From assembly GCA_024635485.1 (NCBI GenBank), contig JAGXIV010000021.1:1-40565 (forward strand): a DNA stretch of 40,565 nucleotides, in the 5' to 3' direction. The position numbers and the translations under genes were made by a program. The notes below the pieces were generated by a model. It was given only the letters and a program-made list of their open reading frames with translations, did no database searches and was not told the origin of the DNA. Origin of the DNA: a bacterium. Its GTDB lineage: Bacteria; Patescibacteriota; Gracilibacteria; BD1-5; UBA6164. Below, piece by piece: positions 1-40,565 of this stretch (position 1 is its first letter; each line of letters opens with the position of its first letter).

Positions 1-3000
1 AAGTCAACGTACATAATCACTCTGTTTTAGAACTCACGGAGCAAAATTTGCATTAAGTCTATCAAGATTTCTATTAATTCTATCAATCAGAATAATAGCA
101 TCATTCACAACAACTCAGGTCAATGCAATAAATCAAATACCAAACGTTAAACTGTATGGATTTCATGTCGCAAACAATCATATATTCACTCAGAGAAGAG
201 CGAGAACTACAGAATACAATATAATAGCGGGTTGCGTATAAGAGTTAAATTGGAATACAAGTATTGAAAAAATAAGAAAGAGAGAGATAAAAAATGAAAA
301 TACCGTTGCTTGAATAAGTTCAGCATTATCTGAATTCTCCCCTCAAGCAGAATAACTGACTCCAGCAGGATAATTATAATTTTCTGCAAAAGTTTCTAGT
401 AAAGGCTGTACCTCAGTAGGAAGTACTCAGTTTTCAAGCTCAGATTCAACTGAAATATTTATTTTGCCATCAAGTCTACTGATACTTGAAAGAGAGGGTT
501 CAAAAGTGTAGCTTAAATAATCTCAAACTCTGATAGGTCATTTTTGCGTAGTGAGAATAATATTTTCGATATCCTTTGGAGAAATCCCATCTCGATATTC
601 TGCAATCTCGATTTTAATTTCGTTATCCTCATATTTAGAAGCGATACTTCCAGCACTAATACCTGATAATTGAGAACGAAGAAGTCCTGTTACATCATCT
701 GGAGTAAGTCATGAAAAAGAAAGTTTTTGTTCATCAAAAGTGTATACAAATTGACCAGGATTATCTTTTGAAGAAACAGAAACATTTTTAGTTCCTTGAA
801 TCGTTAAGAGATACTCTTTGAAATCATTTGCTACTGTTTTTAAAATTCAAATATCATCACTGTTGCTCACGTTTAACTTAATTCAAACTGGAGCTCACGT
901 TGGTGGACCATTGGCTTGAGTCGCAATTTCGACAGTCAAACCTGAAGAGACAAGAGGATCAAGTCACTTCAGTATTGCTTCCTCAACAGTAAATACATCT
1001 CTCATTCACTCTGAGTCTCTAATTTTAGAGTCAATAAGCTCTACATATACACTCATAGCATTTCCTTTGAGCTGAATATAGTAAACCTTAAGTTCTGGAA
1101 AAGTAGAAATAACAGACTCAATTTGTGGAATATACTTATTTAATGCCCGCTCATCGGTTCAGGTTTGAGCTTCGATGTTGATATTAATAATTCCTTCATC
1201 AGATGCTGGAAAAAGAGTAAAACCTATATTTGGAGAAAGAAAAAGAAAACTCAGTATAAGGAGTACAAAAGGAACTCAGATGGACATCAGTCGAGAAAAT
1301 TTATTATCTATAAATCTTGCGAGAGTTCTAGAGTAGCTGTTTGATATCTGCTCAAGTATTTTTTCTCTTGTGTTTTTTGTATCATCTTTCTTTACAGTTT
1401 TTCATACTCTTTCTTCTCGTAAAAATTCAATTTCCTCTTCTGAAAGTGTTTCTTCTAATTCTTTATCATAATGATATACCTTTTTCTTTGCTGCGAGTTT
1501 ATAAAACAATGCTGAAGCGAGAGTGAGAGAAAGAATAAGAGCTGCAACAAGGGTCGCAAATACGGTGATTGGAATAAATGATAAAAATTTTCAAACAATA
1601 CCTGGGAGAAAAATAAGTGGAAGAAATGCTACTAATGTTGTTGCAGTTCAACTTATGAGAGGAGATTTAAGATCTTGAACAGCAAGAATAACTGCAGTCT
1701 TTCGGCTATATCAGAGACTTTGACGTTCTGATGCTCCCTCAATAATGACAATAATCGTATCAATTGCAATTCACAGTGTGAGTACGAGTGAAAAATTTGT
1801 TAAAAAATTTAGTGAAATACCAATAGTATTAAGAACTGCAAAGGTAATAAAAAATGAAAGTGGTAGCAAAATACTTGCAATAAGTGATTCTCTAAAACCA
1901 ACAAACAAGTATATTACAACAAATACAAGTATCAGTGTTTGAACGGCAGTATTTGCAAGATTTTTATAATCTTCAATAATGGTTTCAGCCAAATCTTGTG
2001 AATATTTTACCTCTAAATCTTTAAATTCTGGCTTTGTAGTGATATAATTTTCTAAAGCTTGCTTTGCAGAAGCTGAAACACTAAAGACATTATCTCAAGC
2101 ATTTTTGTTAAATGATAGAGCCACATAATTTTCTCACGTTGTTTCATAAAATCAAAGACTCTTGATTGCTTGATCTGGATATTCTTTTTGAAAGCTTGCA
2201 ATGTCTCCAAGTCTTACTCGAGATATTCAATCTCAAGAAATGATAATATTTTCAAGTTCTCATATACTCCCCAGCTCTCCATCTATTCTAAAATCATACT
2301 CCAAATCACCTATCGTATAATTTCAAAGTGGAGTATTTTTATTAAAGCTTCGTACTGAATTAGCAATAGAACTAACATTGATTCAAAGATTTTCTAGTTT
2401 TGCCTTTGAAACAAGAACCTTAATTTCATATTCAATACTTCCATTTCATCCTGCAGAAAGTGGGTTTGAATTTGTTCCACCAATATCTATAGAAGCAATA
2501 CCAGATTTTCATTCAAGCTCATTTTTCATTTCCTGAGCAAGTGAAGTAAGTGTAAAGGTATCATACTTAGTACTTGGACCATACAATAAAGCATCAAAAA
2601 GGAGTTCATTACTCGTTGAAATTTCTTGGATTCTTGGATCATCCGCTTCAGCAGGAAGACTGAGAGCATCTACTTTATCTTTTATATCAGTAAGAGTATC
2701 TCGTGTACTAATACCATTTTCAAGTTCAACTGTTATACTACTAAATCAAACCGAGGAAGTAGAAGTTATTTTAGAAATTCATTCTATATCATTAATTTCA
2801 TTTTCAATTTTTTCAGTAATCAGACTATCTATATCTTGAGGATTAACTCCAGTATAACTCGTAGCAATTGAAATAATTCCGAATTTTATATCAGGACTAG
2901 ATTCTTTAGGAATTGCAATAACAGAGGCAATTCAAATAAGTACAATGAGAAAAAGGAGTAAGAAAGACGTTTTATAATTTTCAACCCAAAAGGTAAAAAA

Positions 3001-3021
3001 TCATGGTTTTATTTTTTTCAT
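1..3021 (-). CDS. RND-family efflux pump, inner-membrane transporter (AcrB-like), C-terminus cut by window edge
   Basis: Proton-driven export pump of the resistance-nodulation-division superfamily. 1007 residues are visible. They start at the ATG at 3021, with a first membrane helix (LLLFLIVLIGIASVIAIP) and a porter domain. The TM4 region reads GIAIDTIIVIIEG, and near the edge comes the conserved IALTGVVVNDAIILIDRINR that precedes the last helices, so roughly 80-100 residues are missing. In AcrB the TM4 proton relay is a D-D pair; here only the first Asp is kept (D-T). A charged cytoplasmic linker rich in K and E joins the two halves. Many in-frame TGA codons read as Gly. The start overlaps the adaptor gene by 13 bases, so the two are translationally linked. 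Substrate cannot be inferred; no outer-membrane channel gene is visible. Confidence 0.9.
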
Positions 3022-4988
3022 TCGTTATTTTGTTCTACAAGATTAAATTTTTCATTTTCATAGTTCGATACATCTGAAACAATTATTTTTTGATTCGAAC
3101 AAGCTTCGTTTTTATATGTACAAGAAATTATTTCGGCATAATCACCATATATTTCTCAAAGCTCTAATTCAGCCTCATCTAATCATTGTGGAGTAAAAAT
3201 ATTTACGCTTCCAACATTATTTCATCAAACAGTAATAATATTAAGTGGATACAAAGTTTTTTCTGTTTTTATTGGTATGAGAACTTGCACTATATCACCA
3301 ATAATATTTACACCACTCTCAAATACTATAGTTGAAACATAATTAAGATTTTTATCAGCAACGTCAGAAAGTGAATATATAGTTCCAACTATAGATTGTG
3401 TTCCTATAACGACTTTAACTTCTTGTCAGACTTCTATAAATCATACTTCAGTGCTTGAAAATGCGACTTGAACTTCTGGAGTATTATCGCTGAGAAGATT
3501 TGCTATTGGAGTTCACGTATTTACTTCTTGACCTAAATCTACAAAGACTTCTCCAACAGTACCATTAATAGGAGAACTTATTGTGAGTTTCGCGTAGTCT
3601 TTTTGAGCAGAGCTAAGTCAAATTTTAGCCTCAGTAATGGCATTTTGTAAACTACGTTTTGTAACATCATAATTTTTATCTAAATTACTCATTGTATTTT
3701 TTGCAGAACTAATCTGGCTTCTGATATTGGCAATACTATCAGTAGTGTTTATTTGTGTTTGTTCCAATCAAATAGTAGCATTGAGTTCAGAACTTTGTAA
3801 ATTATTAAGCTGAATTTGCTGATTTTTTATTTGGATATCTTTGTCTCTTTTTTGCAGTTCTATATTTTTAAGAATTGATTCTTGATTATTTTCATACGTT
3901 CTAAGAAAGCTTTTTATTGAATTAGAAAGAGAAATAAATCAGGTATAGCTCCCCTGAAGTGCAGATTGATATGCATTTATTTGAGCTAAAAAACCATCTA
4001 TCTTTGATTGATCTAAGAGTCCAACACTTGGAGTAGAATTATTGAGTGTTGTTTCAAGATTATTTAATAGGTTTTTTGTAGAATTATATCAAGTATTGAG
4101 ATAATCAATAATTTCTGAAATCTGAGCTTCAGATATATTTCCTGTGTTGAGTTGTTCTTGATACTTGTCATAGGTACCACTATTTCTATATCTTATGAGT
4201 TCTAATAACAAAGCCTCACTTTGTTTTCTTTGATCTGTATCTTTGACTCATAAAAATTGGTCAAAATTATCATTTGAATTGAAGTTTTTTTGTGTTACAG
4301 AAAGAATATTATCAGAAAATTCTATAATATCATCCAGTGTAAATGTAAGAGATATAATCTCTTTTTTAAGATTTGATTTAAATCACTCTACAGTTTCTTG
4401 ATCAGAAATAAGTTTTGTTTGGTACTCTAATTCAAGCCGAGAGATAGTATTATCAAGTTGATCAATTTGTAATTGTGAAGGTGTATTTTGTGAAGTAAAT
4501 GAACTGGTTTGTACTGAGTTTTGAGCTTGTAATATATTTTGTTCTGCACTTTTTAAGGCAACTTCAAGATTTCTGTTTAGATTTGAAAGAGTTACTTCTG
4601 CATCAAAAATTTGCTTATCAAGTCCTAAAACTTGAGAATCATAATTAATTTGAGCTCTTTCAACTGAATTTTGAGCTCTTTGTATTGCTATACCATAGTT
4701 TCAGAGAGTATCTTCTAATCGTACGAGTGTTTGCCCAGCACTAACACTATCACCTACCTTTACTTGTAGTCATCTAATTCTTCCATTTGCATTTGAAGTA
4801 AGTTGAATATCTTGACTCGAAGAAACTCTTCCCGTCTTTTCTAGAATGGATTCATTTTGAAAACTACTTCATAATTTTGTTTCGACAAAAAAATCTTGTT
4901 TTTCTGTACTTACGCCTGAATCTTCTCCTCAAAAACTACATGAAGAAATGAGAAGAACAATAAGTGAAGTACTTATAATTTTCTTCAT
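3009..4988 (-). CDS. RND/ABC-type periplasmic adaptor (membrane fusion protein), lipoprotein with very long coiled coil
   Basis: HlyD/AcrA-type adaptor that would couple the pump to the envelope. 659 residues. The N-terminus is a lipoprotein signal (LIVLLISSCSF, Cys about residue 17). A biotinyl-lipoyl half-motif follows (GRIRGLQVKVGDSVSAGQTL), then several hundred Gln/Asn/Leu-rich residues predicted as a helical hairpin, then the second lipoyl half (LTISSPINGTVGEVFVDLGQ) and a beta-barrel / membrane-proximal part (VGFIEVGQEVKVVIG). Usual family length is about 350-450 residues, so the hairpin is greatly extended. It lies 3 bases downstream of the AbrB-like gene and overlaps the pump gene. 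In-frame TGA codons occur at conserved Gly positions. Confidence 0.88.
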
Positions 4989-4991
4989 ATA

Positions 4992-5228
4992 TTAATTATT
5001 ATTATTAAATTCAATAGGGTCTTGTTCCTGAACATATTTCATTAATTGCTCAAGTGATGAGTTTGGAACTATTCCGATTGCCACATTATCATGCAATACA
5101 ATACTCACACTATCTCACGATTTGAGTCAAAGTGCATCTCGCGCATGTTTTGGAATTACTATTTGTCCTTTGGAACCGATATTAGCTGTCCCACATAATT
5201 GGAATTTTTTTGTATTATCGCATTTCAT
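4992..5228 (-). CDS. SpoVT/AbrB-type swapped-hairpin DNA-binding protein
   Basis: 78-residue transcription-factor-like protein. The core ANIGSKGQIVIPKHARDALG, followed by LKSGDSVSIVLHDNVAIGIVP, is the typical AbrB/MazE looped-hinge fold; two Gly residues are encoded by TGA. A short N-terminal part contains two Cys (MKCDNTKKFQLCGTA), which is not usual for the family. It is first in a compact operon with the RND adaptor and pump (3-base gap), so autoregulation and control of the pump is the simplest reading. Two adjacent palindromes lie just upstream of its start. It could instead be an antitoxin-type AbrB, but no toxin gene is adjacent. Confidence 0.85.
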
Positions 5229-5246
5229 GTTTTGGTAGTTAAAAAA

Positions 5247-5277
5247 TCATACAAGTATGAAAAGTATAACTTATACT
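5247..5277. promoter_or_regulatory. Two adjacent perfect palindromes upstream of the AbrB-like gene (candidate operator)
   Basis: TCATACAAGTATGA (5247-5260) and AGTATAACTTATACT (5263-5277) are perfect dyads separated by two bases and share the half-site GTAT/ATAC. They lie 19-49 bases upstream of the AbrB-like start codon, in the only region where a promoter for the AbrB-adaptor-pump operon could sit. Operator function is inferred from position and symmetry. Confidence 0.5.
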
Positions 5278-5279
5278 AC

Positions 5280-5315
5280 AAAAAAAATATTAAAATCAAA
5301 TGATTTTAATATTTT
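5280..5315 (-). terminator. Intrinsic terminator downstream of the 76-residue membrane protein gene
   Basis: A 15-bp inverted repeat (5284-5298 with 5301-5315, core TTAAAATCA/TGATTTTAA, two-base loop) is followed on the minus strand by a run of 8 T (complement of 5280-5287). It ends the upstream minus-strand unit and isolates the AbrB-RND operon. The stem is AT-rich but long. Confidence 0.7.
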
Positions 5316-5331
5316 ATCTATAGAATTATAT

Positions 5332-5562
5332 TTACTGAGTTATTTCTCAGGTTCAAATTTCAACATCTCAGCTTCCTGTAGTGGTTGCTCAAGTAAGTGT
5401 TTCTAAGAACTTTTCTAGTTCTTCTTGACTCAGTTCAGGAGCAGCATTTTGCTTAGAAAAATTAGCAAGAACTAATACTCCAGTTCAAATTATTCATGAT
5501 ATGAGAGCCAAAAGTGCAATACCTGCAATTATCTTTGGCATAAGTTTTTGTTTATATTTCAT
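5332..5562 (-). CDS. Small single-pass membrane protein, unknown function
   Basis: 76 residues with code 25. An N-terminal basic stretch (MKYKQKLMPK) is followed by one hydrophobic segment (IIAGIALLALISGIIGTGVLVLA) and a Glu/Thr/Gly-rich tail (ELSQEELEKFLETLTGATTTG) that would lie outside the membrane. It sits 18 bases downstream of the large exported protein gene and is followed by a terminator, so it is probably the last gene of that unit. No family recognised. Confidence 0.65.
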
Positions 5563-5580
5563 AGATTTTTTTAACTATAG

Positions 5581-8232
5581 TTATGGAAGGTATGATGGAA
5601 GTTCCTTGATTTCTATATTTGTTGATAATATACTTCTATTTCACTCATATATCTTACTCACTAGGTTTCCTTCAAGCAAGATAGTATATTTTTTTCATCC
5701 AGAATCAAATTTTAAAGTCATAATATTACTACTGATGGTATAGAGAAAATCAATTTCTGTGTTTGCATACTTCTTTCCAAGGAATATGAATAATTCATCA
5801 TACGTTGCATTATACTCAACTAAGTTCTCGAAGAAACTCTTAAACTCATTCTGATTTATTTTACCTATAAATTGAATCTTCATTCAAGATTCTAGACTTA
5901 AAACAATATTTTTGAAATACTTATTATTTTCATTGTATACATATTGCGTATCTAGCTTTCACATAAAACTGACAGCATCCAAAGTCTTTGAAGTTTGAAT
6001 AAATGGGATATCTTCAAGATATATATCATAATTTGAATTTTTCTTTTGAAGTCGAATATCTCCATATTTAACTTCTATTATTGGTTTAAGTGGATTAAAT
6101 TCACCTTGAATAAGTATATCTCTTTTGAAGACTATTTCAGCAGAGTCTTCATCGTATTGCAGAACTCCATTATTATAATCTTCTATACTACTTGCGTTGT
6201 TTTGTAGAAAAGTAAGTTCAAAAAAGTTTTTAAAATCTGAAGAATCTTTTTCCTCTTCTGGTAAAGATTGAAATCTCTCATCCCACTCTTTCTCGGTTGC
6301 ATCAAGTTTGTAAATAAATTTCAGACCCTTGCCGTCTATAGTGATATTTTGAATTTTATTTAATTCCAAAGGAAATAGCTCAAAAGAAAAATTTCTTCAA
6401 CTTACTATAAAATTAGTAATTTTATAATAACTTTCATCAATCACTTCTACCTTAGTATTTTCAATATTGGTTCATAAAAATTGTGAGAGATAGTTAAGCG
6501 CATTACGTTCAGAAACTACGATTTTATTTTCATCTTCTCACGCAGATTGCAGGAGAGTGATTTTAGAAACATCGTACTTCGCTATATATGATTCATAATT
6601 TTCTAGTGCATCAAAGTATTCCCCTAAACGAAGTATTGAATTCTTAATATTCTTTGCGATAAGATTATCTCTCGGATTTGTTGGGCTTAAGAGCCTAGAT
6701 TTTTGATTGTAAATTCCTGAAATATTCTTTATTTGTAACTTTAAATCTAAGATATTTTGAGATGATAAAGAGTTAGTATTAGAAAGAGTAAGCAGATTTT
6801 CTACAGATCTTTCAGGAGAAAAATATGTATTTCTTAAATATTCATCAAAATTTTCTAGAATAGAGCTATACTTGTACAAAGAGGTTATTTCGAGAACTTG
6901 AGAATCTGAAAACGCTATTTGAGAAACTTGAACATAACGTGAGAGCATTTCAACAATACTTTCTATATTTTCTTTAGAATTTATTTTCCCCAGGTAAGAA
7001 AGAAGTTGTTTTTCTAGAAAGAAACTGAAGTACTGATGTTCTAGTTTTGAATTGTCTTCCTCACTACTATGAGACAAAGCAAAGCTGTTAAATGACTGAA
7101 TATACTTTTTAAGTATGTTTTCCTGCATTTTTGCGCCTATATCGAGCTGAGAATATAATGCAAATCAGTACACTGGATAGAGATGAGAATCAAGTTGTGA
7201 TACATCTCAAGAAAGAGAAGCAAAGCTAAGTTTAGCAATACTTTGATCGAGTTCGTAATTTGAACTAACTAGCACATTTAACTGATTTTGGAGTTGAACC
7301 ATTTCTTCATAATCAATTATACTTAGTCATTTGAGAGAAGTGAGATTATCTCTCAGTTTTCTTTCTAAGCTTGGATTAAATTCTTTCAGTGTTAATATTT
7401 CTAAATATTCACTGAGAATCTTATTTTTTAGGAAAATTATTTTTTTCTGTGAATTAAAGAAAATACTAGCATAATTTTCTATAAAATCTGCAGCATCATA
7501 AGATGAGAGATCAAATGAATGAATTTCTGTGAGTTTTGTACTAAAAACCTTATCTTTTTCCTGTATATATGTAAGAGTAGGAAGAAGGAATTGTTCTAAA
7601 GAGTCACGATAATTCACAAAAATACTTTGGTCTATAATATTGTGTGTACTCACAGGTAAATATCATAGCTCATATGCGGTCTCTACTCGAACTACATCTC
7701 AATTATCTACAAACTTTCATCTTGCTGGTTGAAAAACAACATACATATGAGGATTCAGATAGATAGTAGTAAAGAGCTTATCATTTGTGCTATCAATGAG
7801 TTTAAAGTTTAAAGGAGTGTTAATTGAATAAATCAGTATACTTCAAGATTGTGTCTCACTATCTATATATATTTCTCCAATACCTTGTTGTTGTATTTCA
7901 AAACCATTTCATAAAAGAACATAATTCTTGCTCAAATCTCTAAAAGAACTCATGTAGAGTCCATTTTTTGAAATATCAGCTACAATTTGAGAATCTTTTT
8001 TTTCTATTGAAACACGCTCATGAGAGCTATACAAATTCTCAAAAAGAGAGTATTTTTGTGTGAAAATCTGTACTCAAGAAGATGTTTCTATAGCTTGAGT
8101 ATCAAATATATTTCACATTGCAACTCAGCTATCTAGAGAAGTATCAGTGTTTCCAATAAATCAGACAAAGACCAATACCATACATAAAAGTATGGTAAAG
8201 AGTCCTGATAAAATACGGAAAATAAATCACAT
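5581..8232 (-). CDS. Large exported/membrane-anchored protein, unknown function
   Basis: 883 residues. The ATG at 8232 begins MGFIFRILSGLFTILLCMVLVFVGFIG, a signal or membrane anchor. Residues about 40-190 look beta-rich (GIGEIYIDSETQSGSILIYS) and vaguely resemble FecR-type envelope domains; this is a weak impression. The rest is charged, helical and low in Cys (for example LEQFLLPTLTYIQEKDKVF). An in-frame TAG at 8266-8268 precludes a much longer N-terminus. A good promoter lies just upstream. Standard-code translation breaks it into several pieces; with TGA as Gly it is a single uninterrupted frame. Neighbours suggest an envelope role, but function is not recognised. Confidence 0.72.
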
Positions 8233-8262
8233 ATGAAGATTTTCTACAAAATATATAAATAT

Positions 8263-8291
8263 ATTCTACCATAGAAATTATGATTTGTAAA
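8263..8291 (-). promoter_or_regulatory. Promoter for the 883-residue protein gene
   Basis: On the minus strand TTTACA (8291-8286), a 17-base spacer and TAGAAT (8268-8263) match the sigma-70-type pattern, about 30 bases before the ATG at 8232. Confidence 0.55.
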
Positions 8292-8312
8292 AAATCTAGG
8301 CTTAAAATCACC

Positions 8313-9365
8313 TTAATTAAAATCTTTTTCAAATATATCTTTAAAATCAGAAATAAGATTGGTGTTTTGACTTAAAATACCAATTTCTCTATTTTCATCT
8401 AAACTGTATTTTGAAAAATTAATACTTCAAATATAAAGAGTTTTAGAATCAGCTAATATAGACTTTGCATGAAGTTTTGGACCACTCATTGGGCGTACAT
8501 CAATTCATGCTTTTTTTAAAACTTCTATACTCTCTGGATTCTCATTATAATAGATTTTTTCAACAATAAGTCGTATTTTTATTCCATCTTTTGATTTTTG
8601 GAGAAGAATATTTTCTAACTCTTCATCTGCTAAATATGGAAAATATATTTCAAGAGTCAGCAAAGACGATTTTATAAGCTCAGTTAACTTGACCCTACTC
8701 GCTCATGGAGATAAGACAAGATTTGGATCTAACACACCTCCAGCAATTCTTTCATAATCAAGTAAAAATAATTCTTTCAATTTTCAAACAAATACCGCAT
8801 CATTCAAATACACAAGAAAATCTCTATTTTTCGTAAATAATGAATATGAAAAATTTCAAGTCGAAACATATCCATAATCATCAATAAGAAGCAACTTTGA
8901 ATGATTCAGTGAATAATTGAGAGGATCAGACCATCGCACATCTATCCCCGCATCTACAAATGCATTATAATGTGCATCGTTAAGATATGGAGCTTGATAG
9001 GGATTATTTTCTAGTAAAATCTTTACATCGACTCATCTTGTATAAGCTCGTATTAAAGCATCTCTCAAATCTTTTTCTGTAAAAATATATACTTCGATAT
9101 ACACTTTTACTTGTGCTGCATCAATCTCTGAAACCAAACGCGTTAAAAGCTCTTTATCTGGGGTTATATTCAACTGTAGATCTCACTTAAACTCTTTAAG
9201 TTGAGATATTCAAAAATCTTTCAGTGTATTACTTGAGAGTATTTGATATTCTTGACTGGATTTTTGAGTATTATGAAACTCCCAATATTCAGGTCAATAA
9301 TACAATGAAAATACAACAAAAAAGAGTATTCAAGTAAAGAGTTGGATTATTTTTTTTGTGTTCAT
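8313..9365 (-). CDS. Phospholipase D-like protein with two HKD motifs, membrane-anchored
   Basis: 350 residues. A short N-terminal membrane segment (IIQLFTGILFFVVFSLYYG) is followed by two PLD repeats. The first active-site motif is HSKLLLIDDYGYVSTGNFS (HxKx4D, about residue 175); the second is HAKSILADSKTLYIGSINFS (about residue 310). Both catalytic His-Lys-Asp sets are intact. The family includes cardiolipin synthases and nucleases; the membrane anchor favours phospholipid transfer, such as cardiolipin synthesis, but this cannot be settled from motifs. It starts 3 bases after the stop of the ABC exporter gene, so the two are probably co-transcribed. Confidence 0.87.
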
Positions 9366-9368
9366 TAT

Positions 9369-11117
9369 TTAAAATCAGCTTTGTAACTCAAGCATTTCAT
9401 TATAAAATCATTTCATTTTTACAAGTTCCTTATGTGTTCCTCGCTCTTTTAATTCACTATTTTCAATAACTATAATATCATCAGCATGTTTCACCGTTTG
9501 TAGTCTATGAGCAATGACAAGCACCGTTCTATCTTTAAAAAGATTTTGCATTGCAAGTGTAATATGTTTTTCTGAAATACTATCTAGAGCGCTGGTAGGT
9601 TCATCTAAAATAATAATTTTAGGATTTTTCAAAAATATTTTTGCAATAGCAAGACGTTGTTTTTGTCCTCAAGAGAGCTTCACTCAACGTTCTCCAATTT
9701 CTGTATCAAGTCAAAGTGGTAAATCATAGACAAACTCTGCATGAGCTTGTTTTATGATATGCCGTATGTGTGTTTCATCTATTTCTTCATTCACAGCGTA
9801 CATGAGATTTTCTCGTACTGTTCCATCAAACACGCTTGGCTCTTGCGTCAGATACCCAATATCTTTAAAATAGCTTTTGAGACTTGTTTCTGAGAGTTTT
9901 TGTCCATCAACAATTATTTCTCACGAATTTGCTCTTATATATCCAGCAATAAGTTTCACCAGAGTAGATTTTCATCCTCCACTTGGGCCAACAAATGCTG
10001 TAACCTTTTCTCACATAAGTTTCAATGAAAATCTATGAAAGACAAGATTATTTTCATCATATCCAAAATTTATATTTTGAAGTTCTATTGCTCATTGTGT
10101 ATGCTCAAAAGTATTTCATTCTTCATATCACTCAATCTGAGGAGTAGAGTCAAAAAAGTCCCAAAGAACTTGAATTTCAGCAAATTCTTTCGTAAAGTTC
10201 TTTAAAAAATCAAGAGTATTTGTAAAAACTTTCTGCATCATAAGTATAGCTCACGTGATTCAAACAATGAGGGATAAACTGATTTCTCAAGCAAAATATA
10301 ATTTTCAGAAATAGAGAAATATTGTGTAAAATAATATAATAACTACAATGACTCCCAATGCGAAAAATGGAACCATATATGGAGCCATTTTTTTATTATA
10401 AAATATTTGTCATTCTTGAAGTTCGTGAAGTTTTTTTATTTCTGAACCAATTTTTTCAGCCTGCAGTATTTCATTTTTTGCCATAATTATTTTCACAACT
10501 CTTTTTGACCAAAGATTATCAAGTTCTATTCTACTTTTACGTAATTCAAGAACTTTGTAGTTTAACATAAGTCAAAGAACTTGTCACAAAATAAGTAAAA
10601 AAATGAAAAGTACTACAAGTAAATAATTTACCTGTGATAGTAAGACAACTGTCAATCATACTGATAACGTAAGATTTACTCCTTCAATAATTATTTTATC
10701 TAAAAGTCCTCACCATAATTTTACTCATTTTGAAATAATGGAAATTGACTTTCAAGTACCGTATTTCTCATGTGTATTCATGTCAAACTTTACATATATT
10801 GGAAAATACTCTCCCTCAATTGTTTTCCTAAATCTATTATAAGTATAAGTCCACCAATTATGAGCAATTGCTAAAAATATAAATAAAATTATAAAATATA
10901 CTGCATATTCTACAAGAACTTGATGAAAAATATCAATATTTTGAATTTCTAAAGCATTGGTAATATCCTTTACGAAGTAAACAAAAAGTATTCAAAAAAA
11001 TCATTCAATACAAAAATATAAAATAAATCAAAGAGTAACTAACTTATTACTTTTTACAGGTTCAAAAAATCGTAAAGATTTTTGAAGCATATTTTGTTCT
11101 TTATTTCACTGTAACAT
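9369..11117 (-). CDS. ABC exporter, fused transmembrane and ATPase domains
   Basis: 582 residues, the usual half-exporter size. The N-terminal ~330 residues form the membrane domain (for example [33 protein letters not shown]). The ATPase has Walker A GPSGGGKST, signature LSGGQKQR, Walker [13 protein letters not shown] and H-loop VIAHRLQTV. The Gly immediately before the Walker A Lys and the first Gly of the signature are encoded by TGA, which is strong evidence for code 25. Start taken at the first ATG (11117); a second in-frame ATG lies about 27 bases downstream. Likely works as a homodimer exporting lipid or drug-like substrates. Followed at 3 bases by the PLD-like gene. Confidence 0.92.
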
Positions 11118-11179
11118 AAAAAATAGCTATATATATTACTCATACTATAGCGATTTTTTGTAATTTAAAAAGTTCTTAT

Positions 11180-12289
11180 TTATCCAAAAAGTTTCTCGAG
11201 CACTCATTTTTTATTAAGTACATTCAGTTTTTTTTCTTTTGCTATTTCTGCATATAATTCTCTCTCCTTATGACTAATTTTTTTAGGAACAGGAATAGAA
11301 ACATGAATCAGTAAATCTCACTTTGCATCTCTTTGAACATCTTTTACCCCGTCAGATGATATTTTTATAACATATTCATTTTGAGTACCAGCATCTATAG
11401 TAATAGTTCTTTTTCCTATAATTGGAATATGTAATTCTTTTTTCGTTCACAAAACTGCTTCAATAAAATCTATTTCAATATCATAATGCAGGTCATTTCA
11501 ATCTCGAGAAAGTCATTTTTCTTCAGTTTGAACATGGAATCGAACATATAAATCTCATGAAGCTTTTGTACCAATACCATCATTTCCTTCTCAAGAAAGT
11601 TTTATTACCATTCCATCATCAATACCAGCAGGAATATCTAAATCGATAGTATGTTTTTTAAGATTTCTTTTTTCCCCACGACACTCAGAACAAGTTTCTT
11701 CAAATAGTTCTCAGCTTCCACTACAATCTGGACAAGTTCTTGTTTGTTGAATTCTTCCAAATGGACTTTGACTTGTATAGGTTACTTGTCATCACCCCTG
11801 ACAGGTAGAACATGATTTTTTTCAAGTACCCCCAACTCCATCACACCTTGTACAGATTTCTCTTTTGTTAAATTTTATCGTTTCCTTTCCACCATAAATA
11901 CTTGTTTTAAGATCAATGGAAATATCATATTCAAGATCCTCTCCTCGAGTTTCTCTCCGAGCTTGCGTTCTTGAACCTCCTCCACCAAATCAACCACCAA
12001 AAAATGAATTGAAAATATCTGAAATATCCTCTCCAGCAAATCAACCTCCACCAAATCAAGAGCTATTTCAACCAACACTTCCATACGTATCATACTGTTG
12101 TTTTTTTCAAGCATCTGAAAGTACTGAGTATGCTTCATTGACTTCCTTAAATTTGATTTCAGATTCTTTATCTCCTCCCGTTCTATCAGGGTGATATTTC
12201 ATCGCAAGTGATCTATATGATTTTTTTATTGTAATTTCATCTGCATGTCGTTCAACTCAGAGAATGTCATAATAATCTTTTTGTGCCAT
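11180..12289 (-). CDS. dnaJ: Chaperone DnaJ (Hsp40)
   Basis: Co-chaperone that delivers clients to DnaK and stimulates its ATPase. 369 residues, normal for a type I DnaJ. The J domain has [15 protein letters not shown] with the HPD triad; then comes a Gly/Phe-rich linker with many TGA-encoded Gly (FFGGGFGGGG). The zinc region has four Cys pairs: [25 protein letters not shown] and CSECRGEK; the last lacks the usual second and third Gly. The C-terminal client-binding domains follow ([19 protein letters not shown]). No dnaK or grpE is in the window. The gene appears to stand alone, 73 bases after the preceding small gene. Confidence 0.95.
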
Positions 12290-12308
12290 TGTGTCTTGTA
12301 AAATTCAT

Positions 12309-12335
12309 AAAAATAATCCAGCAATGCTGGATTAT
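12309..12335 (-). terminator. Intrinsic terminator after the 62-residue protein gene
   Basis: A 10-bp stem ATAATCCAGC / GCTGGATTAT (12313-12322, 12326-12335) with an AAT loop is followed on the minus strand by TTTT. It lies between the small gene and dnaJ. Confidence 0.6.
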
Positions 12336-12362
12336 AAAAAAGTTCTCTCAAAATGCAAGCTC

Positions 12363-12551
12363 TTATATGCTCGCATAATCACTAAATAAAAAAGGTTTTT
12401 CAGTTTCAGAATCTCATTCTCAAATCTGTAAAGCACTTTTTGCCTTATTACGAGTATTTTCTACAGCTTCAATACTTTCACTTGAGCTTAATTGAGGATA
12501 CCCTTCTCTATTTTCTTCTACTCATTCTCTATTTCTATCAATATTTCCCAT
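12363..12551 (-). CDS. Small acidic protein, unknown function
   Basis: 62 residues, hydrophilic and rich in Glu, Asn and Ser (MGNIDRNREG at the start, ending EKPFLFSDYASI). No membrane segment or recognised motif. TGA codons are used in the same way as in neighbouring genes. It is bounded downstream by a hairpin terminator and upstream by the divergent promoter region at about 12552-12643, so it forms its own transcript. Coding status rests on an ATG start, code-25 reading through TGA and the flanking signals. Confidence 0.5.
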
Positions 12552-12579
12552 ATTCAAAAATTTAGAAACTATACTAGAT

Positions 12580-12605
12580 TAATCAATGATATTGATTACT
12601 ATAAT
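12580..12605 (+). promoter_or_regulatory. Palindrome next to a -10 element in the divergent promoter region
   Basis: TAATCAATGATATTGATTA (12580-12598) is an inverted repeat with 8-bp arms. It is followed at once by a consensus TATAAT (12600-12605), 39 bases before the hydrolase start. The dyad lies where a repressor would block the promoter; the -35 match is poor. Confidence 0.45.
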
Positions 12606-12643
12606 GAAGAAGCCCACTTGGGTCAAAGATAATTCTCACTTTT

Positions 12644-13795
12644 ATGCTATACATTTCTATATTATCATTCGTAATCATTCTAATTTTTACAATAATTACG
12701 CTTTGAGTCTATCTTCCTGGAATACCGTATATATCTGATTACTCAAGTATAGGAGCAAGTTTCTTCCCTGCATATTTGCTTATAATAAGCTCTGTTATAT
12801 TTTTATGAACTCTTCTCTTGTATTTGAATGATAAAAATACATTCAACACCTCCCTAACACTGCTTACTGTTTGACTCCTTTTTGCAACTATTTTTCCCAT
12901 TTATAGTGTCATGAGGCTTTCACATAATTTGTGAACTCCTATTTCACTCTTTAAAAATTTGGATGTTGTTCTCAATAGGGCTAAACCAGACCTCAAAAAA
13001 TCAGTTTTATATAGTGATGTTGAAGGAAAAAAACTATATATGGATGTGACGAAAGCTAAAAATATTTCACAAAATATAAAACCACTTATTTTCGTTCATG
13101 GAGGAGGATTTACAAGTTGAGAGAGAAACGAAGAACCAGTATGGACAGAATATTTTACAGAGCGTTGATTTACGGTATTTGATGTATCATATAGACTTGC
13201 AGATTATAACTATCATACCTACAATAAGGCTGCAAGAGATATCACAACGGCAATGGTATTTATTCAGCAAAATAAAGAAAAATATAATCTTAATATGGAG
13301 GAATTAGTGCTCGCAGGAAGTTCTGCTGGGGCTTCACTGGCTCTCCAGGCAAGTTATGGAGAAGAAACTATTTTTCCAGCAAATATAAAAGGAATCCTTC
13401 CAAAAGTCAAAAAAGTGGTTGCTCTTTTCCCAGCGACTGATATGGCAGCACTTTGGTATCAAGATACAAGTTTTATTGGGATAAATTCTCGTGAAGTAGG
13501 AAAACAATATGTTGGAGGAAGTCCTGATGAGTTTCCTGCTGAATATGAAATGATTAATTCAGCAAAACTAGCTCAAGTATGATCACCAGAAACGCTCGTA
13601 ATCCATGGATTATCAGACACACTTATTCCAGCGACAACACTCCACGAGCTAGAAAGTACACTCGATAGATTAGACGTAGCAAACACCTTTGTATATATTC
13701 CTTATGCGGTACATGGATTTACCTACTTTAAAAATACTTTAGCATTTCAAATGAGTCGAGAAATAGTCTCAAATTTTCTAAACATCCAAAAATAA
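12644..13795 (+). CDS. Membrane-anchored alpha/beta hydrolase (esterase/lipase, HSL-like)
   Basis: 383 residues. The N-terminal ~110 residues hold three hydrophobic segments (LSFVIILIFTIITLGVYLPG; AYLLIISSVIFLGTLLLYL; LTLLTVGLLFATIFPIYS). A catalytic domain follows with the oxyanion motif HGGGFTSGE, nucleophile elbow AGSSAGAS (Ser), acid in HGLSDTLIP and His in YAVHGF. All triad members are present. The catalytic part probably faces the cell exterior. Start chosen as the first ATG after the in-frame TAA at 12602. The gene ends 3 bases before the PriA-like gene. Substrate unknown; short acyl esters are typical for the family. Confidence 0.85.
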
Positions 13796-13798
13796 TAT

Positions 13799-14812
13799 AT
13801 GTATACAACTGTTCACCTTGGACAAGATAGCTCAAAAATATCTAGATATATTTCAAATACTTTGCTTTGAGAAATAGAAAATACTATGAAAAAATGAGAA
13901 AAAGTATTACTCTATCTCAATAAAAGATGAGCTTATAATTCTCTCATTTGCCAAGATTGCCAATATTTATTTGAGTGCTCAAATTGTGATACAAGTATGT
14001 CAGTTCATAGTAATCCATCTCATCTTTTGTGTCATTTATGTACCAGCAAAAAAAATATGCCTCTTTCTTGCCCACATTGTTCTGGAACGAAACTACTCTC
14101 AATTGGAGTTGGGACTCAACAAATCGAAGAAGCACTTCATATGTATTTTTCTAAAAATCCTCTCTGATGAAAAAATATAAGTATCTACAGATTTGATTCT
14201 GACTCTATGAGAAATATATCAAGTAAAAAAAATGCACTGAGTGATTTAGAAAGTGCTGATATAATTATTGGGACAAAGATGATAACAACCTGATTTGATT
14301 TCGAAAAAATTGCCTGTATTTGTGTGATACTGGTAGAACAGGAAATGTGATCTGCGAACTATGATGCAACAGAAAGAGCTTATAGTAATTTAAAACAGCT
14401 TATAGGAAGATGAAATAGAAAATCTCAAGAAACAAAGATTATTCTGCAAAGTTATATTCCAAAAAATACTATGGTGAGTCAATTAACACAATATAATTTT
14501 AAAGATTTTTTCATGGAAACACTCAAAGAAAGAAAGATGTTTTCATACCCTCCATTTTGAGAAATAGTGAAGCTAGAATATAGAAATCCTGATTCAAAAA
14601 AAGCACTTCAATATATAGAAAAACTTGCTCTAAAACTGCAAGAATATGATACAAACAAAAATTTTATTATTATTGCTTGAAGCTCTACGTTTAAAAAAAA
14701 TAATTCATACCATGTCGCATGTCTTATAAAATGAAACAATGTACGTTTGCTGCTCTGACAAATAAAATCTCAGATTCTCCATGAAGCAAAACTCTCAGTT
14801 ATATTTACGTAA
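13799..14812 (+). CDS. PriA-like primosomal protein lacking the N-terminal half
   Basis: 337 residues that align by motif with only the C-terminal half of replication-restart helicase PriA (normally about 700-800). Visible are the start of helicase lobe 2 (KVLLYLNKRGAYNSLICQDC) and the paired zinc-binding Cys (CQDCQYLFECSNCDTS, LLCHLC, CPHCSG). GVGTQQIEEAL, DIIIGTKMITTGFDF (motif V) and QLIGRGNRKS (motif VI) follow, then the C-terminal domain. Walker A, DEAH and the 3'-DNA-binding domain are absent. Nothing upstream encodes them: the hydrolase gene ends 3 bases before. The zinc and motif V/VI residues are intact, so it looks maintained rather than decayed. Followed by dnaN. Confidence 0.8.
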
Positions 14813-14900
14813 AAGTTTTTAACACAAAAAAATTCAGGAGCTTGATTTTATTGCTCTTTTAGACACAATATAAATATAAATAGCCTTAAACCACCATTTT

Positions 14901-16031
14901 ATGAAATTTGAAATCTCAACAAAAGCCCTTCAAAAAGCACTCTCTGTAGTCTCCCACGCAACAGCTTGAATTACTACTACTCCAATCTTAGAAAATATTC
15001 TTATAAAGGTACAATATAAAAGTATTATTCTTACAGCAAATAATTTAGAAATGGCAATTGAGTATATGCTCGATGATGCTTCTATTAGTTCGGAATGAAC
15101 ATATTCAGTTCCTTCAAAACTCTTTTCAAGTTATATTGCACTTCTCAGTGATGATACGGTCAGTATTGAATTAGTAAGTGGTTGATCCCTTGAAATAAAA
15201 ACATCAAGTGGAAAAACAAAGATAAAAGGAATCGCTGCAGAAGAATTTCCAGTTATTCCAAATATAAAAGAAGAGCTTTCTCTTTCTCTCAAAGGAAGTG
15301 TTGTAAAAGGATCAATTGAAAAAACTCTTTTTTCTAGTGCTGAATGAAATATCAGACCTACACTCGCTGGACTCTTTGTTCAAATTTCTTGAAGTGATGC
15401 AATATTTGCTTCAACAGATAGTTTTAGGCTCTCAGAATATAAAACCATACTTGAAACTCAAAAATGAGATGTGAAATTTGCTCAAATTATTCCAAGTAAA
15501 ACTTGTTATGAAATAAAAAGTATTCTTGGGGATGATGAAGATGTTACAATAGTAAGTGGAGAAAATCAAATTGCTTTTTTCTTCGGAAATGTAAAGCTCT
15601 ATTCACGACTCTTAAATGGAAAATTTCCAGATTATAAGAACTTCTTCCCAAATTCATATACTACTAAATGAGTGATTAACAGATATGATCTCATGCAAGC
15701 GCTCAAGAAAATTAACCTTATTTCACGAGAAAATAACTACTCTATAAAAATGAGTTTTTCAGCTGAAAATGGGATATTACTTGAAACATCTGAAACTCAA
15801 ATCTGAGAAGGTGAAGTACAACTCGTTTGAAGTGTAGAAGGCGAAGATTCAATTATCTGAATTAACTCTACTTATTTTCTTGAGGCGTTATGAGTGATTG
15901 ATACAACACACGTATCTCTCCAATTTGAAAATCCCCTCGCTCCAATTCTCCTACTTCCCGTTCCTGACGAGTGAGCAAAAAAAGCACTTCCAGGACAATT
16001 CAAACATATCATTATGCCACTTAAGATATAA
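14901..16031 (+). CDS. dnaN: DNA polymerase III beta subunit (sliding clamp)
   Basis: Ring-shaped processivity clamp of the replicase. 376 residues, normal length. Typical features in order: N-terminal MKFEISTKALQKALSVVSHA; SVPSKLFSSYIALL; domain-2 start GSIEKTLFSSAEGNIRPTLAG and FASTDSFRLSEYK; KLYSRLLNGKFPDYKNFFP; and the C-terminal end ALPGQFKHIIMPLKI. Many Gly are TGA-encoded. No SD upstream; AT-rich -10-like TATAAA sequences lie at 14869-14880. A terminator follows the stop and overlaps the end of the convergent engB gene. Confidence 0.95.
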
Positions 16032-16038
16032 AAAAATA

Positions 16039-16066
16039 AAACTCCATAATGGAGTTTATTTTTTTT
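16039..16066. terminator. Shared terminator between convergent dnaN and engB
   Basis: Stem AAACTCCA / TGGAGTTT (16039-16046, 16050-16057) with loop TAA is followed on the plus strand by a T run (16059-16066). The engB stop codon lies inside the right arm, and an A run on the left side provides U's for the other direction, so it can serve both genes. Confidence 0.75.
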
Positions 16067-16658
16067 GTTCTTTTTGAGTAAGGGCTTCTCAGAGTATTTT
16101 CCTGAGTTCATCGATTCAGTCTTTGCTGACCGAGGAAATAGTAAGTACTCTGGCTCAGAAGAAGACTGACTGTGTATGAGCTTTTGTTTTAGAAACTTCT
16201 CATCTTCATAGCTTATCAACCTTACTCATTACAACAGTAACAGGAAGATGTATGTCTTCAGTTATATACTTATACATATCTATATCTGTTTGTTGTGGTC
16301 CAATTTTACCATCACATACGAGAACTACTTGTTTAATCGTATGTTTTTTTTCTTCGAGATACCAAGAAATAAGAGCATCAAGGTCTTGGCGCATAGTTTG
16401 TCCCATCTTGGCAAAACCATATCCGGGTAAATCTGTAAAATGGTATTTCCCATTCACAAAAAAAATATTTGCTGTTCTGGTTTTTCCTGGCTTACTTGAT
16501 GTTTTAACTAAGTCTTTTTTTTGCATAAGAGCGTTCATGAGACTTGATTTTCAAACATTAGATCGACCAACAAACACAACTTCATTTCGAGATTCAAAAA
16601 ATATTTTTTCATCCTGAATGGAAACTGATTTTACAAATTCTGCTGAGATAATTTTCAT
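16056..16658 (-). CDS. engB: Ribosome-biogenesis GTPase EngB/YsxC/YihA
   Basis: 200 residues. GTPase acting in large-ribosomal-subunit assembly. Motifs: G1 GRSNVGKSS, G2 region KPGKTRTANIF, G3 DLPGYG (typical of this family), G4 SKVDK and G5 SSVSKDG. The Gly before the P-loop Lys is encoded by TGA, independently confirming code 25. The preceding VVMSKVDKLG continues through two more TGA codons to the C-terminus LTQKEQKK. Convergent with dnaN; its last codons sit in the shared terminator. Confidence 0.95.
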
Positions 16659-16816
16659 ATATAAGTTTGAGTACTAATTTTTTCGAGCTTATCCTACAAA
16701 AAAAATGTAATTTTACAATTCTATTTTATACAAGTCTCAGCCAAAAAAGACAGCATATTTTTCGCATTTCGTTCCTAAATATGGTAAAATAAAAGTATAT
16801 ATTTTTAAAGTTCTCT

Positions 16817-18064
16817 ATGGAAACCAATAAAAAGATCATCTGAAACGCAGTTTCTGCCTATTTTATGTTTTTTATCTGCCTCTCATTTCTCTGGAGTAAG
16901 AATACTAATATTAATGATCCTTTTGTTAAAACCCACGTCAAAACAGCCTTTACTATTCAACTTTGACTTATTTTGAGTCTTATAATTATGAGCTTCGTGC
17001 CTGAAATAGGATTTTCATTCATCGGATATTCTCCAAATACAATAATTACAATAATACTCTGTTTCTTTTTCTTTGGAGCACTTGGGTATGGAGCCTACAA
17101 AGCGCAACATGGGGAAACTGTTACAACCAAAGAAGTATTCCAAACTACCTGAATAAAGAGAAATATTTTAATACAAAATAATCAGCTAGAAACAGACGAA
17201 GAAACGAAATGAGTTCTCATTTTTGCCCATATACCTTTTATTGGATATATGCTATATGGTCGACACCAAGAATTGGATAAAATCAAAGATATTGTTTTCT
17301 TGAATCTAATAGTTACTTGTATTGCTGTGGTATTAACGCTTATTGGCTTTACTTCTCTTGCGAGCATCATTATGCTCACCTATATTATTTGGTCAGTGTA
17401 TCAGTCTATTCGCCTTATAAGTCAAAACGAACTTACAACCATTGATACTGCATTTATTCCGACACCTGAAAAAAAATATATCATACACAAAGCTCTTTGG
17501 GTTTATACTTTTAAAATGCTATCACAAAAGAAATTTGAGTCACTTCAAGCTATTATCTCTCGGAAATATGCTGCATACATTGAAAGAGAACGAATCGAAA
17601 CATTGAGACTTTCAGAAAAAAAACAAAGTGCTGTTCCAAGTTTTCTTTTTTATATTCCTATCATTAATATTCTTGGTCTCTTTTTTCTACAAACGCAAGA
17701 AAGTACACATATTAAAAATGGAATAGTTATCACGCTCTTCACTCTTCTCATTATAGTGTTGTTTGGCTTCAGTAGTTCTCTACTCCTCCTCATACTATTT
17801 CCAGTATTTTATGGTATTGGATATCATACAAGACTCTGATACCATATGCCCTATATATATAATGTATATGGAATTTTTGCTTGAACCTTTACCAATATAA
17901 AAAATATATTTCATAAAACAAAAGTGTTACAAAATACTGTAAAAAGCAATACTATTACAATACAAAATACTGTAACAAATAATGTAACAAAAATCAAATG
18001 AAATGAGATAGTAGATGCAACACAAGAAAATATTGAAACTCAAGATAAGCCGTCTATACAGTAA
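16817..18064 (+). CDS. Polytopic membrane protein, unknown function
   Basis: 415 residues with about eight hydrophobic segments: two near the N-terminus (AVSAYFMFFICLSFLW, TIQLGLILSLIIMSFVPEIG), TIITIILCFFFFGALGYGAY, two in the middle (LNLIVTCIAVVLTLIGFTSL, SIIMLTYIIWSVY) and a C-terminal cluster (FLFYIPIINILGLFFLQ, ITLFTLLIIVLFGF, LLLLILFPVFYGIGYH). The N-terminal part (FVKTHVKTAF between helices) is reminiscent of DUF4870/Tic20-like proteins, a weak match. The hydrophilic tail is Asn/Thr-rich. It stands alone on the plus strand and ends at a bidirectional terminator. Confidence 0.7.
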
Positions 18065-18082
18065 TAATTATAGAAGGTATAA

Positions 18083-18113
18083 AAAAAAAGAGAACTAACT
18101 ATTCTCTTTTTTT
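18083..18113. terminator. Bidirectional terminator between the polytopic protein gene and rsmE
   Basis: Stem AAAAAGAGAA / TTCTCTTTTT (18085-18094, 18102-18111), extended by A/T runs on both sides, with a 7-base loop that contains the rsmE stop codon. U tracts are available in both directions. Confidence 0.75.
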
Positions 18114-18832
18114 GATTGTAATAGAAAGAATCATACAACACTCGATACCGTTTCACATCTCAGAATTCTATTTCAAAAGTTAACAAGAATATAATTATTT
18201 TTTATAAAGGTTGTTGCTTCTGACTCTGAAAATCCTCATTCAGGACCTACGAATATATTTATTTGATGATGGGGAGGAATATTAATTTCTCAAAGAGCTA
18301 ATGAATCTTTTCAATCAGTATGACAGATAAGATTACAGTAATCCTCTTCTCAAAAAGAATGGAGATACTGAGATGTTAATGTTTCTCTATAACATATTTT
18401 TGGAATGAAATTCCCTCCACACTGTTCAAGAGCTTCAATAGCTATCTTCTCTATTCTCTGCTTCTTATTATCAGTCAAACCGAGCTTTTGGCTATTATCT
18501 GTATCAAAAAATATAATACTCTGGTATCAGATTTCAACAGATTTTTGGATAATATATTCCATCTTTGTGAGCTTGTTGGGAAAGGCTTGAAAAAGGTTAA
18601 TATTTCCTCATTCTGCATTTTTAGTGATGGTTTCTAATCTTTCACAAGTAACTGAGTTTTTATCTATATAAGAAATCTTATATTTATGATCAAGTCAATG
18701 AACTCCATCAAAAAATATCACCGACTGTCACACTCGAGCGCGCATAACTCGAGTAAGTTGATGATATATTTCTTTTTCAATAAGTATAATTTGTTCAGAG
18801 AACGACGTTTCTGGAAGGTATATTCGTTGCAT
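18095..18832 (-). CDS. rsmE: 16S rRNA (uracil1498-N3)-methyltransferase RsmE
   Basis: 245 residues, normal length. SPOUT-class enzyme methylating U1498 of 16S rRNA with SAM. N-terminal PUA-like part MQRIYLPETSFSEQIILIEK; the trefoil-knot SAM site appears as INIFVGPEGGFSESEA and VNFGNRILRCETVSS, both family-diagnostic. QAFPNKLTKMEYIIQKSVEI is also typical. It starts 9 bases downstream of the small basic protein gene, the last member of the minus-strand operon running from 23700. Confidence 0.92.
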
Positions 18833-18841
18833 TATATGAAG

Positions 18842-19174
18842 TTATCTAGGCATACCGTAAAAATCTAGTCCTTTTGAATCAACCATTGATTTTGTGAGAA
18901 AGTTCTTCTTCTTTCCTTTTACAAAAAAACCACGTTCGTCAATAATTCCCTGCTCAATGAGGGTTGTGGGATTTTTATTGGCAAGCTTTTTCTTTGGAAA
19001 GTTTTTCTTGTTTTCAAAGTAATGTGTTCGTTCTTTATATGACGTATTCTTTCGAGTTTGAGGATTTTCACTTCAGATATATACTTGAAATGACTTCTTC
19101 TTCCCCTTAGAAAGCTTACGTGCTGCTGCTTGTTTTTTTACTATATTAGATTTGAGTCCGTGACTATTAGCCAT
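18842..19174 (-). CDS. Small very basic protein, unknown function
   Basis: 110 residues, strongly Lys/Arg-rich and without hydrophobic segments: MANSHGLKSNIVKKQAAARK at the start, internal runs such as KKNFPKKKLANKN and GKKKNF, ending GLDFYGMPR. Composition suggests a nucleic-acid- or ribosome-associated protein; co-transcription with rsmE (9-base gap) fits that, but no family is recognised. One in-frame TGA (Gly). It may have its own promoter in the 72-base gap upstream. Confidence 0.6.
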
Positions 19175-19246
19175 AAGAAATTCTCATTTATTTTTAAAAT
19201 ATGTGAGGATTGTAACCAAAAAAATTGTTTTATCAATCTGTTTTTT

Positions 19247-19960
19247 TTATGATTTATTTTCTCCTCAAAAGATTCGTTTTTTTCTTCTCCACTGAGCATA
19301 TCTTCAAATGATTGGAAATATATATCTAGAAATCCATCATGGAAGCCAACTTGCATCAAAATAATGTATAGAATAGGTATTACTTGTTATACGCATATCT
19401 GTCTTATTTTCAAAATAAGCGTAGGGATAAAAATATTCTTTTGGAAATACAGTAAAGCCGTCACCTACAATTGGATGATCAAAATACCCCATTAGCCCAT
19501 GTCTTTTAAAAATCTTATTCATGAGATTTGGAAGAATAATTCGATGCTTCTTCTGATTATAATATTCTAGAAACTCTTTTAGAAGTGGATTATTTTTTTG
19601 TGATCCCATAACAGAACAACCAATAGAAAATATATCCTGAAATCAGGTAAAAAATTGTGTATTCAAAAGTGGATCAAAATTTTTAATAATCTCAACATCC
19701 GTATCTAAATATATTCCTCACTCATAGTATAAAACATACATCCTCACATAATCAGACACAAATGCCCATTTCTTTTTTTTATAAAATTTTAAGGCATATG
19801 AATGTGACTCTAGATCAAAACTATCTTCATTATGTTCTATGATTTTATAATCAGGACAATATTTTTTCCATGAAGCAATACAATCTAGTATCTTTTGATT
19901 TTTAGGGGCTCATCCAAACCAACAGTAATGGATGACTTTTGGAATATTATTTTTCGACAT
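19247..19960 (-). CDS. Glycosyltransferase, GT32/capsular-type with DXD motif
   Basis: 237 residues. IPKVIHYCWFGGAPKNQKI at the N-terminus, WAFVSDYVRMYVLYYEGGIY and LDTDVEIIKNFDPLL (DXD sugar-nucleotide/metal site) are hallmarks of the Gly_transf_sug / OCH1-like GT32 family, and SIHYFDASW near the end matches its C-terminal motif. Probably transfers a hexose onto a surface glycan or lipid-linked sugar on the cytoplasmic face. The start overlaps the DedA-like gene by 14 bases. Acts beside a second glycosyltransferase and a lipid phosphatase fusion. Confidence 0.88.
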
Positions 19961-20525
19961 GTTTGTATTGTAAATAAGTAGAGACAAGGAAACGAATGAG
20001 GAAATAGAAAACTATAAAAATAAATAGAATTCCAGCAATAACATAACTTGGATTTTGAAAGTTTTTGAGCGTATTTCCAAAATACATTCACAGTGAGGTA
20101 ATAATCAATGAACTCATAGTTACCAGTCAGGCATCTAAGATCAGAAATCGAGAACTTTTTTTCAAATAACTTCAAAGATAGAGGAGTCCAATACTTGTAA
20201 GGGGTGGAGTATACTTAATTAAAATCAGAGTATCAATCAAACTATGCTTATCTACATAGGAATTAAGTCGAAGTATGCGAGTATTATTTTTTTCTTTCGA
20301 TTGAAAACCTCGAAAAAATCTTCAAAAATAAAAATGTAATACATCTCAAAGAAAATCTCAAAGAAAAGAAAAAAGAAATACAGCAATAAAACCAAGTCCA
20401 AGACTCGGAGCTATGACGCTCAGAGCAAGTACAGTAATTGGGCCTTCTAAAATTACGACAATAATAAGTAAAAAAAAGAAAACAAATTGATACTGTGAAT
20501 AAAATTGTAGAGCAAAATCTAGCAT
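19947..20525 (-). CDS. DedA/VTT-family-like membrane protein
   Basis: 192 residues, four to five hydrophobic segments. The N-terminal FFLLIIVVILEGPITVLALS, VIAPSLGLGFIAVFLFSFLG and DFLGDVLHFYFGRF resemble the Glu-containing first re-entrant loop of DedA (SNARE-associated / VTT) proteins, which act in lipid scrambling. The C-terminal half (VIAGILFIFIVFYFLIRFLV) is less typical, so the assignment is moderate. Its ATG directly follows the stop of the GT28-like gene and its end overlaps the GT32 gene, so it belongs to one operon. Confidence 0.65.
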
Positions 20526-21620
20526 CTAAAAATATGAAGAAATAACAGTACTTATTTTTTTAAGCGCCTCTTGAGTCTTATGTTTATAATGGAGTATATC
20601 TATATAGTTTAATCGTTCTACTAAATCTCCAAGTGAATCAGTCTCTACTCAAAAGACAAAATTATTTTTTTCAGAAAGTGACAGGGCAAGATACTGTTGT
20701 TCTGTTTGACCTGGAGTTGGGAAAAAAATAGCTTTTTTTTCAAGTTCTACACAATCCATTATAGTTGTATATCCAGCTCTTGAAACGATAGTATTTGCTC
20801 GAGCAAAGAAGTCTTTTCTTTGTTCTCAACACACAGAATTGTATACTTTTATATTTCATTCCAACACTTTTACTTCCGAAGATGAAGAATCTCATAAAAT
20901 AAATACTTTTTTTCCTGGAAGCGATGCAGCTTCTTGTAAGAGTTTTTGTATAAATGATTCTTTATTTTCAAGCAAGTAACCGCTTATTGTAAATAGGAAA
21001 TCAATGGTTTCTGCTTCAGGCTCTTTCTGAACTTGATACAAAGATGAAAGTATTCAAATATAATGATGATCTAGTTTCGATACCCAATTTGGATGAGAAA
21101 GATTTCAAGCTAGTGATTTTTTGAGAGATTTATAATCTGGAATAAAAACACAATCAAAATTTTTGAAATATAAAAAATCACCTAAATCTAATGGCTTTGA
21201 AAATATCTGCATTCATTTGGGCATTACAAATGAAAGCTGATGGGTTAATAAAAAACAAGGGATTTTTCTACTATAAGCTCAATATTTCCCATCTGAAAAT
21301 ATAAAACTATATTTTTTCTCTATTTTTTTTACAAAATTTCTTTCTTTTCGAATCAACACATTAATAAATAAAATATCCATCATAATAAAATAATAGTATT
21401 TCCCTCCTTCTCAACGTTCAAGTTTTGGATAGTCTTCGTATTCTATATATCACACACTAAAATCAGCTAATTCTTGTTTCAAAAATTGTAATGCATTTCA
21501 TGAACACATAATATCTACCTCACATCATTCTCAAAGATAATGTTTGATGATAACAAGCGTACGGGTTGCGTGTCAGAGTCATAATGAACTAATTGCAAAG
21601 AGGATTTTATTTTTTTTCAT
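20526..21620 (-). CDS. Glycosyltransferase, MurG/GT28-like
   Basis: 364 residues. GT-B-fold features: KILFAISSLGLGHATRTLVI (Gly-rich N-terminal loop, two Gly by TGA), VFIPDYKSL, and near the C-terminus ANTIVSRAGYTTIMDCVELE followed by KAIFFPTPGQTEQQYLAL, the donor-nucleotide site of MurG-type and related UDP-sugar transferases. This looks like the uncharacterised GT28-like family rather than MurG itself. Separated by one base from the VTT-PAP2 gene upstream and directly abutting the DedA-like gene downstream. Confidence 0.82.
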
Positions 21621-21621
21621 T

Positions 21622-23700
21622 TTATTGTTGTAGTTTTACTATATATAATTCTCAGTCACTATAAAATTCATCTCAAAATACATTTTTAGCTACATAGGAA
21701 TCTACCAGTTGAATTTGATTCATTTCTACAACAACACCTGCATCACTGAGTGATTTCAATATATAATCTCGCTCACTATTTATATCCGGATCAATCGTAT
21801 GAATTATCTTCCATTTAAGACCAATATCATAGACTCATACTCATGCATACACGTTGAGTCCTTTATATTTTTTCAGAGTCTTCCAAATTCTTATATGGTG
21901 ACGTTGGCGAATATTACTGATATCAGGAAGGAGTTGAAATGCAAATTGCTGCGTGGTATTATTCCAAAACAATGGAGTTATAGGCGCATTTTCATACGGT
22001 GTTTTTAAAAAAATATTTCCTAAAGTCTTTTTAAATGAGTCGTAATTATAGAGATCTCACTCACTCCATCATGACTCTAAAAATGCAGCAACAAGTTCTT
22101 CATCTGACTGAGATAAAAATATAAAATGAATATTCTCTGCATTTTCTCAGATGAGCGTTTGCGTATATTTCATGTTCTCATTGGTAAAAATATCTCAGAG
22201 TGATGAGATATTTTTTGTATCTTCTATAGTACTCAAGTTTGTCCTAACATAGGGATGTTGAACATAGTATATTACAAAAAAGAAAAGTCCTAGAATTATT
22301 GCAATAAGTGAATATAGCTTCGCATTATTATACGGGTTTTTATTTTTTATCTTATATTTAGAGTTAAGATATTGAGCTAAACCTATACAAAATAATAACC
22401 ATAAACTCCCTATAAAGTATCATCCAAGTACGTCACTTAAATAATGAACTCATAAATATAATCTAGAGAGACCAATAAGAGCTATAATGGCTAGTCCATA
22501 AAATACATACCATATTTTATATTTCCACACTGAAGTAGAGTTTACTAATAACCAAGTTATAAAACCATAAAACAACACTGACATCATAGCATGACCACTT
22601 GGAAAACTATAACTATGTTCTATATATACTGGATACGGTGGTCTTTCTACTGCAAAAAATATTTTCAAAGCATATACAAAACTTGAAGCTCATACTATTG
22701 AAAATCCCAAAGAAATGATTTCATTTTTTTTATGATACAAAAAAAGTATGGCAGTGACGATACAGTAAAATCACAGTATAGTAACTGATTTTGAGAGTGA
22801 AGTGATCCACAGAAAAATATCCACTCAAAGTCAGTTACGGATGGCAAGAAAGAATATTGTGAGGTTTTCGTCAAGAGCAGAGCTCATTGGAGTAGCTAAA
22901 AAATCATCTACATATCATCAAAATGCAAGTAAGATATAGATTCACAAAGCTAATAATATAGTAAGTGGGATTCAACTAAATTCATCTGATTTAAATCTAT
23001 TTATAAGAAATGTTTCTACTTTTGGATATTCTTTTCTTAATTTTTTAATAGTTTGAAGAGAAAGTATATAGTGAATAAATACTTTTATAGATCGAAAAAA
23101 GAGAGCAAAACTTCTCTTTCCATATTCTAACATTATAAATTGTAGAAGTGCAACTCAGAGAAAAATTATAAACACTATGAGAGAAAAATAACTTACTACA
23201 TCGACGAATTGTGTAGAAACAGATATGGAATATGAAAAAAGATATGGAATACCAAAAAAAATACTGGTCCACAGTAAGTTCCCAAGTGCAGCATAATAGA
23301 GAAAGGTGCTAAATTTCACACCACTCGTACCACATATACTAGGAGCAAATTCTTTCACCCCAGGGATAAACCTCCCTACTACCAAAGAGAGAAAGAGGCT
23401 TTTATTGACACTACTACGAACTGACTTAAAAAACTGTGATTTTCATATTTGTTTTTTTCCAGATCACACCATAGATCAAAATCGCTTTCCAATATAGTAA
23501 TCGAGCATACTCCCACTCATACATCCACTAAATACCATGAAAGCTATCATTTCTGGATGTAATCAATTCTGTACTCCAAAAAAAGAAACCAAAAATACAA
23601 TTACGGCTCCCGGAAAAATAAATCAAATACCTAAAAGGATTTCAAAAAATGATGCAAAAAATACAACAGCATAAATTACATTTCCATAAGTTTCTAACAT
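21622..23700 (-). CDS. Three-part fusion: DedA/VTT domain, PAP2 phosphatase, LssY-like C-terminal domain
   Basis: 692 residues. Residues about 1-200 are a VTT/DedA domain (FFEILLGIGFIFPGAVIVFL; VVGRFIPGVKEFAPSICGTS). Residues about 330-470 are a PAP2 phosphatase with all three motifs: KIFFAVERP, SYSFPSGHAM and SRLYLGVHYLSD. The C-terminus (WKTLKKYKGLNVYAGVSVYD, GLKWKIIHTIDPDINSERDY) matches LssY-type domains. It would recycle lipid carriers such as undecaprenyl-pyrophosphate. Two conserved PAP2 Gly are TGA-encoded. The ATG at 23700 is used; an in-frame GTG and the TTG at 23748 could extend it by up to 16 residues. First gene of the six-gene envelope operon. Confidence 0.9.
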
Positions 23701-23864
23701 TGGAATAATAGTATCAATTTGAGGAAAAATCACAGTAGTATTACTCAAAAAATATTAGAACTACTATAATTTTATTTTAATCAAATACAAGAAAACTAGC
23801 ATTTTACTATATTCATACGTATCATGAGTATTCTTAATATTATTATTTTCTCATTTTTAAGAAT

Positions 23865-24317
23865 ATGAAAAACAAATATGGAAATTTAGCACTTATGATA
23901 TCAGTTTCTTTTATATCAATGTATTTCGTTATGTTTCTCAATATATTTGAACTCAATCATTATTACAATAGTGTTACAAGAATCTATATGACACTGCTTA
24001 TGATTGCTCCAATGATGTTAATTATGCTTTTTTTTATGAGAGATATGTATAATAACACAAAAATAAATACTGTTATCATTACAAGCTGCGTTATTTGATT
24101 TATAGCTGTACTATTGGCTCTGAGAAGTCAGTATCCTATCTGAGATATTCAATATATGAAGGCTATGATTCCACATCACTCTTCTGCTATACTTACAAGC
24201 GAACGAGCAAATATAAAAGATCCAGAAGTTCGCCAACTGGCTGATGATATTATCGAAGCTCAAGTAAAAGAAATATTAGAAATGAAAGCCCTTATTAAAA
24301 AGTTAGAAAATCAGTAA
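23865..24317 (+). CDS. DUF305 (ferritin-like) membrane-anchored protein
   Basis: 150 residues. Three hydrophobic N-terminal helices ([56 protein letters not shown]) precede a DUF305 core: [47 protein letters not shown]. The HH pair and Met/Glu positions are typical metal-site candidates. DUF305 genes are commonly found next to copper-handling genes, as here with the convergent operon at 24370-28674. Ends at a shared terminator. Confidence 0.85.
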
Positions 24318-24320
24318 CAA

Positions 24321-24348
24321 AAAAAAGATGAATACACTCATCTTTTTT
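24321..24348. terminator. Shared terminator between convergent DUF305 and DUF302 genes
   Basis: Perfect 11-bp stem AAAAAAGATGA / TCATCTTTTTT (24321-24331, 24338-24348) with a 6-base loop and U tracts in both directions. Confidence 0.8.
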
Positions 24349-24369
24349 TATTTTTGGAAGTATGTCTCA

Positions 24370-24756
24370 CTACACATTATCTATAGCGAGTTTCAATTTT
24401 GTTTCAGCTGTTTCGGCCATTGTTTGCAAACTATTATTTTCAACTACAGAGAGAGCAACACTTGGGACTATAGCAGAGATGAAAACTTTTGCGTCACTTT
24501 CATAGACTATAACATTACATGGAAGCAAAAGTCCTATTTCAATCTCAGAGCTGAGAGCCTCAAAAGCTAACTTTGGATTACAAGCTCATAAGATGACATA
24601 TTTATTCATATCCTCTCACAATTTTTCCTTCATTTTCTCTTGAATATCTATATGAGATAGTACTCAAAATCCTTGTTCTTGTAAGGTATGAGTAACTGAA
24701 TCTATAGCTTCTTCAAAACTCAAATCTACTTGTTTTGTATATCCGTATGTATTCAT
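24370..24756 (-). CDS. DUF302-domain protein
   Basis: 128 residues. Opens with TKQVDLSFEEAIDSVTHTLQ, continues GFGVLSHIDIQEKMKEKLGE, YVILGACNPKLAFEALSSE, EIGLLLPCNVIVYESD: the full DUF302 pattern, including the conserved Cys-Asn-Pro and Pro-Cys-Asn. No signal peptide, so cytosolic. Function unknown in general; it often occurs with metal and redox genes. Last gene of the copper operon, 20 bases after the MauE gene. Confidence 0.88.
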
Positions 24757-24776
24757 AGTGTTTTAGTTAGAAATTA

Positions 24777-25301
24777 TTACATATTCATCATAAGACTTGG
24801 AAAGAGTATCATTAATAGTATCATTCAAAGCATAACAGTGTTTTCAAGAATTGTTACCTTCGTCATCGGAAGTTTCCAGTATGTTCCCATACAGGCACAG
24901 CTAATATTTTTTCATGAAGATACAATTCAGTACGCACTTGCAATTCATAAACCAGAAATAATAATCCCCATTATATTTGCGGTCATAGTATACATCATTT
25001 GTGTATCAAAGATATATATAAATCAAAGTATAATTTCAATAAATGGATGTGCGTACCCATAAATAGAATATTTTTTTGATACAAGATCATATTCACTAAA
25101 GTTTTTCACAAAATCTTCAAGATTATAGAGCTTCATTATTCCAAAAGTTCAAAACCAAATTCACATCAGATACATCATAAATGTATTTGAAGGATACAAG
25201 TATGTAAGTAATACACTGAGTCCTAAAATTAAAATGAGTACTCAATAAAGTGGCACAAGTTGTGATTTAATAAAATAAGCACTAAAAATCTTCTTCTCCA
25301 T
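24777..25301 (-). CDS. MauE/DoxX-family redox-associated membrane protein
   Basis: 174 residues, four predicted helices (LVPLYGVLILILGLSVLLTY; FIEIILGFIYIF; ANIIGIIISGLGIASAYWIV; VMLGMILLMILFPSLMMNM). The motif CACMGTYWKLPMTKVTILEN before the last helix is the signature of MauE-like proteins associated with heavy-metal genes. The family is thought to take part in disulfide or electron transfer at the membrane. A second copy of the same domain is fused to an HMA domain at 27525-28250. Spaced 20 bases from both neighbours. Confidence 0.82.
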
Positions 25302-25321
25302 ATCTAGTTTAAAAAAATAAA

Positions 25322-25741
25322 TTATTCAACAGTGATCACTCAAGTCATATCTTCGTGTCCATCTCCACAATAATACGCACATCTATATATATATTTTCAA
25401 GGTGTATCGATTTGAAACTCTATACTTTCTTTTCAAACAAGACGTAAATCAGGAATTGCAATTCAATGAAGTGTATCAATATTGTTTACATTTAAAGTTA
25501 CTTCATCATTGCTTGTTACATATAATTCTTTTAGATTATACTCCCATTTTGTAGCATCTAATGTTATATTTTTTTTAGTATTTTTTTCTATTAATTTAGT
25601 ATCTGAAAATCATAGAGAATCCGTATTTTCTTCAGGAATCTGTTTTGATATTTCTGAAGTTCAGTTTTTTTGTTTTTCAAAACTACAACTCACTAAGAGA
25701 ATGGGTAATAACAAAGTACAACATATTATATATTTTTTCAT
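25322..25741 (-). CDS. Cupredoxin lipoprotein with CuA-type (COX2-like) copper site
   Basis: 139 residues. Lipoprotein signal LLLPILLVSCSFEKQ (Cys about 19), then a cupredoxin domain: TLDATKWEYNLKELYVTSND, VNNIDTLHGIAIPDLRLVG (His ligand) and YIYRCAYYCGDGHEDMTGVI. The CxxxCxxxHxxM spacing is exactly that of the binuclear CuA centre of cytochrome oxidase subunit II. No oxidase subunit I or membrane hairpin is present, so it is a free-standing CuA protein, possibly an electron or copper carrier for the neighbouring multicopper oxidase 21 bases upstream. Confidence 0.87.
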
Positions 25742-25762
25742 TTTTATAGTAAGATAATATAA

Positions 25763-27505
25763 TTATTCACTCACAGTAAAGTTCATCATCATACGAGATG
25801 AAAGATGTTCTGCAATATGACAGTGTGCCATCCATTGTCCTGGATTACTCATATCAATAAGAATATCAACATACTCACCTTTTTTAACAAGAACCGTATC
25901 TTTCCATACGAGATTATTAGATTTTGTTCAATTTTCATCTAAAACTAAAAATCTCTGACCATGAAAATGGATAGGATGCTGCATCGGATGATCACCGTCT
26001 GCTTTGTTTTGGATTCGAACTTTTACAATATCTCACACCTTAAAATTCCAGCTTATATCCATATTACTTTTTCCAGTAGATGGTTCAATAATTTTCCAAT
26101 CAAGCATAGCTGAGGTATGTATTTTATTCATTTGAACCATAGTATCTTCCCATTCGATTCCATCATGTTCATCTTCTTCTCCCATCATATTCATATTCAT
26201 TCCTCACATATCTATATCAAGATCTATTTTTTTATCTATGGGAGCATTAAAATATTGTCTGTAGGTATCAATATCTAAAATAACGTCATTATTTGTTCGA
26301 AGATTATTAAATGCAGTAATAATCTTTGTATTATCTGCTCAGGAATTTTTGTCACTCACTATAACACTTCAGAGTTTTGAAGCACTTTCTGGTTTTGAGT
26401 TTTGTATATCAAAAGTTCAATTATTTGGGAAATATACTTCTACAATATATCTCTCAGCTGGAGCAATAATGATGGAATCTATGAAAGTTTCTTTTTCATA
26501 TTTTCCAATATCTCAACCTACGAGTTTCATCTTCGCTCCAGGTATTGCAAAATTAAATACTCTTGTATTAGCTACGTTTGTAAGGTAGAGTCTTTGAACA
26601 TCTCACACATTTGCTTGAAGCTTAAAATCTGTCTCACCATTCACAAGCATAGTATTTCAAAACCTTCCCATAATTGCGTAATTTGCAAAATCTGCAGAAA
26701 GATTCGCAATTTTATTATTCTCTATAAGAATATCATCCAAGACGATTGTAGATTCTGTAGTAACTGGATTATAAAAATCAGCTGAACTTGGTTCAGCAAT
26801 AAAATTTCCGTATAATCCAAGCTCTTGTTGCATGTCTTCACGAACATGAGGATGGTACCAAAATACTCATGTATCTGGAAATTCGAGTTCATAGGTAAAG
26901 CTATCTCAGGTACTCATAACATCTTGCGTTCCTCCCATATCTTTTGGAACACCATCCATCGTATAATCTCCTCTGAGTCAATGTGGGTGAAGCGTTGTTT
27001 CAAGTCACTCAACATTATTTGTAAATTCTAAATTTACCTTTGATCCTGTAGGAGCTTTCAGTATAGGACCTGGAACAGATCAATTATATGCAAGCATCGT
27101 GACAGTATCATTTCCAATTTCTTTTTTTACGAGACTTACTTCCATTTTATAGCTATCTCCATCCTTGAGTTCAACAGTTTCAACCTTTCGAGCATCTGGA
27201 AGCGTCGCTGGATCTATATCCATAAATGAAGTATCTGTTTTCATTGGATTCCCTGATGCATTTTTATTTCTGAGTTCATTATATGGCTCACACCCTGCCA
27301 TTTCAGCCATCGTAACACAGTGGTCTGCCATTGCTTGATTATATCCTTCAAAGGTTTCCGCTCACATACTCATCCCATTTCACATATTCATATTATCCAT
27401 ATCCATACTCATCCATTTGTTTGACATCAAGATACATGTAGCTCATACTCCTATAATAAGAATCAAGACTCAGATAATAGAATATAATATATAATTTTTA
27501 TTCAT
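25763..27505 (-). CDS. Multicopper oxidase, membrane-anchored, Met-rich
   Basis: 580 residues. N-terminal anchor (YILYSIIGVLILIIGVGATC) and a Met-rich segment (MSMDMDNMNMGNGMSMG) with a short Cys-containing motif CVTMAEMAGCE. Copper-binding motifs in order: LHPHGLRGD (~165), FWYHPHVRED (~215), HPIHFHGQ (~510), AHCHIAEH (~558); all trinuclear and T1 ligands are present. A second Met/acid-rich insert (IDMGGMNMNMMGEEDE, ~430) resembles the Cu(I)-oxidase loop of CueO-type enzymes. Likely a periplasmic-side cuprous oxidase protecting against copper. Gly in HPHG is TGA-encoded. Central gene of the copper operon. Confidence 0.93.
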
Positions 27506-27524
27506 TTTTTTATAATTTAGGTTT

Positions 27525-28250
27525 TTAAATAAGTATGAGGAGAACCATAAGTCCACTCATAGCAATCATAAGAGCATCTTCGATAATAGTTATCGTACTC
27601 ATTGGCAAATTAAAGACTGCTCAGAGGCATGCACATTTAATTTTCTTTTTTTGGACAACACTTTGTATGACTCAAATAATACTGACACTCATAACAACAA
27701 ATGTTAAAATATTAGTTAAAAGTGGTATAAATCATACAAAAAAAAGTATTCAGAGTCATAATTCTATAAAAGCATAGATATATCCCCAATTTTTCCATTT
27801 CATTGCTACAACATCATACATCGCATAACTCATTGAGAATTCTGAGAGATTAATGAGCTTAAAATAAGAGAACGCAAGAAAAAATCATGCCATAAAATAC
27901 TGCATTAATGACATAATACTAAAATTTCCACTGAGAAATACAGCTAAAAGACTCAGTACACTGATATAAGCAAATAACAAAAATAATGGAGCATAGGTGC
28001 TCAGAGTAACTACATCATCAGCACTTGAATCAGCGAGAATTTGTTGAGTATCAGAAACTGTATATTTTGTTCCTTCTAGCATTTTCTCAATTTGCTTATT
28101 TGTGAGAAATTCAGTATATTCATAGTCTACTTTTCAAGACTCTATATCGATATTTATTTCAGAAATGTTCAGCTGCTTCTTAAAAATATCTTTTATTTTT
28201 TGAGCACAACTTCCACAAGTTATACCGTTTATAACTATTGATTGTTTCAT
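27525..28250 (-). CDS. HMA metal-binding domain fused to MauE-like membrane domain
   Basis: 241 residues. Residues 1-70 are a heavy-metal-associated domain with the CxxC site (INGITCGSCAQKIKDIF). A linker follows, then four or five membrane helices (FLLFAYISVLSLLAVFLSG; YIYAFIELGLGILFFVGFIP; FVVMSVSIIGVIQSVV) and the MauE motif KCACLGAVFNLPMSTITIIE. Such HMA-MauE fusions occur in heavy-metal gene clusters. Probably binds Cu(I) on the cytosolic face and links it to the membrane redox domain. 19 bases before the multicopper oxidase gene. Confidence 0.87.
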
Positions 28251-28371
28251 TGTAATAGAATTAAATAATAGTATCTACAAAATATGCATCTAAAAAACAC
28301 ATATTAATATACATATTATTTTTAATTCAGTGACTTAACGACTCAGGTCAGCAAGTAATATTGATAATTTT

Positions 28372-28674
28372 TTATAGCTCTCAATAAATTTGGTGGAGCA
28401 AATATACATACAAGGAAACTCATACAAAGAGATTTTGATTAAAGATTGAATGAAAAACTTTAAATGAGATTATAAATATCTGAAATACAAATCACGAATA
28501 AATACTCCCATGCTCTATTGCATCGCTTGAAATAAGACAGTGTGAGATACAATTATTACTCTTTTGAGAATCTCAGTGATTCATATGAGCGTTTTGAAAC
28601 ATCAAAAAAATTGGCACAAGTAAAAATGCCATAAATAATGAAAGGGTGATCAATGATGTCATTATTTTTTTCAT
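28372..28674 (-). CDS. Small membrane protein with His/Cys-rich periplasmic segment
   Basis: 100 residues. First helix TSLITLSLFMAFLLVPIFLM, then a short loop with potential metal ligands (NAHMNHGDSQKSNNCISHCL, i.e. HxxxH ... CxxxC), then a second hydrophobic region (FVFQIFIISFKVFHSIF) and a third weak one. Not a recognised family. Position as first gene upstream of the HMA-MauE gene suggests a copper-related role. A TTGAAT / TACAAT pair with a 16-base spacer (28708-28681, minus strand) ends only 6 bases before the ATG, so its transcript would be nearly leaderless. Confidence 0.6.
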
Positions 28675-28785
28675 GTTTGAATTGTACACTATCTCCTTTT
28701 TTATTCAACTTAAAATATTAATCCTCACTAGTCTCTTACTTTGTGTTACTATAGTGGTGTTATATTTTATATTTAATGTTGTATT

Positions 28786-29424
28786 ATGAAAACAAAACTC
28801 TTCTTTTTATTTTCTATAATTTTTCTTGTATCATGCACTACAAATTCGTCACAAAATAAAAACATGATTTTTGAAATACCTCAATTTATTAAAGAAGTAA
28901 ATAATACTTGAAGCATACATGTAGATGGAAAAGAGGTACAACTCAGTTGAAATAAATTACAAGTATGAGATACACTCAAAGATATTTTACTAGATAAAAA
29001 AGCAGATTTTTTTAACGAGGTAGCTACTGGTTCAATTAATGATTATGCATGATATAGACTTATAGAAACGGTCCCTTCTCTCGATACGCCCGTATGTACA
29101 TTACAAACTCAACAACTCGAATTTGCAGCGCAACGATTTAAAGATGTATCATTTATTGTAGTATCAAACGATACTCCTTTTGCCCTCCAAAGATTTTGTG
29201 CTGCCAACAAAATTAAAAATTTAAATATTTTAAGCGATGCTCGAACTCGTGAGTTTGGAAAGCAAAATAGTCTCTACCTCCCTGATTATGGACTTCTTAC
29301 TCGTTCAGTAATGATTATTGATAAAAATAATGTCATTCAATATATTGAATATGCAAATGAAGTAACTTCAGAACTTGATATCCTCAATGCCTTAGCATTT
29401 TTGAAAAATATAAATTCAAAGTAA
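28786..29424 (+). CDS. Thiol peroxidase (Tpx-like) with lipoprotein leader
   Basis: 212 residues. Lipoprotein signal LFFLFSIIFLVSCTTNS followed by a full Tpx domain: VQLSGNKLQVGDTLKDILL, ETVPSLDTPVCTLQTQQLEF (peroxidatic Cys after the TPxxT/C pattern), VSFIVVSNDTPFALQRFCAA (resolving Cys) and SDARTREFGKQ. Atypical 2-Cys peroxiredoxin reducing peroxides; normally cytoplasmic and about 165 residues, so the surface anchoring is unusual. Divergent from the copper operon, consistent with defence against copper-generated peroxide. Confidence 0.87.
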
Positions 29425-29452
29425 GCAATTCAAACAGACTTAGATAAAAATA

Positions 29453-29482
29453 TTTTGTCAGAGTAATTATTTATTGACAAAA
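29453..29482. promoter_or_regulatory. Inverted repeat overlapping a -35 element (candidate operator)
   Basis: TTTTGTCA (29453-29460) and TGACAAAA (29475-29482) form a perfect 8-bp dyad with a 14-base spacer. The right arm contains most of the TTGACA box of the promoter for the 66-residue protein. Repressor binding here would block that promoter. Confidence 0.5.
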
Positions 29483-29502
29483 ACATTTATATCTCGTAAT
29501 AT
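29474..29502 (+). promoter_or_regulatory. Near-consensus promoter of the 66-residue protein cassette
   Basis: TTGACA (29474-29479), a 17-base spacer and TAATAT (29497-29502): one of the two best sigma-70-type promoters in the window. Transcription would start about 35 bases before the SD. Confidence 0.75.
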
Positions 29503-29545
29503 AAAAAAGCTCATAAAGAGCAGCACTTAATATGGAGGATACAAA

Positions 29546-29746
29546 ATGTGTGCTTTTAGCGAAATGGTGAATGGGATGATGCAAAAAAAACATTGGAGAT
29601 CCTACCCTGACGGGTCGATTTTCGACGTTTTTGGGAAAGAAATTCTCCCAAGAGCAGAACTCAGCTTTCCACATCACCGTTTTGTATCGACTTCACCGCA
29701 AGCAATCAGCAGGCTTGCTGATTCTAAGGGTGAAGTCATCCAATAA
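29546..29746 (+). CDS. 66-residue protein of unknown function in a self-contained cassette
   Basis: 66 residues: begins MCAFSEMVNGMMQKKHW, middle SYPDGSIFDVFGKEILPRAE, end SRLADSKGEVIQ. No recognised family, no signal peptide or helix. It stands out from all neighbours. It has a textbook SD (GGAGG at 29534-29538, 7 bases before ATG) where other genes have none. It has no in-frame TGA, Gly is written with GGG, GGT and GGA, and G+C is visibly higher. It has its own promoter, dyad operator and two strong downstream hairpins. An internal dyad AATCAGCA/TGCTGATT (29704-29711, 29716-29723) adds structure. It looks like a highly expressed or recently acquired unit. A role for the RNA itself cannot be excluded. 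Confidence 0.65.
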   Translation: MCAFSEMVNGMMQKKHWRSYPDGSIFDVFGKEILPRAELSFPHHRFVSTSPQAISRLADSKGEVIQ

Positions 29747-29751
29747 TAAGA

Positions 29752-29785
29752 CTCGCTAGGACTCTCTTGAGTTCCTGCAAGCGAG
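29752..29785 (+). other. Strong imperfect hairpin just after the 66-residue ORF
   Basis: CTCGCT pairs with AGCGAG (29752-29757, 29780-29785) and AGGACTC with GAGTTCCT (29758-29764, 29769-29776), with small bulges and a 4-base loop. It begins 5 bases after the stop and has no U tract, so it is not a terminator by itself; it may be an mRNA-stabilising or regulatory element. Confidence 0.5.
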
Positions 29786-29795
29786 CAATTATAAT

Positions 29796-29832
29796 GAGGG
29801 GGCGCGACGAGCAGTCGCCCCTCTTTTTTTTT
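29796..29832 (+). terminator. GC-rich intrinsic terminator of the cassette
   Basis: GAGGGG / CCCCTC and CGAC / GTCG stack with a 3-base bulge and a GAGCA loop (29796-29823), followed by nine T (29824-29832). It is the most GC-rich terminator in the window. Confidence 0.9.
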
Positions 29833-29949
29833 AAAATAATTGTTTTATAAGCTCATTTTTATTATAAGTATGATTACAAAAAAATTTTAAATAGAACACA
29901 GTAGTGAAGAAGTTGAGAACTAAAGTTTAAACGAGGAATAATTATTCAT

Positions 29950-30981
29950 TTAGTTATAAATTGTAAATGTAGTTCATTTTCATTGAGTACTTTCAACTCT
30001 AATATTATACTTATATTTAAGAAGTGTTTCTTTGACAATAGAAAGTCAGAGTCCGCTTCATTTACTTTCAAAACTTCGAGCTCCATCGATCTTATAAAAC
30101 CTACGAAATATATTACTAATCTCTTTTTTTGATATTCCTATTCCATAATCTGTTATTGATATGCATTCATGTGCATCATTTGCGATTTCAACAATTCCTC
30201 CATCTTTTGAAAATTTAATAGCATTTTGAATAAGATTATAAAATACTCGCATAAAATCTTGTCTATTTCATATCATGAAATAATCAGTCTCAATATCATT
30301 TTGAAAAGAAATTTTTTTATTTTCTATTTCAAGTCAAAGGATTGCTTCAATTTCTCAAATAAGTTCAAAAATATTAATTTCATGAGAATCTGGTGTAGTA
30401 TTTCATGTATTTTTTATTATTTCAATGAGTCATTCTGAAATATCAATAAGACGCTTCGTTTCGACTGAAATATCATAAAAACCTTCTCTACTATCAATTA
30501 AGGTAAGCTTAGAATCTCTCAAAAGTGATTCACAACTTACTAAAATTGCTCACAAAGGATTTCTGAGTTCATGGGAAACATCTGCTATAAATTGATCTTG
30601 TTCTTCCATTTTTAATTTTATTGGAACAAGAGTTTTTCAGGCTAAAAAATAACTCAAAAAACTTGATAAAAAGAATATAAAAAGATTCAGATACAATAAA
30701 AAAAATCCAGTATCTGATGAAAAATTCTCAAAAAACTCATTTAATTCATTCGTCGATTCTATATCATCATGGTCAGTGTTTTGTGTCTCTATATTATTTT
30801 TTTCACGAAAATCATTTAACCTTCATGAAATATCATCCATAATAATTATAGAAAATATAAGTAAAATACACAGTATAATACCCTGATATAAAAATGTTAA
30901 TTTTATTCTTGCCCTAAAAAAATCATTAGATTTCCATTTTATAGCCCACTCATCGTACCGTTTGTATCATTTCTTTTCCAT
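29950..30981 (-). CDS. Sensor histidine kinase
   Basis: 343 residues. Two helices (FLYQGIILCILLIFSIIIM; FLLYLNLFIFFLSSFLSYFL) flank a short, acidic extracellular loop (about 60 residues). Then come the H box FIADVSHELRNPLGAILVS, N box VFYNLIQNAIKFS, G1 DYGIGIS, F box IFRRFYK and G2 GSGLGLSIV; both outer G2 Gly are TGA-encoded. Autophosphorylates and passes the phosphate to the response regulator whose gene overlaps its start by 56 bases. The signal is unknown; an acidic loop and the copper genes next door make a metal stimulus plausible, as inference only. Confidence 0.93.
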
Positions 30982-31603
30982 TTTCTCAATATAATTTTTT
31001 ACGTAAATTTTTAATATGAACTTCAATAGTATTACTCCAGTTATCTTTTGCAAAATCAAAGACATTTTCAAATATTTCTTGCTGAGAAACAACAGTATTT
31101 TTATGTATAATTAAATATTCAAGTATCCCAAATTCTTTTGGAGTCAGAGATATTTTCTTTCAATCTCTTTTTATTTCTCTTGCTGCACTATTTATTTCTA
31201 CTCAAAATCATAAATCTAAGCATGTATCAAGGATTTGCTTGGGACGTTTCAAAATAGATTGAATTCTGACGAGAAGTTCTTCATAATCAAATGGTTTAAC
31301 TAAATAGTCATCTGCTCATGTGTGAAATCCGAGAACTTTATCTTTTATATCTCACTTCGCAGTGAGCATAATCACTGGAGTCGCAATTCATTTTTCTCTG
31401 ATAGTTTTACATATATCTATTCCATTTTTTCATGGAAGCATAATATCCAGTAGAACTATATCTATAGATTTATTATGTATCATCCAAAAATGTTCTCATT
31501 CTTCCCCATTTTTTATATGTTCTACCGTCATTCCTTCTTGTTTTAGAATTCGTACAATAGACTTTCCAAGCAAGGGATTATCTTCAATGAGGAGTATTTT
31601 CAT
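30926..31603 (-). CDS. OmpR-family response regulator
   Basis: 225 residues. Receiver domain MKILLIEDNPLLGKSIVRIL with acceptor Asp in IDIVLLDIMLPGKNG, Thr/Ala in VIMLTAKGD and Lys in DDYLVKPFDY. Winged-helix DNA-binding domain: KISLTPKEFGILEYLIIHKN, WSNTIEVHIKNLRKKL, IQTVRGVGYKMEI. Classic two-component partner of the overlapping kinase. Start ATG at 31603; no SD. Confidence 0.94.
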
Positions 31604-31668
31604 AATGTTCATTTACAAAGTATCTAAATATAAGTATATATATTTTTTCTGAAGAAACACTGAAGAAA

Positions 31669-31698
31669 AAAAGAGTTATGAAATATCATAACTCTTTT
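31669..31698 (-). terminator. Terminator downstream of the PepSY-like acidic-repeat protein gene
   Basis: Perfect 13-bp stem AAAAGAGTTATGA / TCATAACTCTTTT (31669-31681, 31686-31698) with a 4-base loop. On the minus strand it is followed by a short T run. Confidence 0.75.
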
Positions 31699-31712
31699 AA
31701 AAAAATATATTA

Positions 31713-32270
31713 CTATTTTTGATGAGGTATAGCAGCATTATCAGATGCAGAGTCATCAACTTCACCATCATCTAATCCATCTTCTATTCCTGTGTCTTTT
31801 CAAGCATTATCAGATGCAGAGTCATTAACTTCACCATCGTCTAATCCATCTTCTGTTCCTGTATCTTTTCAAGCATTATCAGACGCAGAGTCATCAACTT
31901 CACCATCGTTTAATCCATCTTCTATTCCTCCATCATATCACTCTTGCTTCTCATTATCCTGTTCTTCTTGAAGAAATACTCCATTAGAATCAAATTCTAG
32001 TTCTATTCATGTTGAAAGTTCTACTCATATTGTATTATCTTCACTTTCAGCTTTTGTTATGCTCGCTCCAGAATAATGAGTTGTGACATAGTCTGTAAGA
32101 TTTACTGGGAGACTTCATACATCTAAAACAACGTCTTTTTCTCACTTCATACTTTTTACATTCTCTAAAACTCAAGTATTTGTAGCCGCAAATGCACCCA
32201 CAGCAGTTGCAAGAATAATTCAAGCTGCTACTCAAGCAGATGTATAAAGTGTCTTTTTTTTATTTTCCAT
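31713..32270 (-). CDS. Exported PepSY-like protein with C-terminal acidic tandem repeats
   Basis: 185 residues. Signal peptide (LYTSAGVAAGIILATAVGAFA), then a PepSY-like (BLIP-fold) domain: LPVNLTDYVTTHYSGASITK, IGVELSTGIELEFDSNGVFL. The last ~75 residues are three 23-residue repeats of the form GxEDGLDDGEVDDSASDNA, very rich in Asp/Glu, which could bind cations. Neighbours are the two-component pair and a COG4705-type membrane protein. PepSY proteins often act as secreted sensors or inhibitors. A terminator follows, so it is not read into the regulator gene. Confidence 0.78.
31735..31930 (-). repeat. Three tandem 69-bp coding repeats
   Basis: Units begin at 31735, 31804 and 31873 (spacing 69 bases each; the third is slightly truncated at its end). 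They differ by a few substitutions and keep the reading frame, encoding the 23-residue acidic repeat of the PepSY-like protein. Confidence 0.9.
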
Positions 32271-32370
32271 ATATATAATTTAATAAGTAAAATGTATATC
32301 ACTATTTCTAGGATACACGAAAGAGTATATCAAAGTGAGATGAAGAAAGTATGAACTTTTTGAATCTTTT

Positions 32371-33591
32371 TTAATATTTTTGAAATAAATTTATAAGTTC
32401 CTGAAGTGAAGCTTTTTCTGAATCCATGTTTGGATTTACAGCTCTGAGCTCTCTGAGTACTGAATCAATTTGGTCATCAAGTAATGTCCAGTCAGATTTA
32501 CTCTTGGATTTTAATATTCAAGCAACTTGATCCCATACATATTCTAAATCTCCTATTCTCTGTGTTGCTGAATCCTGATTTCCATTATTGAGGAAACTCA
32601 GAGTATCTGTTGCTATAGTTTCAAATCAAGCTACATCTGATTGAGTAAATGTTTGAGTTTGTAATCAAGAAGAGTTTACAGTTGTTGAGGAAATAACTCA
32701 TTGACGCATAGTATATCAAAGAGAAGAAACTACTATGAGAATTGCAAGTACAATAGCAGTCTGAAATAATCATCACTTATTTTCATTTTCAAGTTCTTGA
32801 TTTTTTTGTGCCCGCACTACTTCAGTCTCTGTGACGACATCTTTTTTCGTAAATGTCAGGTACGTTACAGCTCAAATAATACCAGCAATAAATATAATAC
32901 TTGTAAGCGTAGTCCCTAAACCTAGTCAACCATGAGCTTGAGACTGAGATAATAAATCTCAAATAGAAGCTCCTAATGGTCGAGTGAGAATATATATCAT
33001 CCAAAATGCTAATATACTATTGATTCCTGATTTCCACGCGAAAGCAAAAATAACTATGAGTCACGCAATTATAAGCCCTGTAAGACCATAACCTAAAGCG
33101 AGTCCTTCAGCCATAAGATCTCAAGAAGCCGTTCAAAGTGCGAAGGTAAACAAAATTGCGAGCCAATAAAATATTTCTCTTTTTCTCGTGAAGATAGAAT
33201 GAATTGAGAGTGTTTTTTCTGAAGCGTACCATATTCAAAAAGTCACCGCAAGGAGAATACTAAACACAATAGTAGAAAGTTCCAACGGAACTCAAAGTGA
33301 GTCAGTCAATATATCAGTAACCAGAGTACCAAAGACAGATATAAACATAACGGCAGTCCAATAGACAACTGGTGTATATTTCCTTGTTTTAAACTGAGTA
33401 AACAATGCAATGACGAGAAGAACTCACATTATGACAGAAGTTACTATGAGTCAAAAATTCAAATTTACATTGAGAAAATCTGCTGCAGTTTCTCAAACAG
33501 TGGTACAAAGTACTTTAATAATCCAAAAAAAAGCAGTGACTTCAGGTACTTTACTGAAAAATGACCTTCGAGATGACTCATCTATATACAT
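32371..33591 (-). CDS. COG4705-type polytopic membrane protein with extra C-terminal domain
   Basis: 406 residues. The opening KVPEVTAFFWIIKVLCTTVG and ETAADFLNVNLNFGL, repeated in shape at FALGTASGDLMAEGLALGYG and LTRPLGASIGDLLSQSQAHG, is characteristic of COG4705 membrane proteins. Each repeat carries a conserved polar/acid helix (T-x-G-E/D). About nine helices reach residue 275. An added anchored domain follows (TAIVLAILIVVSSLGYTMRQ then ~110 hydrophilic residues). Function unknown; often found with two-component systems. The ATG at 33591 is preferred over an upstream in-frame ATG (33684) because the family starts close to the KVPEV motif. Confidence 0.78.
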
Positions 33592-33686
33592 GGAAAATAT
33601 ATTAAAAATAAAATGTGAACATATATTAGTAATGTATTCTGAAGGATTGCTGAATATTTTGCATGTATTTTTAAATATAGACACAC

Positions 33687-33714
33687 AAAAAATCTCGATT
33701 TCTCGAGATTTTTT
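33687..33714. terminator. Bidirectional terminator hairpin (copy 1)
   Basis: AAAAAATCTCGA / TCGAGATTTTTT (33687-33698, 33703-33714), loop TTTC. Lies between the FAD monooxygenase gene end and the start of the COG4705-type gene, both minus strand. The same sequence recurs at 37309-37336. Confidence 0.75.
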
Positions 33715-33727
33715 TGTTTTCTAAGTA

Positions 33728-35158
33728 TTAAATTCCTCGACCTCTTGGCATATCTCCATCATGTAGAACAGCCTCCGAATGAAGTAATGCTGCTTGTTTT
33801 GCTGAATCCAAAACTTTGAGAGCGCTTCGCTGTAACATTCTTTTTTCAAAATCTTCCAGGAGAGTTTTTCTCAGTCATATTTCTCTCCACTGTGAATCTA
33901 GACCACATTTTTTCGTGATAGCTCGAGCGAGTTCTAGAGCATCTAAAATGGCCTGATTTGCTCCTTGTCATTTAAAGGGACTCATGGGATGCATAGCGTC
34001 TCATATCAGTGTACTATTTCAGAAATTCTTTAAAAATTCTGGATCAAGTACTTCTCTATCATACACTGGATATCCAGTAATTTGAGAAATATCTGTTTCG
34101 CTCAGTATTTCAGGAATAGGACTATGCCATTTTCAAAGTCTTTTCAATCATTCTTGCTTCAGTGCTTGGGCTCATTTTTTACTGAGTTCCTTCGCATCTT
34201 TTTCAGACATCGGAAAACTCAGCTGCCACATAATACTCTTTGTGTCATAGGGCATCATATATATTCGCTCGTGACCATTCACCGTCTGAATAACAGTTGC
34301 TGAGTCTAGAAGTATATTCTCTTCATCACTCAATACAGTCAATGGACAAATACCGAGTATCACAATACAACCCAAATACCTCAATGGTACATCATCATCT
34401 CGCATAAGATGAGCTCTAACACTACTTCGTATTCCATCTGCTCCAACTACTATATCTGCTTGAGTTATTTGTTTGGTAGCATCTACTTGAAATTCTAATT
34501 CAATCTGAGATGAAGCATTATGAGAAATTTTTTTCAGACAATGCCCCCACTTAATACCTGTATCATCAGGTAATTGCGCTAACAATTCTGCACGGAGAGC
34601 TTGTCTTGAGATATGTACATTTCTTCGCTTTGTTGGTTTTTCTATTTCAACCACTCCTAATCTTCTTCTTCCCCATTCTCCAATGATTTTACCTTCTATA
34701 TCATGGACTACATGCCTCGTAGAAGTCAGACCATTTTCAAGATGAGAAATACCGAGTCATTCAATCGCTTTACTTGCTTGTTGAAGCGTGAGTCCATATC
34801 ATTGAGAGCGTGCATCAAAACTTGTATCACGCTCATAGAGTGTATACGGAATTCATCGATGAAGACAGGCAACCGCAAGAGCGACTCAAGCTATTCCCCC
34901 ACCGATAATTGCAACAGTTGGATAGTCCTTTAAATTTACTTCAGGAAATGTATCTGATTTTTCTAAACCAGTTCCAGCACAGAATGAACAGTTATCAATA
35001 TGAGATACGAGTTGTTTTGGTTTATCAACTCCATCAATTCCATCCCCAAATTGTTGTAACAATTTTGCGTGACGACGACGGGCTCGTTTTCAAATTGAGA
35101 GTGCTACTTTTCATTGTCATTGGCACTGCGTACAGGCTTGAAATTTCGTTTTATTCAT
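33728..35158 (-). CDS. FAD-dependent monooxygenase with N-terminal Cys-rich (zinc-finger-like) extension
   Basis: 476 residues. Group A flavin monooxygenase: dinucleotide-binding TVAIIGGGIAGVALAVACLH (~82), DG motif VVGADGIRSSVRA, and FAD motif LIGDAMHPMSPFKGQGANQA. Relatives hydroxylate aromatic or polyketide substrates or inactivate tetracyclines; substrate not inferable. Residues 1-70 are unusual: two Cys pairs at 9/12 and 57/60 in DnaJ-like contexts (CTQCQGQG, CSFCAGTG) separated by a basic stretch (GKRARRRHAKLL), suggesting zinc binding. In-frame TGA codons show it is adapted to code 25. Stands alone on the minus strand. Confidence 0.87.
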
Positions 35159-35394
35159 TAAATTTTTGAATTTCTTTTATTTTTTCAAAGTTTATTCATA
35201 AATATTTTTTATTCAATTAAGTTACTACTTTAGACCTATTCTCTAGGTATCACCTTCTCTTTATATCAAAAAAATTACCTCCCTATACACTGTAATCAAT
35301 TGTGCTTGGGTGAAGTAATAATCTATATACCTCAAAATAATAATTAGACTTTCCCAAAAAATAATATACTATCCATTTATACATAAATTGTCTT
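35159..35394. other. Intergenic region between divergent units
   Basis: 236 bases with no supported gene. Presumably holds promoters for the monooxygenase (minus) and the Trp-leader operon (plus). A small dyad ACCTA/TAGGT lies at about 35234-35249, and a -10-like TATACT at 35365-35370 precedes the first leader by 24 bases. Confidence 0.4.
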
Positions 35395-35469
35395 ATGAAA
35401 AATAGTATAAATTACATCACTTGGTGGACAGCAGAAATTCTCAAAGAAAGTTCTGTTTTTATGGTATAG
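35395..35469 (+). CDS. Trp-rich leader peptide 1 (attenuator)
   Basis: 24-residue ORF MKNSINYITWWTAEILKESS plus a 4-residue end, stop TAG. Tandem UGG codons at 35422-35427 sit ahead of a terminator hairpin 17 bases after the stop, the arrangement of ribosome-mediated trp attenuation. AAAGAAAG at 35443-35450, inside the ORF, is complementary to CTTTCTTT (35491-35498) of the terminator's left arm and loop. A ribosome stalled at the Trp codons would therefore leave an antiterminator free to form. Confidence 0.75.
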   Translation: MKNSINYITWWTAEILKESSVFMV

Positions 35470-35486
35470 TTTTTACCACAACTCTT

Positions 35487-35518
35487 AGGTCTTTCTTTTA
35501 ATAGAAAGACCTTTTTTT
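35487..35518 (+). terminator. Attenuator terminator 1
   Basis: Perfect stem AGGTCTTTCT / AGAAAGACCT (35487-35496, 35503-35512), 6-base loop, then TTTTTTT. Located between leader 1 and leader 2 with no gene in between, so it can only act as a regulated (attenuating) stop. Confidence 0.85.
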
Positions 35519-35535
35519 ATTCTAAAATTAACTCT

Positions 35536-35604
35536 ATGCAAACATTAATATTAATACTTAAAACTTGGTGGAATGGACCTCCGTGGTGTAATTATCTCGA
35601 ATAA
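35536..35604 (+). CDS. Trp-rich leader peptide 2 (second attenuator in series)
   Basis: 22-residue ORF MQTLILILKTWWNGPPWCNY followed by two residues, stop TAA. Contains tandem UGG (35566-35571) and a third UGG (35584-35586). It shares the stretch ACTTGGTGGA with leader 1. TGTAAT (35587-35592) can pair with ATTACA (35636-35641) of the following terminator, giving a possible antiterminator; further small dyads (AATTAT/ATAATT; TGCTG/CAGCA) lie between. Confidence 0.75.
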   Translation: MQTLILILKTWWNGPPWCNYLE

Positions 35605-35630
35605 TTGCTGTTTTTTCAGCATAGATTTTC

Positions 35631-35667
35631 AAGCTATTACACCTGTATGTAATAGCTTTTTATTTTT
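35631..35667 (+). terminator. Attenuator terminator 2
   Basis: Stem AAGCTATTACA / TGTAATAGCTT (35631-35641, 35648-35658), loop CCTGTA, then TTTTTATTTTT. Ends 12 bases before the first structural gene of the operon. Confidence 0.85.
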
Positions 35668-35679
35668 AATACAAAATAT

Positions 35680-36558
35680 ATGAACCAAAATACATTAGAA
35701 AAAACCTTCCGAAATGGAAGTGATGGCAAAAGAAGATTTAGTCCTGTAAATAATACAGGTGAAAGATTTTCTACTCTCTGCAAGAACCTAATACAAGATA
35801 ATGGAGACTTTAGCTCTACTCACCTCCATATATGATTTGGCTTAGCAAAAAACTGAGAAGTACCTGTAAGATTACCTGCTCTACTTATTCCAGCCTTAGA
35901 AATAATGAAGAGGCTTTTAGAACAAGACATAACACCTCCTCATCTTGTAATATACCAAGCTACTTCAATAATTTCGAGAGTAAATATGATACCAAAGCAT
36001 GATGCTTTACGAGTAGCAATTATTATGGAAACGAAGCTATATTGCTTTATAAAAGAAAATTTTCCAGAGCTTCTTCCCTACGTCAATATTTATTTTTGAG
36101 AAAAAGAAAATGATGAAGATTCACTTGAAGCAATTAAAAGTTATAGCTTAAAAGTTTCTGAAACACTATCAAAAAATGGAAACAACTCTCATTTTCAAGA
36201 ATGCGAAAAGAGACATAGTAACTGAAAAGATGAATATGTCCTTTACGTAACTGCAAATACTTTCTATAACTGAGGTTTTAATGAATATCCATTTCAAGAT
36301 ACGGATGACGCACAAAATATTATTCCTATATGAGGACGTAGTGAGACAAAATTCTTTGAAACACTTTTACAAACTCAAACTTCTTTTCGAGATATTTTTC
36401 CTCTTATTACTCAAGTAGGTGCTTTCCCTACCTATTACCATAATCCCAGATGAGATATAGGAACTATTCAAGAGTTATCTCAGTACCATTCCTGAAATAT
36501 ACAACTTCATCCCGATATAAGAAAAGACTTACAAATTTTATCCCCTTACTCTTTATAA
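35680..36558 (+). CDS. Unrecognised protein controlled by tandem Trp attenuators
   Basis: 292 residues, soluble, no signal peptide. Notable stretches: STHLHIGFGLAKNGEVPVRL (a HIGF sequence reminiscent of the HIGH motif of class I nucleotidyl-transferase folds), LLIPALEIMKRLLEQDITPP, VIYQATSIISRVNMIPKHDA, YVLYVTANTFYNGGFNEYPF and IIPIGGRSETKFFETLL. The overall alternation of helices and strands suggests an alpha/beta enzyme, possibly a HUP-type fold; this is inference and no family is claimed. Several TGA codons read as Gly. The stop is 2 bases before the racemase ATG, so the two are co-translated. Trp control implies a role in Trp supply or Trp use. Confidence 0.7.
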
Positions 36559-36560
36559 TT

Positions 36561-37265
36561 ATGAAAAAAATATGAATTTTGTGAGGTATGTGACCTCAAG
36601 CAAGTCTACACTTCTACCAACTACTTATACAAAAAGTAGAGACAAATATACGTAATCCAAGAAACCAAGATTTTCCTAATTTACTCCTTTCAAACATTCC
36701 TGTTCCTGACTTAATAAAAGGAAAAGATGATATAAATACTATTGAAACTACTATTCGTATGGTAAATAAAGAAGCAAAAACTCAAGAAAAAGCTTGAGCG
36801 AGTTTTCTTGTAATGCCTTGTAACACCATGCATTTATTCAAAAAAGATATTATAAAGTGAGTAAATATCCCTTTTATTTCTATGATAGATTGTGTGACTG
36901 AGAAAATACAGAAACTTGGTTTTAAAAAAGTATGATTGTTATGAAGTAGAACTACCATGCAGTCTCAACTATATACTCATCCTTTAAGCTGTATGTGAAT
37001 TGAAACCATCATACCTGAAGAATATAAACACAGCAATATATCTCAAATCATACATAACTATATAGCAGGAACAACTCATAAAAATGATATAAAATTACTT
37101 GAATGATATTGTGATGACTTACTAGAGAGTTGAAGTGAGCTTATTATATTATGATGTACTGAACTTCCTTTAATATTAAAAGCTAGCTTTTGAAAATATA
37201 ACTTTCTAGCCTCAAGTGAAATATTAGCTGATAGTACCTTAAACTACTATTATAATGACTTATAA
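36561..37265 (+). CDS. Aspartate/glutamate racemase family protein (RacX-like)
   Basis: 234 residues, normal for the family. KKIGILGGMGPQASLHFYQL at the N-terminus, first catalytic Cys region FLVMPCNTMHLF, middle KVGLLGSRTTM, second catalytic Cys LIILGCTELPLIL. Both Cys of the two-base PLP-independent mechanism are present. Members racemise Asp, Glu or other amino acids; the specificity is not evident. The pairing with a gene under Trp attenuation raises the possibility of an aromatic or broad substrate. Many Gly, including those in GGMGP, are TGA-encoded. The stop codon is inside an inverted repeat. Confidence 0.9.
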
Positions 37266-37273
37266 TAGTAGTT
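37242..37273. repeat. Perfect 14-bp inverted repeat across the racemase stop codon
   Basis: AACTACTATTATAA / TTATAATAGTAGTT (37242-37255, 37260-37273) with a TGAC loop. No U tract follows, so it is not a standard terminator; it could protect the mRNA 3' end ahead of the true terminator at 37309. A 12-bp palindrome CTCACTAGTGAG lies at 37279-37290. Confidence 0.6.
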
Positions 37274-37308
37274 CTCAGCTCACTAGTGAGTACAATATTT
37301 TATACCAA

Positions 37309-37336
37309 AAAAAATCTCGATTTCTCGAGATTTTTT
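37309..37336. terminator. Bidirectional terminator hairpin (copy 2) between racemase gene and tRNA
   Basis: AAAAAATCTCGA / TCGAGATTTTTT with loop TTTC, the same 28-base sequence as at 33687-33714. It closes the racemase operon (+) and the tRNA transcript (-; T8 on that strand). Confidence 0.85.
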
Positions 37337-37351
37337 CTTTGCTTTTTTATT

Positions 37352-37430
37352 TGGAGCGGGGGACCAGGTTTGAACTGGCACACCCAAGGGTTGAAGCCTT
37401 AGTACACTCACTCTTTTATGTTACCCCCGC
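37352..37430 (-). tRNA. tRNA-Gly(UCA), decodes UGA as glycine
   Basis: 79 bases including encoded CCA. Acceptor stem GCGGGGG / CCCCCGC, discriminator U. Anticodon stem TAAGG / CCTTG with loop CTTCAAC, anticodon UCA. 5-base variable region, T stem GCCAG / CTGGT with loop TTCAAAC. G1-C72, C2-G71, G3-C70 and U73 are the bacterial glycyl-tRNA-synthetase acceptor identity set, so it should carry Gly, not Trp. The D arm is irregular: ACAT / GTGT with a 10-base A-rich loop that lacks the usual GG, and two bases before the anticodon stem. It has its own strong promoter and terminator. Sole RNA gene in the window, and the direct cause of the code change. Confidence 0.93.
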
Positions 37431-37449
37431 AAAAATTTGAAGCGTGGAG

Positions 37450-37478
37450 AGTATATGAATTATAGCCAAAAGTGTCAA
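37450..37478 (-). promoter_or_regulatory. Promoter of the tRNA-Gly(UCA) gene
   Basis: On the minus strand TTGACA (37478-37473), 17-base spacer, TATACT (37455-37450), ending 19 bases before the tRNA 5' end. A perfect -35 and near-perfect -10 suit a constitutive stable-RNA gene. Confidence 0.8.
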
Positions 37479-37546
37479 ATTTATTTTTTGCAATTTTGTG
37501 TAAAGAGTTTATATTAGAAGCGATTACTTTGTTATTTTTAAGATAT

Positions 37547-38275
37547 ATGGGAATTGATTTTGTGTATTGAATTTTTGAAAGATTTATATTCTCAACGATG
37601 TACTATCTCGATAAACTAGGACCAAAAATAATCGCTGCTATAATCGTGTTAACACTTGGTTCAGTGATAGCCTATATTACTTATAGACTGACAATGATTA
37701 TTTTCAAGAAGTTTCACATTATGGATCTCATCGACAGGATGTGGGAAGGATTTGAAGAACAAACAACACAAATTGTAGATAGTAATCCAGAAGATAACCC
37801 TGAAAAAACAACAAAATCAGAGGTCAAAAAAAAGATTCGCTATGATAAAATTACAGCAAAATCTTTTTCCTATTATATCTTTCTTCTCTTCTTTAGATGG
37901 GCTGTTGTAATACTGGGAATTACAGAAATAGAAAGATTTATGCAGGACTTACTTGCCTACCTTCCAAGTCTCTTTATTTGAATACTTATTTGATTCTTTG
38001 GTATTAGATTTGCGAATTCAGTACACGATATCATCTTCCAAGCTATGGAACTCACGAAACAAAAAACTGGAAGTATTATAGCAATGGGAGCTAAAATAAT
38101 CATCATGTTTTTTACACTTATGATTATGCTTAACTATATACAAATAGTAGATCAATTTATTATAAATGCTCTTTTCCTTGGATTTATTACAACGATAACA
38201 ATAGCTTTTGGGCTTGCATTTGGTATAGGTGGGAAAGAAGTCGCAAAAGAAATATTAGAAAGCTTTAAAAAATAA
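37547..38275 (+). CDS. Mechanosensitive-channel-like membrane protein (MscS TM-helix repeats)
   Basis: 242 residues. Four hydrophobic helices: YYLDKLGPKIIAAIIVLTLG; FLLFFRWAVVILGITEI; LLAYLPSLFIGILIGFFGI; IIIMFFTLMIMLNYIQIV, and the end FLGFITTITIAFGLAFGIGG followed by KEVAKEIL. This matches the conserved TM-helix family found in small-conductance mechanosensitive channels; the MscS beta-barrel domain is absent. A charged loop (EDNPEKTTKSEVKKK) joins helices 1 and 2. The start at 37547 adds the amphipathic FVYGIFERFIFSTM that the family usually has. Its TAA is directly followed by the ATG of the next gene. Confidence 0.82.
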
Positions 38276-39613
38276 ATGAAACAAGACTTCCTCGATTATA
38301 TTCAAGAAACCTTTGAGTTTAGTCCATCAGAAATGATGGATTTTTCCTGTGCTCTAACTATTCCTCTGAAAAAGACTCTCCGAGTAAATACGAATAAGAT
38401 TTCTGTAGAAGATTTTAAAAAACTCGCAATCAAAAATAATTGGCAGCTCTCTCCTACTCCTCTTGGAAAAAATATGTTTTATATTGATAGAGAAGATACT
38501 TCGATTGCTTTATGAAATACGCTTGAGCATATTGCGTGATATATGTATATACAAGAACTTGCCGCATCTAGTTCGCCATTTTATCTTGCGTGAGATATAA
38601 CTGACCAAGAAGAATATACCATTCTTGATATGTCAGCCAGTCCTGGTGGTAAAACAACTCAACTTGCTGAGTATTATCCAAATTCTATCATTATAGCGAA
38701 CGAAATTGATAAATCTCGTATGCGACAACTTCACGAAAATACTGATCGACTCGGAACGAAAAATGTATTTGTCACTAATTATGATGGACGATATTTTTCA
38801 AATTATCCAGAAATTTTTGATAAAGTTTTACTCGATGCTCCATGTAGTGGAGAAGGTACTGCCTATAAATCTGACGATGCACTCAAGTATTGGAATATAA
38901 AAAATATTAAAAAAATAGCAAAACTTCAATTTCAACTGCTGGAATCAGCAATGATTTCACTAAAAATATGAGGAGAACTTGTCTATTCAACCTGTACCCT
39001 CAATAGGCTTGAAAACGAAGAAATTATCAACAAAATGACCGATAAATACTGAGAATATTTCAATGTCGTTTCTCTCTCTGATGATCTTACAAAACCACTT
39101 ATCAGAGCTTGGCCTCATAAAGAAAAAACATGATGATTTTTCGTAGTAAAACTCAGAAAAAAACAATCATTTCCAGACACTACAAAACCAAGAAAGCTCC
39201 AAAAAAATATTCAATGATTTGAAAAGGTTTCAAATACTGACGAAAAAATTATTCAACATTTTTTAAAAGAGACTTTTAATTCAGAACTTACAGGAAAGTT
39301 TTATACCTATAGAAATGAAATTTATTATACAGAAAAAAATATAGATTTTTTCTGGGAAAACTTTTTTTTGTTCAAAGTAGGATGTAAGATTTGAAAACTA
39401 GAAAACTGAGAATTTGAACCAAACTTCTTTTGTGGGACAGATTTTTGAATATTTAAAAAAAATACCATCTCAATCGATGAAGTATTTTTAGCAAAACTTT
39501 TAAAATGAGAAGAAATAAAAAGTGATAGAAGTGAATGATTTTTTCAAGTATATTTTTGAACAATTCCGGCTGGAATTTTCAAAGTGAAAGGATGAGTATG
39601 AAAAACACTTTTA
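38276..39613 (+). CDS. RsmF/NOL1-NOP2-Sun-family rRNA (cytosine-C5) methyltransferase
   Basis: 445 residues. N-terminal KKTLRVNTNKISVEDFKKLA, YIQELAASSSPFYLAG, SAM site ILDMSASPGGKTTQLAEYY, motif IV KVLLDAPCSGEGT (Cys for product release), motif VI GGELVYSTCTLNRLENEEI (nucleophilic Cys). The C-terminal third (FYTYRNEIYYTEKNIDFFWE to GTIPAGIFKVKGGVGKHF) resembles the RsmF C-terminal domain rather than RsmB. Methylates a 16S rRNA cytosine. Abuts the channel-like gene without a gap. The stop is TAG at 39611. Confidence 0.9.
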
Positions 39614-39752
39614 GAAAGTAGATTTTTACGAAAGTAGAGAGTAAAAATCAAAAAAATAAGAACTTGAATTTTCTTCAAAAAAAATACAATAACGACAATT
39701 TATTTTTCTCCTATATTTTAAGGGAGAAGCCTACGGGTTTTTAGTTTTTTTT
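39614..39752 (+). other. Intergenic segment before the radical SAM gene
   Basis: 139 bases without a gene. A 9-bp dyad GATTTTTAC / GTAAAAATC (39620-39628, 39640-39648) lies just after the methyltransferase stop, and a weak stem TTCTCC / GGAGAA lies near 39707-39730. A T-rich tract directly precedes the next ATG. Possible transcript end and new start; no clear promoter. Confidence 0.35.
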
Positions 39753-40565
39753 ATGCAATACAAAGTATTTGGCTGTAAGGTCAATAAATATTATACAGAT
39801 AAATGGCTCAACTCAGATTATCTCCAAGATAAAACTGGAACTTTTGTGGCGAGCTGCGTGGTAACTGATAGTGCCAAAAGGAAATGGATTCGATTTGTAA
39901 AAAAAGAAGTAGAAACTCTTGAGGGACAAGAAAAAGTTTTTATTTCAGGGTGTGGAGCATTTAAAGATGGTAAAGCACAGGCAAACTTTTTTGACCTCTA
40001 TCCAGATCTTTCTTTTGCTGAAAATCAGATTGAAATTCTCGATGAAGCACCAGAGGAAGAATTATGAAAACCATCACTCAGAGAAGAAGAAAAATTTGAA
40101 ATGCATAACACGTACATTTCAAAAACTCAAAAACCTACATCTAAAATAGACCTCACAAAACTCAAAAAACTTCAAAATTCGAGTATTTATACACGAAAAT
40201 ATTTACTTATTCAGGGATGATGTGATAGTTTTTGTACTTTTTGTCTCACGGTACAAAAACGTGGTCGACATTATTTTCGTTCAGCTGAAGATATAATTGA
40301 TGAAATTATAGAATTTGAAAATTCTTGAGGAAAAGAAGTAGTGCTTACAGGGGTAAATCTCTCTGCTTGGGGACTTCAAAACACACATGAAACAAAAAAT
40401 TTTTCAGAAAACCTAGAAAAAAATGGAGAAAAATGACAAGGGTCACAGTTTTCAATTTTGCTTTCTCAAATACTTGAAAACACAAACATTCCAAGAATAA
40501 GAATATCATCTCTGTGACCTGAGTTTATTGATCAAAAAGTTCTAAAATTAATGGCACATACAAGA
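39753..40565 (+). CDS. MtaB/MiaB-type tRNA methylthiotransferase (radical SAM), N-terminal part
   Basis: 271 residues visible; runs off the right edge (family about 420-450). The UPF0004-type N-terminal domain begins MQYKVFGCKVNKYYTDKWLN and includes TFVASCVVTDSAKRKWIRFV and VFISGCGAFKDGKA, giving the three Cys of the auxiliary cluster. The radical SAM CxxxCxxC follows as IQGGCDSFCTFCLTVQKRG; next EVVLTGVNLSAWG and PRIRISSLGPEFID. Closest in pattern to MtaB (ms2t6A37 formation). A 40-residue Glu/Lys linker between the domains is longer than usual. TGA codons give both Gly of the GG before the cluster. Confidence 0.9.

Follow-up and report, generated by a model that had tools for sequence, protein, structure and literature searches.

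In textbook attenuation, an operon carries one leader peptide. Predicted trp attenuators of Actinobacteria include leaders that precede trpS (PMC1262725). Tandem leader-peptide attenuation has been called singular for the mgtCBR operon of Salmonella (PMC3641672), and a double lock of two attenuators has been described for msrD (PMC10314930). Our literature search, which reached few subscription papers, turned up no account of such leader peptides in candidate-phyla bacteria. Here we describe a locus from a member of the Gracilibacteria in which two Trp leaders, each with its own terminator, lie in series ahead of a gene pair. The window, by which we mean the whole 40,565-nt stretch of DNA that was analyzed, carries these elements at 35395-35658, and we consider it highly probable that they form a tandem, same-signal, ribosome-mediated transcription attenuator ahead of gene X and a racemase gene (Table 1).

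Table 1. Coordinates of the tandem leader and of the genes around it in the window
Feature	Position	Strand	Description
FAD monooxygenase gene	33728-35158	-	divergent from leader
Leader ORF 1	35395-35469	+	24 codons, translated as MKNSINYITWWTAEILKESSVFMV, then stop; Trp codons 35422-35427
Region 2 of unit 1	35442-35455	+	CAAAGAAAGTTCTG, antiterminator 5' partner; W+15..28
Intrinsic terminator 1	35487-35519	+	stem 35487-35512, U tract after; -13.4 kcal/mol
Leader ORF 2	35536-35604	+	22 codons, MQTLILILKTWWNGPPWCNYLE, then stop; Trp codons 35566-35571 and 35584-35586
Region 2 of unit 2	35585-35592	+	GGTGTAAT; partner ATTACACC at 35636-35643
Intrinsic terminator 2	35631-35663	+	stem 35631-35658, U tract after
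Gene X	35680-36558	+	encodes 292 aa by code 25, with 8 TGA read as Gly; no sequence family
Asp/Glu-racemase-family gene	36558-37265	+	overlaps end of X; MPCNTMH and LGCTELP motifs

The tandem leader occupies the space between the divergent FAD monooxygenase gene and gene X. Both units have the layout of a trp-type attenuator: a short leader ORF with adjacent Trp codons, a segment past the regulatory codons that is complementary to the 5' arm of the terminator, and an intrinsic terminator between the ORF and the gene. Under a strict definition (ATG...TGGTGG...stop, no more than 40 codons, terminator after), the 40.5-kb window contained exactly two such units, and 60 dinucleotide shuffles yielded none. 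The leader region held 3 terminator-like sites within 541 nt, versus 0.1 in shuffles, and its predicted fold (-67.1 kcal/mol) had a z score of -4.5. No Rfam family, T-box or other riboswitch, matched at gathering score anywhere in the window. Because only about 16 nt separate U tract 1 from the start codon of leader 2, and a scan of the leader's plus strand found no promoter-like site, the two units most likely share one transcript. A consensus sigma-70 promoter was not found just upstream of the leader in G000; TTGACA is present upstream of the tandem leaders of two sister species (G166 and G051).

An initial annotation of this sequence had reported two Trp-Trp leader ORFs of 24 and 22 codons, each followed by a strong hairpin and a U tract. 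Translation reproduced the ORFs exactly, and both hairpins were located. The annotation had also described a leader-terminator complementarity in each unit; both exist, and the second, between GGTGTAAT and ATTACACC, is longer than had been stated. In folding with ribosome masking, which it had proposed as a check, a ribosome placed at the stop codon of leader 2 reduced the 2:3 pairs of unit 2 from 8.2 to 0.0; the stalled and free states of unit 1 did not separate at equilibrium. The unit 1 switch would therefore have to be kinetic. In equilibrium folding, the finished terminator won in every state. A long-range pairing between leaders 1 and 2 in the minimum free energy structure was dropped, as by eye it is absent from G166 and G051.

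The genome uses code 25 (TGA = Gly), as most long genes in the window are open only under that code. Neither leader ORF contains TGA, so both are independent of the recoding, which the initial annotation does not bring up. A tRNA with a UCA anticodon at 37352-37430 (minus strand), called tRNA-SeC by ARAGORN, is under code 25 a candidate tRNA-Gly(UCA) for the recoded TGA. Elsewhere in the window, the FAD monooxygenase has an N-terminal CxxCxGxG-like stretch and is possibly a foreign gene, and the region 31713-32270 (minus strand) encodes an acidic protein that has a hydrophobic stretch at its N terminus and contains three imperfect tandem repeats (GIEDGLDDGEVDDSASDNAGKDT).

From the sequence we infer the following mechanism. 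When Trp-tRNA is plentiful, ribosomes would traverse each leader ORF, the terminator's 5' arm (region 3) would pair with its 3' arm (region 4), and polymerase would halt at about 35519 or 35663. When Trp-tRNA is short, a ribosome would stall on the adjacent Trp codons, leaving region 2 beyond it free to pair with region 3, and polymerase would read through. With both units working, polymerase would have to pass two locks before reaching X and the racemase gene, and the read-through fractions would multiply; two units in series might thereby sharpen the response. On this model, X and the racemase would be switched on by Trp shortage.

The antiterminator was assessed by pairing the sequence downstream of the last Trp codon with the 5' arm of the terminator. 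The unit 1 duplex (region 2 with the terminator 5' arm) reached -8.5 kcal/mol (shuffle P of 0.086, the weakest among the g1/g4 units), and the unit 2 duplex reached -10.3 kcal/mol (P of 0.047). Across 17 units from 12 genomes the duplexes beat their shuffles (Fisher P of 6e-17; single-unit P of 0.003 to 0.086), as they did in 12 further units from the Y family described below (Fisher P of 4e-11; 2 to 3 units weak alone), although both combined values overstate the evidence because the units are related. In the 17-unit set, the G275 ORF was taken in the wrong frame, a few nucleotides off, which hardly altered the segment. Region 2 begins about 6 to 19 nt past the last Trp or His codon in nearly all units, the exceptions being the G275 unit (+27) and unit 2 of G097 (+30). 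In most units, region 2 is thus positioned just outside the edge of a stalled ribosome, as ribosome-mediated attenuation needs.

Region 2 of unit 2 is conserved in five of six aligned units and is re-made as GTGATAG/CTATCAC in the sixth (G230). The count of antiterminator pairs in unit 2 reflects conservation, not covariation. The stem of terminator 2 does covary: in six genomes 98.5% of cells are paired, with two-sided changes at 4 pairs, versus at most 56% paired in slid controls. Comparison of the Peribacter loci L004 and L011 shows 10 of 11 pairs of region 2 with the terminator preserved and a two-sided change, read by eye as GCUGC/GCAGC versus GCUAC/GUAGC. In unit 1 leaders of a second genus, a hairpin (ATAACTAAAAATAACAGTTTTAGTTAT) that holds region 2 directly follows the Trp pair; it is the classical 1:2 element.

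Tandem units recur across genomes: ahead of the X operon in G000 and G166, ahead of trpBA in G051, ahead of trpD and a trpE-trpG fusion in G230, and ahead of a nadB-like gene in G043. G166 and G051 are sister species within the genus of the window's genome, and G230 and G043 belong to the second genus. A covariance model of unit 2 built from three tandem units (R1) found the other tandem units at E values of 7e-14 to 4e-4; weaker matches (G000 C28, G051 C15, G230 C207, and G149) fell within genes or spanned them, and we discarded these. In G166, where X is 55% identical, two leaders (MNTQILNISWSLFSHLGRVSLCV and MLTLSFKIWGQEPPWCNYHE) stand at the same place, with a terminator after each and an extra 153-aa ORF between leader and X. 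Leader 1 there has a single Trp, and in leader 2 the second UGG has become UGA (Gly), giving W-G for W-W. G051 lacks X and encodes trpB and trpA, and its tandem (MTHKNNHISWWIVDISHRKISIFSA and MFQLNYKIWWHTPPWCNSQNYYF) lies directly before trpB. G193, also found with R1, has one unit, with a unit-2-like leader, before an orphan ORF; its locus is syntenic with that of G166 and has no X. Homologous leader 1 sequences, with a Trp pair or a single Trp, were found in G166, G051, G043, G230, G231, and G135. Within the genus, leader 2 keeps W, PPWC (in G166, G051, and G193), and the pairing segments. Units 1 and 2 are unrelated in sequence and share the same layout.

G230, G043, G231, and G135 have a common locus beside a YbaK-like gene and/or proS, where the cargo is a full trpCDFEGBA set, a remnant, or a different gene (trpC/F assigned by eye). 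The leader stays while the cargo varies, which indicates that the leader outlasts the gene behind it. G231 retains a broken second unit without a terminator and G135 a single unit; since single units exist (G135 and G193), two are not required. The proposal in the initial annotation that two Trp attenuators act in series gains support from the tandem leaders before trpBA and trpD-trpEG, and the search it advised, for Trp leaders near X homologues in related genomes, recovered the tandem in G166. Loss of the Trp codons or of the leader in relatives, named there as grounds for rejection, was encountered in part (G166, G248, and G276) and does not go far enough to overturn the reading.

Gene X had no sequence matches in Pfam, NCBIfam, PHROGs, PDB, or viral contigs. 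Structure predictions for two lead sequences (pLDDT of 79 and 84; pTM of 0.82 and 0.87) aligned with class-I Tyr/Trp-tRNA synthetases across some 240 residues (Z of 17.6 and 16.8; rmsd of 3.4 and 3.3), and X is accordingly predicted to have a class-I Tyr/Trp-tRNA-synthetase-like fold. Foldseek also listed cyclodipeptide synthases (6ez3, E of 5e-4), whose class-I synthetase-like fold the predicted models of X share; X had no match to the cyclodipeptide synthase Pfam family. HIGH and KMSKS are absent from all eight members. The IPIGG and YxAAN motifs of X look by eye like VPVG and AADI of TrpRS; a sequence relationship to TrpRS was nevertheless rejected (hhalign probability of 0.2%), and the fold alone was kept. 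Every X genome tested encodes a canonical trpS elsewhere. Mutual exclusion of X and trpB was also considered: none of the four close X genomes in the window's family has trpB, but as just 7 of the 48 genomes in that family carry the gene, this is no evidence for exclusion.

The partner gene scored above the cutoff for TIGR00035 (E of 9e-50), matched PF01177 (E of 3e-31), and has the two catalytic-Cys motifs of Asp/Glu racemases, read in the translation. It is paired with X in most X homologues. For more distant X-like proteins, the gene that follows encodes a DapF-like protein or a racemase, the DapF assignments being by eye (the one tested with Pfam gave no match). Longer X-like proteins (430 to 506 aa) at L006, L016, and L020 each adjoin a DapF-like gene and suggest that the X fold is more widely tied to cofactor-free racemases.

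Among eight close homologues of X, the two in G248 and G276 lack a Trp leader immediately upstream. In Peribacter, X-racemase pairs follow leaders with adjacent Trp codons (QNWWSANN at L004, LNWWSANI at L011, and GWWQPCN at L013), and TrpR is adjacent in two of these loci (L004: PF01371, E of 8e-24). In Candidatus Peribacter (L024 and L025) a single such leader precedes the pair, with trpR directly upstream, and palindromes resembling TrpR operators lie near the leader start. In the Peregrinibacterium locus L023 (G276), the surroundings of X include a second trpS, trpR, tRNA-Trp, a chorismate mutase domain protein, and a PLP decarboxylase; in the entry for positions 3592-4170 of this locus, trpR, tRNA-Trp, and the second trpS cluster with an operator-like palindrome (TGTACT-N6-AGTACT) around the X-racemase operon. 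No TrpR match was found in the window's genome. In a separate Peribacterales locus (L066, G275), trpD-trpCF-trpB-trpA come after a kynU-like gene (all names but trpB assigned by eye), which is possibly a kynurenine-to-tryptophan recycling operon. Such recycling operons occur in some chlamydiae.

The leaders and the trpR, trpS, and tRNA-Trp neighbors tie the X-racemase pair to tryptophan, and we think it somewhat probable that the pair serves Trp supply or handling. The initial annotation had found a Trp switch before non-trp genes unexpected. X and the racemase are indeed not trp genes, but the leader they share with trp genes argues that they belong to the Trp economy.

R1 also gave a weak match in G244 (E of 0.0018), where tandem leaders carrying histidine (FSYHNAKN and NLHHHFLKHC) precede a gene of a second family, Y (256 aa, no known family), with six further homologues in the order. 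A profile comparison gave no match between X and Y, and merging them into one family was rejected. All seven genomes have Y leaders with His and/or Trp codons, in tandem in at least six: LHHT/FHHPLSH in G250, NHHHC/IHHYGH in G131, IWWTS/KIWWLNEYDYFW in G224, SWYH/NIWHHYLAHW in G097, and SWHS/NIWHHFLSHW in G079 (second terminator doubtful), with THHHFALH in G229 (second unit doubtful). An alpha/beta hydrolase gene lies downstream of Y, followed by trpS in two genomes. These loci (L089 and L121 to L127) are outside the window, and most of their leader ORFs have terminators and the same regulatory design. The unit design appears, from these sequences, to have been re-tuned between Trp and His.

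Several alternatives to two working Trp attenuators can be weighed against these data. One unit might do all the work, the other being a duplication relic on its way out, as the broken second unit of G231, the single unit of G135, the lone unit-2-like leader of G193, and the single Trp in leader 1 of G166 would suggest. We regard this as improbable: leader, region 2, and terminator are complete in both units of G000, G051, G043, and G230, the two units are unrelated in sequence while alike in layout, and at least six of seven genomes have their Y leaders in tandem. Still less credible is leader 2 as a nascent-peptide sensor for free Trp or EF-P, through TnaC-like or polyproline arrest at PPW. 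Although four species of the genus share PPWC, the nucleotides conserved there (TGGTGTAAT) coincide with region 2, members of another genus keep the Trp pair without PP (KNIWWTSKGWCN and KNIWWKTSFWG), and similar tandem leaders carry HHH instead. That two ordinary terminators happen to follow two chance ORFs, with no regulation, is least credible of all; terminators are frequent between genes, but no shuffled window yielded a unit and the arrangement is conserved across genera.

A more serious alternative concerns the cargo, namely that X and the racemase consume Trp or make a natural product, with X acting like a cyclodipeptide synthase on aminoacyl-tRNA and the leader responding when Trp-tRNA is lost, as a Trp-tRNA-synthetase inhibitor might cause. 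The Foldseek match to 6ez3 and the second trpS, tRNA-Trp, PLP decarboxylase, and trpR around X in G276 favor this possibility. Attenuation, however, turns genes on at Trp-tRNA shortage, the opposite of what would suit a consumer, and sister leaders govern trpBA and trpD-trpEG. We hold it to be a minority possibility beside a role in Trp supply or handling.

We speculate, as a tentative reading that we place below even odds, that in the Gracilibacteria order of this genome serial double-lock attenuation is a general starvation device, re-tuned between Trp and His, that marks the X and Y families as a route of Trp/His acquisition or handling. If this is true, it marks at least two undescribed families, X with its racemase and Y with its alpha/beta hydrolase and sometimes trpS. 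A same-signal tandem also allows the benefit of a second lock to be asked about, be it lower leak, a steeper response, or insurance, the last for very small cells with few ribosomes. Leader codons tell which amino acid is served by candidate-phyla genes that lack homologues of known function, and the leaders offer a search handle for further such genes.

Compared with known systems, X resembles Tyr/Trp-tRNA synthetases and cyclodipeptide synthases in predicted fold, but differs from the synthetases in lacking HIGH and KMSKS in its eight members and any TrpRS profile match. The leader shares with E. coli trpL and the trp attenuators of Actinobacteria (PMC1262725) an ORF with adjacent Trp codons and mutually exclusive antiterminator and terminator; those systems have one unit per operon, whereas here two stand in series and the cargo includes genes of no known family. 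Tandem riboswitches, such as the B. clausii metE leader (PMC3641672), and tandem T-boxes (PMC12452182) likewise place two sensors in series, but they bind ligand or tRNA directly, while translating ribosomes would do the sensing here. The MefA/MsrD double lock (PMC10314930) also has two attenuators, which sense macrolides rather than amino acid starvation. In Salmonella mgtCBR (PMC3641672), as here, two leader ORFs in one leader each have a regulatory effect; mgtM and mgtP respond to different signals (ATP and Pro-tRNA) through stem-loops unlike intrinsic terminators, whereas here the two units share the same Trp codons and each has an intrinsic terminator. Trp attenuation itself is known; what is new is a conserved same-signal tandem that appears to be re-tuned to His.
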